DNA of 57,272 bases, from the NCBI GenBank assembly GCA_013202495.1, contig JABMQQ010000047.1:1-57272 (forward strand), written 5' to 3'. The translations under genes were made by a program, and so were the position numbers. Each line of letters opens with the position of its first letter. The stretch's first letter is position 1. This DNA comes from Fidelibacterota bacterium. Its GTDB lineage: Bacteria; Fidelibacterota; UBA8477; JABMPR01. Of the stretch, positions 1 to 57,272 are shown in pieces. The notes below the pieces were generated by a model. It searched no databases, was not told the origin of the DNA, and worked only from the letters and a program-made list of their open reading frames with translations.

Positions 1-3000
1 AATTAATCACTGGACCTAAATGGATCGTCTTTAATCCTAGGCCATGATTAGCTGTTGTGTAATGATTAGAATACAGAAATAATTGACCTTCTCCATCTTC
101 ATCTGATAGAAAAAACTCAACTTTGATTGGATATTCTGAATGCTCTACATCAGAATCGACCAGATATTGTATCAGTAAATCACCCCCATCATCGACTCCC
201 ACATTCAGGGATTCTGGGAAGTTTTGGAGATTATTGGGTCCTGTATCCGCATCACCCGGATCATTCTCGGTCAATCCATTCGGAGCTAAATCAATCCCAA
301 GACCACCGTTTTGATAAATGACGTTTGATTGGATAGCTATTTGAGTGCCGTGTGAAACCCAGATGCCATCATTATTGTTGAAGGCAATGACGTTGCCCTC
401 ATCAAGGTTAGTGCCACCTATTTGATTGTTACCGATATATGTATCCACCTTAATGCCAAAATATTCGTTGCCAATAACAGTAGTCCCATCAGCTCCAGGT
501 CCGATGAGGTTTCCCAGAATCACATTATTTTCTGAAATGCTCCACTCAATCAGGATGCCCGTACCATTCCCAGATATCACATTTTGGCCCTCACTTTGAA
601 CAGCACCGATGATGTTGCCGGGTGCTTTTATCCTTATACCAGTGCCATTTCTTATTGCTGCAAGACCAGTGATATCCGTGCCAATGAAATTGCCGATGAC
701 CAGATTAGATGTCGCGGCTTCTCGAAAAATTGACACGCCATTATTTATGTTTCCTGAAATGATATTTCTCTCGCCAGGATTAACTCCTCCAATGGTGTTG
801 TTCGAAGCATCCTCTATCCATACTCCGCTGCCTCCATTTGGAATAGCAAATGAGCCTGACAAATCAGTACCAATTAGATTTCCAATTACCTGATTTCCAG
901 TGGCATCATTCTCCATAATATCAATACCACTTAGACCGTTTCCTGAGATTAGATTTCCAGCTCCTGCTTCACCTCCACCAACGATATTGTCAGGAGCAAA
1001 TAAGCCAATACCGGCTGCACCATTAGGGACTGCAAATGATCCTGACACATCCGTGCCAATAAAATTTCCAGTGATCGTATTTGAATAGGTTTCCCCATAA
1101 TCGGGATTTCCAACATTGATTCCCCAGTTGGAATTGCCAGAGATAACATTTCTTGCCCCAGGATTATTACCACCTATTAGGTTATTCGCTGCATTTGCTA
1201 ACGCCATTCCTCCTCCATTCGGAATGGCAAATGTTCCAGTAGCATCTAGACCAATTAGATTACCTTTAATAATATTTCCATCCGCAGTGGTGTTGTCATC
1301 ATCCTTTCGGATAACAATTCCTTCTGCAGTATTTCCCGATATAGTATTTCCTGCGAGAGGCAGCGATCCTCCAATTGTATTGTCATTTCCAAAAATCCAA
1401 ATTCCTATCGGCCATCCATCAGAGCAGACTGCCATGTTTCCAGTTGGATTTAAACCGATTAAATTCCCCTGAACAACATTTTTGCGAATGCTGCGCCATG
1501 TTTCATAGGATATCAATAATTGAATTGTGGAATTACCCGAAATCACGTTTCCAGCTCCCTCAGAGGTCCCACCAATTTTATTAAATGAACCACTCACGAA
1601 TACGCCTATTGAGTTTGATTCTACTACTTCACCAGTGATATCCGTACCTATAAAATTCCCTTCAATCACATTGTTGTTTGATTCTAAGTATATTCCATTT
1701 TCCCAAAAATTGTTAATTACCAGACCTTTAATGAAACTGGCACCAGCGTACACACTTATGCCACTATTTGATTCCCCCGCATTGCTACCATCTAGCACAA
1801 TTACAGGAGTTCCACTGAAATCAGGTTCAGTTCTCCCATCGATATCTACGGGATCAACAATATGAGGTAATGCAGATCCAGGTTGAATTGTATGTGGGCC
1901 AGAACCTGCGATGTTAAAAATGATTTTATTAGAACCAGGAGTAGCATTGGATTCATTTATGGCTGCCCGCAGAGTACAATCCCCTGATCCATCATCACAG
2001 ATTCCATCACCTGGATTGGCATCCATGCCATCACCGGTTGAATTAACAGTGAAAACAGATTGTTTAAATTCAGTTTGAAAAACGAAGAATCCTGCATCAT
2101 CATCACCGGCATAGATATGGTTTTTTCCAGCATACAATGACCAGGCTCTTCCGCCTGTTTCGTGGTAACCCACTTCTACAGGATTGGTGGGATCACCACA
2201 GTCAATGATCTTCAAACCAAAGGATGGCTCAATAACATAGGCGTAGCGTCCAGAACCAGAAACCTCTTTGGCTTCCCCCGTTCCGATATAGCCAATCTGG
2301 TAGGGTGACTCAGGATCACCAATATCAACAACTGCCAACCCTGAGTATCTGTCAGCCACATAGGCATAACGTCCGGCAACATAAACATCCCAGGCATTGT
2401 CAATATCTGTATGAGTCCCCACCAGGTTCGGATTTGTAGGATCAGCGATGTTGATGATGTGCAGACCACCGTCTCGGCTTGCCAGATACGCAAAACTACC
2501 ACAAACATCCATTCCCTGTTGAAACCCATCAAGTCCATCCAATTGGCCTACAACCGTGGGGTTAGCCGGGTCACTCACCTCCACAATTTTAAGAGTGCCT
2601 CCACCTCCCAAATAGACAAAATCTCCTCTGGCAAAGACCTCGGTGATGCTGCCATCCATCCAGCTTGTAACGATGGGACTTGCCGGATTACTCATATTTA
2701 TAAGATGGAGATTGCCCTCAGCAATAACATAAAGGAAGTCTCCTGATCCGTGAACTTCCCTCGAATTTGCTATATCCAACATATGGGCCAATACAGGTTC
2801 TGCAGGATCCGAAATATTATATATATTGAGACATTCGACACGGTCAGTGACGTATAAATAATCACCATTTTGATAAAGATCCCAGGTCGATCCTCCTGAA
2901 CTGCAAGAGCCGGATATTTGTATGGATTCCGGGTCAGAAATATCAATCAGCTTAAAACCGTAGCGCCATTCAGCCAGATATAAAAAATCACCAGAGACGC

Positions 3001-3883
3001 TGAAATTGTTGGCCCAGTCTGTATCCACTGAACAGTGTAAGCTTGGTGCTATCGGATCTGCCAGATTCAGGATCAACATGCCATCATACCAATTTGACAC
3101 ATAGGCCAAAGTGTCACGAATTATAATATTTTGTGGACGACTTGCTTCAAATACTCCCACCTCAGAAGGTTCCGCAGGATCACTGATGTTGATTATGTTG
3201 ATGCGATTGGATTCTGTAACATATGCCAGGCTGTCTTTAACATAGACACTTATCTGATCATATTCTGATTCCAATTGTCCCATGAGGGTTGGATTAGCAG
3301 GATCATTTACATCGAGAATATATAGACACAAGTATGAAGGGACATAAGCAATATTGTCTACAACATGAGAGTAGCCAAAGTAATGATCTCCTCCTGGTTG
3401 AAAAACGCCGCTGGTCTGTGGATTGAATGGATCGCTTACATCAATAATTTGAACTCTATCATTTTGACCCAGGTATAGATAATCCCCGTTTTTAGCACAA
3501 TACCAGGATCCACCGGGAATCTCCAATGACCCGACCTGCAATGGTTGCATTGGATTTGAAATATCCAACACAAAAAGACTGTCACCCCCATTGGTAACAA
3601 AGGCGAAACAACTATCGATAAATACATGTGTGATGGTATGTTCAGTGACAAATTCGCCCACCGGTTGCATGGTATCGAGTGATACCATTTGAACCACAGC
3701 CCCGTTCCCGATACAAGCGTAATTACCATATGCTACCGCGCTTCTGCAGTAGCCATAGGGATGCCGACCCACCAGATCGACCCCATCAGCGTCATAGTCT
3801 GCATAACTCCTGGGGATTAGAACTAACATCACCAGTATGGTAGCCCAAACTTTTACCACATTTACTCTTTGGTATGAATTCAT
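1..3883 (-). CDS. LVIVD propeller / CSLREA / beta-helix surface protein (3' end cut by window)
   Basis: The reading frame is open from an ATG at 3883 to the left edge, giving 1294 residues with the C-terminus missing. A Shine-Dalgarno AGGGGTGG lies 5 bases upstream. Residues 1-29 are a signal peptide ending RSYA. Residues about 30-610 hold many LVIVD-type repeats (IIDISDP-T-NP-VG), which usually form a beta-propeller. A CSLREA-like segment (CDDGSGDCTLRAAINESNA) follows near 615-640, then NosD-like right-handed beta-helix repeats with the recurring GNLIGTD-TG and GAGNVISGN patterns. The visible end reads LGPVIN and matches the paralogue at 10325-14458, so a YPNPFNP sorting domain probably lies just outside. 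It should be secreted to the cell surface, probably as an adhesin or matrix protein. Ligand unknown. Confidence 0.85.
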   Translation of the reverse strand, partial: MNSYQRVNVVKVWATILVMLVLIPRSYADYDADGVDLVGRHPYGYCRSAVAYGNYACIGNGAVVQMVSLDTMQPVGEFVTEHTITHVFIDSCFAFVTNGGDSLFVLDISNPMQPLQVGSLEIPGGSWYCAKNGDYLYLGQNDRVQIIDVSDPFNPQTSGVFQPGGDHYFGYSHVVDNIAYVPSYLCLYILDVNDPANPTLMGQLESEYDQISVYVKDSLAYVTESNRINIINISDPAEPSEVGVFEASRPQNIIIRDTLAYVSNWYDGMLILNLADPIAPSLHCSVDTDWANNFSVSGDFLYLAEWRYGFKLIDISDPESIQISGSCSSGGSTWDLYQNGDYLYVTDRVECLNIYNISDPAEPVLAHMLDIANSREVHGSGDFLYVIAEGNLHLINMSNPASPIVTSWMDGSITEVFARGDFVYLGGGGTLKIVEVSDPANPTVVGQLDGLDGFQQGMDVCGSFAYLASRDGGLHIINIADPTNPNLVGTHTDIDNAWDVYVAGRYAYVADRYSGLAVVDIGDPESPYQIGYIGTGEAKEVSGSGRYAYVIEPSFGLKIIDCGDPTNPVEVGYHETGGRAWSLYAGKNHIYAGDDDAGFFVFQTEFKQSVFTVNSTGDGMDANPGDGICDDGSGDCTLRAAINESNATPGSNKIIFNIAGSGPHTIQPGSALPHIVDPVDIDGRTEPDFSGTPVIVLDGSNAGESNSGISVYAGASFIKGLVINNFWENGIYLESNNNVIEGNFIGTDITGEVVESNSIGVFVSGSFNKIGGTSEGAGNVISGNSTIQLLISYETWRSIRKNVVQGNLIGLNPTGNMAVCSDGWPIGIWIFGNDNTIGGSLPLAGNTISGNTAEGIVIRKDDDNTTADGNIIKGNLIGLDATGTFAIPNGGGMALANAANNLIGGNNPGARNVISGNSNWGINVGNPDYGETYSNTITGNFIGTDVSGSFAVPNGAAGIGLFAPDNIVGGGEAGAGNLISGNGLSGIDIMENDATGNQVIGNLIGTDLSGSFAIPNGGSGVWIEDASNNTIGGVNPGERNIISGNINNGVSIFREAATSNLVIGNFIGTDITGLAAIRNGTGIRIKAPGNIIGAVQSEGQNVISGNGTGILIEWSISENNVILGNLIGPGADGTTVIGNEYFGIKVDTYIGNNQIGGTNLDEGNVIAFNNNDGIWVSHGTQIAIQSNVIYQNGGLGIDLAPNGLTENDPGDADTGPNNLQNFPESLNVGVDDGGDLLIQYLVDSDVEHSEYPIKVEFFLSDEDGEGQLFLYSNHYTTANHGLGLKTIHLGPVIN

Positions 3884-3936
3884 TTTTCCACCCCTTTTTT
3901 TATTCCTGAAGCGCTTAATTTATATCATGAATTCCT

Positions 3937-6900
3937 TTATTTAAGAAAGACCATCTTTATGGTTTCAGAATACTCCCCTGCTACCATGCGGCACAGATAC
4001 ACACCTGTACTCACAGGCTCACCAGAACTGTTCGTCCCATTCCATTCAAAATTGACCCAGCCAGCAGGATGGACCGGTTCTGAATATTTGAAAACTACGC
4101 GTCCCGTGAGATCAAAAATCACCAGCGAGACATCTGACATTTCCGGTAAACCGTAGCGAAGCGTTGTCGTCGGGTTGAATGGGTTTGGATAGTTCTGTTC
4201 CAGCACATAACTGTCAGGAATCTCCACCATGTCATTGACATATACATAGTCACCTAATTCGCTCATTGCTGAGAACTCGGAGGTGTTCCCTGCGACATCT
4301 GTTGCAGTGGCAACTATGTAGTCACCCATTTCCAGGTCATAGTTAATCGCTGGACCTAACACGATCGTCTTTAATCCCAGCTCATGATTGGCCATGGTGT
4401 AAAAATTTGAATAAAGAAATAATTGACCCTCTCCATCTTCATCAGAGAGAAAAAACTCCACCTCGATAGGATATTCTGAGTTTTCAATATCAGAATCTAC
4501 TAGATATTGTATCAGTAGATCACCCCCATCATCCACTCCTACGTTCAGGGATTCAGGGAAGTTTTGCAGGTTATTGGGTCCAGTATCTGCATCTGCTTCA
4601 TCATTTATTGTAACACCATCCGTATATGGGAATGCGAGATTCATGCTAAGATCAATACCTAGCTCCCCATTGGAATAGATCGAATTTCTGGAGATTCTAT
4701 TATTTACTTCAAGATTTGTGTTATTGACGTTTATTCCAGCAGACTCATTATTGACGATGAGATTCCCAGCACCATCCTCATCACCACCAATAAGATTATC
4801 CCTCGAGGCGCCATAGATAGAAATACCAGATCGGGAATTCCCCAGGTTAAGGGTCCTCGATCTATCTGAACCAATAAAATTCCCTTGAACTACATTGCCA
4901 CTACTAACGCCGCTCCCGCCAATAGCCACACCACCATAACCGCTTCCAGCAATCACATTACCAGAGGTTTCCGTGGACCCACCGATTAGGTTATTCGAAG
5001 CGCCCGACGTCACCTGGATTCCCCAGCGAAGATTTCTCAATGCTTCTGTACCTTCGAGATTGGTACCTATGAAGTTTCCTGAAACAGAATTATCGGTGGC
5101 CTGAGACCCACTGATAACCACACCGTGGCTGTTCCCGGAAATAATATTGGCTGAACCTGCCACGCTACCACCAATATTATTAAAGGCTGATTCATAGATG
5201 ATGACACCATAATAGTTGCGAACCGCTTGTGCACCACTCTGATCAGTTCCAATGAGATTTCCCCGAACAGTATTACTATTTGCCACCAAAGGAGTCTCAA
5301 TATTTCCAATACTGACACCACCCCATCGATTCCCTGAGATGAGGTTTCCAGCTCCTTCATCGGATCCTCCAATCAGATTGTTGGAGGAATGAATTTCGAT
5401 ACCAACATTATTGCGGATAGCACTGGTTCCTGTAACATCAGTACCAACGAGATTACCTTGGACAACGTTATTCTGACCACCCACACCTTCAAGACTCCCA
5501 ATGAATATTCCAACTTCGTTGTTCCCTGAGATCAGATTTCCAGCCCCTGGTTCAGATCCTCCAATGGTTTGCTGATCACCATAATTAATAATCCCAAATC
5601 CGTTGGCCAATGCAAGACCACCAGAATTATCGGTGCCAATCATATTACCATAAATCTCACTTCCATAACTCTGCATCTCAATTCCAACTCCATAATTTCC
5701 CGAGATCAGATTCCCAGCATCAGATATTGCACCTCCAATAATGTTGTTCGGTGAGAGAATGTTGATACCGGTATCATTGCCCAGTGATACCGTACCAGAG
5801 ATGTCGGTACCTATGAAATTACCAATAACCACATTATAACCACCATCCTCGCAGCAGAGTTCAATCCCTGGGCCCTGATTCCCAGATATAATATTTCGAT
5901 CTCCCGGGTTAATCCCTCCGATTTCAATACCAGTACTCCCTACAGATATCCCTGAGGCATCACCATTGCCAATCGCTGCAGTACCGCTTGCATCCAGACC
6001 TATAATGTTCCCTCGGATAACATTATTGTCACTCTCCTCAAAGAGTACGATTCCGGTTGGATTGTTGCCAGAGATCACATTCCCTGCAATAGTATTTTCA
6101 GGGGCACCATAGAGATGCAATCCGTTACCCGTATTCCCCACATCGATCGAGCCAGAAACATCAAGACCGATGTAGTTTCCAATTATCAGATTCTGTACTG
6201 AAGAGGATCCATAAATGTCAATTCCCTGGGCCTCGTTGCCTGATATTACGTTAGATGGGGATGCGTCGTTGCTACCAATGAGGTTATCGGACGAGTTATT
6301 TATATGTATACCATTCCCATTGTTTCCCAAATCGATTGTACCCGTAACATCCAGACCGATGAAATTACCTTGAATGATATTTCCATTGTTGAAGATTAAA
6401 TTAATCCCGTTCTGAGCAAAGCGATTGATAACCAAACCTCGCACTGTACTATTTCCAGAATTAATATTCAGTCCATTAGCATTGCCTGCAGTACTCCCAT
6501 CTAATTCAATCATTGGAGTGTCTAAGAAATCAGGTTCTGTGGTTCCATCTATGACGATGGGGTCCGTGATGGTCGGTAAGGCCGAAAAAAGTTGGATAGT
6601 ATGCGGACCTGAACCAGGTATATCAAATTTGATCGTATCTAATCCAGGATTCAGGTTGGCTTCAATGATATACTGTCTCAAAGAACCTGGGCCATTGTCA
6701 TCGGTGTTGGTGACAATATATCCAGGAGGAATTATTTCCACGCCACCGTTGATTATTGAATCTGGTACGCCAGCATTATCAAAAAGGATTGAATTGATGG
6801 CGATGGGAACAAAGCCAGGCTCAGCGTCATCAGGGATATGGAATGCCAGCTGGAATAGCTGTCCCTCCCCGTAAATTTCATTTGCTCCTGCAAAGGCGAG

Positions 6901-7806
6901 GTGTAGCAAACTGTCCGTCTCGTTCACCTGGTATGACCAGCCAGCAAGCCCCATCAGACCATCACTCAAAATAATGTCCAGAAACTCCAATTCACCCTGG
7001 AAGCCGTTGATGCTCATCTCCACCGAGCTATAACTGGAGTCTGGAGGAAACTCAACTGACAGAGGCAAGACGATATTCTGATCAGGATATCCAACAACCT
7101 CAGAAACAGTGAACGAGTTTGGATTTGCAGTTTCAGTAAAGTTATAAGTAACGGTCTCATCACCCAGTAAATTTGGGTAGGAATCGGCAGACCAGTTCAC
7201 GGTCTCTTCAGTGAGAAACATGATGGTTAGACTCTCTGAGAGCTCACCCAGGGCGGCTAAGGGGATGGCAATTTCATACGAAATACCATCAGGACTGGCT
7301 GCTGTTTCACAACCGTAATAGGTGTCCTCCCAATCTGCTTCACCCCCATGAGGGCCGACAAACCGCACAATTCCAAGACTATCTTGAGTGGGGCTAGGCC
7401 ACGCCATCCCGTTCCAGGTATTCGGCCAGGTAACACCGGCAAAATAGTCGACACCTGTCATCCACCAATCCCAGGTAAGCCCAGTGCTAACATTGTTGTC
7501 AGTATCAAAACCAATTTGGATCATGGAATTATCAGCTGCCAAATCGGAAATATTGCCATCCGGATTGATATCAATTCGAACAAACAAGCTGTCCTGATTC
7601 TGGGTAATATAGATGTCCTCCATATCACCTGAGGCATGGAGAAAATCTCCCACATATTCTTCTGGATTGGGTGCCACGTCAAATTGTGCAACACCGTCCC
7701 AATCAGAAATATCCCCATCGATAATTATTTGTGCTTTTAAGCTATTCGCACATATCCCAAACACAGTTATTAATCCCAGTGTGATAACACTTTTTATCCA
7801 GCTCAT
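3937..7806 (-). CDS. Secreted CBM-like / cohesin-like / beta-helix protein with C-terminal sorting domain
   Basis: This 1289-residue protein starts best at ATG 7806, where GGAGGG sits 5 bases upstream; an ATG 51 bases further up has no such site. A signal peptide ends near LKAQ. Residues about 25-215 begin IDGDISDWDG and resemble CBM9/DOMON-type domains. Residues about 225-350 look like a cohesin domain (VGYPDQNIVLPLSVEF onward). A GPGSLRQ segment near 364 introduces beta-helix repeats to about 1070. A module shared with the two flanking paralogues (NLQNFPESLNVGVDDGGDL) comes next. The end is a sorting domain with YPNPFNPTTTLRYGLPE and the terminal TIKMVFLK. It lies between two related surface-protein genes. 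Extracellular location is inferred from the signals; biochemical role unknown. Confidence 0.88.
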   Translation of the reverse strand: MSWIKSVITLGLITVFGICANSLKAQIIIDGDISDWDGVAQFDVAPNPEEYVGDFLHASGDMEDIYITQNQDSLFVRIDINPDGNISDLAADNSMIQIGFDTDNNVSTGLTWDWWMTGVDYFAGVTWPNTWNGMAWPSPTQDSLGIVRFVGPHGGEADWEDTYYGCETAASPDGISYEIAIPLAALGELSESLTIMFLTEETVNWSADSYPNLLGDETVTYNFTETANPNSFTVSEVVGYPDQNIVLPLSVEFPPDSSYSSVEMSINGFQGELEFLDIILSDGLMGLAGWSYQVNETDSLLHLAFAGANEIYGEGQLFQLAFHIPDDAEPGFVPIAINSILFDNAGVPDSIINGGVEIIPPGYIVTNTDDNGPGSLRQYIIEANLNPGLDTIKFDIPGSGPHTIQLFSALPTITDPIVIDGTTEPDFLDTPMIELDGSTAGNANGLNINSGNSTVRGLVINRFAQNGINLIFNNGNIIQGNFIGLDVTGTIDLGNNGNGIHINNSSDNLIGSNDASPSNVISGNEAQGIDIYGSSSVQNLIIGNYIGLDVSGSIDVGNTGNGLHLYGAPENTIAGNVISGNNPTGIVLFEESDNNVIRGNIIGLDASGTAAIGNGDASGISVGSTGIEIGGINPGDRNIISGNQGPGIELCCEDGGYNVVIGNFIGTDISGTVSLGNDTGINILSPNNIIGGAISDAGNLISGNYGVGIEMQSYGSEIYGNMIGTDNSGGLALANGFGIINYGDQQTIGGSEPGAGNLISGNNEVGIFIGSLEGVGGQNNVVQGNLVGTDVTGTSAIRNNVGIEIHSSNNLIGGSDEGAGNLISGNRWGGVSIGNIETPLVANSNTVRGNLIGTDQSGAQAVRNYYGVIIYESAFNNIGGSVAGSANIISGNSHGVVISGSQATDNSVSGNFIGTNLEGTEALRNLRWGIQVTSGASNNLIGGSTETSGNVIAGSGYGGVAIGGSGVSSGNVVQGNFIGSDRSRTLNLGNSRSGISIYGASRDNLIGGDEDGAGNLIVNNESAGINVNNTNLEVNNRISRNSIYSNGELGIDLSMNLAFPYTDGVTINDEADADTGPNNLQNFPESLNVGVDDGGDLLIQYLVDSDIENSEYPIEVEFFLSDEDGEGQLFLYSNFYTMANHELGLKTIVLGPAINYDLEMGDYIVATATDVAGNTSEFSAMSELGDYVYVNDMVEIPDSYVLEQNYPNPFNPTTTLRYGLPEMSDVSLVIFDLTGRVVFKYSEPVHPAGWVNFEWNGTNSSGEPVSTGVYLCRMVAGEYSETIKMVFLK

Positions 7807-7863
7807 TTTTTCCCTCCAAAAATGTTTTACTTTACGATCTATTTGAGTTTTCATCATCTCACT

Positions 7864-10221
7864 CTATCGTAAGTAAAGCATCTTGATCGTTTCACTATAG
7901 TCCCCTGCCTGCAGATGACATAAATAGACTCCTGCTGAGACTGGATATCCTGAATCACTGGTGCCATTCCACCTGATTGCGTACCGGCCTTGAGATTGAC
8001 GCCTCTGAACCAGAGTATGCACCAATCGACCTTTTAAATCGAATATGTGGAGGCTTACCTCTCCCTCGACTGGTAAATCATAGCTAATAGATGTAAGTGG
8101 ATTGAAGGGGTTGGGATAATTTGGCAACAAGTCGTAACTGACGGGCATCTCACTTAGTTCCAGATTCAACATTGAGTAGTTTAACTCTACCAGGGCAACA
8201 TCCTCTTGGAGGTCTTCTTCATTGAAACGGAGCTTGCTCAGCGAAATATTCGTATGCTCCTCATTGAATTGATCGGAAACCTGAAATTGCATGATAGCCA
8301 AAACATCAGATAAGCCAGGTTCTACTTCACCAGCACCAGCGAATCTTAGAAAGCCATTCTGACTATTCCATTCAGTGACTACGCCATCAGCGAGTTCAGT
8401 CCATTCGATTGAAACAAGATTAAGGTGTTGAACATCATAATCTATCTGCCCCTGGAATGAGTAGATATTGTACGGATTCTGTAGTAGTAGTGGCACTTCA
8501 ACCATGGCACCAGGCATAAGCATTGCTGATTCCATGGACATACCCCCGCTGGCAAATTGCAGATCGGGTCCTGGTATGAATGGTAGCCCATCGATGAGTC
8601 CAACCACATATTGCAGGATAAGTGTTGCATCGAACGCTGATACAGTGCCGTCCAAACTCACATCAGAATTCAGCAACTGCTGGGGTTCGAGTTCGATTAA
8701 ATCAACCAGATATTTCAATATCTGAGATGCATCAAAAGCACGGACATCCATATTCAGGTCCACATCTCCGAAAAATGCGCTTTCCAGAATCTGAAGACCC
8801 CCATCCACCATGACCGGATCTGCATCCCCGTTGTTGAACAGGGCAGTGTCAATAGTGACTGGTACAAACACGTTTTCAAGTGTATCCGGCACATAAAATT
8901 CCAACCAGAATAGCGTCCCTGCCCCTCTCACACCATTGTCACTGGTACCGAGGGTTATTATGAGTGTATCTGTTTCATTGTATTCAATGGACCAGTTTGC
9001 ATCTTGGAGCATTCCGCCTTCTGTGATAATACCTGTAAATTCCAAATGATCCTGGAAACCTCCCAGACCAATGACAGCTGTATCACAATTGAAATCGAAG
9101 GGGAAAGCAACATTCACAGGGAGAGTTATTGTGTAATCTGGAGCTGCATAAGCCAAAGGAATCTCAAGATGTACCGAATCGGGACCTGTACCAGTTAGAT
9201 TCCACACAGTAATGCTGTTGTATCCGTAATCTGCCACATACATGGTTCTACCATCTGCGCTCCAGGCAGCACCACGTCCATTATAGACACCACCTGTTGC
9301 ATAATCTCCCTCAGGGATGCCAAATGAGTCCAATTCTTCACCAGAAACTCGGTCATAAATATACCACCTGGAATGATGCACGTCGTCATAGGTGAAGGCA
9401 AATTCAGAACTGGCAGCATACAATTGATCTTCAAACGGATTCAGACTCACATCCTCAGCCCACATGGGCTGAAACCAGCTGGCATCGTCCATCCACCAAC
9501 CACCGATTGTGTCTACAGGTTCATAGGGTAACACACCTGGAAGGGGACTGTAAAAATGTCTTATCCCAACGCCATTCCAGACACTTCCCAGATAGAGATC
9601 CCGTCCGTCACCAGTAATGGCAATGGCACGATTGTAGCCACCTGAATTATCATCAAGTGCATTGGCTATCTCAGTGAGGTCTGAATCTAGAATTTTAACA
9701 GGATTGCCATGAGCTACAGTGCTGATATAGATGCGACCAGAATTATCTACTGCTGGTTTGGTCAAACCACCGGTAACCTCAGGAAAATCATATACTGCAA
9801 TGCCTTCCCCTGTTTGATAATTGATCTTATACAGCTTCCCTGAAACAGAATACAGGATATGACCATCAGAACCTGTCGCCATTCCTCGGCAACCGCTGGT
9901 CAATGTATCTGTTAGTCCTTCGATTGTTAAGGTATAGACAGGTGAAAATGGTAGTGGATCTCCCTGTGGGGTCATGGCGAATATGGGTAAGATGTATACT
10001 TCCTCACCATTCACATCAAGGGTGTCATAGGCCCAGGCACCGCCACTGGCATACATCCCATACCAGATGTTTCCATCTGGATCAAGAGTAACACCGTGCA
10101 TGCCACAGCTATTTGAGACATCAAGATCAATTCTATCCAACACGTGACTGAATTCCCACTCAGCACAGAGCGTATTGATCATCAAGATGATGCCAATGAT
10201 TACCAGGCGAGTTTTAGTCAT
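7864..10221 (-). CDS. Secreted propeller protein with cohesin-dockerin-cohesin and sorting domain
   Basis: This protein has 785 residues, with GGGGG before the ATG. A signal peptide ends near LCA. Residues about 25-340 are a beta-propeller-like region (LDPDGNIWYGMY, SDGHILYSVSGKLYKI, SADGRTMYVADYG). Residues about 350-480 look like a cohesin domain. Residues about 483-545 are a type I dockerin with two calcium-binding repeats (GDVDLNMDVRAFDASQ and DVSLDGTVSAFDATL). Residues about 548-690 are a second cohesin-like domain. The C-terminus has YPNPFNPLTSISYDLP and ends TIKMLYLR. The gene starts 103 bases after the 10325 gene and ends 57 bases before the next start, so co-transcription is plausible. 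A dockerin flanked by cohesins could support surface assemblies with the cohesin-like neighbour at 3937. Confidence 0.88.
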   Translation of the reverse strand: MTKTRLVIIGIILMINTLCAEWEFSHVLDRIDLDVSNSCGMHGVTLDPDGNIWYGMYASGGAWAYDTLDVNGEEVYILPIFAMTPQGDPLPFSPVYTLTIEGLTDTLTSGCRGMATGSDGHILYSVSGKLYKINYQTGEGIAVYDFPEVTGGLTKPAVDNSGRIYISTVAHGNPVKILDSDLTEIANALDDNSGGYNRAIAITGDGRDLYLGSVWNGVGIRHFYSPLPGVLPYEPVDTIGGWWMDDASWFQPMWAEDVSLNPFEDQLYAASSEFAFTYDDVHHSRWYIYDRVSGEELDSFGIPEGDYATGGVYNGRGAAWSADGRTMYVADYGYNSITVWNLTGTGPDSVHLEIPLAYAAPDYTITLPVNVAFPFDFNCDTAVIGLGGFQDHLEFTGIITEGGMLQDANWSIEYNETDTLIITLGTSDNGVRGAGTLFWLEFYVPDTLENVFVPVTIDTALFNNGDADPVMVDGGLQILESAFFGDVDLNMDVRAFDASQILKYLVDLIELEPQQLLNSDVSLDGTVSAFDATLILQYVVGLIDGLPFIPGPDLQFASGGMSMESAMLMPGAMVEVPLLLQNPYNIYSFQGQIDYDVQHLNLVSIEWTELADGVVTEWNSQNGFLRFAGAGEVEPGLSDVLAIMQFQVSDQFNEEHTNISLSKLRFNEEDLQEDVALVELNYSMLNLELSEMPVSYDLLPNYPNPFNPLTSISYDLPVEGEVSLHIFDLKGRLVHTLVQRRQSQGRYAIRWNGTSDSGYPVSAGVYLCHLQAGDYSETIKMLYLR

Positions 10222-10324
10222 TGTAGCCCCCTTCTTTTAGTCCTGAATATGCTTAATCTATATGATGAAATCCTTTTTTTGAGAAAGATCATCCATCTAC
10301 ACCAAGGCTACGACGGATAAATTT

Positions 10325-13300
10325 TTACTTCAAGAATACCATCTTAATGGTCTTGGTGTATTTCCCTGCTTCTAGTCGACAGAGATAAACACCCGTGCTT
10401 ACCGGTTCACCTCTCATGTTGGTGCCAGACCATTCATAATTGACCCAGCCAGCTGGTTGACTACTCTCTGAATAGCTACGAACTACTCGACCAGTGAGGT
10501 CATATATCACCATTGTGACATCTGACATTTCCGGCAATCCATAGCGAATCGTCGTGCTTGGGTTAAATGGGTTTGGATAGTTCTGCTCCAGTGTGAATTC
10601 AGTAGGCAGTGCCTCAAAGGCAGCCACACCAACATAAGTTGTTACCTGTGTTGTTTGAGAAAATTCAGAAGTGTTTCCCAGTGCGTCAGTTGCTGTGGCA
10701 ACCAGGTAGTCACCCATTTCCAGACCATAATTAATCACGGGACCTAAATGGATCGTCTTTAATCCTAGCTCATGATTAGCTATTGTGTAATGATTAGAAT
10801 ACAGAAATAATTGACCCTCTCCATCTTCATCTGATAGAAAAAACTCAACTTTGATTGGATATTCTGAATGCTCTACATCAGAATCGACCAGATATTGAAT
10901 CAGCAGGTCACCACCATCATCGACTCCCACATTCAGGGATTCTGGGAAGTTTTGGAGATTATTGGGACCTTGATCTGCATCTCCTGCATCATTCTCAGTG
11001 ATTCCATCGGTGTAAGGGGATGAATTATTTATGCTGAGATCAATACCCAACTCACCATTCCCGTAGATAGAATTGCTTTGGATGAGGTTCTGTATTTCAT
11101 CTTCGGAGTAGTTGATAACAACTCCTGCCCGTTCATTGTAAACAATGAGATTGCCAGATCCATCATCTGGACCACCTATGGAATTCCCCCAGGCATCACC
11201 AAAGATAGCCACTCCTGATCCATTATTGCCCAGGTCCGCTGTGCCAGTCAGATCACTACCAATAATATTGCCATGGACATAATTATTCACTGCTCCACCA
11301 TAATATCCAATCCCAATACCCCCGTATCCATTAGCAGACATGACGTTTGCGGCTCCATCTCCACCTCCCCCAATGATCGAGTTGAGGGTTCCACCGGCCA
11401 GTCGTATTCCCCAGCGTACGTTGCCCAAAGCTTCAGTACCGGTGATGTCTGTGCCCAATAGGTTACCATAAACTTCATTCATGTTCCCATTCATGATGTA
11501 AAGACCACTCTGAGGATTGCCTGACATCAGATTGCCGGCTCCGGGTTGCGTACCACCAATAATATTGTGATCCGAGTCCTCCATAAAGACACCTGAAGCA
11601 CCATTTCCCATTGCTATTGATCCAGAGATATCAGTACCAAAATAATTGCCCTTAATAAGGTTATAATCACTTGAAGTGATCCAAAGTCCAGCACTGAGGT
11701 TGCCTGAGATGACATTCCCTGCGCCAGGTTCTGAGCCACCAACTAAAGTGCTTTCACAGTTATTCAACATCACACCAGATGCTCCATTTCCCTGCGCTAA
11801 TGTCCCGGTGATATCAGTCCCAATTAGATTCCCCTGGATAATATTATTTAGTGGATCCACATCGTCTCGATTGATTGAAATTCCCATATCCAAATGGCCG
11901 GACACCACGTTACCAGCTCCTGGATTTGCCCCACCAATCAGATTATCAGATGCATCTCTGATATCGATGCCATCCCACTGATTACCCAAGCTGCTAGTCC
12001 CATCTGCATCAAGGCCAATAATATTCCCTTGAACTACATTCCCGAATGCTTCACTTCCATAAATTCTCAATCCAGTTCCCTGATTTCCTGATATCACATT
12101 TCTTGAGATTGCTGAGATTCCACCTACAATGTTATATGACGTGGAAACTCCAATACCACCCATCTCATTTCCTCGAGCTTCTGAGCCCGTGATGTCAATA
12201 CCGATATAGTTCCCTTGAACCATATTTGAGCCACCCTCTAGAATGTTGATTCCGTAATCGATAAAGGAGTTGATCACAAATCCTTGGATAGTGATATTTC
12301 CACCTAAAAGTTGAAATGCTGGTTCATAAGTCGATACATTAGTGCCATCAATCTCAATGATAGGCGAACCAGAATAATCTGGTTCAGTAGTTGCATCGAT
12401 TATTACGGGATCTGTGATTGCCTGGTATGCAGTAGATGGTTGAAAGGTATGCGGACCTACCCCTGCTATATCGAAAGCAATTTTGTCATAACCAGGTGAG
12501 GCATTAGATTCATTAATAGCAGCACGTAGGGTGCAATCCCCTGTGCCATCATCACAGATTCCATCTCCGGGATTGGCATCCATGGCATCACCTGTCGAGT
12601 TCACGGTGAAAACATTCTGTTTGTAAGCAGTCTCCAGCTTATAAAAACCACCGCCACCGTCAGCAACATGTAGTACCCCATCGTCAACATGGAGTCGCTG
12701 GGCATAACCACCCGTATTGAAATAGCCCACTTCCACTGGATTATAAGCGTCAGCGCAATCGATGATGCGGACACCATCCCAGGCACTCAGACCATATACA
12801 TATCGTCCCGAACAGACAACATCCTGGCTGAGCCATCCAAGTCCAATGCCTGATGTTTCAAAAGGATTGGTGGGATCACTGATATCAATTATCCTTACCT
12901 GACCGGTGTATCTGTCCGCGATGTAGGCATATTTTCCTGATACATCAAGACGCCAGGCATAATCGAATATTTCTAACCCTGAAACAGTTTCCGGTGAAGT
13001 GGGATCGGCGATATCGATGATCCAGAAGCCACCTCCCCTATTCACAACATAGGCAAAGCGTCCTTGAATCTTGATATCAAAAGGAACCCAGGGCAGACCA
13101 TCCAGGGTTCCCACCAATTCAGGATTTGAGGGATTACTGATATCCAGAATTTGAATATCAGGGTTACCACCGACAAAAAGTAGATGGCCAACCACATAGG
13201 AAGTCAAGGCAGATCCTTCATACCAGGTTGAGACGATCTGCGGGTTGGCTGGGTCACTAATATCTATGATATGTATATTGGGATCTTCTATGACATACAG

Positions 13301-14458
13301 ATAATCCCCACTTCCGTTCAAGCTATTGGGATTGTCCATTTCGAGGAGTGCAATCATCTCGGGTTCCACGTCTTCACCCTGTGTGAATACCCCCACACCT
13401 AGACCCCTCAGGGTGACATAAGCGTGTGTGCTGGTTGTATATATATCCCGCGCATAACCACCACCGGGATTTTCATTCAACAGGATCGGGTTTAATCTAT
13501 CGCTGATATCCAACAGCTTGAGACCCCAACTGGAAGAGGCCAGATAGAGACTATCCCCCAGGATGTGTATGGCATCAGCATATTCAACCGGAAACATACC
13601 CACTGAATCTGGTGCTGTCAGATCTGATATATCCAATATCTGAATACCTGACCATCTCTCTGCCACATAGGCAATGTTATCCACAATTTCTACCCAGTAG
13701 GCTTGATCTGGGGTCTGGAAATATCCCAATTCAATAGGGTTGGTTGGATCAGCCACATTGACTATTCTAATTCCATCTCCCATCTTAGGGAGGTAGGCAA
13801 TGGTGTCTGCCACATGCACGGACCAAGCCCCATTTTCTGAGGGTGCATATCCCAATTGCACAGGAGCAGCTGGATCGCGGACATTAAGAATGTATAAACC
13901 CGATTTAGAAGCAGCATAGGCAATGGTATCAATAACCTGAGTATATTCGAATGCTGCGGTTTCTACGGGTAAAAAGGTACTAGCCAGGCTAGGCAGTAGT
14001 GGATTAGTGATATCAATAATCTGCAAACCCTCAGTATCATTTCCTAAATATGCATGATCCCCTGAGACTGAGAGATCCCAACATTGTCCCTCAAAATCCA
14101 TTTGTGCAACAAGTGTCGGGTTAATGGGATCTGAAATATCGATGACCTTAAAGCCATCACTCCAATTAGCGATATAAGCATAATCTCCTGATACGGCGAT
14201 ACTGCTTACGATGCTCTCAGTGATACATTCACCTACGGCAGCCAGGGTATGAACATCCAGAATCTGGAAGACCGTACCATTGGCCGAGTATAAAAAATCA
14301 CCCCTGGCCTGAATAAATGGACAATAGCCGTACGGATATCGACCCAACAGATCAACTCCGTCAGCATCATATTCAGCAAAGCCCATACTTAAGAAAAGCA
14401 CGAGTACAATACTGACTCTCACAAAATACTTCAAACTGTTTCTGTTTTTGGAATACAT
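10325..14458 (-). CDS. LVIVD propeller / CSLREA / beta-helix surface protein
   Basis: A complete paralogue of the protein at the left edge, 1377 residues, with AAGGGGGAG upstream of the ATG. A signal peptide ends near MGFA, followed by EYDADGVDLLGRYPYGYC, nearly the same as the edge paralogue. Residues about 30-600 carry more than ten LVIVD repeats (IIDISDPTNP pattern). A CSLREA-like segment (CDDGTGDCTLRAAINES) is near 620-645. Beta-helix repeats with GNLIGTDITGT and GAGNVISGN run to about 1160. The shared NLQNFPESLNVG module and a sorting domain (YPNPFNPSTTIRYGLPE, ending TIKMVFLK) finish the protein. It is predicted to be exported by a type IX-like route. Function beyond surface display is unknown. 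Confidence 0.9.
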   Translation of the reverse strand: MYSKNRNSLKYFVRVSIVLVLFLSMGFAEYDADGVDLLGRYPYGYCPFIQARGDFLYSANGTVFQILDVHTLAAVGECITESIVSSIAVSGDYAYIANWSDGFKVIDISDPINPTLVAQMDFEGQCWDLSVSGDHAYLGNDTEGLQIIDITNPLLPSLASTFLPVETAAFEYTQVIDTIAYAASKSGLYILNVRDPAAPVQLGYAPSENGAWSVHVADTIAYLPKMGDGIRIVNVADPTNPIELGYFQTPDQAYWVEIVDNIAYVAERWSGIQILDISDLTAPDSVGMFPVEYADAIHILGDSLYLASSSWGLKLLDISDRLNPILLNENPGGGYARDIYTTSTHAYVTLRGLGVGVFTQGEDVEPEMIALLEMDNPNSLNGSGDYLYVIEDPNIHIIDISDPANPQIVSTWYEGSALTSYVVGHLLFVGGNPDIQILDISNPSNPELVGTLDGLPWVPFDIKIQGRFAYVVNRGGGFWIIDIADPTSPETVSGLEIFDYAWRLDVSGKYAYIADRYTGQVRIIDISDPTNPFETSGIGLGWLSQDVVCSGRYVYGLSAWDGVRIIDCADAYNPVEVGYFNTGGYAQRLHVDDGVLHVADGGGGFYKLETAYKQNVFTVNSTGDAMDANPGDGICDDGTGDCTLRAAINESNASPGYDKIAFDIAGVGPHTFQPSTAYQAITDPVIIDATTEPDYSGSPIIEIDGTNVSTYEPAFQLLGGNITIQGFVINSFIDYGINILEGGSNMVQGNYIGIDITGSEARGNEMGGIGVSTSYNIVGGISAISRNVISGNQGTGLRIYGSEAFGNVVQGNIIGLDADGTSSLGNQWDGIDIRDASDNLIGGANPGAGNVVSGHLDMGISINRDDVDPLNNIIQGNLIGTDITGTLAQGNGASGVMLNNCESTLVGGSEPGAGNVISGNLSAGLWITSSDYNLIKGNYFGTDISGSIAMGNGASGVFMEDSDHNIIGGTQPGAGNLMSGNPQSGLYIMNGNMNEVYGNLLGTDITGTEALGNVRWGIRLAGGTLNSIIGGGGDGAANVMSANGYGGIGIGYYGGAVNNYVHGNIIGSDLTGTADLGNNGSGVAIFGDAWGNSIGGPDDGSGNLIVYNERAGVVINYSEDEIQNLIQSNSIYGNGELGIDLSINNSSPYTDGITENDAGDADQGPNNLQNFPESLNVGVDDGGDLLIQYLVDSDVEHSEYPIKVEFFLSDEDGEGQLFLYSNHYTIANHELGLKTIHLGPVINYGLEMGDYLVATATDALGNTSEFSQTTQVTTYVGVAAFEALPTEFTLEQNYPNPFNPSTTIRYGLPEMSDVTMVIYDLTGRVVRSYSESSQPAGWVNYEWSGTNMRGEPVSTGVYLCRLEAGKYTKTIKMVFLK

Positions 14459-14485
14459 AACTCCCCCTTTTGATAGGTTTTAAAA

Positions 14486-14647
14486 TCAGCTCTGAATATC
14501 AGAAGGAATAATTACCGCTTGTAGATCAATTTGGTATGCCCCGAATCTAGCACAACTAGTGTCCTTTGGCAAATACTCCTGATATTCAGCAATAAAATAA
14601 GGTTCAGGATTGAAACTGACTAACACAGGTGGAACATTTCCTTGCAC
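14486..14647 (-). CDS. Possible 53-residue ORF or gene remnant
   Basis: The 318-base gap between 14459 and 14776 contains a frame open from GTG 14647 to TGA 14486. It would encode a soluble, acidic-to-neutral peptide beginning MQGNVPPVLVSFNPEPYF and ending VIIPSDIQS. Composition is protein-like, with no low-complexity bias, but there is no convincing Shine-Dalgarno and I recognise no family. The upstream codons, back to a TGA at 14660-14662, include a second copy of the NVP-coding repeat. It could be a small protein, the degraded end of a larger gene such as a transposase, or chance. Confidence 0.22.
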   Translation of the reverse strand: MQGNVPPVLVSFNPEPYFIAEYQEYLPKDTSCARFGAYQIDLQAVIIPSDIQS

Positions 14648-14661
14648 ATATGGAACATTTC
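14630..14661. repeat. Direct repeat pair TGGAACATTTC, 21 bp apart
   Basis: Two identical 11-base copies occupy 14630-14640 and 14651-14661. Their spacing of 21 bases is two helical turns, which would put a bound protein on one face of the DNA. The pair lies about 115-150 bases upstream of mntP and about 170-200 bases upstream of the divergent surface-protein gene. It could be a tandem operator or a leftover transposon end. Confidence 0.5.
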
Positions 14662-14734
14662 AAGTGATTCTTGGATGTTTTGAGGAATTTCGGATAGAAG
14701 CCTGGCAGGGCGAAAGCAGCCCCGGGTGTTATAT

Positions 14735-14742
14735 TATATTTG
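14735..14742 (+). promoter_or_regulatory. Possible -7 element of the mntP promoter
   Basis: TATATTTG matches the TAnnTTTG -7 consensus described for Bacteroidota, and its first six bases also resemble a sigma-70 -10 box. It would place the transcript start near 14749, about 28 bases before the mntP ATG. No convincing -33/-35 partner is visible, so this is weak. Confidence 0.25.
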
Positions 14743-14762
14743 GATGAAATTGCTGCAATAAT

Positions 14763-14775
14763 GTTTATCATAAAC
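14763..14775. promoter_or_regulatory. 13-bp palindrome abutting the mntP start codon
   Basis: GTTTATCATAAAC has perfect 6-base arms around one central base and ends one base before the ATG at 14777. It takes the place where a Shine-Dalgarno would lie, and none is visible. A site here could be bound by a regulator, for example a metal-responsive one, blocking early transcription. The regulator is unknown. Confidence 0.35.
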
Positions 14776-14776
14776 C

Positions 14777-15334
14777 ATGTCAACTCTGGAAATGATCCTC
14801 ATCGCAATCGGTCTGGCTATGGATGCTTCAGCAGTTTCCATGACAGCGGCAGCAGCCGGTTTTGCCAACGACATCAGAGCCGTATTTCGTCTGGCTTTTC
14901 ACTTTGGACTCTTTCAAGCCGTCATGCCATTCATTGGTTGGCTTTTAGGATCCACAGTGGTGGATTACATCAGCGTATGGGATCACTGGATTGCCTTCGC
15001 CCTGCTGGCAATAGTGGGTGGCAGAATGATTTATTCAGGAATTTTCCCCAATGAAAAGGAACTCACTATTGATCCGTCCAGAGGTTGGGTATTGATCACT
15101 CTCAGTCTCGCCACCAGTATTGATGCCCTGGCTGCCGGTCTGAGTTTTTCTGTTCTCAACGTGAGTATCTGGCTGCCCTGTCTGCTCATTGGATTAATAA
15201 CCCTGATCCTCTCTGCACTTTCCACATGGATTGGAAAGCTGGTGGGACCGTGGTTGGGTCAACGGGTTGAAATCCTGGGTGGTTTTATTTTGCTGGGAAT
15301 AGGACTGAGGATATTGGTAACTCACCTGAGCTAA
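14777..15334 (+). CDS. mntP: MntP family manganese efflux pump
   Basis: At 185 residues this matches the usual length of MntP (YebN), the inner-membrane exporter that removes excess Mn2+. Six membrane segments are readable in two related halves. The first half has GLAMDASAVSM and the second has LATSIDALAAGLS, the two acidic Asp-containing motifs characteristic of the family. An in-frame TAA at 14771 makes the ATG at 14777 the only possible start; no Shine-Dalgarno precedes it and a palindrome does. I saw no yybP-ykoY manganese riboswitch in the leader. It is a single gene, convergent with the gene ending at 15374. Confidence 0.93.
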   Translation: MSTLEMILIAIGLAMDASAVSMTAAAAGFANDIRAVFRLAFHFGLFQAVMPFIGWLLGSTVVDYISVWDHWIAFALLAIVGGRMIYSGIFPNEKELTIDPSRGWVLITLSLATSIDALAAGLSFSVLNVSIWLPCLLIGLITLILSALSTWIGKLVGPWLGQRVEILGGFILLGIGLRILVTHLS

Positions 15335-15373
15335 GCAGAATGGGAAACCAACTATAAATGCCAAGCGGTTCTG

Positions 15374-17578
15374 TTATTTGATCAGTACCATTTTAATTGT
15401 TCTTGAAAGATCCCCCGCTATCACACTACAGAAATAGATACCTGCACTAACTCGTTCCCCCTGGGCATTCTTGCCATCCCAAATGAAAGTGCCCCACCCT
15501 GCGGGGTGTTCACTCCCTGAATAGCTTCTCATCTTCTTGCCATTCATATCATAGATAGCGAGCTGGACATCTGACATATGTGGCAAACTATATTGAATCG
15601 TTGTGCTGGGATTGAAGGGATTTGGAAAGCTATTCAACACTAAATATTGTGTTGGAACAAGGGGTTCTTTATCTGACTCAATACCAACCAGGAATTCCCC
15701 ATATTCAATTCCATCTATATTTGCATAGATCAACTGACTGGTATCTCCCGAAGTGAATGGATCACGTTTGTAGGATAGACCCACGGTTGAGCTGAGACGA
15801 AATATTAGTGACTCTTCCTCACCCCAATAGTGGTCAAGGGCATGATCATCGTCTCCCCAATTGCCTGTGGGAGCGTGAGGATTGAAGACCTTGAAATAGA
15901 GAGAATCGAGGTGTGGGACAGGTTGATGGTCATAGCGTGGTCGATTAAGATCATACAGTAAAACTTCAAACCCCTCCGGTTCCTCATCTGAAATGGCATA
16001 CCTGTAAACTTTCAAGAATGTAGTATCAATCCGCACATATTCAGATTGAGCAGTGTAATTGTTAATTATTTCAAAATAAATTTTTCCATTGGCCATCTCT
16101 AGAGCATCCATGACCTGGAGAAATTCTGTATGCTCAAGCTCCGGTCCAGTTGCTTCCAGAGGTGTGACCTGGTATTGCCAGCTATTGCCTATACGGAGAG
16201 GGAAATACGATAAACATTCCTGAGTATATAGTGAATCCCTGAGCAGTTCAAAGCCAGGTGGAAGCCGATGACGGAGGTTTTCATCATAATGATAGTCGCG
16301 ATTATATCCGACCCCGGGAGTGACGGCATAGGGGCCTGGGTTATTCCGCTTCATAAGTCCTCGCTTATGCTGGGCCAGGGATCCAAAAAGCATGATATCA
16401 CCTCTAAGGTCTGCTGTTCCGGTAGGTTGGTGAAAGGGAGTGACCCCACGCCCATCTCCCGTGGAATTTGCAGGTAGTGGATGTGGCTGCCAGTAATCGG
16501 TTAATGAGTTTTGCCAGTATTGCGCTATGAAGGATGAACGCAATGCTATCAATGAAGCATTAATCCGTATATCAGATCCAGTGGCACTGTTGCGAGCACC
16601 ATTGGCTGCTGTATTGGCCACGATGATATTCGCCCCTGAGATCAAGCCAAGCCGATTGGGGTTTCCAGCAAGTATATATCCATTGGCATAAGAACCTTCA
16701 TAAACAATATCGTTCACAAGCCAGATGTTATTATACACATAATCTATAGTCATGTTATCATAGTGAGCTTTGTAAGGTGTCCGATAATCAGTAACTATAG
16801 TGAATCTACCTCTGATCCGGCCCTCGGTTGTGGTTCCTATGAGAACTGGACCTCCCCTGACGTAAATAATTCCAGAGTCTGCTACTACCTGAGTTGGTGG
16901 TAAATGATAATCTTCAGTGTTCGTTGGTGGATAAAAGTCGAAGTGGTGGAAACCATCAGTGGTACAAGTATCCCAACCAACTTCATGGTTATGGTACTTG
17001 ATAAAGGTGGCATGGAATGATTCATCATCCTGTCCCTCAGTGGTATAGGGTGGTATGATATACTCCCACTGACTGATGGTAAACATCCCGTAATCAAATT
17101 GGATTTTCGTCATCATCAAGGTGTCTCGCAGCGAAGCGTCGGATCGATTTACTTTCAAATCGGCTGGATAAACGAAGGTTGCAGTCTGCTTCAGAGCATT
17201 GATTGAAGCGACTGAAGGCAATTCAATAACATCCACTGAATCGCGGAAAATGTCCCCAAAGATATCCGAGGCACAGCTGGCCATATCGATAGACCCTGCA
17301 GTCTCAACATAATCACCAAAATGAGGACAGCCCCATGACGAAACAAGCATATCCCCATTGGAGTGCACTGGGCCATCAAATTGATCATGTTGGGAATAAG
17401 TTGCTGTGTGCCCAGCAAGTAAGCCACCAGTCTGGGACTGATCCACGAAATATTGATAGTCGGTAAATAACCAACCCTGGGCTGGCAGGACAATGGGAAA
17501 TAGACAGAGACTCATTCCAATGACTGCAAAACCTAATTGTTGAAATGAACAGAGAATATTGTGTAATATTTGTTTCAA
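15374..17578 (-). CDS. Secreted protein with DUF4900-like N-terminus and sorting domain
   Basis: The best start is TTG 17578 (734 residues), preceded 7 bases upstream by AGGGG, the same site type as the large surface genes. A GTG at 17611 in the same frame lacks such a site. A signal peptide ends near VLPAQG. The next region (QFDGPVHSNGDMLVS) resembles the DUF4900 segment of FCB-group secreted proteins, but this is a resemblance, not a firm domain call. Residues about 475-640 form a second globular region (YFPLRIGNSWQYQ). The C-terminus has FPNPFNPSTTIQYSLP and ends TIKMVLIK. Function unknown; predicted extracellular. Confidence 0.82.
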   Translation of the reverse strand: MKQILHNILCSFQQLGFAVIGMSLCLFPIVLPAQGWLFTDYQYFVDQSQTGGLLAGHTATYSQHDQFDGPVHSNGDMLVSSWGCPHFGDYVETAGSIDMASCASDIFGDIFRDSVDVIELPSVASINALKQTATFVYPADLKVNRSDASLRDTLMMTKIQFDYGMFTISQWEYIIPPYTTEGQDDESFHATFIKYHNHEVGWDTCTTDGFHHFDFYPPTNTEDYHLPPTQVVADSGIIYVRGGPVLIGTTTEGRIRGRFTIVTDYRTPYKAHYDNMTIDYVYNNIWLVNDIVYEGSYANGYILAGNPNRLGLISGANIIVANTAANGARNSATGSDIRINASLIALRSSFIAQYWQNSLTDYWQPHPLPANSTGDGRGVTPFHQPTGTADLRGDIMLFGSLAQHKRGLMKRNNPGPYAVTPGVGYNRDYHYDENLRHRLPPGFELLRDSLYTQECLSYFPLRIGNSWQYQVTPLEATGPELEHTEFLQVMDALEMANGKIYFEIINNYTAQSEYVRIDTTFLKVYRYAISDEEPEGFEVLLYDLNRPRYDHQPVPHLDSLYFKVFNPHAPTGNWGDDDHALDHYWGEEESLIFRLSSTVGLSYKRDPFTSGDTSQLIYANIDGIEYGEFLVGIESDKEPLVPTQYLVLNSFPNPFNPSTTIQYSLPHMSDVQLAIYDMNGKKMRSYSGSEHPAGWGTFIWDGKNAQGERVSAGIYFCSVIAGDLSRTIKMVLIK

Positions 17579-17799
17579 GATCCCACCCCTAACTGCACAG
17601 AAAACCTTCACTAAGAAACTAAGCGGCAGGATTAATTTTATTAGTCCAATTTTATAACAAATTATACGACCTCAACTTAATAATTGAATAACTTGATGAA
17701 TTTAAGGGGCTTTTTGGGCTCAAGTCGGGTTTCCTTATTGCAGCTTCATTTTTATTCTACTTGCCCCCACTCCTTACACGATTCTTCATTTATAACTTG

Positions 17800-17827
17800 T
17801 TGATAAAAAATCGTCTACAGATAAATT
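17800..17827 (+). promoter_or_regulatory. Possible promoter for the PLD-family gene
   Basis: TTGATA at 17800-17805 and TAAATT at 17822-17827 are separated by 16 bases, resembling a sigma-70 -35/-10 pair about 50 bases before the ATG at 17877. The rest of the 298-base divergent region 17579-17876 is AT-rich, and I see nothing else definite in it. Confidence 0.3.
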
Positions 17828-17876
17828 ATCTGGCACTAGTTAAGTAAACGAAATTGCTATTATTTTTCAGATTTCC

Positions 17877-19406
17877 ATGAAACTCATTAATTCCGCATTC
17901 CTCAGTCGATATGTAAACGTACTGTGCTGTGTCCTTCTCATAGGTCTAATCCAAGGCTCGTGCACATACTACTTTCCTTCAGATTCCAATCCCACTAAAG
18001 GTACCAGTACTCAAAACTGGTTTCAAGATGAAGCCCTCCAAAAACTGTTGGACCTGCGTACAAATTCCCATGAATCCAATGAGAATGGAGTTCGCCTTTT
18101 GGTTAATGGTGTAAATAGTTTTGCGCGGAGATATGAAAATATTCGCACAGCACAATTTATTTATGTCAAAACTTTCTTGTTTACTGATGATGAAGAAGGA
18201 CGTCGTATGGCGGCAGTATTAGCAGGACGCGCTCAAGCGGGAGTTCCTGTTGTCCTTCAATATGATGTGAAGGGCTCCATTGAATCACCCCAGGTTATTG
18301 CGGAAATGCTAAACCAAGCCAATGCCTTAAATCCCCTGGGAGAAAAGAGAATCATCAGGGAAATGAGGGAAGCAGGCGTAATAATTGTACCCACCAATTC
18401 ACCCAGCCGCCCTTATGAACTCATTGAATGGTCAGAGAATATTCAGAGATTATTTCAAGATCCCGTAGCGGCATTAAAACGTTCTGGAGAATCACTTATC
18501 CTCCATGACTACTGCGATCATGAAAAATATTTCATCACAGGTCATCCGGATGGTGAAATTCGTGCCATTATTGGTGGGATGAATATCGCCAGTGAATATG
18601 CATTGGGCGGTATTCCTACTCTGACGGATAGCATAAGTGGTAAATCAGGCTGGCATGATGTGGATGTTGAAATTCAAGGACTAGCCGCCAAGGAGATCTA
18701 CAAAGAATTTCTAAGAGATATGATCGTACACACTGGGCAGGAGTTGCCGTCGATGATAAACGAGACTGAAGTGAAGTTCAGCAAGCCGCTTGACACCTTT
18801 CAGGATAGTGCCCAGGTCAGATTAGTCGTACATCATCCCTTGACTCAGAGGACTCGTTATGTTGAGGAATGTTATTATATACTATTAAAATCAACTCCGC
18901 CTGATGAACCCATATTCATCGCCACAGCTTATTTTGCTCCATCCAGAAGAATAAGAGAAGCTATCATTGAACACGCGAACCAGGGCGGTATGGTTACGGT
19001 ACTTACGAATTCGATTGAATCAAACAATCACCCCATACTTTCTGTGGCTGCCAATTATGCAGCACTCCAAATAATGAATAAAACTGAAAATTTCCGTCTC
19101 TATGAATGGGCACCGCGACCTGAGGCAGGTGAAGCGACCATGCACCAGAAGGTTGCATCCTTTGGACATCATGGTCCTGTTATCGTCGGCTCTTTTAATT
19201 TGGACGCACAGAGTGCCATCCATAATACTGAATCTATTGTGCTCATTGATGAGCCCACTTTCAGGAAAAATTTTGACGAACTCGCTGAAAAGTACCTCAG
19301 TCCTTCTTATTCAAAACGAAAACTTAAATATCATCTCGATACTCAGCCGATTCTGAAACAGATACATTCCTTCTTAACCCATGAATTTGCCTGGTATTGG
19401 TTATAA
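17877..19406 (+). CDS. Phospholipase D superfamily enzyme, ClsC/YmdC-like
   Basis: This 509-residue protein begins with a hydrophobic signal segment followed by GSC, so it may be a lipoprotein, although the lipobox is imperfect (Gln at -3). Two PLD half-domains are visible. The first motif is HEKYFITG followed by GGMNIASEY; the second is HQKVASFG followed by GSFNLDAQS and HNTES. The second motif resembles cardiolipin synthase C. In both, the Asp of the HxKx4D motif is replaced by Gly, while His, Lys and the Asn/Ser region are kept. It may transfer phosphatidyl groups or hydrolyse phosphodiesters at the envelope. No Shine-Dalgarno is obvious before the ATG. Substrate unknown. Confidence 0.8.
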   Translation: MKLINSAFLSRYVNVLCCVLLIGLIQGSCTYYFPSDSNPTKGTSTQNWFQDEALQKLLDLRTNSHESNENGVRLLVNGVNSFARRYENIRTAQFIYVKTFLFTDDEEGRRMAAVLAGRAQAGVPVVLQYDVKGSIESPQVIAEMLNQANALNPLGEKRIIREMREAGVIIVPTNSPSRPYELIEWSENIQRLFQDPVAALKRSGESLILHDYCDHEKYFITGHPDGEIRAIIGGMNIASEYALGGIPTLTDSISGKSGWHDVDVEIQGLAAKEIYKEFLRDMIVHTGQELPSMINETEVKFSKPLDTFQDSAQVRLVVHHPLTQRTRYVEECYYILLKSTPPDEPIFIATAYFAPSRRIREAIIEHANQGGMVTVLTNSIESNNHPILSVAANYAALQIMNKTENFRLYEWAPRPEAGEATMHQKVASFGHHGPVIVGSFNLDAQSAIHNTESIVLIDEPTFRKNFDELAEKYLSPSYSKRKLKYHLDTQPILKQIHSFLTHEFAWYWL

Positions 19407-19573
19407 TTTGACAATAATAAGTTCATCCAGACTAAGATCTCGGGCATCGGATATATCCTAAACCCATAATCTATAGCGCATTGTGCTCCTGCAACAAATC
19501 ATGCATAAATTTTGCATTTTGGTCTCATCAAATACTAAAGTACTTGTCCAAAAACCTGTCGGTGATACACTAT

Positions 19574-22500
19574 ATGCTATCTATGAATAGTCCATTTACC
19601 ACTATTGCTCACACCCCGCCCTTCGGCTTGCTCTTGAAATTTCTACTGATTCTGAGTTTGAGCTCTTCCTTGTGGGCACAAGACATCCAGATCAATGAGT
19701 TCCTTGCCTCAAATGTGAGAGATTTCCCCGAAATGTATGATTTTGGAGACTACAATGACTGGATAGAACTTCATAATCCCAATGAAACCAGTCAGTCGCT
19801 GGATGGCTACTTTTTATCAGACAATTTGAATAACCCATTAAAATGGAGATTTCCCCAGGGGACATCAATCCCATCAAATGGGTATTTACTGGTCTGGGCA
19901 GATGATTTTGATGATGGACCTGGTAATGTGTATACTCGTGAAAGCTGGCCTTACGACGATTTTACCACCCGCCACTATCACACAAATTTCAAACTGAGCA
20001 AATCAGGTGAAGAGGTGGTTTTAGCACAGGCAGACATCTCGTCTACCACTACCCTCATTACCACCGGATCATTCTGGAAATATCTGGATGATGGTTCATA
20101 TCTCGGGTCATCCTGGATTGAGAATAATTACGATGATGCCAGTTGGGCTGAGGGTCAGGCTGAACTGGGTTATGGAGATGGGGATGAAACCACTGTCGTA
20201 AACTATGGTGATGATAGTAATCAGAAGCATATCACAACCTATTTTCGAAAAATCTTTTCTGTATCTGATCCGAACTCTGTGAATGACCTGATCGCCCGCC
20301 TAAAGCGTGATGATGGTGCGGTTGTCTATCTGAATGGAAATGAGGTCATCAGATCGAATATATCAAGTGGAGACATCACCGCCGAAACCGTCGCCAGCAC
20401 CGCAGTGAGTTCTGATGAAGAAGATGCATTTTATGAATATACCATTCCCTCAAATGACCTGGTTGCAGGAGAAAACTGTGTAGCAGTAGAAATCCATCAG
20501 ATAAGTGAAACCAGCTCTGACATTAGCTTTGATTTTGAGCTTGTGGGTATCAACTATTCTGATGCCATCATTATTGACTATGTAGCTTACGACCAGCAAG
20601 TGACCGATGTTTCATTTGGTCGCCCCGCTGGAGAACTAGTTTGGCAATTCTTTGGAGAACCCACTCCTGATCAGCCTAATACAGGAATTCCTAATCAGAG
20701 TTCAGATATGGCGACTGAGGTATTCAGCTCCCTGCCTGGGGGATTTTATGCATCCCAGACAGATGTGGAGATAGTGACCAACTCCAACCTGGCTCAGATT
20801 CGATACACTACAGATGGATCCAGACCTGGAAGCACAAGTTCACTGTTTTCAGGAGCCATCGTCATTGACAGCACCACTATTCTCAAAGCCAGAGCTTTCG
20901 AGACTGGATTTCTGCCTGGTCCCATCATGATTGCGACTTACTTCATTGGTGAAGACAATTCGCTGCCAACTGTCTCGCTCATCGCAGAGCCCCCAACGCT
21001 ATGGGATATCAATATTGGCATTTATGAGAACGAGTACAAACAACGAGAGATTCCCGTCTCCATCCACTATTTCGACAGAGATGCCAGCCCTGGATTCAGT
21101 ATTGATGCTGGTGCGAGATTGGGAGGTCTGAATATTTGGACCAAGCCACAAAAGCCTTTCACCATCTATACACGCAATAGATTTGGAGAGGACTTAATCC
21201 CCTATCAGCTATTTAAAAGCAAGCCCATCACTGACTTTTCCAGGATTGTATTCAGAAATGGCGGTGACGACTGGGAAGAAACGCTTCTACGAGATCCCAT
21301 GACTGGCAGTCTGGTGCAAGGCATGATGGTTTGTGGCTATATGGCCTACCAACCCACTGCTCTTTTTTTGAATGGCGATTATTGGGGTATTTACAATATC
21401 CGCGAAAAGTACAACACCCGCTATTTCTTCGAGAATTTCGGAGTCGATCCCGATAACATCGATCACCTCGAATATGGAGCCACTCAAGCGGGGACACGAT
21501 TACTCACTATTGAAGGTGACCAGCTCACCTACAATGACTTCATCTCTTTTGTACAAAATGGCGATCTTGACCAGGCTGCAGTTTACTCTGAATTGTCAGA
21601 CCGAATGAATATTGATGGGTTTATCGATCATGTCGTCATGACTTTATACTGTGCCAACACCAGTTGGGGCCACAATCGTGAATGGTGGCGTCCCAAAACT
21701 GATGATGGAAAGTGGCAATGGCTCATCGTTGATGTGGATCGTGGTTTTAATCCCTCCAACGTCAACACCAATCTTCTGGACAATCTTCTGGAGGACTATC
21801 TCCTGTTTCAATATCTCATGGGGAGTGACCGGTTTCAAAACCGTTTTCTCCAGCGAGCTGCCGCTCATTTTAATAACACTTTTCAGGCTCAGCGAATCGA
21901 ATTTATTGTAGATAGTCTGAGTAATACTATCCGTGATGAAATGCCTCGTCATATTGACAGATGGGGATCCCAGGGCGGCATTTCATCTATGACATCCTGG
22001 GAAAATGAGTTGGATGCTATCAAGACCTTTGCTCAGAATCGATCGGCAAATCTGTACACTCATTTCAATAACGAATTGGGTCTCGATGGTACGATTGAAA
22101 TCAACACAGCAACCTATCCATCTGAGGGTGGACATATCCTGATAAATGGTGTCCCTCAATTGTCTGAAAATCATACTGGGACATACTTCAAAAATCGTCC
22201 AGTCCATTTTACTGCCATACCTGTACAAGGATGGGAAGTGGTTGGGTGGTCTGGCATGTCAGATTCTGCTCAATTCAGCTATGATGGTTCGGCAGACACC
22301 AGTTTTATCGCGCTTTTCCAACCCAGTTCTGGCACCATTCTCCCCCCGCATATTTCAGCGGACACCACGCTAACAAGTGGACATACCTACTATGTTTCAG
22401 GAAATTTGCATGTTCCAAACGGACTTACTCTGACTATTGAGGCCGGCGTGGAGATTTTTATGCCAACTCAGGGTCATATCATCATTGATGGTCTGCTCAT

Positions 22501-24247
22501 TGTAAATGGAACTGCTAACGCTCCTGTATTGATAGGCTCCAATAATGAGATTGATGATGAGCCATGGGGCGGAATCTCCTTCTCAAGTGAGACAGATACA
22601 TCAAGAATTTCACATCTCTCCCTTTCAGGTGCTTCCAAGGGTGTTGATCCCATCATTCACCGCGGAGCTATTTCTGGATATAATTCCAATCTGATTATCG
22701 ATCATCTTGATATTCGGGATGTGTTATTCCCCGTATTTATACAAGGTGGCTCAATCAAACTGCTCAATAGCTCGTTACGCTGTGACTTCGTATCTGACTA
22801 CATCAATGTTAAACGGGGAGAGGTCCTCATTGACAACTGCAGCTTTTATGGTTCTCAGGCTCCTGACACTGATGGTATCGACCTGGATGGGGTGATGGAA
22901 GGCATAGTGTCCAATAACCGCCTCTATAACTTTTCTGGGGCAAATTCAGACGGGATTGATATTGGCGAACAATCCATTGGCGTGCTTTTAAAGAATAATC
23001 TTATTTATCATTCATCTGATAAGGGAATTTCCATTGGTCAGGAATCCAATGTTCTCATTTTAAATAATTTGATTGTGGGCTGCGAGCGAGGTGTTGCTAT
23101 CAAGGATAACTCTGCGGCTCTTATGGCAAACAACACGTATGTAAATAATGAATATAGCGTGGCCTGCTATGAGAAAAACGTCGGTAATGGTGGTGGCTTT
23201 GCAGCTGAAAGGAACAGCATCTTCGCCAACAGTTTAATTTCTGATCTTTTTATCGATGAAACCTCTGATATTCAGGTTGATTATTGTCTGTCTGAAACTG
23301 AAATGCTAAACGGTCCTGGTAATCAACTCTCCGATCCACTCTTTCTTAATCCTTCGCAGTACAATTTTCAGCTTGATCCAGACTCCCCCTGTATCGATGC
23401 AGGTCATCCAAATGGTCCACTCGATGAGGATGGTAGCCCCCGCGATATTGGGGCATACTATACATATAGCCCTGATCATTATCCTTTCCCCATACCTGGT
23501 CATCTCGTTTCCTTACTGAGGATCAATGAATTTCTTGCCAGTAATGATGCCAGTAACAGTGACGAAGCTGGGGAGTTCGATGACTGGCTTGAATTGTTCA
23601 ATCCAACTGATTCGATGCTGGATCTGACGAATCTTTATTTAACCGACAATCCTGATAATATGACCAAGTGGCAATTCCCTGAGGAATCCTCAATAATTGA
23701 ACCTGGTGGCTATCTCCTGATCTGGTGTGATGAGGATGGTTCACAGGGACCCTTGCATGCGAATTTTAAGCTAAGTGGTTCCGGGGAGTTTATCGGTCTC
23801 GTTGACGCCAACGGATTAACGGTTATTGATTCATTGAGCTTTGGACCTCAGACAACTGATGTTTCATTTGGACGAGTTTTGGATGGAAGCGATATATGGG
23901 ATACCATGACTCCAACACCAGCCAGCACGAATAACGTCCTTGGCACTTTCCCCAGCACCAACATTCCAGATCATTTTGCACTACACCAAAATTTTCCCAA
24001 CCCGTTTAACCCCGATACAGAAATTGACTATGCAATACCCCGGGATGCCCACGTCCGTCTCGTCATCTATGACCTCAGGGGTCGCCTGGTTAGCACCCTG
24101 GTAGATGAATATCAAACTGCCGGGTATAAAAGATCTGAGTGGAACGCGTCAAATGATAAAGGTCGCAACGCTGCTGCGGGGATATATATCTATTCACTCC
24201 AGGTAGAAAATTTTAGGGCGACCAAAAAGTTCGTATTGCTGAAGTGA
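19574..24247 (+). CDS. Giant secreted CotH kinase / lamin-tail / beta-helix protein
   Basis: The chosen start is ATG 19574 (1557 residues) with GGTGA 8 bases upstream; an in-frame TTG at 19481 has no site. A signal peptide ends LWAQ. Domains in order: a lamin-tail domain (INEFLASN to about 190, with an inserted galactose-binding-like sandwich), a chitobiase C-terminal type domain (IRYTTDGSRPG), a CotH kinase-like domain with NGDYWGIYNIREKYN and IVDVDRGFNP, a beta-helix region, a second lamin-tail domain (INEFLASNDASNSDEAG), and a sorting domain (FPNPFNPDTEIDYAIP, ending KKFVLLK). CotH proteins are secreted protein kinases in Bacillus; kinase activity here is inferred from the motifs. It may modify surface proteins. 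Confidence 0.88.
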   Translation: MLSMNSPFTTIAHTPPFGLLLKFLLILSLSSSLWAQDIQINEFLASNVRDFPEMYDFGDYNDWIELHNPNETSQSLDGYFLSDNLNNPLKWRFPQGTSIPSNGYLLVWADDFDDGPGNVYTRESWPYDDFTTRHYHTNFKLSKSGEEVVLAQADISSTTTLITTGSFWKYLDDGSYLGSSWIENNYDDASWAEGQAELGYGDGDETTVVNYGDDSNQKHITTYFRKIFSVSDPNSVNDLIARLKRDDGAVVYLNGNEVIRSNISSGDITAETVASTAVSSDEEDAFYEYTIPSNDLVAGENCVAVEIHQISETSSDISFDFELVGINYSDAIIIDYVAYDQQVTDVSFGRPAGELVWQFFGEPTPDQPNTGIPNQSSDMATEVFSSLPGGFYASQTDVEIVTNSNLAQIRYTTDGSRPGSTSSLFSGAIVIDSTTILKARAFETGFLPGPIMIATYFIGEDNSLPTVSLIAEPPTLWDINIGIYENEYKQREIPVSIHYFDRDASPGFSIDAGARLGGLNIWTKPQKPFTIYTRNRFGEDLIPYQLFKSKPITDFSRIVFRNGGDDWEETLLRDPMTGSLVQGMMVCGYMAYQPTALFLNGDYWGIYNIREKYNTRYFFENFGVDPDNIDHLEYGATQAGTRLLTIEGDQLTYNDFISFVQNGDLDQAAVYSELSDRMNIDGFIDHVVMTLYCANTSWGHNREWWRPKTDDGKWQWLIVDVDRGFNPSNVNTNLLDNLLEDYLLFQYLMGSDRFQNRFLQRAAAHFNNTFQAQRIEFIVDSLSNTIRDEMPRHIDRWGSQGGISSMTSWENELDAIKTFAQNRSANLYTHFNNELGLDGTIEINTATYPSEGGHILINGVPQLSENHTGTYFKNRPVHFTAIPVQGWEVVGWSGMSDSAQFSYDGSADTSFIALFQPSSGTILPPHISADTTLTSGHTYYVSGNLHVPNGLTLTIEAGVEIFMPTQGHIIIDGLLIVNGTANAPVLIGSNNEIDDEPWGGISFSSETDTSRISHLSLSGASKGVDPIIHRGAISGYNSNLIIDHLDIRDVLFPVFIQGGSIKLLNSSLRCDFVSDYINVKRGEVLIDNCSFYGSQAPDTDGIDLDGVMEGIVSNNRLYNFSGANSDGIDIGEQSIGVLLKNNLIYHSSDKGISIGQESNVLILNNLIVGCERGVAIKDNSAALMANNTYVNNEYSVACYEKNVGNGGGFAAERNSIFANSLISDLFIDETSDIQVDYCLSETEMLNGPGNQLSDPLFLNPSQYNFQLDPDSPCIDAGHPNGPLDEDGSPRDIGAYYTYSPDHYPFPIPGHLVSLLRINEFLASNDASNSDEAGEFDDWLELFNPTDSMLDLTNLYLTDNPDNMTKWQFPEESSIIEPGGYLLIWCDEDGSQGPLHANFKLSGSGEFIGLVDANGLTVIDSLSFGPQTTDVSFGRVLDGSDIWDTMTPTPASTNNVLGTFPSTNIPDHFALHQNFPNPFNPDTEIDYAIPRDAHVRLVIYDLRGRLVSTLVDEYQTAGYKRSEWNASNDKGRNAAAGIYIYSLQVENFRATKKFVLLK

Positions 24248-24304
24248 TTACACAGTGAGTTAGATTTAATCTCAATTTGAAATTTGATTACAAAGGGGAA
24301 TAAA

Positions 24305-25663
24305 ATGAGATCCATCAACCCTAGCTCTGGAGAATTCATCAAGGAGTATCTCACCCATTCTAACGATGAGGCTACCGCGATCATCTCTCAAACCCAGGAT
24401 GCATGGAGCAATTGGAAGCAATCTGGATTTCAGGAACGTTCTGCACTCATGCTGCGTGCTGCCGCTATTCTGAGAGAGGATAAAGAAGCGCTGGCACTGC
24501 TCATGAGCCTGGAAATGGGGAAAGTCATTCATGAAGCACGTGCCGAAATCGAAAAGTGCGCCTGGGTCTGTGAATTTTATGCTGAAAAGGCTGAATCCTT
24601 CCTGGCTGATGAGATGGTGGAGACAAATGCTTCAAGAAGCTTTGTAAGCTTTGCGCCCATTGGAATCGTTCTGGCAGTCATGCCCTGGAATTTCCCCTTC
24701 TGGCAGGTCTTCCGCTTTGCCGCACCTGCTTTAATGGCAGGGAATGCTGCCGTTCTCAAGCACGCCTCCAATGTTCCGGGCTGCGCATTGGCCATCGAAG
24801 AAATCTTTTTCAAAGCCGGTTTCCCAGCGAACCTTTTTAGAACTTTGATGATATCCGCCAGTCAAGTCGAGTCGGTGATTATGAATCCCCACATCCGTGC
24901 TGTAACCTTGACTGGTAGCGAAGCAGCAGGGATGCAGGTTGCATCAATTGCGGGCCGGGCATTAAAGAAAACCGTCCTGGAACTGGGTGGCTCAGATCCA
25001 TACATCGTACTTGATGATGCGAATATTGAAAAATGTGTGGAAACAGCAGTCAATGCACGGATGATCAACAATGGTCAGAGCTGTATTGCTGCCAAACGAT
25101 TTATAGTGGTTGAATCACGATTGGAGGAGTTTGAAGCCGGTAAGACTAAGATCATGTCCACCCTCACACCCGGTGACCCTCTCCTCCCTGGTACGCAGGT
25201 AGGACCGCTGGCCCGTGAAGATCTCCGTGACGAATTGCATGATCAGGTTAAAGCAAGTCTGTTTGCTGGCGCCAGACTCCTGCTGGGCGGAAAATCAATC
25301 TCAGGACCCGGTTACTTCTATGAACCTACAGTGGTAAGCGATGTTAGATCGGGTATGAGTCTGTATCACGAAGAAACCTTTGGTCCTGTTTCTGCTATCA
25401 TCCCAGTGAAGGATGCCGATGAAGCAATAGAGGTAGCCAATGACTCCGACTTTGGTCTGGGAGGTTCGCTTTGGACCGATGATTTGGTGCTGGGTGAGCA
25501 GCTAGCCCGACAAATTGAGAGTGGAGCAGTCTTTGTTAACGGGATGACCGTTTCTGATCCTCGACTTCCCTTTGGAGGAATCAAACGCTCTGGATATGGT
25601 CGGGAGCTATCACATTTTGGTATCCGTGAGTTTACCAATATCAAATCGATCTGGATCGCCTAG
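24305..25663 (+). CDS. Aldehyde dehydrogenase, succinate-semialdehyde dehydrogenase-like
   Basis: Starting at ATG 24305, with AAAGGGG 6 bases upstream, the protein has 452 residues, the size of the compact SSADH (Sad/GabD-like) group. It is preferred over a TTG 21 bases earlier. Visible family features are PWNFPFWQ (substrate/cofactor entry), LTGSEAAG (NAD(P) binding), LELGGSDP (general-base Glu), [12 protein letters not shown] (catalytic Cys) and EETFGPV near the end. It should oxidise an aldehyde, plausibly succinate semialdehyde, to the acid with NAD(P)+. It lies 57 bases after the CotH gene with no clear terminator. Substrate assignment is tentative. Confidence 0.87.
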
Positions 25664-25807
25664 CACCGTTTTATCGTCATTTTTATATTTTAAGTGTAAT
25701 CAACAACTATCTGTGTATCAGGAATATATAGATATTCACCTCTACATATCGGCAAATTAGTTGAAAAGAACTCATTGACGATTTCAAGCCTCTCGCTGTG
25801 AAAGGTT

Positions 25808-25859
25808 GCGGGTTTATATGAGATTTTCAAACGGTCCTAGAATGAAAATGATTACCCGC
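25808..25859 (+). ncRNA. Possible structured RNA leader upstream of the permease
   Basis: The 372-base gap 25664-26035 contains nested inverted repeats. The outer pair is GCGGGT (25808-25813) with ACCCGC (25854-25859). The inner pair is ATTTTCA (25823-25829) with TGAAAAT (25843-25849). The loop is 13 bases. No U-tract follows, so it is not a simple terminator. No known riboswitch class is recognised. A TTGACA at 25960-25965 could be a -35 element, but its -10 partner is weak. Nothing else definite was seen in this gap. Confidence 0.3.
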
Positions 25860-26035
25860 TTGCTTCGTGAGATTTTAACTATTAAATGTAAGACTTATAT
25901 TGATTCCACTCAATGAAGCGGTACACCCATTTTTGGATATCAAAATTGATAGCTCGGCATTGACATATTGAGAAATTACCATTTCACTTATCGTAAGCTG
26001 CTCGAACCAGATACTTATAACACCAGGAGGTTATA

Positions 26036-27442
26036 ATTTCCACTACTGAGATAACTTCAAAAATCAGAGATTTCGGGGACTCAACCGAATACAAACGCGA
26101 TCTCGGACTCATCGAAGCTGTTTCAATTGTCATCAGCAGAATCATTGGATCAGGAATTTTTAGAACACCTGCACCTATCATGGCTCTGGTTGGCTGTACT
26201 TCCTTATTTGGCCTCGTTTGGGTCTTAGGTGGCGTCGTCACAATATTTGGGGCCGTTGTCTATGCAGAATTAGCTGCCATGATGCCCCGTTCTGGTGGTC
26301 CATATGTATATTTGAAAATGGCCTACCACCCCTTTTGGGCCTTTCTCCGAGGCTGGGCTATGTTTTTTGTCTCAGAGACGGCTTCTATTGCGGCTGTGGC
26401 CCTCATTTTTGGTGAATATCTCAAAGCGCTTTGGATCATTGCCTTTGGGGAGGCTTTTGGGCAGATCGCTCTCTATTTGATTGCTCTCACAACCATCTGG
26501 TTACTCACCATTGTTAATCTATTTGGAGTTTCGCTTAGCGGAAAAATCCAAAACTTTTTTGGCGCCGTCAAGGTGGTGGCAGTGGGTGGCATCATCGGTG
26601 CCAGTTTTACCAGTTGGTCTACCGGTTCATTTTCAAATTTTATGAATCCCCTTCTGCCAGAAGCCTTTAATGGTTCCACATTTCTGGCTGTTGGCGCTGC
26701 ATTACGATACGCTTTCTTTGCATTCAGTGGGTGGGAAGGCGCGACCTACATTGCTGAAGAAGTAAAGAATCCTCGCCGCAATCTCCCCCTCTCACTCTTT
26801 ATCGGAATTGCCGGTGTCATGGTTTTATATATGGGGGCCAATTCAGCTTATTTGTACCAATTGACACCTGCACAAATTGCAGATTCCAAATGGGTAGCTA
26901 CTGAAGCCATGAAAGTTGCCCTGGGAGCCACGGGTGGAATCCTCATTTCAGTGGCGGTGATGTTCAATACCTTTGGCAATGTGAGCACACAGATTCTCTG
27001 TAAGGCTCGCGCCTGGCATGCCATGGCCCGGGATGGCATGTTTTTCAAAAAGTTTGCAGTTCTGAGTAAAAAGCATAAAACTCCAAACAATGCACTCATA
27101 GGGCAAGGTCTCTGGGCGACTGTGCTGTTAACATTTGCCGTCAGTGTGGCCAACTCATATGAATCGATTATTGACTTTTTCTCAGCTACATCAACCGTGT
27201 TTAATCTCATGGTGTTTGCAGCGATTTTTGTTTTACGGAAGAAGTATCCTGATGTTTCAAGACCCTATAAAGCCTGGCTATACCCCTGGAGTTTGATCAT
27301 TGTATTTGTGATTTATGCGACATTTTTTGTGATTACATTGATGACGACTCTGATTCCATCGCTTATTGGTCTTGGTTTAACCAGTCTGGGATCGATTTAC
27401 TATTATTTTTATATCCATAAACCTGGAATCCGGGTGAAGTAA
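26036..27442 (+). CDS. APC-family amino acid permease with apparent ATT start
   Basis: A 468-residue, 12-segment amino-acid transporter of the APC superfamily, closest in style to the LAT group (SLFGLVWVLGGVVTIFG, YAELAAMMPRSGGPYVYL). The first ATG in frame is at 26180, but it lies after the conserved family motif IIGSGIF of membrane segment 1. That motif is coded by open codons 26036-26179, which contain no ATG, GTG or TTG. A perfect AGGAGG at 26025-26030 is 5 bases before ATT 26036. An in-frame TAA at 26018 closes the frame upstream. I therefore place the start at ATT 26036 (ATA 26033 is the alternative). The kinase gene starts 15 bases after the stop. Substrate is not predictable. Confidence 0.85.
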   Translation: MSTTEITSKIRDFGDSTEYKRDLGLIEAVSIVISRIIGSGIFRTPAPIMALVGCTSLFGLVWVLGGVVTIFGAVVYAELAAMMPRSGGPYVYLKMAYHPFWAFLRGWAMFFVSETASIAAVALIFGEYLKALWIIAFGEAFGQIALYLIALTTIWLLTIVNLFGVSLSGKIQNFFGAVKVVAVGGIIGASFTSWSTGSFSNFMNPLLPEAFNGSTFLAVGAALRYAFFAFSGWEGATYIAEEVKNPRRNLPLSLFIGIAGVMVLYMGANSAYLYQLTPAQIADSKWVATEAMKVALGATGGILISVAVMFNTFGNVSTQILCKARAWHAMARDGMFFKKFAVLSKKHKTPNNALIGQGLWATVLLTFAVSVANSYESIIDFFSATSTVFNLMVFAAIFVLRKKYPDVSRPYKAWLYPWSLIIVFVIYATFFVITLMTTLIPSLIGLGLTSLGSIYYYFYIHKPGIRVK

Positions 27443-27457
27443 GGTGAAATATTAAAA

Positions 27458-29812
27458 TTGACTAATAAATCAACACATGTCCATCAACAGCTTGCCACAC
27501 TTCTAAATACGACGCACTCGCTTGGAGTATTTGTAGAACAAGCATTGGCCACATTGCTACAGGGTAAAAAGCTCAGCAATTATTACCTAGCCATACATGA
27601 TATTGAGTCCCATATCTTATCCTTCCCATATACTCACGGTAAGAGTGAGTTTGAACAAGCCTGTGCACTGCACAGTGTGAATTCACCCCTCAAGGTCGTG
27701 ATCCAAAAACAGCAAGCTCTCACAGTAAGAACCGACGAATACCTCAGAAGTTGTGATGATATCTCAAGTATTACTGATCCGCCATCACTTTGGGTCGGTC
27801 TCCCCCTGGTAAAGGGTTCTGATGTGTTTGCAGTGCTTGTTTTTACCGCCTCTAGTGATTCACAGCTTAGCGAATTAGAGACAACCGGCCCATTCCTGGA
27901 ATCAATTCCAGAACTACTCTCTCCCTATCTTGTGACTAAAATCAGAATGGACAGTCTCGAGGAGAGCGAGCAACGGTTTAGAAGATTTGTGGAAACCTCC
28001 ATTGATATAACCTTTCAGGTTAATGGTGATGGAATTATAGACTATGTGAGCTCTAACATCGAAGCCAGATTTGGAATAGATTCTCAAACTCTCATTGGTA
28101 GAAACATCAGCACGATCACCTCAAAGAATCAAGGTCACAAGCTAAAAGAAGGGCTAAGGACCATCTCTGAAGGTAAAACGATTAGAAATCTGACCATCAA
28201 TATCCAGAGAAGCGCAGGTGAGATCATCCCCATGGAGGTGAGTGCCAGACCCATAATAGTGGGTGATAAAATTATTGGCGCCCAGGGTACAGTACGAGAC
28301 ATTACCGAGCGGAATCGGGCTCAGCAAGAGATAGAGCGTCTGGCTTTTTTCCCACTCGCCAATCCCATGCCTGTAGTGGAAGTAGATTTAGATGGTGTTC
28401 CCGGATATATAAATCCAGCTGGGATTCAACTCCTGGACAGGATGGATCTGGATAGGTCTCAGGTTTCTCAAATTCTCCCCAAGACATTTAAAACAGATAT
28501 CACAGCAGCGCGGTCGGATCAGGGTCAAATACCATCACGGGAAGTTTCTCTGGAAGGCATGCATTTGCTCTGGTCAGCCTTTTTCCTCCAAAACCAGAAC
28601 CTTTTACACTACTATGCTACTGATATCACCAACTTAAAAAAAACTGAGATAGAGCTCATCTCAGCCAAGGAACGAGCCTTGAAGAATGAGGAGGTAAAAA
28701 CGCTCTTCCTCGCCAATATGAGTCATGAAATCCGCACGCCTTTAAATTCAATTCTTGGGTTTACTGAGCTTATTGAAGAAGAAGTGAAAGATAAGTTTGA
28801 TGAGCATCTCGAAGCCTATTTTGAAACTATCTATATGAGTGGCAAAAGGCTGTGGCAGACAGTTCATCACATCCTTGATATCTCCCAGATTGAAACTGGT
28901 ACCTTTGAATTAAAAACTGAAAGCATTGATCTGAGTAAAATTGTTAAGGATCTGGGTGCATCCTTTAATTCAGTGGCTAAAGCAAAGGACCTGGAACTCA
29001 AAATCAACGTCCCGGCAATGGATATACATATTATATCAGATGAATATTGTGCGACTCAGGCCATATCCAATCTCATCGACAATGCGATTAAGTACACAAA
29101 TTCAGGGTACATCAGCCTTGATATTGAGGTTGTTGAAGACGCCGTTAAGATCACCATTAAAGACACAGGTATTGGTATGTCCAAGGAATACCAGGACATG
29201 GTGTTCGATGTCTTTTCACAAGAAAGCACAGGTTATACTAAAAACTTTCAAGGTATGGGTCTTGGATTGGCCCTGGCTCACAGATATCTCAGTTTGATCA
29301 ATGGCAATTTGCACTTTGAGAGTGAACAGGATGTCGGCAGCAAGTTTACTATACACTTCCCTGGTAGCGCTGAGCCTGCGAAGACCGATCAGATTGCAGA
29401 ACCATTACAGGCTGAGCCAACTGCCAGACCGCTTGATGCTGCTCTGGATTCAAGGATAAATATTCTGGTGGTTGAGGATGATCCAAATTCTCAAAAATTG
29501 GCCAGTTTCACTCTGAGTAAAGACTATGATCTCCATTTCGCAGAGTCAGTTGCAGATTCCAAGAAAATGCTCGAGGCACATGATGTTCAAATGATACTCC
29601 TGGACCTCTCACTGAGAGGTGACGAAGACGGCCTGGACCTGGCTCGATTCCTACGGGGAGAAGCTAAATGGAATAAGATTCCCATTGTGGCTCTCACTGC
29701 CCATGCCTTTACCTCTGATCGTGATAGATGCATGGAAGCGGGCTGCAGCGATTTCATGACAAAGCCATTCAGACTGGCTGAATTAAAAGAAACAATCCAG
29801 CGTTTGATATAG
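27458..29812 (+). CDS. Hybrid sensor histidine kinase (GAF-PAS-PAS-HisKA-HATPase-REC)
   Basis: This 784-residue cytoplasmic hybrid kinase starts at TTG 27458, with AGGTGA 10 bases upstream. Residues about 1-165 look like a GAF domain, 170-290 a PAS domain (EESEQRFRRFVETS to GTVRDITER) and 292-400 a weaker second PAS. The HisKA box is FLANMSHEIRTPLNS with phospho-acceptor His423. HATPase motifs are the N box NLIDNAIKYTNSG, then DTGIGM and GMGLGLAL. The C-terminal receiver (INILVVEDDPNSQKLA) has its acceptor Asp716 in ILLDLSL and the conserved Lys in TKPF. No membrane segment is visible, so the signal is probably cytosolic. It follows the permease by 15 bases, suggesting co-expression. No separate response regulator gene is adjacent. 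Confidence 0.92.
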   Translation: MTNKSTHVHQQLATLLNTTHSLGVFVEQALATLLQGKKLSNYYLAIHDIESHILSFPYTHGKSEFEQACALHSVNSPLKVVIQKQQALTVRTDEYLRSCDDISSITDPPSLWVGLPLVKGSDVFAVLVFTASSDSQLSELETTGPFLESIPELLSPYLVTKIRMDSLEESEQRFRRFVETSIDITFQVNGDGIIDYVSSNIEARFGIDSQTLIGRNISTITSKNQGHKLKEGLRTISEGKTIRNLTINIQRSAGEIIPMEVSARPIIVGDKIIGAQGTVRDITERNRAQQEIERLAFFPLANPMPVVEVDLDGVPGYINPAGIQLLDRMDLDRSQVSQILPKTFKTDITAARSDQGQIPSREVSLEGMHLLWSAFFLQNQNLLHYYATDITNLKKTEIELISAKERALKNEEVKTLFLANMSHEIRTPLNSILGFTELIEEEVKDKFDEHLEAYFETIYMSGKRLWQTVHHILDISQIETGTFELKTESIDLSKIVKDLGASFNSVAKAKDLELKINVPAMDIHIISDEYCATQAISNLIDNAIKYTNSGYISLDIEVVEDAVKITIKDTGIGMSKEYQDMVFDVFSQESTGYTKNFQGMGLGLALAHRYLSLINGNLHFESEQDVGSKFTIHFPGSAEPAKTDQIAEPLQAEPTARPLDAALDSRINILVVEDDPNSQKLASFTLSKDYDLHFAESVADSKKMLEAHDVQMILLDLSLRGDEDGLDLARFLRGEAKWNKIPIVALTAHAFTSDRDRCMEAGCSDFMTKPFRLAELKETIQRLI

Positions 29813-29928
29813 ACTGGCACAATATGTGAACCATCTCATTATGTGGTATAAAACACAAGGGATGATTTCGCATGATGAGAAAATCCCTCCCTCAAAATAA
29901 TGGAGCAGGGTTATCCTGACTTAGCACT

Positions 29929-30402
29929 ATGAAAACAACCTGGAAACAAACACTCCTTGTTCGGTATTTTGGAATCACAAAGATACCTCTCATATTTTTC
30001 GTAAAACCCAGCGTAATTCAATTAGATCAATCACAATGCATAATCAAAATCCCCTTACGCCGTCGTACCCGGAATCACCTGATGAGTATGTATTTTGGAG
30101 TGTTGGCAGTCGGTGCTGATCTGGCAGGCGGACTAATGGCAATGCAAATGATTGAGAGGAGTGACCATAAAATCAGCCTGGTGTTTAAGGATATGCATGC
30201 AGATTTTTTAAAAAGGGTAGATGCAGATGCTATTTTCACCTGCTCCGATGGTGAAAAAATAAGTTCACTCATTCATAAAGTCGTTGACACAGGCGAGCGA
30301 CACCATCAACCCATCAATATTCAGGTGACTGCACCAGACAAATATGGAGATGAAATCCTGGCGACTTTCACTCTGACTCTTTCTTTAAAGGTAAAAGATT
30401 AA
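29929..30402 (+). CDS. DUF4442 hotdog-fold protein (thioesterase-like)
   Basis: A 157-residue protein whose central NHLMSMYFGVLAVGADLAGGLMAM matches the helix region of DUF4442/YiiD-C hotdog proteins, related to acyl-CoA thioesterases. No catalytic residue can be assigned from sequence alone. The ATG at 29929 has no strong Shine-Dalgarno. Its stop codon (30400-30402) directly abuts the stop of the convergent protease gene (30403-30405), so the two transcripts must overlap or end inside each other. It could hydrolyse an acyl-CoA; substrate unknown. Confidence 0.75.
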   Translation: MKTTWKQTLLVRYFGITKIPLIFFVKPSVIQLDQSQCIIKIPLRRRTRNHLMSMYFGVLAVGADLAGGLMAMQMIERSDHKISLVFKDMHADFLKRVDADAIFTCSDGEKISSLIHKVVDTGERHHQPINIQVTAPDKYGDEILATFTLTLSLKVKD

Positions 30403-32049
30403 TTAATCAGTTGGGCCGGCTAGAATTTCCTGGACCTGTTTCCCTGATGAGAGCACTTCAATCGCTTTTAATACAACGCGATCATGAGTTAATGAGGCAG
30501 CAATTCGGGCCCCATTTCCACCTAGAACTCTGGCCATCTCTTTTTCGAGACCGGCTAGAATTTGAAATTTGATTTTAATAAATTCTTCATGGGCATAAAC
30601 TTCTTCCAATAGACTCATTGAGTTTTGCAAGTCCAGGATATCAGAATAGACTGCACTTGTGGTATCAATGACATCATCCAAATCATTTATCCAGTGATTG
30701 AGTTTCGTTTCTGGAATGAAATCGCGTTGGGCCATCCAGTTATAAAAACTATCCACTTCAGAGTCTTCGAAATGAATTGGCAGGGTGAGGCCAGGTCTAA
30801 ATTCCCCATAATCCAAAGCATATTTAAAGAATAATCGCCTACGCCACAAGGATCTTTCCAGATCACTTAAAGGAAAATCTTCAGCAACAATATCTGGTTC
30901 AACACCTCCGCCCCCTTCAAACTTGCGGTTGTTATCAGAACTAAAGGACGTATCAGGTGACATGAGTAGATCTTCATACATCACATCCCTGGCGATTTCA
31001 CGTTTCTGAATAAGTCGTCCGCTTGGGAGATAATATTTTGCTGAGGTTAGCTTGAGTCTGGTATCTGGTGATAAACGTGTTACGGTTTGGACCAAACCCT
31101 TACCAAAAGAGGATTCTCCGATTACAACAGCTCTATCATAGTCTTGGAGTATTCCTGCAAGTATCTCTGAAGCAGATGCAGATCCGCCATCTATGAGAAT
31201 GGCCACTGGCAGATCATCTTTTATGATGGGTGGACGTCTGGACAGATATTTCTTGTTGGACTGTTTTATACGACCTCGAGTCTCCAACAATATAGCGCCC
31301 TGCTCTATAAACAAGTCTGCAGCCATGAGGGCTGCGCTAAGAAGTCCACCAGGATTGCCTCTCACATCAATAATGAGGGCCTGGAGATCCACTCGATTCA
31401 TTTTGCGAATGGCTTTTTCTAATTCCTCTGCAGAATATTTTGAGAAATTGGAAAGCTTTACATACCCTGTTTTATCTCTCAGCAGACCAGAGTAGCTTAC
31501 ATCCGGCACTTTTATCAATTCCCGAATCAACTCAAAGTTTAAATATTCACTTTCACCTTCCCTCTTAATGAGAAGTTCCAGCGTTGAGCCTTGCTCCCCT
31601 CTCACCATTCGAGCGGCTTCATCCAGATCCAGTTTTTTGGTCCATACAGAATCAATTTTTACAATACGATCTCCAGCCAGAATGCCCTGTAGGTAAGCCG
31701 GTGTGCCATCCATGGGTGAGATGACAATAAGAGAATCGTTCATGCGACCAAGACGTATGCCTACACCACCATACTCACCAGTAGTGATGGCATCAAGCCG
31801 GTATGAGTTGTTATCATCGATATGTTGTGAGTAAGGATCCAGTTCACGCAGCATCCCCACTATGGCTGCATCTGAAAGTTTTGCAGGATCGATTTCGGCG
31901 ACATAACGATCTAGAATGGTTTGAAAGACCTTCTTCATGGAGGCCTCGCCTTCAACCCGGTCAGTGTGAGCTTGTGTATATAACGTGGCAGCCCAGCCAG
32001 ATATAAGGAGCAGGGACAGAATGGGCAGGATGGTGGATTTGAATTTCAA
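30403..32049 (-). CDS. ctpA: C-terminal processing protease (S41 family)
   Basis: A 548-residue periplasmic serine protease. An N-terminal membrane or signal segment (ILPILSLLLISGWAATLY) is followed by a PDZ domain at about 95-180 (GGVGIRLGRMNDSLIVISP) and the S41 catalytic domain. The Ser-Lys dyad is the middle Ser of GGSASASEI and the Lys of SFGKG, 25 residues later as in E. coli Prc. DVRGNPGGLL is the conserved strand before the active site. The start is TTG 32049, whose TTGA overlaps the tmk stop by 4 bases, indicating translational coupling. The C-terminal 140 residues after the catalytic domain have no domain I recognise. Confidence 0.93.
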   Translation of the reverse strand: MKFKSTILPILSLLLISGWAATLYTQAHTDRVEGEASMKKVFQTILDRYVAEIDPAKLSDAAIVGMLRELDPYSQHIDDNNSYRLDAITTGEYGGVGIRLGRMNDSLIVISPMDGTPAYLQGILAGDRIVKIDSVWTKKLDLDEAARMVRGEQGSTLELLIKREGESEYLNFELIRELIKVPDVSYSGLLRDKTGYVKLSNFSKYSAEELEKAIRKMNRVDLQALIIDVRGNPGGLLSAALMAADLFIEQGAILLETRGRIKQSNKKYLSRRPPIIKDDLPVAILIDGGSASASEILAGILQDYDRAVVIGESSFGKGLVQTVTRLSPDTRLKLTSAKYYLPSGRLIQKREIARDVMYEDLLMSPDTSFSSDNNRKFEGGGGVEPDIVAEDFPLSDLERSLWRRRLFFKYALDYGEFRPGLTLPIHFEDSEVDSFYNWMAQRDFIPETKLNHWINDLDDVIDTTSAVYSDILDLQNSMSLLEEVYAHEEFIKIKFQILAGLEKEMARVLGGNGARIAASLTHDRVVLKAIEVLSSGKQVQEILAGPTD

Positions 32050-32681
32050 GCTGAAGACTCTAGTATCTGGTCAACCCGTTCCATGACAGCGCGTTTGAGT
32101 TCCTCAATGGTCTCACGACCATCCAGCAAAAGAAATCTGTTAGGTTCGTCTTTCACCAATTGGAGATAACCATTCCGAGTTCGTTGTTTAAAATCGGCAT
32201 TTTCCGCTTCCAGTCGATCTAGCTCGCGATTGTCCATCCTGTTTTCTGCTGTATCCAGGGGTGTATCCACCAGGATGGTCAGGTCAGGGCTTAGATCCCC
32301 AATGGCAACCTCTGCAACCTTGCGGATACTCTCCAGTGACAGATCTCGGCCATAACCCTGATACGCAATGGTACTATCAACAAAGCGATCAAGGAGTACA
32401 ATTTCGCCTCGATTCAGAGCAGGCAGGACCTTCTCAGTAATCAGTTGATTCCTGCTTGAAAAATAAAGCAGCATTTCAGTAATTGGGCTCATTTCATCAT
32501 TCTCACGGTCCAGGAGAATATCTCTGATCTTTTCAGAGATGACGGTTCCACCTGGCTCTCGATAGAGATGAACTCCATAGCCCCTATCCAGGAGCTCGTG
32601 GTATAGCATCTTGCACTGGGTGGATTTCCCAGAGCCGTCAATACCTTCGAAACTAATGAGGAGTGGTTTAACCGTTTTCAT
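32046..32681 (-). CDS. tmk: Thymidylate kinase
   Basis: At 211 residues this is standard length for dTMP kinase, which converts dTMP to dTDP with ATP. The P-loop FEGIDGSGKSTQ, the EPGGT motif that contacts dTMP, the DRFVDSTIAYQGYGR motif and the later LVDTPLDTAENR segment are all present. The ATG overlaps the upstream membrane-protein gene by 4 bases, and the stop overlaps ctpA by 4 bases, so these are translated as one unit. Confidence 0.96.
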   Translation of the reverse strand: MKTVKPLLISFEGIDGSGKSTQCKMLYHELLDRGYGVHLYREPGGTVISEKIRDILLDRENDEMSPITEMLLYFSSRNQLITEKVLPALNRGEIVLLDRFVDSTIAYQGYGRDLSLESIRKVAEVAIGDLSPDLTILVDTPLDTAENRMDNRELDRLEAENADFKQRTRNGYLQLVKDEPNRFLLLDGRETIEELKRAVMERVDQILESSA

Positions 32682-33304
32682 TTTTTCTTTTTAGCCAATT
32701 GGATAAGTATCCAGATATAATCATAAAAACTTAGTGCTGCCAGGAACCAGGCCAGAAGCACAACAAACAGGTAGGCGCGTTCACCTGGCCATGAGCCTAG
32801 CAGAGTAAAGAGAAACAAGATGCCCATTCTGTCCCATCTTAAAAAATAGAGTCTTGGGATATTGATAGCTAATAAATCATATTTCATCTGCAAATTCGTG
32901 AGCAGGTAAAGACCCGTAATTCCAACCAGACCAGCGAAACCTGTCAAAAAATGCCCCTCAACCCACATGTGAAGACTTAATGCCACCATGAGAGGGACTT
33001 CCTCCAGGAAATGTTTGAACCGGGCACTGGGAGCGGACCGATCAACAAACAGGTGCAGCTGCAACTGATCCAGAAATAGCCAGATTGCGAGAAAGATTGC
33101 TGTCCATAGATACAAGCCCAATATGAGTGCAAACATACTGGATACACCAACAACATAGCGGACCTTTGTCAGTGTGCTGGCTTCAACTTTTTCCTCCTGA
33201 ACCTTCGCGATGGCAAAGTTGAGGGCCTTCTTTAGAATATTCTGAATAAATCTCGGATAATTAAAATCATCTCGTGCATACTCGAAAACCTGATTTGTGG
33301 TCAC
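32678..33304 (-). CDS. Unknown polytopic membrane protein
   Basis: A 208-residue protein with about five hydrophobic segments (SSMFALILGLYLWTAIFLAI, then EEVPLMVALSLHMW, LTGFAGLVGITGLYLL, and two near the C-terminus) and a basic KKKK tail. Its start is GTG 33304 with GGAGGT 9 bases upstream, and it overlaps rsmI and tmk by 4 bases each. The arrangement loosely recalls CDP-alcohol phosphatidyltransferases, but the DGxxAR...GxxxDxxxD motif is absent, so I do not assign that activity. The fixed place between rsmI and tmk suggests a conserved housekeeping role. No family recognised. Confidence 0.82.
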   Translation of the reverse strand: MTTNQVFEYARDDFNYPRFIQNILKKALNFAIAKVQEEKVEASTLTKVRYVVGVSSMFALILGLYLWTAIFLAIWLFLDQLQLHLFVDRSAPSARFKHFLEEVPLMVALSLHMWVEGHFLTGFAGLVGITGLYLLTNLQMKYDLLAINIPRLYFLRWDRMGILFLFTLLGSWPGERAYLFVVLLAWFLAALSFYDYIWILIQLAKKKK

Positions 33305-33978
33305 GCCTTATTACCTCCAATCATAATTACTACTTCACCTTTAATGCTGCGCGTGTCCAACTGTTCCCTTATCTCTGAGACTGAACCACGAATGAATTCT
33401 TCAAACTTTTTTGTTATTTCCCTGCCGATCACAACCTGCCTGTCGCCCATATGCTCTTCAATATCCTTCAAAGTCCTGCCAACTCGGTGAGGTGATTCAT
33501 ACAGGATGATTGTTCTGGGATCTTCGGCCAGCATTTTAAAACGGGTTTGACGACCTTTTTTCCTCGGTAGGAACCCTTCAAAAGTGAATCGATCTGAGGG
33601 AAGCCCTGCAGCCACCAGAGCTGCCAACATGGCCGATGCACCTGGAATGGGTACCACCTCAATATTTTCAGCGACTGCTGCCCGTACCAGAAAAAAACCG
33701 GGGTCACTGATCAGGGGTGTGCCTGCATCAGAGATGAGAGCAATATCATCCCCACTCTCTAATTTCCTTAAAAGTCCAGGGGTTGCCTGTTCTTTATTGT
33801 GATCATGATAGGATTGCATGGGGGTCTTGATCTCATAATGCTTCAGCAAGACACCTGAAACTCGTGTGTCTTCGGCAGCAATGAGTTGGACCGATTTTAA
33901 CACATCAACAGCTCGAAAAGTAAAGTCACCGAGATTACCTATGGGTGTAGAGACAATATATAATTTACCAGAAGGCAT
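33301..33978 (-). CDS. rsmI: 16S rRNA (cytidine1402-2'-O)-methyltransferase RsmI
   Basis: This 225-residue protein has the tetrapyrrole-methylase-like fold of RsmI: LYIVSTPIGNLGDFTFRA at the N-terminus, AAEDTR, the SDAGTPLISDPG loop, and PGASAMLAALVAAGLPSDRF. It methylates the ribose of C1402 in 16S rRNA using SAM. E. coli RsmI is longer (about 286 residues); here the short C-terminal domain is missing, as in several other phyla. The ATG has no clear Shine-Dalgarno and follows a strong hairpin by only 8 bases. The stop overlaps the next gene's GTG by 4 bases. Confidence 0.95.
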   Translation of the reverse strand: MPSGKLYIVSTPIGNLGDFTFRAVDVLKSVQLIAAEDTRVSGVLLKHYEIKTPMQSYHDHNKEQATPGLLRKLESGDDIALISDAGTPLISDPGFFLVRAAVAENIEVVPIPGASAMLAALVAAGLPSDRFTFEGFLPRKKGRQTRFKMLAEDPRTIILYESPHRVGRTLKDIEEHMGDRQVVIGREITKKFEEFIRGSVSEIREQLDTRSIKGEVVIMIGGNKA

Positions 33979-33986
33979 ATTTGATT

Positions 33987-34012
33987 CAGCGGGACTTAAA
34001 AAAGTCCCGCTG
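33987..34012 (-). terminator. Hairpin between the lysine operon and rsmI
   Basis: CAGCGGGACTT (33987-33997) and AAGTCCCGCTG (34002-34012) form a perfect 11-pair stem with a 4-base loop, starting 11 bases after the dehydrogenase stop. No U-tract follows on the minus strand, so it may be a weak terminator, attenuator or mRNA-end protector. It also sits just before the rsmI ATG. Confidence 0.6.
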
Positions 34013-34023
34013 ATAATCCAGTT

Positions 34024-35544
34024 TTAAAGATCGAAGGAAATTCCCTGCGCCAATGGCAAGTCTTTACTCCAATTGATGGTATTGGTCTGACGCCGCATGT
34101 AGGCTTTCCAGGCATCTGAGCCCGATTCACGACCACCGCCAGTTTCCTTCTCACCTCCAAAGGCTCCACCAATCTCTGCTCCAGAAGTACCAATATTGAT
34201 ATTGGCAATTCCACAGTCAGAACCAATATGGGATAAAAACCTCTCAGCATGCTGCATATTCATGGTAAACATGGCTGAAGAGAGCCCCTGTGGAACAGCA
34301 TTATGAAGTTCAATGGCTTCTTCAATAGTTTTAAAAGGAATGATATAGAGAATCGGGGCGAAAGTCTCACGCTGGATGATATCCCAGTGATTTTCACCAA
34401 GCACAATGGTAGGCTCAACAAAATATCCACCCTTTTCCTTGAGTGCAGTACCACCAGCGATTATTTTCCCGCCAACTTCTTTAATTTCTCGGATAGCTTG
34501 CTCATAGACCTCCACAGCGCCTGCGTCCACCAGAGGTCCCATGAGGGTTCCCTCAACGAGAGGATCGCCGATACGGACCTGCTTATAAGCCTTCTGCAGT
34601 CTTTCCACGAAGGAATCCAGGATCTCTTCCTGGATGATGATACGACGAGTTGAAGTACAGCGTTGTCCAGCAGTTCCCACAGCACCAAAAACAGTAGCCG
34701 GGATAGCCATATCTAAATTGGCTGTATCATCGATAATGATGGCATTATTACCACCCAATTCAAGAATGGTACTGCCAAAACGTTTGGCAACTACTTCACC
34801 AACGTGACGTCCCATAGGTGTGGATCCAGTGAATGAGACCATAGGAATACGTTTATCATTAATCAGACGCTCCCCAATGACTGAACCGCGACCAATAACC
34901 AGGTTAAAGATTCCTTTGTAACCATTGTCAGTCAAAACCTTGTTGCAGATATTCTGGACTGCAATACCACAAAGTGGGGCTGTTGATGATGGTTTCCAGA
35001 TAGTCGTATCACCAGCAATAGCTGCCAGGAATGAGTTCCAGGCCCACACAGCGACAGGAAAATTGAAGGCTGAAATCACACCAACAACACCCAGTGGATG
35101 ATATTGATCATACATTCTGTGCTGAAAACGTTCGGAGTGCATGGTGCTGCCGTAGAGCATACGGGACTGACCAACTGCAAAATCGGCAATGTCGATCATT
35201 TCCTGAACTTCCCCATCACCTTCCTGCTTGATTTTTCCCATCTCCAAAGAAACCAGACTACCCAGCGCATCTTTTTTCTCACGTAGAGCGACACCCATTA
35301 AACGGACTAATTCTCCGCGAACTGGGGCTGGAACCTGGCGCCATTCTTTAAAAGCTTCATCTGCTTCAGCTACGACCTGCTCATAGGCTTCTTCGGTGCA
35401 TTGGTACACATTGGCAATAATTTCACCAGTGGCTGGGTTGCGAGACTTGAGGACATCGTCCCCACCAGTTGCCAACCATTCTCCAGCACCCACACATGCA
35501 CCAGCGTTAAACTCTTCAATTCCTAGTTCTTTTAAAAAATCCAT
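34024..35544 (-). CDS. Alpha-aminoadipic semialdehyde dehydrogenase (ALDH7 family)
   Basis: A 506-residue aldehyde dehydrogenase of the ALDH7 (antiquitin/AmaB) type. It should oxidise 2-aminoadipate 6-semialdehyde (in equilibrium with piperideine-6-carboxylate) to 2-aminoadipate with NAD+. Features are [32 protein letters not shown] with the base Glu, [12 protein letters not shown] with the catalytic Cys, and the family-typical ending [25 protein letters not shown] lies 4 bases before the ATG. It is the last gene of the three-gene lysine degradation operon, 70 bases after the saccharopine dehydrogenase stop. Confidence 0.94.
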
Positions 35545-35614
35545 AATTACCTCTTTTTGCCTCTTTAATTATCTATTAAATCTGTGATGTCTAGTTTCTT
35601 GTTATCCATGCTCA

Positions 35615-36931
35615 TTAGCTTATTACAATCTCTTCTGAGAATTCGATGCCGAGAGTCTTCAATTCTGATAGGACAGGCTCATAAATGATGGGATCAACTG
35701 GAATTTGTACACCAGTCAGGTTGATTTTTCCATCCAGAATGAGTTTTACTGCAATAGCCAGGGGCAATGATACCGTACGCGCCATAGAGCTATTTCCATT
35801 GGGTATTCCATAATCAAATAAGGTTGAAGTGATCTCTTCCTTATGATCAGAGAAGGTCGCCTTAAATCTGTGCTGCAGGGCAACCATATCTCGTTCCCCT
35901 TCTCCGTAGGCCATTTTGTCATTCATGATTTCAGCGAGGAGATCAATAGCACTTGTGGCTGGAAATTCAACAATATTCGCGTCGAAAAGACCTAACCATT
36001 TCAGCGCCTTAACAACATCATCATCCTCTGCAACCCCAAGTTTCGATGCAACTTCTGCGCGAAGCATAGATTCATTTAGCCCACTTACCTTCGCCAGTAT
36101 TCCTGCATAGCTACTTGCTCCAGCAGGAATTGATGTTTCAGTGAGGAGATTCAAAGCCTTCAAGGCCAGGACCAGTTTATGCCAACCTGCATAACGCAAA
36201 GTCCCACGCATGAGCAGATCAATACCTTCCAGCCCATAGATTTCCTCATAAGCAGTCGAATCTCGATTGGGATAGGCTTCGAAATCCTGCCCATCAATTT
36301 TCATGGGTGCCGTTGAATGGAATAAGTCCTTGGCACTGATTTTCTTTAAAGCGCCCCCATCGATATATTGTGCTGGATTATTGCCTGCAAGAAGAACGCC
36401 TTTGGGACTCCATGAAAATTTGTATCCAAATGGATTGGTATTGGCCTCAGGTGCAGGCAAACCACCACATACGGAAACGAACTCATCAATCTTTCCTCCC
36501 CGCTTCTGAACGGAGTGGATGATCTTCATTGCTGACATATGGTCAATACCGGGATCGAGTCCAATTTCACATAGAAATAATAAGTTTTTTTCGCGGGCTT
36601 CTGCATCAAAGGACTGCATCTCCTCTGAAACATAAGATGCATTGACCATATGTTTGTCCGCTTGAAGACAATGTTTGGCTACAATGCCATGGAGGGCATA
36701 CGGTAAAAGTGAAACTACCAGGTCTGACTCTGCTACCAATTGGCCAAGAAGAGCTGCATTATTGACATCCAGAGCTGCTGATTTCCCTCTGGGATGATTG
36801 TTAAGGGCCGTAGCTGCATTTTCCTCGATGATATCTGCTACGGTGAGATAGAAATCCGTGTTCTTAAATAAATAGTCAATTATCGGCTGAGAAACGAGAC
36901 CAGCCCCCAGAATAAGTACGTGTTTGCTCAT
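35615..36931 (-). CDS. Saccharopine dehydrogenase, L-glutamate-forming
   Basis: A 438-residue protein like yeast Lys9 and the SDH half of AASS. It would oxidise saccharopine to glutamate plus 2-aminoadipate semialdehyde. It has an N-terminal Rossmann motif (VLILGAGLVSQPIIDYL), the SLLPYALHGIVAKHC segment and the conserved CEIGLDPGIDHMSAM and CGGLPAPEANTNPFGYKFSWSP region. I prefer ATG 36931 over an in-frame TTG 36940, because the family begins with a short lead to the Rossmann strand. The gene begins 9 bases after the upstream stop, so translation is probably coupled. Confidence 0.95.
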   Translation of the reverse strand: MSKHVLILGAGLVSQPIIDYLFKNTDFYLTVADIIEENAATALNNHPRGKSAALDVNNAALLGQLVAESDLVVSLLPYALHGIVAKHCLQADKHMVNASYVSEEMQSFDAEAREKNLLFLCEIGLDPGIDHMSAMKIIHSVQKRGGKIDEFVSVCGGLPAPEANTNPFGYKFSWSPKGVLLAGNNPAQYIDGGALKKISAKDLFHSTAPMKIDGQDFEAYPNRDSTAYEEIYGLEGIDLLMRGTLRYAGWHKLVLALKALNLLTETSIPAGASSYAGILAKVSGLNESMLRAEVASKLGVAEDDDVVKALKWLGLFDANIVEFPATSAIDLLAEIMNDKMAYGEGERDMVALQHRFKATFSDHKEEITSTLFDYGIPNGNSSMARTVSLPLAIAVKLILDGKINLTGVQIPVDPIIYEPVLSELKTLGIEFSEEIVIS

Positions 36932-36940
36932 TGCGTTCAA

Positions 36941-38239
36941 TTAGGCTTTCAGATATTTTTTCAACATTTCAAAATCAGGGGTCAATTTCCCAGCATGGGC
37001 AATCACAGCCCGTTTCACTTCAGCGGGAAGATCAAGGCTATCAAAGGGCTCTGAATAGTCACATGCTCCCATTGCAAACACAAAGGGGATAAGTGCCTCT
37101 CCAAAGGCTGCAGAGGCTTCACGGGGCAATTCTGTGGGCAGATTGTCCACAGCCATTACCACAGGTCCTTCACCCTTGAAACCCATTATTTTTTTGCCCG
37201 TATTTATATCATGGATATAAACTGGATCCGGACTCAAGGTTGCACCCGTATTGAACTGGATGGCACCATCAATATCACAGGTGATATCACCTACCACCAT
37301 GAGAGTTTTATCTGAGGCGTAGTGAGCTTTAATATCTTCAAGTGTCACAAGTCTCGGATAGGGAGTATCCCAGTAAATACAATTCACCAGCATGTGCATT
37401 TTTTTAAGGTAGGGTTGAAATTTGGCCTGATACTTTTCTGGATGATTGAAATAATCCTGAAGTTCAAATTCAGTATTGGAATCCAGGGGTTCAAACATGT
37501 CTTTTTCTTTAAACACCACTTTGATTAGCTGACCATGCAGCGCATCTAAATCCGCAGCAAGCAACTCCTCTGCACTCATTTCATGCATGGGTAGATTAGC
37601 CAGAATCTCCTGGGCTCCACCAGAGACATTGCCGTAACCGGTCAGACCGATAACAATGGCAGGTTTGTCCGCCAGCCAGCGACTTATTTCTGATCCTAAA
37701 ATTTGAAGTGAGAGATTGATCTCTTCCAGATTGGCATAATCTTGAGCCTGCTTGATCTGGAGAAAAGGACTATCGGTACCCAATGCTTTGAGGCGTTGCC
37801 CATAGGACCAGAGGGTATTTACCATTCCAGCCAGTCCTGCATGGCGACCAAAAAATACCAGACGACGATTGTTTTCATCTCGAATAAGTTCATAGTCCAG
37901 CAAGGTTGCACCGGTATCAAGGATGTGTTGCAGCATGGGCATGTTGTAGTCTTGCCCTTTTATGGTATGTGAGAAATAAAGATAAGTCTGATTGCCACGG
38001 ATATCTTTCACATCAATTTCTTTGACTGCCATAACCAGATTTGCATCTGCCAAATCCTGGGGCATGCGTATATCTGATGATCGAAATTCATCATCCAGAA
38101 ATATCCTTTGTTTAGATGGCATGACGGAGATTGTGAGGTCAGGATTTTCCTGGTGTAATTGTGTGATTTGCACAGGGGTCAGCGGTATCCGACCTTCCCC
38201 CGGTTTATGCTCAGCTATGATTCCAATCTTAACAGCCAT
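36941..38239 (-). CDS. Lysine-ketoglutarate reductase (saccharopine-forming)
   Basis: A 432-residue protein matching the LKR half of the animal and plant bifunctional AASS. It would condense lysine and 2-oxoglutarate into saccharopine with NADPH. Recognisable segments are GEGRIPLTP, YLYFSHTIKGQDYNMPML, FFGRHAGLAGMVNTLW, GYGNVSGGAQEIL, LVNCIYWDTPYPRL and GDITCDIDGAIQFN. It is the first gene of the operon with saccharopine dehydrogenase and the ALDH7 enzyme. In eukaryotes the first two activities are usually fused; here they are split and adjacent. AGGGA lies 10 bases before the ATG. Confidence 0.94.
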   Translation of the reverse strand: MAVKIGIIAEHKPGEGRIPLTPVQITQLHQENPDLTISVMPSKQRIFLDDEFRSSDIRMPQDLADANLVMAVKEIDVKDIRGNQTYLYFSHTIKGQDYNMPMLQHILDTGATLLDYELIRDENNRRLVFFGRHAGLAGMVNTLWSYGQRLKALGTDSPFLQIKQAQDYANLEEINLSLQILGSEISRWLADKPAIVIGLTGYGNVSGGAQEILANLPMHEMSAEELLAADLDALHGQLIKVVFKEKDMFEPLDSNTEFELQDYFNHPEKYQAKFQPYLKKMHMLVNCIYWDTPYPRLVTLEDIKAHYASDKTLMVVGDITCDIDGAIQFNTGATLSPDPVYIHDINTGKKIMGFKGEGPVVMAVDNLPTELPREASAAFGEALIPFVFAMGACDYSEPFDSLDLPAEVKRAVIAHAGKLTPDFEMLKKYLKA

Positions 38240-38287
38240 CAGCGCGATTTCCCTATCTTTAATAGTCCAAATGAAATGAAGCTATGC

Positions 38288-38315
38288 AATATAGTTTAGG
38301 GTGCTTCCGACTCAA
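38288..38315 (-). promoter_or_regulatory. Possible promoter of the lysine degradation operon
   Basis: On the minus strand TTGAGT (38310-38315) and TATATT (38288-38293) are 16 bases apart, about 50 bases before the first gene. The pair resembles a sigma-70 promoter. The remaining part of the gap to 38460 is AT-rich, and I see no lysine riboswitch in it. Confidence 0.38.
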
Positions 38316-38460
38316 GGTTTATGCTACACAATGTGGGGATTTGAACAAGAATTCAGGATGAATTTCTACAAAATTTTAATGCGATTTATTTCTAAATATT
38401 GAATATGGTTAATTCATTACTTATTAGGTAGTTATCAATATTTTTTAGTATTGATTTGAG

Positions 38461-39450
38461 TTATCGAATCCAGCCAATAAGACTTTCACTCTGTCTGGGT
38501 GATTGTGTCAGATTAATTTCTGTCTTTGAAATCAAATCAATCACAAAGATATCGAACTGTGGACTCCCTTCGGGGACAGGGCGAATGGTAGCCAGAAATT
38601 TAGAATCGCTGGTTAGGGCACCTTGTCTTGATTTATTGCGATAAATCTCTCGGGTCTCTCGGGTTTCAGGATTGTATAAGGCGTAAATCCGATTCCCATT
38701 CTGATCCTTATCTCTGAATGAGAAAAGTATTTCCCCCAGGCTCGTCCATTGTTCCAGATAGACAAATTGATCCACAAAATGCATCTCACTACTTCCCGAC
38801 TCTAAATCATATATAACGGATTTTATTGGTTCAACAGTTTCGCCCATTTCATCGGTTTGGGGTATATCGCGATATATCAGCGCCTCACCATTGGGATGCA
38901 TGAGAGGCCAGATGTGAGTTGATTCGCCCTGGTTGTCGCTGACTTGCTTGATCTCTTCGATATTGATCATATAGATATTCGATGTGCCGTCATTGGACAA
39001 CGAGGCCTGTTCAGGCATAGACATGTACACGGATTGATCATCCTTGAATACTGGCCATGCACCTCCTCTGACTGTCATGACCTCAAGGTCATGGGCCTGC
39101 CATTTATTTTTTACTTTTTGTATAGGCCCCAAAATGTGGATTGCCTTTTGATTCCGACCATTATCCACCACAAAAGTTATGAACTTCCCATCAGCACTCA
39201 CTGAGGGAGTGAGAATGATCACATTTGCAGAAGCACAAATAAAAATGACATTTTCACCTTCTGCATCCCTGACAAAAACCGCATCCCGGCCATCTGCTTC
39301 ATTTATGAAGGCAATGGCGCCCATTTCTGTGGTCATACTGCTAGCTTTTGGAGGTGCTGCATGCAATGAAGAATAACCCACAAGAATAAGTAGCAATATG
39401 CGTGATTGATTATGGAGCGATCTGAGAATGGGGCTAGATATGTTTATCAA
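38461..39450 (-). CDS. Exported TolB-like beta-propeller protein
   Basis: A 329-residue protein starting at TTG 39450 with AAGGA 8 bases upstream. A signal peptide (ILLLILVGYSSLHAA) is followed by PD40/WD40-like blades typical of TolB: TPSVSADGKFITFVVDN, WPLMHPNGEALIYRD and ALTSDSKFLATIRP. Such proteins act in the periplasm as binding platforms. No partner gene such as Pal is beside it, so a TolB role proper is not supported. It is separated from its neighbours by 173 and 221 bases, which show nothing else definite. Confidence 0.78.
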   Translation of the reverse strand: MINISSPILRSLHNQSRILLLILVGYSSLHAAPPKASSMTTEMGAIAFINEADGRDAVFVRDAEGENVIFICASANVIILTPSVSADGKFITFVVDNGRNQKAIHILGPIQKVKNKWQAHDLEVMTVRGGAWPVFKDDQSVYMSMPEQASLSNDGTSNIYMINIEEIKQVSDNQGESTHIWPLMHPNGEALIYRDIPQTDEMGETVEPIKSVIYDLESGSSEMHFVDQFVYLEQWTSLGEILFSFRDKDQNGNRIYALYNPETRETREIYRNKSRQGALTSDSKFLATIRPVPEGSPQFDIFVIDLISKTEINLTQSPRQSESLIGWIR

Positions 39451-39623
39451 AACTGAATTCCTTACATGGGTTTCAGACGAACACTAAGAAGATTGACAAC
39501 ATACCTATCTCTGTGCCAACAACAAACCTTCTTTTTAATCAATGCAGGTAAGTCTCCTGAATAATATTTGGTCAAATGAAACAAAAGACGAAATGGGAGA
39601 CCTACCACAATTAAGCATTGGGC

Positions 39624-40268
39624 TTACTTGCGTCGCTTACGCTTGTTAATATTTATATTTACCCATTCATCCGTCATCTGCTCCAGAAATTCGGGGCTTG
39701 ATCCTGGATTTGGATATTTTCCACCTGCGATTCGTTGCCTGCACGCTTCAAAGAGAACCACTGCAGTAGCCACCGATACATTCAGGCTTTCAACCATACC
39801 GAACATAGGGATGATAATGTTGGCATCGGCAAGTTTGGTCATTTCTGAAGATACCCCGCGATTTTCATTCCCTAGTATGACTGCAGAGGGTTGTGTCCAG
39901 TCAATATCATGGATAGAAACTGCGTCGGTAGCAAGATGGGTTGTATAAATTTTGAATCCCCTCCCCTTTAAATCTGCCGCCAGTTTCTCGGGATCACGAT
40001 ATTTGTTCTGTTTGACCCATTTCCCACTACCGGTAGTCACTTTGGGATGTAGATCAGGGAAACTCTCTTTTGTGTATAGAAGTTGAACTTCATCAATACC
40101 TACTGCATCTACAGATCTGAAAATGGCAGCCACATTGTGAGGATCATGAATATTTTCGAGAATGACGGTAAGATCGAATTGCCGATGACTGACAACTTGT
40201 TTAATTGTATCCAGTCTCTTCGCAGTAATGGTACCTACGATCTCTCCAGGGGGTAGGTTGGACTTCAA
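39624..40268 (-). CDS. trmH: TrmH family tRNA/rRNA 2'-O-methyltransferase
   Basis: A 214-residue SPOUT enzyme. The three SPOUT motifs are visible: ILENIHDPHNVAAIFRSVDAVG, AVILGNENRGVSSE and IIPMFGMVESLNVSVATAVVLFE. The layout and size match TrmH, which methylates the ribose of G18 in tRNA with SAM. Start is TTG 40268, 10 bases after the ybjQ stop, with only a weak AAGAAG site. The C-terminus is very basic (KRKRRK), fitting RNA binding. It ends a four-gene overlapping operon. Confidence 0.93.
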   Translation of the reverse strand: MKSNLPPGEIVGTITAKRLDTIKQVVSHRQFDLTVILENIHDPHNVAAIFRSVDAVGIDEVQLLYTKESFPDLHPKVTTGSGKWVKQNKYRDPEKLAADLKGRGFKIYTTHLATDAVSIHDIDWTQPSAVILGNENRGVSSEMTKLADANIIIPMFGMVESLNVSVATAVVLFEACRQRIAGGKYPNPGSSPEFLEQMTDEWVNININKRKRRK

Positions 40269-40278
40269 TATCTGCTTC

Positions 40279-40593
40279 TTAAAATTTTACAGCAGTTCCA
40301 AAAGCCATGACTTCAGCAGTTCCCTGCATAATCATCGCAGTTGAAAAGCGTACGCCAACGACTGCGTCTGCTCCCATATCATCAGCTTTTTGCAGCATGC
40401 GCTCTATGGCTTGATTGCGAGCATGCGCCATCATTTCTGTATATTCTGGAACTTCACCACCAACCAGGGTTCTCAACCCGGCCACAATATCTCTACCAAT
40501 GTTACGAGCCCTGATAGTACTACCTGTCGCGACACCGATATGTTTGGATATTTGCTTACCGGCTACGTTCTCTGTTGTATACCATGCTACCAT
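40279..40593 (-). CDS. YbjQ/UPF0145 family protein
   Basis: A 104-residue cytoplasmic protein matching the YbjQ (UPF0145, putative heavy-metal-binding) family: TTENVAGKQISKHIGVATGSTIRARNIG is its typical start (shown in parts: VAGKQISKHIG, GSTIRARNIGRDI), and DDMGADAVVGVRF its typical end. Members form pentameric rings; their function is not established. AGGAG lies 6 bases upstream of the ATG. It overlaps the small membrane-protein gene by 7 bases. Confidence 0.9.
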   Translation of the reverse strand: MVAWYTTENVAGKQISKHIGVATGSTIRARNIGRDIVAGLRTLVGGEVPEYTEMMAHARNQAIERMLQKADDMGADAVVGVRFSTAMIMQGTAEVMAFGTAVKF

Positions 40594-40850
40594 TTTTCTC
40601 TCCTGAATTTTTCAGTTTTACGCATCTCCACGCGTTGAATAATGACATAAACCAAGGCTGCCACAATCACGAGAATAAAACTTGTGGCCAATACCCTTTC
40701 AAAAGTTGAGACCGCCTCTCCCTGCCACAGATCCCAGGCAATACTGTGTAATCCAATACTTGCCAGAATAATCATACCGGCTACAAATATCCGCGAGAAG
40801 AGATTTGAACCCCCTCTTTGGGGCTGGCTATTCCTCGTCTGGTTCACCAA
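40587..40850 (-). CDS. Small two-segment membrane protein
   Basis: An 87-residue protein starting at GTG 40850 with AAAGG 8 bases upstream. Two hydrophobic segments are seen (IFVAGMIILASIGLHSIAW and VLATSFILVIVAALVYVII), with basic residues at both ends, so both ends are probably cytoplasmic. It overlaps the DUF971 gene by 23 bases and ybjQ by 7 bases, which supports it being a real, coupled gene. No family recognised. Confidence 0.72.
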   Translation of the reverse strand: MVNQTRNSQPQRGGSNLFSRIFVAGMIILASIGLHSIAWDLWQGEAVSTFERVLATSFILVIVAALVYVIIQRVEMRKTEKFRREKW

Positions 40851-41142
40851 GAGCCTTTAAAAGCTTCAGAGTATAGATTCCAGAATCATGGCGATCTGCC
40901 CATGTAAATTGTATAGCGTAATGTCCCACCCACCGAAAAGATTGCAGCTCATAGGTGCTGGCTGTTTTTAACATGGGCAAGCCAAAGGTCTTATGTCCAA
41001 AGAGATCACTTTCGCCGGAGCAATTTGCACAGGGACAAGCGTCTCGGAGTTTATGATAGTCAATCAGTGCTTCATCACCATCATCCCAGCGAATGGCTAC
41101 GCCCACAGGAAGTTGGATGAGTTCTAGTATTTTCATGTTCAT
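40828..41142 (-). CDS. DUF971 domain protein
   Basis: A 104-residue protein made up of a DUF971 (gamma-butyrobetaine hydroxylase N-terminal-like) domain: the ACPCANCSG cysteine motif, then the VGHYAIQFTWADRHDSGIYT end that is highly typical of the family. Standalone DUF971 proteins are common in bacteria and are linked to iron-sulfur protein handling, with unproven function. AAGGA lies 4 bases before the ATG. It is the first gene of the group with the small membrane protein, ybjQ and trmH. Confidence 0.9.
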   Translation of the reverse strand: MNMKILELIQLPVGVAIRWDDGDEALIDYHKLRDACPCANCSGESDLFGHKTFGLPMLKTASTYELQSFRWVGHYAIQFTWADRHDSGIYTLKLLKALGEPDEE

Positions 41143-41263
41143 GGATCCTTTCGACGCAAATATAAGCGCTTCAAGCGAGACAGAAATAATTATCGAGGAT
41201 AGTCTTGAACGAAGTCATCTTTATTCTGAGACTTTTTGTATCAACTCCTCGCTGTAATAGTAC

Positions 41264-41296
41264 AAAAAAAGCCTCGGATAGTTCCGAGGCTTTTTT
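41264..41296. terminator. Bidirectional rho-independent terminator
   Basis: GCCTCGGA (41271-41278) and TCCGAGGC (41283-41290) form an 8-pair stem with a 4-base loop, flanked by seven A (41264-41270) and six T (41291-41296). It follows the MFS gene on the minus strand by 17 bases and marks the end of the long operon that begins at 55709. Confidence 0.92.
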
Positions 41297-41313
41297 GTCA
41301 AATGTTGGCGTAA

Positions 41314-42654
41314 TTATTCTGAGTGTTCCTCAATATACGCGGCTTCTCGTTTGCCTTCTTCCTCATCGACAAATTTGAAAAGGATGGCGCCAATGACAAA
41401 AAGTATCACTACAGATCCTATACCCCAGCGTGAGGCAATTTGGCCAATGGCCATTTGCTGCTCAGGTGTGTTAGCAAGTGGTCCAAGTGTACCTTTAATG
41501 GTTAAGCCCACGACACCTATCAGGAGCGGACCAAGGATTGCAGCAAATTTTCCCAGCATATTGTAGAAACCGTAAAATTCACCTTCCTGTCCTTTGGGGA
41601 TCAGTCTGGAGTAATAAGAACGACTCAAAGCCTGGATTCCACCCTGAACCAGTCCAATGGCGATGGCAAGGGCATAGAATTCTATTGGTTTGGTCATGAG
41701 GACACCATAAAAGGTGATGATTATGTATGCGAATATTGCCAGATATATGGATTTTCTAACACCCCACCTTTCACCAAGTCTTCCAAAAACTATGGCTGCA
41801 GGGAATCCAACGAATTGTGTAATTAGTAGAGCAATTATGAGGTCATTTGATTCAAAGCCAATTGACATGCCATAGTCTACAGCCATTCTGATAATGGTAT
41901 CTACCCCATCGATATAGAACCAGTAGGCCAGTAAAAATATTGAAACAGTCTGCAAGTGTCTGATCTTCTTCCAGGTATCAAGATACTGTTTAAAGCCAGC
42001 TTTAATGACGGCTATGCCACCCATGGTGCCCTCTGGCTTCTTCTCTTCCACCCAAAAAATAGTAAACAAAGTGAAAACACCCCACCAGATTGCCACAGAC
42101 AGGAATGATATTCGAACCGCTTGAGCTGGTCCATCAAGTCCAAAGGTCTCAGGAAAAAGTGTCATGGCTACATTCAAGGCAAACAGTACTCCTCCTCCGA
42201 GATAGCCCATGCCAAAACCCAGACCTGAAATTCGATCAATATTTTTCTCAGAGGTGACACTAGGCAGGAGTGAATCATAAAATATGTTCGCACCAGAAAA
42301 GCCTATAATACCCATTATGTACACAAAAATGGCCATTTGCCAATTGCCTTCCTGGACAAGGAAAAGACCAGCAGTCATGAGGGCACCTAGATAGGCAAAA
42401 AAGATCAGGAATTTTTTCTTGGCAGAACCTTTATCAGCGATGGCACCTAAAATGGGAGCCATTAAAGCAACAATGAGACTGGCAATAGAGTTAGCGGCAC
42501 CTAATTGGGCTGTACTGACATTTACATCTGCACCCGCACTCCAATAACTTTTAAAAAATATTGGGAAAAATCCAGCCATAACGGTGGTGGCAAATGCTGA
42601 GTTTGCCCAGTCATACATTGCCCAGCCCCAGATTCCTTTTTTGGTTTTATCCAT
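41314..42654 (-). CDS. MFS transporter, UMF1 family
   Basis: A 446-residue, 12-segment transporter. The start WGWAMYDWANSAFATTVMAG is characteristic of the UMF1/Atg22-like family, and the first loop has an MFS-like GAIADKGSAKKK. The second half has GRLGERWGVRK. GGGAGG lies before the ATG. UMF1 proteins are commonly encoded beside sugar-use genes, but their substrates are unproven. It is the last gene before a strong terminator, separated from the symporter gene by a long perfect palindrome. Confidence 0.88.
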   Translation of the reverse strand: MDKTKKGIWGWAMYDWANSAFATTVMAGFFPIFFKSYWSAGADVNVSTAQLGAANSIASLIVALMAPILGAIADKGSAKKKFLIFFAYLGALMTAGLFLVQEGNWQMAIFVYIMGIIGFSGANIFYDSLLPSVTSEKNIDRISGLGFGMGYLGGGVLFALNVAMTLFPETFGLDGPAQAVRISFLSVAIWWGVFTLFTIFWVEEKKPEGTMGGIAVIKAGFKQYLDTWKKIRHLQTVSIFLLAYWFYIDGVDTIIRMAVDYGMSIGFESNDLIIALLITQFVGFPAAIVFGRLGERWGVRKSIYLAIFAYIIITFYGVLMTKPIEFYALAIAIGLVQGGIQALSRSYYSRLIPKGQEGEFYGFYNMLGKFAAILGPLLIGVVGLTIKGTLGPLANTPEQQMAIGQIASRWGIGSVVILFVIGAILFKFVDEEEGKREAAYIEEHSE

Positions 42655-42792
42655 GAGTTAACCTCCCTGTGTACCAATACAGCACAAGCTGTAAAAGTTA
42701 TTGGTTCTTTATTCTTCTGAGATGTTTAAGACTTCGTAATCAATATAGGCAGCCACTTAAATATGCGAAGTGATTTCTTGGGATACAATGGC

Positions 42793-42828
42793 TTCTCTAG
42801 GCTGGGATTCGAATCCCAGCCTAGAGAA
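42793..42828. repeat. 36-bp perfect palindrome with TTCGAA centre
   Basis: The arms 42793-42810 and 42811-42828 are exact reverse complements. It begins 8 bases after the symporter stop on the minus strand and would form a very stable RNA hairpin with no extra loop. There is no U-tract. It may end or protect the symporter mRNA, or lower expression of the UMF1 gene that follows. It resembles a tRNA T-arm only by chance. The rest of 42655-42835 shows nothing definite. Confidence 0.7.
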
Positions 42829-42835
42829 TGCTGGA

Positions 42836-44797
42836 TCAAACTGTAATTTTTGAGATGGTAAATTTCCACATCCAGGCAAATCCTGCCAGAGCTAGAATGA
42901 ACAGACCAATACCAATCCCCCAGTTGCCGAAGACCATGTGTCCAATGGCAAAGGTTAAGCCCCAGATCATGGCCACACCGGCGACCCAGTTCCCTAGAAA
43001 ACCTTTTGAAACTGGTTGCAGTGTATGGGTGACCTTCGACTGTATTGGTGCCCACCATCCTCCAGGCTGAACCCTCTGATAAAAGTTTACCAGGGTTTCT
43101 TCGCTTTCCGGTTTGGTTAGAAATGTCACGGTAAGCCATGAAATAATGGAAATAGGTACAATGATTAGCAGCTTCAAATGGAATTGCATGGTAATTCCAA
43201 AGAAAACAGGATCTGGACCAAATAGTTCATATTCCAGGCCTGCTCCAATAGTTTGAAAATAAGCCACAACTTCAAAAATGATAGCCAGGAGCAGTGATGT
43301 AGCTAATGCTGTAATCTCAGTCCAGGCATTGATACGCCACCAGAACCAGCGCAGGATAATGACAAGACCTATTCCCGCTCCCATTGCTGCCATAAATTTC
43401 CAGGCTTTTTCAATACTTTGCATCTGCATGGCGATGTAGGCGGCTACAATCATGAGGACGACTGTGGCAATTTTAGATATCACCACATAGTGACGCTGCG
43501 CAGTGTCATGATTTGTAAATGCGGATTCTGGTTTGAGAAAGCGTTTGTATACATCATTAATGAGATAGGAAGCAGCCCAATTTAAATGGGTGTCGATGGT
43601 GGACATGAAGGCTGCTAAAAATGAGACGACCAGGATACCTCGCATCCCACTACCCAATAACTCCTTCATGACCAGAGGATATGCTGCTTTGGTGCCAAGC
43701 TCATGGGCGCTCAAATCAGTAAACATAACAATTGAGGCTAGGGCAACCACAATCCAGGGCCACACTCTTAGCGCATAGTGAGCAGTTTGATACCACAAGG
43801 TGGCTGCCAGGGCATGGCGTTCATCCCTAGCGGAGCCCATGCGTTGGATGATATAGCCACCACCATCAGTGTTATACATGGACCACCACAATATGGTCAT
43901 ATATACCAGGAATTGTGAGAAGGGGGATTCCCAAAAAGCGATGGTAAAGAACCCAGCCTCAGGGACTGGCGGTATAAAGCTTAGCGTATTTTCGTGGACA
44001 ATTGGGGTTTGGGAGAGTTGTTGCTTTAAGCCTTCCAGGGAAGCACTCAACTCCACACTTCTCAATGAATCCGTCGCCACCGCAAGTTGTGATGTCACCT
44101 GTTGAATGTTGGCTTCAATATTAGCATGCTCACCGGTAAAGCTTCGTAATTTCTCTAAGATTACATCCATTCCACCGGCATAATTCACGGCAATAATCGC
44201 CAGAGCAATCGACCCAAACATGGCAATGGCAAATTGGACTAAATCAGTGATGACAACTCCCCAGAAACCCGAGAGTAAGGAGTAGATCACCGCAATGACC
44301 ACACATATCCAGACCGCCGCCCATTTGTCCACATCCAGCATGACAGCTGCAATGGAAGCCATGGCGTTGATCACCCAGCCCATGACAATGAAATTGTACA
44401 TGATAGCAAAGAAACCAACTTTGAATAAACGTAAACCGGCAGCAGGCTTGCCTGAGTATCTTATTTCAATCAACTCATTATCGGTAAGTACCTCTGCTCT
44501 TCTCCACAGTCTGGAGAAGAGGAAAACACCCAATAGTCCAGCCAACAATTGGTTCCACCAGAACCAATTTTGCCAGATACCTGGTCCACGAACAAATTCA
44601 GTGACTGCGAGGGGTGTATCTGCAGCAAATGTAGTTGCCACCATCGAGGTGCCAACCACCCACCAGGGCAGGGTTCTCCCGGCCATGAAATATTCACTGG
44701 TTGAACCAGCGGCTCTCTTGTAAAAAAAGATGCCAACGCCCATTGAAAAAGCGATGTATGCACCAATGATTGACCAATCCAAAAATGAGAGAGCCAT
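42836..44797 (-). CDS. Sodium:solute symporter (SSS family)
   Basis: A 653-residue, about 14-segment symporter. It starts with DWSIIGAYIAFSMGVGIFFYKR and the SSS motif SEYFMAGRTLPWWVVGTSMVATTFAADTPL (in parts), with the later SFLAAFMSTIDTHLNWAASYL sodium-site region. Residues about 210-290 form an extra polar, helix-rich loop (GEHANIEANIQQVTSQL) not seen in short family members. AAGGA precedes the ATG. It lies 32 bases after ampG and probably imports a sugar or amino sugar; the substrate is not visible. Confidence 0.9.
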   Translation of the reverse strand: MALSFLDWSIIGAYIAFSMGVGIFFYKRAAGSTSEYFMAGRTLPWWVVGTSMVATTFAADTPLAVTEFVRGPGIWQNWFWWNQLLAGLLGVFLFSRLWRRAEVLTDNELIEIRYSGKPAAGLRLFKVGFFAIMYNFIVMGWVINAMASIAAVMLDVDKWAAVWICVVIAVIYSLLSGFWGVVITDLVQFAIAMFGSIALAIIAVNYAGGMDVILEKLRSFTGEHANIEANIQQVTSQLAVATDSLRSVELSASLEGLKQQLSQTPIVHENTLSFIPPVPEAGFFTIAFWESPFSQFLVYMTILWWSMYNTDGGGYIIQRMGSARDERHALAATLWYQTAHYALRVWPWIVVALASIVMFTDLSAHELGTKAAYPLVMKELLGSGMRGILVVSFLAAFMSTIDTHLNWAASYLINDVYKRFLKPESAFTNHDTAQRHYVVISKIATVVLMIVAAYIAMQMQSIEKAWKFMAAMGAGIGLVIILRWFWWRINAWTEITALATSLLLAIIFEVVAYFQTIGAGLEYELFGPDPVFFGITMQFHLKLLIIVPISIISWLTVTFLTKPESEETLVNFYQRVQPGGWWAPIQSKVTHTLQPVSKGFLGNWVAGVAMIWGLTFAIGHMVFGNWGIGIGLFILALAGFAWMWKFTISKITV

Positions 44798-44829
44798 GAG
44801 CTATCCTTTCGTCCGAAATATCTGAGAGA

Positions 44830-46494
44830 CTATGCTTTCGCCTCTACTTTTTTTCCAAATCCAGAGTCAATTCTAATAAAATAGAGCGCTACAAAACTGG
44901 GGATGGTACACAGGATGACATAGATAAAGAAATGCTGATACCCCAGGAATTCCTGAATATAGCCACTGATCATGCCTGGAATCATCATACCCAGAGCCAT
45001 AAAGCCTGTTGTCAGGGCGAAGTGCGCTGTCTCGTGTTTTCCTTGTCCAGCTACATACAGCATGTACAACATATAGCCTGTGAAGCCGAATCCATAACCA
45101 AACTGTTCGATTGCTATCATGGAATTAATCAAATACAGGTTGGACGGCATGGTGTAAGACATAAAGATATAGACCGTGTTGGGAACATTAATGGCTAGAG
45201 CCATCCACCAGATCCATTTTTTCAGACCATGACGAGATGCCAGGATTCCACCGCTGATCCCACCAATGACCAGGGCTAATAGGCCGACCGTTCCATAGGC
45301 AAAACTCTTTTCAGTCAAGGAGAGGGCCAATCCACCATTTTCTCTGGCATCCAGTAAAAAGGGTGACGCCATTTTGGTGAGTTGTGCTTCAGAAAAGCGA
45401 TAGAGTAACATGAAGGCCACTGATGCCACGATACCTTCCTTTTTAAAGAAGGACGAGAATATCTCCAGATAAGAATCCTTTTCATTAGCAGGATCCTTCT
45501 GAATATCACGCACAGGTCGTGGCAACATGTATTTGTGATAAAGGGCAAAGATGACAAATAGTCCGCCGAGGAAGGCAATGGATACAGACCAACCAAAAGG
45601 CACATTTCCAGCTTTTGCTTCAAATTTTGCTTCAGCAGGTGCAGTTAAATTTCCAATGACTTTGAGGGTTTGCTTCTGTGGAATATTCCAGTTGGTTGTG
45701 TCGAATTCCAAAATACCAGAGGTCACCAGACTAATATCCTGACTTCCTTTCTTCTGGCCAAAACTCATGACCACATTTTCCTCAGGGGGAGCCGAGAGGA
45801 TAAAGAAGATGTTGGTGGAGTCCAGGGTTCCACCTGGAAGTGGAACATTGATAACCTCAGGATAGATAAGGATTCTGGATTCACCATCATTCTGTTCTGG
45901 GATGATGATATCTGCCTCGGTGATCACCTCGGTGATTTCACTTGATGGTACTGAATGGATATCCACTTTGACAGTCTCAAGACCAGTATTGTCAATGATC
46001 AGGCCCGTGATTATTCCCAATAGACCTAACCCGGCGATCATAGCCAGACGGTAGAAAGTCGAGCGAATACCGGTGAAAAAAGCCTGGTCATGCTCACTCA
46101 AGCCCAGGATATAAAATCCATCTGCAGCGATATCATGGGTAGCAGATGAAATGGCCATGCCCCAGAGAAAAAGTATTGTCATGGGGAACCACCAGGGCAG
46201 GTGCAAAGAAAGAGAGACACCAAAGAACATGACGGCCAGAACCAGTTGCATCCAGAATATCCAGTTGCGTTTGGTGGAATACATATCCACAAAAGGGCTC
46301 CATAATGGCTTGATCACCCAGGGTAAATAGAGTAGGCCTGTCCAGAAAGCCAAAGTGGAGTTTGGAACGCCCAGCGTTTTATACATATCACTGGCCACAA
46401 ACATGACGATGATGTATGGAATTCCTTCAGCAAAATATAGGGATGGAATCCAGGTCCAGGGTGAACGTGCTTTTGTGGGTTTGTCAGTACTCAT
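44830..46494 (-). CDS. ampG: AmpG-like muropeptide permease with inserted Ig/Calx-beta-like domain
   Basis: A 554-residue MFS protein. The N-terminus WTWIPSLYFAEGIPYIIV and the segment ATHDIAADGFYI are typical of AmpG, which imports GlcNAc-anhydroMurNAc peptides. The start is ATG 46494, with AAGGA 7 bases upstream; a GTG 15 bases earlier lacks a site. After the fifth membrane segment about 128 residues form a soluble insert, predicted periplasmic. Its FFILSAPPEENV and FDTTNWNIPQKQTLKVIGN resemble Calx-beta or Ig-like adhesin repeats. The second half resumes with WSVSIAFLGGLFVIFALY. E. coli AmpG (491 residues) has no such domain. It lies between a NamZ gene and the symporter. Confidence 0.83.
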   Translation of the reverse strand: MSTDKPTKARSPWTWIPSLYFAEGIPYIIVMFVASDMYKTLGVPNSTLAFWTGLLYLPWVIKPLWSPFVDMYSTKRNWIFWMQLVLAVMFFGVSLSLHLPWWFPMTILFLWGMAISSATHDIAADGFYILGLSEHDQAFFTGIRSTFYRLAMIAGLGLLGIITGLIIDNTGLETVKVDIHSVPSSEITEVITEADIIIPEQNDGESRILIYPEVINVPLPGGTLDSTNIFFILSAPPEENVVMSFGQKKGSQDISLVTSGILEFDTTNWNIPQKQTLKVIGNLTAPAEAKFEAKAGNVPFGWSVSIAFLGGLFVIFALYHKYMLPRPVRDIQKDPANEKDSYLEIFSSFFKKEGIVASVAFMLLYRFSEAQLTKMASPFLLDARENGGLALSLTEKSFAYGTVGLLALVIGGISGGILASRHGLKKWIWWMALAINVPNTVYIFMSYTMPSNLYLINSMIAIEQFGYGFGFTGYMLYMLYVAGQGKHETAHFALTTGFMALGMMIPGMISGYIQEFLGYQHFFIYVILCTIPSFVALYFIRIDSGFGKKVEAKA

Positions 46495-46545
46495 TACGAT
46501 ATCCTTCACGTTGTGATCATCTCAGGCAGTTTATCTATTTTATGG

Positions 46546-47874
46546 TTAGTATATCAGGTATTTGGAATGAATGGCTTCAAACTCAAGCAATTCATTTTGA
46601 TAACTTGCGATGATTTCATCGGCTGTCTTTCCAGCATCCACCATCTCGCGGAGTGCAGAGCCTCCCCATAGACGGTCAGGACCACGGGCACTTCTCCATC
46701 CAAACTCCTGGGGATAATTCTTTTTGGTTATAACCAGGAGGTGAACCAGAAAGTCCACTGCTTTGTATTTATCGGGGTCGATGACCACAATATTAATCCC
46801 ATTGACAACTTCACCTTCAAAGAGTGGGTTCATGGCGGCGCCGGGCATATCTACTGGAGTGTATGAAATAGGCTCAACGGTGAATCCTTCAAGCCCTGTC
46901 GCCAGAAGTTCCCTGGCCATGAGTTTTCCATCCATATAAGGGGTTCCGATGTATTCGAAGGGAAACTCAGTCCCACGACCCTCATTAATTCTGACACCTT
47001 CAAGGAGACAGAGCCCTGGATAGGTCAATGTTTCATTGGTGTTTCGCATATTGGGTGAAGGTGGCAACCAATTGAGATCAGTTTGAGACCAGTACATATC
47101 TCCTGTCCAACCCTCACATTCCACGACGTGGAGCTCCAACGATTCTAGACCAGATATCATTTTCTCACCAACAATCATACGAGCCAGCTCTCCCATGGTC
47201 AATCCATAGCGAATCGGAATTTTGTAGCGTCCTACAAAGCTTTCAAAGCCCTCATCGAGAACATTGCCATTGATACGACGCCCTATGGGGTTGGGACGAT
47301 CTAATATCATCACTGGAATATCGTATTTAGCGCCAGCCTCAAGGACATAACCCATGGTTGAGATATAGGTATAAAAGCGCGTACCCACATCTTGAATATC
47401 AAATATCAGAACATCAATACCCCTGAGCATTTCGGGGTTCGGTTCACGTTGAGCACCATACAGACTGTAAATCGGAGCACCCGTGTTTGGGTCTATACCA
47501 CCTGGAATGGCGTCACCGCCTTGCTCTTTACCTCTAAACCCATGCTCTGGTGCAAAAATGGCCTTCATAGAGATGTCACTACTCGCATGCAATAAATCAA
47601 CGAGATGAGCTCCTTTTTTATTTACGGCAGTATGGTTGGTAACCACCCCTACATTTTTACCGAGGAGGGGTTCAAACCCCATCTTTTCCAGTACATCTAA
47701 ACCTGTGTGGACAATGATTTTTTCTTGAGGAAAATCGATTAATCCTATTTCCAATTGTTGATCTTCATGTGGTCCTGGGATCTCTTGCTGGGGACTACCT
47801 GAAGGCGAAGTCGCGCATGACCACAATCCGAGAATGATTAAACTGAGTAATAAGTGTTTTGAATATGATTTCAT
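46546..47874 (-). CDS. Exo-beta-N-acetylmuramidase, NamZ family (DUF1343), lipoprotein
   Basis: A 442-residue lipoprotein with lipobox LWSC at residues 17-20. The DUF1343/NamZ (GH171) family removes non-reducing terminal MurNAc from glycan chains, as shown for B. subtilis and Tannerella proteins. Conserved segments are VGVVTNHTAV, the FAPEHGFRG motif with a candidate catalytic Glu, FDIQDVGTRFYTYISTMGYV, LDRPNPIG and NEGRGTEFPFEYIG. AGGA lies 6 bases before the ATG. It starts 8 bases after the GH18 stop and is 51 bases ahead of ampG. It is a paralogue of the gene at 50342-51637. Confidence 0.9.
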   Translation of the reverse strand: MKSYSKHLLLSLIILGLWSCATSPSGSPQQEIPGPHEDQQLEIGLIDFPQEKIIVHTGLDVLEKMGFEPLLGKNVGVVTNHTAVNKKGAHLVDLLHASSDISMKAIFAPEHGFRGKEQGGDAIPGGIDPNTGAPIYSLYGAQREPNPEMLRGIDVLIFDIQDVGTRFYTYISTMGYVLEAGAKYDIPVMILDRPNPIGRRINGNVLDEGFESFVGRYKIPIRYGLTMGELARMIVGEKMISGLESLELHVVECEGWTGDMYWSQTDLNWLPPSPNMRNTNETLTYPGLCLLEGVRINEGRGTEFPFEYIGTPYMDGKLMARELLATGLEGFTVEPISYTPVDMPGAAMNPLFEGEVVNGINIVVIDPDKYKAVDFLVHLLVITKKNYPQEFGWRSARGPDRLWGGSALREMVDAGKTADEIIASYQNELLEFEAIHSKYLIY

Positions 47875-47882
47875 TTCTATTC

Positions 47883-50321
47883 CTATTTCAAGTAGGTAAT
47901 ACGTTGTGTATTAAATTGGGTCCCATTTTCAACCTTAAGGATGTACACACCTGAGCTGACATTTGAATTGCTCAGACCTGCGAATGTAATATGGTTTAAC
48001 CCAGAGTGAACTTGTTGATCAATACTCCTCACTAATTGTCCCTTCAAATTATAAAGGGTAACGGTCAGGAGATTTGCCTCGGGAATGTATACATCAATGG
48101 CAAAGGACCCATTAAAAGGATTGGGATAGGCCTGCGAAACTTGAAAATCAACGGGGTGTTGAGTGGGGGGATCCACATCCACGGATATCTCCAAATAATC
48201 CAGGACTGCTGCCATGATGGTGTTTCTTGAGCTTTCTGGATAAATCGCTTCAAATCCCACACCCATATATACGATTCCACCTAAAGCTGTACTTTCACCA
48301 AAGCTTCCAAGATATTGAATGCCAGCTCCTCCCTGACTCGAATAGTCGGTTCCTTCATAGCGCAGACTATTCAAAGATCCGCCATATGGTTTGATGCCAT
48401 CTGGGTAGTCAACGTCATAAGTTCCATGGAAACCATTGTCAAAAGTAACACCTGATAATCCTGAGAAAATGCCGCTAGCCATCCCGTTCATGGCATATGA
48501 CTGGGCATCATCACTGATATATTCTGCCTTGAAATAATTGTGATAAAAACCAATATCACCAGCACTCCCAGCTCCTTCAAGATCATATCCGATTTCAGAT
48601 CCAGATATAAAAATTCTTCCGCCCTGCTCCAGGTATGTCTTTATGCGAGCTTGTTCTATGGAAGAAAATGAAACCGTGCTGGTTGCTTCTTCCCCACTGA
48701 TCCAATCCACAATGGCATATTCAGATAAATCAATGGCATTTGCCTCCACGGCGTCATTACTGGCGGCATCAAAAAGACGACCACTTGCTTGAATGGCAGA
48801 GCCATGCTCAATGATATAGTCAAAATTATTTACCGTTCCAGCGGTCCGTTCAAATCCCTGTACCACAAGGACACTTGATTCATCCTGGCCACTAAAGGTC
48901 ACACCAAGCACCTCAGAGAAATTACTACTGCCATGGCTGTTTGAATTTCTCACCTTAAGATACACAACCTGTCCATCCAAGAGAGTGGAGAGCAGGATAT
49001 CCTGAGTTACTGAACTATCCGCCAGCGTATACTGTTCACCATCTGCACTGGCAAACACCTCATACTGATCTGTAAAGGGTGAATAGGCACAATGCACAGC
49101 AACTGTACCATTCCCCAGATTCTTGGCGGTGAAATACCTGGAGGTTAGGGGTGGAGCCGTGGTACCAAATATATTGCTGAGCCCTCCCCATATTTCAGGC
49201 CGACCTCCATCATAACCCAGTGCCCAGATACCAATTCCCTTGATGTCTTGATCCACTGCATATTGGTACTTTGTCACGAGACTCAGAGAATCATCATACC
49301 AGACCTGATGTTGGTCGCCATTATTGTAATTGTACCAGGCTGTGGCAACGCTTGTATGATATTGTTTGCCATAGGATTGGGCACTACTCTCTGCAGCAGG
49401 ATAGAGGATGGTCGCCCCAGTTGTATTATCAGCAACAGGCGCGTTGATAGCAGTGCTGGTCACCTGCCAGTCGCGACCATACCAGGGCAACCCCAGAATG
49501 AGCTGGGAGCCATCATTCCCCGTCTTCGTCAGATAGTCCTGAATTGTACGACTGATATACCAACTGGAAAGACCACTATTTAAGGGAGAAATAGGACCTG
49601 CATTGGAACTGCCTGACCAGTAATACCCATAAGCCATGATCATGAGGCCATCACAATTGTCTGAGAGATAGTTATAGTCATACGCGCTGGACCAATCTAC
49701 TGAGGGCATGGCAATACTTACTTCAGATCCTGGAATTTGATCGTGGAAAGCCTGGGTCAGATCATGGATAAAGGTGTTAAAATTTGCCGTTGCTGAGGAA
49801 GGCACAAATTCGAAATCTATATTTACTCCGTCTGCATTCCCCTGTATCACCCTGGATATGAGGTTATCAATGGCAGCCTGGCGATAATTTGCATTACCAA
49901 GGAGTGTGGCTATTCCTGAATTGTCAAAATTGGTGACGGTGACTATGACCTTTACTCCGCGACTATGGGCCAAGTCAACGAGGCCGTTTACCGGCCAGCC
50001 ATGAGCATTAGTAATCTCACCATTATTTCCCATGTTTAATCCAAACCAGGCGACATGACTCAGAAGGTCATAGACATAGTTTTCCCAGGCGGTGCCGTTC
50101 CAATAGGGATGATATCCGAAAACAACGTGACTGGGATCTCTTAAGGCGTTACTTGGTACCAGATCTCGCGGATATCCTGTAAATCCCCCCTCCTGATCGA
50201 TTTCAACATTGCCAAACTGAGCAACCTGTTGGGCATGAGGCTTTTCTAATACATTCTGGCCGTAAAGAAGTGTACTTAACAAAAAGACACCTAGTACTGA
50301 GATTTGGATTTTACTTAAGAT
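47883..50321 (-). CDS. Secreted GH18 glycosidase with sorting domain and apparent ATC start
   Basis: An 812-residue protein when started at ATC 50321, with GGAGG (50329-50333) 7 bases upstream. No ATG, GTG or TTG exists in frame until TTG 50282, which would cut away most of the signal peptide (LSKIQISVLGVFLLSTLLYG). Residues about 50-390 are a GH18 barrel with DGVNIDFEFV, where Glu is the proton donor and Asn replaces the first Asp as in SleL/YaaH-type glucosaminidases. GLPWYGRDWQV and GIGIWALGYDGG follow. Next come a fibronectin-like region, a domain near 480-700 with flavodoxin-like look (VLVVQGFERTAG), and a YPNPFNGSF sorting domain. It lies between two NamZ genes and may release GlcNAc from peptidoglycan. 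Confidence 0.87.
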   Translation of the reverse strand: MLSKIQISVLGVFLLSTLLYGQNVLEKPHAQQVAQFGNVEIDQEGGFTGYPRDLVPSNALRDPSHVVFGYHPYWNGTAWENYVYDLLSHVAWFGLNMGNNGEITNAHGWPVNGLVDLAHSRGVKVIVTVTNFDNSGIATLLGNANYRQAAIDNLISRVIQGNADGVNIDFEFVPSSATANFNTFIHDLTQAFHDQIPGSEVSIAMPSVDWSSAYDYNYLSDNCDGLMIMAYGYYWSGSSNAGPISPLNSGLSSWYISRTIQDYLTKTGNDGSQLILGLPWYGRDWQVTSTAINAPVADNTTGATILYPAAESSAQSYGKQYHTSVATAWYNYNNGDQHQVWYDDSLSLVTKYQYAVDQDIKGIGIWALGYDGGRPEIWGGLSNIFGTTAPPLTSRYFTAKNLGNGTVAVHCAYSPFTDQYEVFASADGEQYTLADSSVTQDILLSTLLDGQVVYLKVRNSNSHGSSNFSEVLGVTFSGQDESSVLVVQGFERTAGTVNNFDYIIEHGSAIQASGRLFDAASNDAVEANAIDLSEYAIVDWISGEEATSTVSFSSIEQARIKTYLEQGGRIFISGSEIGYDLEGAGSAGDIGFYHNYFKAEYISDDAQSYAMNGMASGIFSGLSGVTFDNGFHGTYDVDYPDGIKPYGGSLNSLRYEGTDYSSQGGAGIQYLGSFGESTALGGIVYMGVGFEAIYPESSRNTIMAAVLDYLEISVDVDPPTQHPVDFQVSQAYPNPFNGSFAIDVYIPEANLLTVTLYNLKGQLVRSIDQQVHSGLNHITFAGLSNSNVSSGVYILKVENGTQFNTQRITYLK

Positions 50322-50341
50322 GGAGTCACCTCCCCAAGGGG

Positions 50342-51637
50342 TTAATTGTATAATAGGTATTTCTGACGCATTTCTGCGAATTCATTGAGTTCTTCCAGCC
50401 ATCCTGCCTCCATCTCAATGGGGTCTTTTCCGGCCTGGATATCTTTCATGATTTGATCATCACCCATGACCTTGCTGAACATAGACCAACGACCTTCATT
50501 GGCGAAGAGATCAATATCAGGGTATAATTCCTGGTGAACGGCCAAAATTTGCAATCCGGCAAAATAGGGTTTGTAAAGTTCACGATCGTTGACATAAAGT
50601 TGGACTCCCCCGCAAACCTGACCTTTGAAACGACCATAATAGGGCTTCACAAATGTAGGACGGAAAATAACGCTACGCCCGACTCTTGCTTGCAGTGCAT
50701 CAGCAAATTCGTGTGGATTCGTGATCCAGGGTCCACCAGCAAACTCAAAGGGTATGGTTACTCCTACGCCTTCAGACAGAACATGTAGTTCGCCATAAGT
50801 ACCGGTTGAAATCATGGGAAGAATGGTGGATGCATCTGGTACATGGGGTGAGGTCGGCACCCATGGCAGCCCAGTATCTTCAAACCACATATCCCGGGTC
50901 CAGCCTTCCATTTTGACGACTTCAAGATTACAATTGATCTCAAACTCGGTATTGAAGAGTAAAGCTAGCTCCCCAGTGGTCATGCCATGCCGATAAGGGA
51001 TCGGATATCGCCCGACACCACTGGAAAATTCTGGTTTAAGAATGTTTCCCTCCATCTGGACACCGTTGATGGGATTTGGACGATCCAGAATAATTACTTT
51101 TTTGCCCTTGGCTGCAGCTGCTTTCATGATGTAAGACATGGAATAAACAAAAGTGTAGGATCGGACACCTATATCCTGGATATCAAAAAGGATCACATCA
51201 AGATCAGCAACCATCTCGTTGATGGCTTCCTGTCCCTGACGATAGGTCGTGACAGACTTGATTCCTGAACTGGGTTCAATTTCTTCACCAATGAGATCTC
51301 CCCCATTTTCAGCACCAAACAATCCGTGTTCAGGTGACATAATGAGGACCAAATTGATATATTCAGGCAGAAGCTGTACACCATGGACCAGATTTCTATC
51401 CACACAACTTTGATTTGCGAGAAGACCATATTTCAAATTATGGTCCCAGTTGCGATTTTCAATAAAGACTTCGAGACCGGATTTGACAATATCTGTTGGC
51501 ATTTCAGGAGCTACTGGAACAGGTGGTAATTCTGCCACCACTGGTGGTGCAACACTAACGCATGATTGAAGAAACAGCATCAAGGATATGGCCATAAGTG
51601 TGATCTGTTTTCGAAAAGAAAAGGTTCGATTATGCAT
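50342..51637 (-). CDS. Second NamZ-family exo-beta-N-acetylmuramidase, lipoprotein
   Basis: A 431-residue DUF1343 paralogue with lipobox LQSC. It has the same landmarks as the gene at 46546: YGLLANQSCVD, MSPEHGLFGAENGGD with the candidate catalytic Glu, FDIQDIGVRSYTFVYSMSYI, LDRPNPING and VGVTIPFEFAGGPWI. The two copies are clearly divergent, so this is an old duplication and specificity may differ. GGAG lies 9 bases before the ATG. The GH18 gene starts 20 bases downstream. Confidence 0.9.
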   Translation of the reverse strand: MHNRTFSFRKQITLMAISLMLFLQSCVSVAPPVVAELPPVPVAPEMPTDIVKSGLEVFIENRNWDHNLKYGLLANQSCVDRNLVHGVQLLPEYINLVLIMSPEHGLFGAENGGDLIGEEIEPSSGIKSVTTYRQGQEAINEMVADLDVILFDIQDIGVRSYTFVYSMSYIMKAAAAKGKKVIILDRPNPINGVQMEGNILKPEFSSGVGRYPIPYRHGMTTGELALLFNTEFEINCNLEVVKMEGWTRDMWFEDTGLPWVPTSPHVPDASTILPMISTGTYGELHVLSEGVGVTIPFEFAGGPWITNPHEFADALQARVGRSVIFRPTFVKPYYGRFKGQVCGGVQLYVNDRELYKPYFAGLQILAVHQELYPDIDLFANEGRWSMFSKVMGDDQIMKDIQAGKDPIEMEAGWLEELNEFAEMRQKYLLYN

Positions 51638-51747
51638 AAGTCTTTGCTCCGGGTTGTTGATTCAAACTAGGTTAGTTAAAAGCGTTTACCAACACAAAAC
51701 AGATTGATCTTGTCCAATTGGGAGAGATCTCAAAAAAGTTTTAAACC

Positions 51748-51764
51748 TGGAGAGTATATCTCCA
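51748..51764 (-). terminator. Short hairpin after the SpoIID gene
   Basis: TGGAGA and TCTCCA pair over a 5-base loop, 20 bases after the SpoIID stop on the minus strand. A run of six T lies about 15 bases further on, too far for a textbook terminator. It may lower transcription into the NamZ/GH18 section rather than stop it. Confidence 0.3.
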
Positions 51765-51783
51765 CCATAGATTCAGGAACCGA

Positions 51784-53088
51784 TTAGCTAAGCGAAGTCA
51801 GCCTGGTCCCTGGATAATAATGTTTGAGAATATCTTTGTAGCCAATATGGGACAGTGCCATTCCCAGCGCACCCATCTGACACAAGCCAACTCCATGTCC
51901 CCAACCAACACCTCTCAACACGACATGATCATCATCCCCGAGGGTTTCAGCATTCTTGATTACAAATGCTGAAGAGTATAGAAATGATTCACTAAACATT
52001 TGACGAATACCATATTCTGATTTCACCATTTGTTCAGCTTTATTGCCACTTTCATCAGTGCCGACGAGAAATAAGTATTTAATTCTAGCACTGGGACCTC
52101 GCTCCATGATGCGTATATCATCAATGCTAGACCAGACCAATCCAGTATATTTTTTCAAATTTTTCAGAATATCAGCTTTCGTCATGACCTGTTCCCAGCG
52201 AGAATAACTCCCTGAGACATCGACCTTCCCCAACATGCCAGACAGGTTCACCTTTTGAAATCTTTTTGAAGAACAATACGCCTCATCATATGCATAATGC
52301 ATTTCAAAGTCGTCTACCGCATACCCGGGTTTTTGTTCTGGGCCATCCCAGAGCGGGATGAGGTATGGAACCTCGCCTCCCTCCCAGACCGTTTCATAGG
52401 CTTCCACCATTCCCCCGCAATTCTTTGAGTAACGGGCATCTATGACTTTCTCGTCATAGACTAAAACTTCTCCATGGGTTTCGATGGCAGCTTTCAGTGA
52501 ATGATTTGTAAGATAAGAGGTTCCTTGATAACGCTGACAACAATCATCGTTGCAGACGTCATAGCCATCAGTGAGGTGCTTGGCTTCGGCGAGGGACAGC
52601 GACCAACAGCGTGCCACCACGGTTTGTGCTGCCAGTAGGTCTGAGGGAGCTTCTGATCCCATTTCAGATGTAGCAACACAGGCGACATATGCTTCAACGT
52701 CAACAAAGTTGATGACTTTTAGAAAGCCATCCTGAATAGAAATATCAAGTTTCCCTGGCAGATCCACTTCAATCCTTTTTTCCCAATGGAAGCCACGTCC
52801 AGCTACCACGGAATCAATATGAAATCCATATTTTGTGGAAAGAGACTCAACCTGATCAGGGCAGGCTAAGGTTATTGTGGATTGGGTTGCAATATTGGAG
52901 AGATTCTTGAGGGAAATACCATCATCCTCAACAACAAGGGAAATACTTTGAACAGCTTTAAGATCTGGAACATTTGATTCGAGCTCAAGCTCGGCAGACC
53001 AGGATATAGTTATTTCCTGGATTTTATCTTCAGGTAGAACAATTCCTACACGGATTATCTCACTGTTCAATCCACTCGAGATAGGCAT
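51784..53088 (-). CDS. SpoIID/LytB domain protein without signal peptide
   Basis: A 434-residue protein. SpoIID is a lytic transglycosylase acting on glycan strands stripped of peptides. The catalytic Glu region is ATSEMGSEAPSDLLAAQTVVARCWS and the C-terminal motif is GWGHGVGLCQMGALGMA (given in parts: SEMGSEAPSDLLAAQ, GWGHGVGLCQMGA). A CNDDCCQRYQGTSY segment is also family-typical. The N-terminus (MPISSGLNSEIIRVGIVLP) has no signal peptide or membrane segment, unlike SpoIID. The ATG 53088 has AGGAG 9 bases upstream and lies 29 bases inside the kinase gene in another frame. It may act on imported cytosolic glycan fragments, or on a different substrate. Confidence 0.87.
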   Translation of the reverse strand: MPISSGLNSEIIRVGIVLPEDKIQEITISWSAELELESNVPDLKAVQSISLVVEDDGISLKNLSNIATQSTITLACPDQVESLSTKYGFHIDSVVAGRGFHWEKRIEVDLPGKLDISIQDGFLKVINFVDVEAYVACVATSEMGSEAPSDLLAAQTVVARCWSLSLAEAKHLTDGYDVCNDDCCQRYQGTSYLTNHSLKAAIETHGEVLVYDEKVIDARYSKNCGGMVEAYETVWEGGEVPYLIPLWDGPEQKPGYAVDDFEMHYAYDEAYCSSKRFQKVNLSGMLGKVDVSGSYSRWEQVMTKADILKNLKKYTGLVWSSIDDIRIMERGPSARIKYLFLVGTDESGNKAEQMVKSEYGIRQMFSESFLYSSAFVIKNAETLGDDDHVVLRGVGWGHGVGLCQMGALGMALSHIGYKDILKHYYPGTRLTSLS

Positions 53089-54253
53089 CGACGGCAGCTC
53101 CTAAGGCAGGGGCATGTCTCAATTCAGAATGAATAATCAAGTCATCCCTCAGACGGTTGGTTTTGGTAAGGTATTGAGATTTCACTTCTGCAGGTAAGCT
53201 TGAGGAGTGAATCATGCGACCTAATTTTTCGTTCACGGGGTCAAGTAAAAGGGGTGTAAATTTCTTAAACTCCCAGATATCCCCCAAACGTTGTCCGATC
53301 ACAATCCGTTCAAACACGCCACCGACGTGTTCATGTTCTACTTCCAGAGTTCTGCTGGCATCTCTGAGAAAGGTTTCAGGAGCCCCAAGAGCAAGGGTCT
53401 GTATGCGATGGAATAATAACTCAGACAAGGCTTGAGCGGTACTACCAACGATCTCGGTGGCAGCTTCTTCACCAATGAGGGCGCGTTCATAGATCTGCCA
53501 GGGAAAGATCTCAGCCTGATCCAATTCTTCAACTGTGGTTTCAGTAAGTGCAGCATAACGAGCTTGAATACCCTTGGCAGACAGTAAGTTCTCATAGCTC
53601 TCTTCTTCGTTTGCCATCATCTCCCAGGTTTTAGCTATCCAGGATTGACAGGCATCAAAAGGCACATTTTTGCCATCTAACAGCATGGCGTCTGCGATAC
53701 CAGTCCCCACACCAAAATAATAAGCAGATTTAACACCACGCATTCCACCGGCATCTCCCCACTGTTCTCCAAGACCACAATAATCAGCGTCACTACCAAT
53801 GACCTGGATAGGATTGAGGGTGGTATAACCTTCTTTTTTCAGGTTTTTCTCAAGTTTATTCAGAAATTTTGGCATGCGTGGACCATTGGCCATGGCCGAA
53901 ATACCTCGCCCATTTTTAGTCTTTAGACCAGGCAGGCCGATACCCACAATAACATCCTGAGTAACATTGTCACCAAGAATGGTGCGAATGGCTTTGGTAA
54001 AACTGTCTAAAAGTGCAGTTTCCTGAGCAGCCTCGGATTTAGTTTGTTCAACAGTACCACTATTGTGCTCTTTTAGCTGACGCGACAGGACAATGGGCTT
54101 GAATTTAGGGCTGTATGATTCAGACGTGCTGTAAGCCACTTCAATAAATGGTTTCAATGCAACAAAGCGCATAGGGTTAATCAGGATATCAACTTTATGA
54201 ACCAGGACCTTTGAAGCCCCTCCGTCAATTCCAATTAGAATAATTTCATCCAT
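53060..54253 (-). CDS. ASKHA-superfamily sugar kinase (candidate amino-sugar kinase)
   Basis: A 397-residue protein starting at ATG 54253, with GAGG 6 bases upstream. The N-terminal ILIGIDGGASKVLVHKV is the phosphate-1 loop of ASKHA kinases of the BadF/GlcNAc-kinase type. VIVGIGLPGL, a GSDADYCGLGE segment, YYFGVGTGIADAMLLDG (phosphate-2) and the C-terminal HAPALGAAVDAYL complete the fold. By context it could phosphorylate GlcNAc or MurNAc, like MurK, but no residue fixes the substrate. It overlaps the glycosyltransferase by 8 bases and SpoIID by 29, so the three are coupled. Confidence 0.8.
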   Translation of the reverse strand: MDEIILIGIDGGASKVLVHKVDILINPMRFVALKPFIEVAYSTSESYSPKFKPIVLSRQLKEHNSGTVEQTKSEAAQETALLDSFTKAIRTILGDNVTQDVIVGIGLPGLKTKNGRGISAMANGPRMPKFLNKLEKNLKKEGYTTLNPIQVIGSDADYCGLGEQWGDAGGMRGVKSAYYFGVGTGIADAMLLDGKNVPFDACQSWIAKTWEMMANEEESYENLLSAKGIQARYAALTETTVEELDQAEIFPWQIYERALIGEEAATEIVGSTAQALSELLFHRIQTLALGAPETFLRDASRTLEVEHEHVGGVFERIVIGQRLGDIWEFKKFTPLLLDPVNEKLGRMIHSSSLPAEVKSQYLTKTNRLRDDLIIHSELRHAPALGAAVDAYLEWIEQ

Positions 54254-55709
54254 TTGCAACCTCGTTTATAATTTGGCGTCGGTAGATAGCTTCGCGACGC
54301 ATCTCATCTTTAGCATTATCATTCCGGTCCACGGTCGCACGATCAATGTTATGATCAGTGCCTCCACCGTGTCTGATAACTTTATAGATTGGATCCCAAA
54401 CGCGACCGATGCGGTGGTGTTCACTCATGCGAGATACAAAATCATAGTCCTCACCATAATTTCTAGCATAGGCTGATGTATTCATATCAAGGAAACCAAT
54501 ATCTCTGGCAGCTTCAATGTAGAATGAGCGTGGTGCGCCCGCCCCATTGATACGCAGTAAATTATTGCGACCATTTTCTTCAGTCCATTCATCATGAGTC
54601 ACTACTGGAATGGAATCCATGCGGCTGATTTCACCAGAATCTGAATCTTTCTCCCAGACTTCATAAGAACCAATAACCATGGCTATGGTATCGTCTGATG
54701 CATAGACCTGAGTTACTTTTTCAACAGCGTCTTCGATAAGCTGATCATCAGAATCCAATTGGACGTAAAATTTTCCTTTTGCTCGTCTCAAGCCTGCATT
54801 CAAACAAAGTCCGATATTATTAATATCTAGAACAACCAATTGAACTGCAGGTTTGGCAGCATCATATTTGCTTCCACCAGGTAAATATTCCTGAACTGCA
54901 GGAATAGTAGGATCTGTCTCACCGCCATTCACAACTACTATGACTTCAATATCCTGCACCGTTTGTGCCAGTATTGAGTCGACAGCCGCACCGATAAATT
55001 CAGGACGATTGTTTACTGGTATAATAACACTGGCAGTTAAATCGTATTGCTTTTTGGCATAAGGGACAGTTGAATAGTGGGCACCTGGTGCAAGATAAGC
55101 ACCAACCCTTTTGAGATGATCCGTAACAATCTGTTCTAGTTCTAATTGCGATTCTTTGCTGGCCAGGAGGTAGTCAAAAACGTTCTGCTCCCCAACCGCC
55201 TTATTGATTCGATAGGGTGAGCCTGCATAGCGATTAGCAATATGCACCAATTCGCCGACTTCACTGAGGCGTAGTCTTAATTCATAAAAGAAATGCTGCT
55301 TGGTTGTATCAGCCAGTGGAAGCACTTCCTTCAATTTTTCAAGATTGAGTACCCAGGCCTTGCCATAATCTGTATTGTCACGAACCCGACCGATATGGTG
55401 GTCCAATAAATGTTCATCACCGAGCTGTCCATTATCATCAACTTCATAGTCAGCGTAAATGAGTGACCAATCATCTGATGTTTCCGCTACCAGCCCATAC
55501 AATTCAGCTGCAGATTGTTTAAATTCAATTTTTTCGCTGCGAGCATCTATGAGGAGAAGCATCTCCCCTTCAAAGCTTAGTAGTTTTTCACTTAATGACT
55601 TGGATGTTAAATCTGCTGAGTTAGCGATATCAATTCGAGAGTCAGGAAAGGTCTTTCCATAATCGACGAGATCGTGGGTTTGCTCTCCACTAATCACTAA
55701 TATATTCAC
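54246..55709 (-). CDS. Two-domain GT2 glycosyltransferase
   Basis: The best start is GTG 55709 (487 residues), 6 bases after AAAGGAG; an ATG at 55727 lies before this site. Residues about 220-450 are a GT-A domain of family 2: ASVIIPVNNRPEFIGAAVDSIL, VNGGETDP, and the metal-binding VQLDSDDQLIEDAV (DSD). Residues 1-215 look like a second, degraded GT-A unit (SLIYADYEVDDNG). No membrane segment is visible, so it works in the cytoplasm or peripherally. It opens the operon with the sugar kinase and SpoIID. Donor and acceptor unknown. Confidence 0.85.
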   Translation of the reverse strand: MNILVISGEQTHDLVDYGKTFPDSRIDIANSADLTSKSLSEKLLSFEGEMLLLIDARSEKIEFKQSAAELYGLVAETSDDWSLIYADYEVDDNGQLGDEHLLDHHIGRVRDNTDYGKAWVLNLEKLKEVLPLADTTKQHFFYELRLRLSEVGELVHIANRYAGSPYRINKAVGEQNVFDYLLASKESQLELEQIVTDHLKRVGAYLAPGAHYSTVPYAKKQYDLTASVIIPVNNRPEFIGAAVDSILAQTVQDIEVIVVVNGGETDPTIPAVQEYLPGGSKYDAAKPAVQLVVLDINNIGLCLNAGLRRAKGKFYVQLDSDDQLIEDAVEKVTQVYASDDTIAMVIGSYEVWEKDSDSGEISRMDSIPVVTHDEWTEENGRNNLLRINGAGAPRSFYIEAARDIGFLDMNTSAYARNYGEDYDFVSRMSEHHRIGRVWDPIYKVIRHGGGTDHNIDRATVDRNDNAKDEMRREAIYRRQIINEVANG

Positions 55710-56005
55710 GTTAAACTCCTTTTGCATTCTTGGACAGAAGGCATAATAAAAAGACCATCAAAGTCAGGCTTTTCTTCACCTTGATGCTGGCATGGAGTTA
55801 AGAAATATTTCAGCAAATTCAACCATTTTTTATAGCAGATAGACCGAATTTGTAAAATACATAAACAAACGGGTTAATTATTCTTGGAAAACAAATTAAT
55901 TAGGAGAATAGCTTGAGTGAATTAGTTGTTTCCACAGGAATTAAATGAAGATGTCACGCATCTGAATAATGCAAATAAATAGCTAAATTTTGATCTGAAA
56001 TAAGT
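55710..56005. other. Intergenic region without recognised gene
   Basis: These 296 AT-rich bases separate alanine racemase from the long operon starting at 55709 and probably hold its promoter. I see no convincing -35/-10 pair, stable hairpin or coding frame in it. Confidence 0.5.
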
Positions 56006-57082
56006 CTAATATTGGCGCTTCACTCGAGGCGAAATCGCACAACAAATTTCGTAAGGTATGGTAGTTAGAATTTTAGAAATGGTATTGACCTGAACTTCAG
56101 GAAATTCTCCGCCCATCACATCAAACATTGCACCGGTTTGCGGCTCATCTTCACCAAGGTCGATCATAATATGATCCATGGTGACTGTACCAACCACCGC
56201 ATAGGTCTTTCCCTTGTACGAGACCACTCCCCTGTTGGTCAATGCCCTGCTATAACCATCACCATATCCAATGCGAAGCGTTCCTATATTTGTATCAATC
56301 GCGGATTGCCATTTTTCAGCATAACTCACCGATTCACCCGCTTGAATACGCGCGACACGAATGAGGGGTGCCTTTATGGTCATTGCTGGTTGCAGATTGA
56401 CTTGATGCTCACCATCAGGGGTGGTGTCATAGCCATATAACCCAATGCCGAGACGCATGGCATCGAATGGTTTCTGCTCGTCATGTAATCCAGCTGCACT
56501 ATTGGCAATATGATTCATTCCCTGAAACCCACTGGCACGAAATTTTTTAACCAAAGTATTGAATTCACGATTTTGTTGAGAATAAATCACATCTGAGGCC
56601 GTATCTGAGGACGAGAAATGGCTATACACACCTTCGATCTGCAGATGAGAGCCCTTAACCGATATCAACTCTATAGCTTCCTCGGAAGAGAGACCTAGCC
56701 TGTTCATCCCTGTATTAATATTCAGATGAACTCTGATCCTATTGATCTGACTGTTTGACAAAGCCAGTGCATCTTCCATTGAACCCACGGTGAGAATGGC
56801 ATTTTCTGGGACAGATGCAAGCTCTGCGGGAAATACCCTGCTAAAAATTAAGATTGATATTTCAGGGAATACTGCTGCCAACTCCTGGGCTTCTTCGAGT
56901 GTGGCGACGGCAAAGGTTTGTACACCTAATTTGGTCTGAAGATGTTGCGTAATTTCCAGTGCTCCATGCCCATAGGCATTGGCCTTTACGACAGGAATGA
57001 CCTGTGCTGGATTTACTCGTTTTTGGAAATAAGTATAGTTTTGAGTTATGGCTTCAAGAGAAACTTGACAGATGGCTTCCAT
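56006..57082 (-). CDS. alr: Alanine racemase
   Basis: A 358-residue fold-III PLP enzyme that interconverts L- and D-alanine for peptidoglycan synthesis. The N-terminal VVKANAYGHGALEI holds the PLP-binding Lys, NTGMNRLGL and HIANSAAGL follow, RLGIGLYGY lies in the middle, and the catalytic Tyr is in VSYAEKWQ near 270. The C-terminal GTVTMDHIMIDLG strand is intact. GGGAG lies 9 bases before the ATG. It begins only about 20 bases after the HU terminator, so it depends either on read-through or on a promoter inside that short stretch. Confidence 0.96.
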   Translation of the reverse strand: MEAICQVSLEAITQNYTYFQKRVNPAQVIPVVKANAYGHGALEITQHLQTKLGVQTFAVATLEEAQELAAVFPEISILIFSRVFPAELASVPENAILTVGSMEDALALSNSQINRIRVHLNINTGMNRLGLSSEEAIELISVKGSHLQIEGVYSHFSSSDTASDVIYSQQNREFNTLVKKFRASGFQGMNHIANSAAGLHDEQKPFDAMRLGIGLYGYDTTPDGEHQVNLQPAMTIKAPLIRVARIQAGESVSYAEKWQSAIDTNIGTLRIGYGDGYSRALTNRGVVSYKGKTYAVVGTVTMDHIMIDLGEDEPQTGAMFDVMGGEFPEVQVNTISKILTTIPYEICCAISPRVKRQY

Positions 57083-57100
57083 GAGATCATTCTCCCAATC

Positions 57101-57130
57101 AAAAAAGGGCGTGAATTCACACGCCCTTTT
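57101..57130. terminator. Rho-independent terminator of the HU gene
   Basis: GGGCGTG (57107-57113) and CACGCCC (57120-57126) form a 7-pair stem with a 6-base loop. Six A on the left (U-tract of the minus strand) and four T on the right allow termination both ways. It follows the HU stop by about 25 bases. Confidence 0.9.
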
Positions 57131-57155
57131 CCTAATTGATGTATAGCAAAGAGTT

Positions 57156-57272
57156 CTAGTTGACGGAGTCTTTCAAACCTTTACCAGCTTTAAAACGAGG
57201 AACGTTCATTGCAGGAACATTGATCGGTTCACCTGTACGAGGGTTACGAGCAACTCTAGCTGCACGAGCTGA
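57156..57272 (-). CDS. HU-family DNA-binding protein (C-terminal part)
   Basis: The window edge cuts the gene; 38 residues remain. They read [20 protein letters not shown] and [12 protein letters not shown], the DNA-binding arm and end of HU/IHF proteins. The RNPRTGEP loop contacts the DNA minor groove and carries the conserved Pro that kinks DNA. HU is a small abundant nucleoid protein. It is followed by a strong terminator. Confidence 0.96.

Follow-up and report, generated by a model that had tools for sequence, protein, structure and literature searches.

In a genome from a Neomarinimicrobiota genus of uncultured marine bacteria, an APC permease gene is very probably translated from an AUU codon at position 26036 of the 57,272-nucleotide stretch of DNA that we analyzed (the window), a judgment that concerns the initiation site and not any regulatory role. 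A first-pass annotation of this DNA had proposed the same ATT as the start, and its proposal is now supported by 15 aligned orthologs and by codon-position statistics.

The permease gene and its start region

The permease frame lies on the forward strand and is open from 26021, immediately after a TAA stop (26018..26020), to the stop ending at 27442. Counted from the ATT codon (26036..26038), the gene (26036..27442) encodes an APC permease of 468 amino acids, a reading based on profile matches, PDB relatives and dN/dS. In a scan of this frame from 26021 to 26182, the sole ATG, GTG, TTG or CTG was the ATG at 26180..26182, so that coding in this frame begins with no ATG, GTG or TTG at or close to its onset. 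This first conventional in-frame codon is internal to a conserved IMALVGCT stretch, is not preceded by a Shine-Dalgarno (SD) site, and is not the start. The IIGSGIF motif of transmembrane segment 1 (26141..26161) is encoded 5' of it. Upstream of the ATT, an AGGAGG site (26025..26030) is separated from it by five nucleotides (TTATA) and is predicted to pair with 16S rRNA, which places a strong SD at proper spacing to a near-cognate codon. The first-pass annotation had described the same arrangement, namely a perfect AGGAGG five bases ahead of ATT 26036, no ATG, GTG or TTG between the upstream stop and ATG 26180, and IIGSGIF encoded before that ATG, and our coordinates agree with it throughout. 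It had also stated that standard gene callers would lose the first 48 residues, and 48 codons do separate the ATT from ATG 26180.

Its assignment of the product to the APC permeases likewise holds: the protein matches PF13520 (AA_permease_2) with E=1.2e-58 and 199.5 bits against a cut-off of 27, over profile positions 1-404. The full-length start adds profile positions 1-26 and 18 bits relative to a version starting at ATG 26180, so that the family match includes the first helix. The best NCBIfam match is TIGR00911 (L-type amino acid transporter), at 233.8 bits against a cut-off of 701.8, and the PDB relatives are SLC7 light chains. The predicted product is thus an APC superfamily permease related to L-type amino acid transporters. 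It shares with this branch the whole-length profile match, including IIGSGIF in the first helix, and differs from the named NCBIfam subfamilies listed in scoring below the cut-off of every one of them.

The permease gene is preceded by an aldehyde dehydrogenase gene of the succinate-semialdehyde type (24284-25663) and followed by a hybrid histidine kinase gene (27458-29812), and homologs of both flank the permease in many of the congeners with loci that extend to these positions. Records from distant phyla, one from Candidatus Achromatium palustre (L043) and two from Spirochaetes MAGs (L044, L045), also contain permeases with 65-71% identity to it; these permeases may reflect either transfer or mis-binned contigs.

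Start codons and coding constraint across the genus

We compared the window genome (G000) with 14 further species of the genus that have readable 5' ends. The start position is occupied by ATT in four of the 15 species (G000, G010, G018 and G009), by ATG in G015, G004, G012, G001, G002, G005 and G011, by GTG in G013 and by TTG in G007, while two species start one codon downstream (G003 with GTG, G017 with ATG). With these one-codon shifts included, the totals are eight ATG, four ATT, two GTG and one TTG; the codon kept as ATT in four species is therefore aligned with conventional starts in the other 11. Alternative starts can be found in G010, G009 and G018 (TTG seven codons upstream; ATG or GTG five codons downstream), but they vary by species and the window lacks all of them.

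The pattern of substitutions points to the same codon. In eight species compared with the window genome, differences at codon positions 1, 2 and 3 number 26, 12 and 157 over codons 2-48, which resembles the 14, 0 and 170 found over the 54 codons that follow ATG 26180. The sequence upstream of the SD is not coding-like, with 60, 50 and 72 differences. The contrast between codons 2-48 and the upstream sequence gives a chi-square p of 1.8e-15, which is only indicative, as pooled pairwise counts share ancestry. Where dS could be calculated, dN/dS is about 0.04-0.10 for codons 2-48 and 0.01-0.04 for codons 49-468. These codon-position statistics support ATT 26036 as the point where coding begins.

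The Shine-Dalgarno site

The hexamer AGGAGG is scarce in the window genome, with 622 copies in 3.32 Mb of strand sequence, which gives a chance probability of about 1.9e-4 for one lying exactly 5 nt ahead of a given codon and of about 1.1e-3 for any gap of 4-9 nt. Even conventional starts of the sampled genome seldom carry the motif (ATG 21/623, GTG 3/155, TTG 0/225), and the calculated SD duplex at the permease is -11.5 kcal/mol, whereas ATG starts average -5.2. The 16S and infC genes are both absent from the window genome's own draft assembly. The 16S tails of three congeners (G009, G013, G017) all end in the usual GGATCACCTCCTTTCT, to which AGGAGGT is complementary.

GGAGGTT is retained with equal spacing in the nine nearest orthologs, whose common pattern is (A/C/T)GGAGGTT, four bases and the start codon; G013 has C, and G007 has T, as the first base. 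In G018 the sequence further upstream is unrelated, yet the SD, its spacing and the ATT are identical. An Rfam search of positions 25000-28000 returned neither a riboswitch nor a leader RNA. We also considered a predicted hairpin of the SD and start (GGAGGU-UAUA-AUUUCC), and rejected it as too weak and unspecific: it reaches -1.0 to -3.5 kcal/mol in the ATT species and is partly formed in most others, at about -2.0 to -2.4.

Alternative readings of the start

Three readings would place the start elsewhere or change its codon. Initiation at another near-cognate codon, for instance ATA 26033 or ATA 26051, is very unlikely. ATA 26033 is in frame and adjoins the ATT, but it lies just 2 nt from the SD, and the other ATT species carry ACA, TTC or ATT in its place; ATA 26051 is 20 nt from the SD and corresponds to ATG, GTG or CTG in those species. 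Only position 26036 is both shared and aligned with ATG, GTG or TTG elsewhere. We consider a shorter permease translated from ATG 26180 more improbable still. Although this is the first conventional start codon, using it would remove IIGSGIF and the first helix, and the codon has no SD ahead of it; moreover, the 48 codons before it are under protein-level constraint and the ATG, GTG or TTG starts of the orthologs sit 47-48 codons upstream. Least credible of all is a sequencing or assembly error at 26036 that hides a true ATG. The window, which is identical to contig C24 of its genome, does belong to a draft with 255 contigs and a completeness of 86%, but the identical ATT is found in G010, G018 and G009, separately named MAGs (isolates SI053_bin30, BH26 and SI036_bin79) that carry many silent differences from the window. 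The comparison with related genomes that had been suggested as a check against sequence error thus speaks for the ATT: as the codon, the SD and the spacing are common to separate species, an error in a single assembly is excluded and the start position is fixed, and with four separately assembled MAGs carrying ATT, reads with ATG at 26036 would be very unlikely.

A further reading accepts initiation at AUU 26036 and departs from ours on a single point, whether the weak start is under selection. ATT would then be a nearly neutral, tolerated allele with no regulatory role, the strong SD would compensate for it, and the codon would drift among ATT, GTG, TTG and ATG. We give this reading slightly less than an even chance. 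It fits two facts: the codon is labile in close relatives, since G013, at a dS of about 0.35-0.37 from the window, has GTG and G007 has TTG, and the SD is no weaker in the ATG species G015, G004 and G012. On the other hand, switches from AUG to AUU are extremely rare: reconstructions found a change to AUU in 1 of 61,358 ancestral AUG starts and in 1 of 5,080 GUG starts (PMC5622118). ATG is also absent from all six species of the group G000, G013, G009, G018, G010 and G007, as would fit selection for a weak start.

Evolution of the start codon

These six species are grouped by a tree of two other genes (support 90/88). The whole-gene permease tree implies at least four start-codon changes, including two between ATT and a conventional start, and a poorly supported tree of the 5' part implies three ATT/conventional changes; the gene trees are poorly resolved inside the clade. 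The 5' regions of G000, G010 and G009 are close. In G009 (L006), the 5' part of the permease has a dS of 0.39 from the window gene (26036-27442) and the remainder a dS of 1.28, and G010 is 97% identical to the window in the permease but only 86% in tamA. This suggests that the permease gene has recombined within the genus, and the closeness of the G009 5' part in particular indicates that not every ATT allele arose independently. Because the ATT species are related and the trees poorly resolved, we do not count four independent origins.

Possible mechanism and consequences for expression

In initiation at AUU 26036, the initiator fMet-tRNA would pair with AUU through the first two bases, while the duplex between AGGAGGU and the 16S 3' end, 5 nt upstream, would hold the 30S subunit in place. 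To judge from known systems, fMet would be residue 1, and IF3 would discriminate against the near-cognate AUU and lower initiation, so that output would be a fraction of that from AUG. As a near-cognate codon disfavoured by IF3, AUU is expected to give low expression that rises when IF3 is scarce, and by analogy permease expression is probably low and IF3-sensitive. We regard it as about equally probable that a low or IF3-linked output of the permease is useful and that the ATT is merely tolerated.

Other ATT and ATC starts in the genus

We surveyed 1.66 Mb of the window genome (of a draft of 3.95 Mb), in stretches, for an SD followed by ATT, ATC or ATA where no conventional start is nearby. 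Among 1092 called genes, the starts near the onset of coding comprised 578 ATG, 201 TTG and 138 GTG, and two further convincing cases emerged, a tamA-like gene and a GH18 gene. Several other ATT or ATC candidates (among them L076:1268, window position 17662 on the reverse strand and L176:13876) were rejected for a weak SD and a negative coding score. The sampled stretches, which are a partial sample of the genome, contain one tRNA-Met (CAT) and nothing odd among the tRNAs.

The tamA-like Omp85/POTRA gene (L168:7938-9773, reverse strand, on contig C116 of G000) begins with ATT five bases after GGGAGG. Its start codon is ATT in each of the 19 genomes compared within the genus (congeners L215-L233), and in the window genome the first conventional start comes at codon 59, past the signal peptide. 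Domain matches are consistent with a tamB-tamA pair, with PF04357 upstream and PF01103 and PF07244 downstream, and both the ATT and its SD sit within the end of tamB (..GRLKFTY stop). The ATT spans two tamB codons, taking the last base of one for Lys/Arg and the first two bases of one for Phe, and could not become ATG without altering tamB. The second case lies in the window itself and encodes a secreted GH18 protein with a C-terminal sorting domain (47886-50321, reverse strand), with ATC at 50321 after GGAGGTGACTCC. Its nearer relatives have ATC or ATT at the same codon, never a conventional start, and the first conventional start falls inside the signal peptide. To these we add infC of the genus, which starts with ATC behind GGGAGAGA in all 11 genomes in which the 5' end could be read (L050-L061).

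Together, these genes raise the speculative and rather unlikely possibility that AUU and AUC form a regular class of weak, SD-driven starts in the genus, in which the level of IF3 would set the output of a small regulon beyond infC (the permease, the tamA-like Omp85 protein and the secreted GH18 protein), the AUU of tamA being locked by the overlap with tamB. In practical terms, standard gene callers will misplace starts in this lineage, and the resulting gene models will lack transmembrane helices and signal peptides. The natural series of ATT, GTG, TTG and ATG at one site, behind nearly the same SD, allows direct tests of start-codon strength and of IF3 dependence.

Comparison with known systems

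Few AUU, AUC or AUA starts beyond infC have experimental support, and in reconstructions fewer than 1 in 10,000 AUG starts switched to AUU (PMC5622118). Among the experimental precedents, E. coli infC, with AUU, and Streptomyces sigR, with GTC behind AGGAGGTG, are repressed by IF3, and changing the sigR GTC to ATG ruins this control (PMC5472188). The first-pass annotation had likened the permease to infC. At the level of sequence the likeness stands, since both have a near-cognate AUN codon behind a good SD (AUU in E. coli infC, ATC in Streptomyces, AUA in S. aureus) and the genus's own infC likewise begins with ATC; IF3-dependent control of the permease is an analogy. The permease differs from infC in being a membrane transporter and not a translation factor, and therefore has no autoregulatory loop, and its rare start is kept only in part of the genus.

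The resemblance to sigR extends to a gene unrelated to translation, a perfect AGGAGG-type site, and a rare start that is conserved in related species and misplaced by gene callers. The codon differs (GTC in sigR, ATT here), and IF3 repression and function are experimental in sigR, whereas for the permease they are presumed by analogy. In S. aureus, cvfC1 (AUU) and ccpN (AUA) have an extended SD and, in poor medium, yield about 10% of the expression obtained with AUG (PMC13009471). Like the permease, they combine AUU or AUA with a strong SD and are conserved among relatives; they are unrelated genes of another phylum, and their starts were established by ribosome profiling and luciferase reporters, whereas that of the permease is supported by sequence comparison. 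The mechanism is not new, and the ATT of the permease adds an example to the class formed by infC, sigR, cvfC1 and ccpN.
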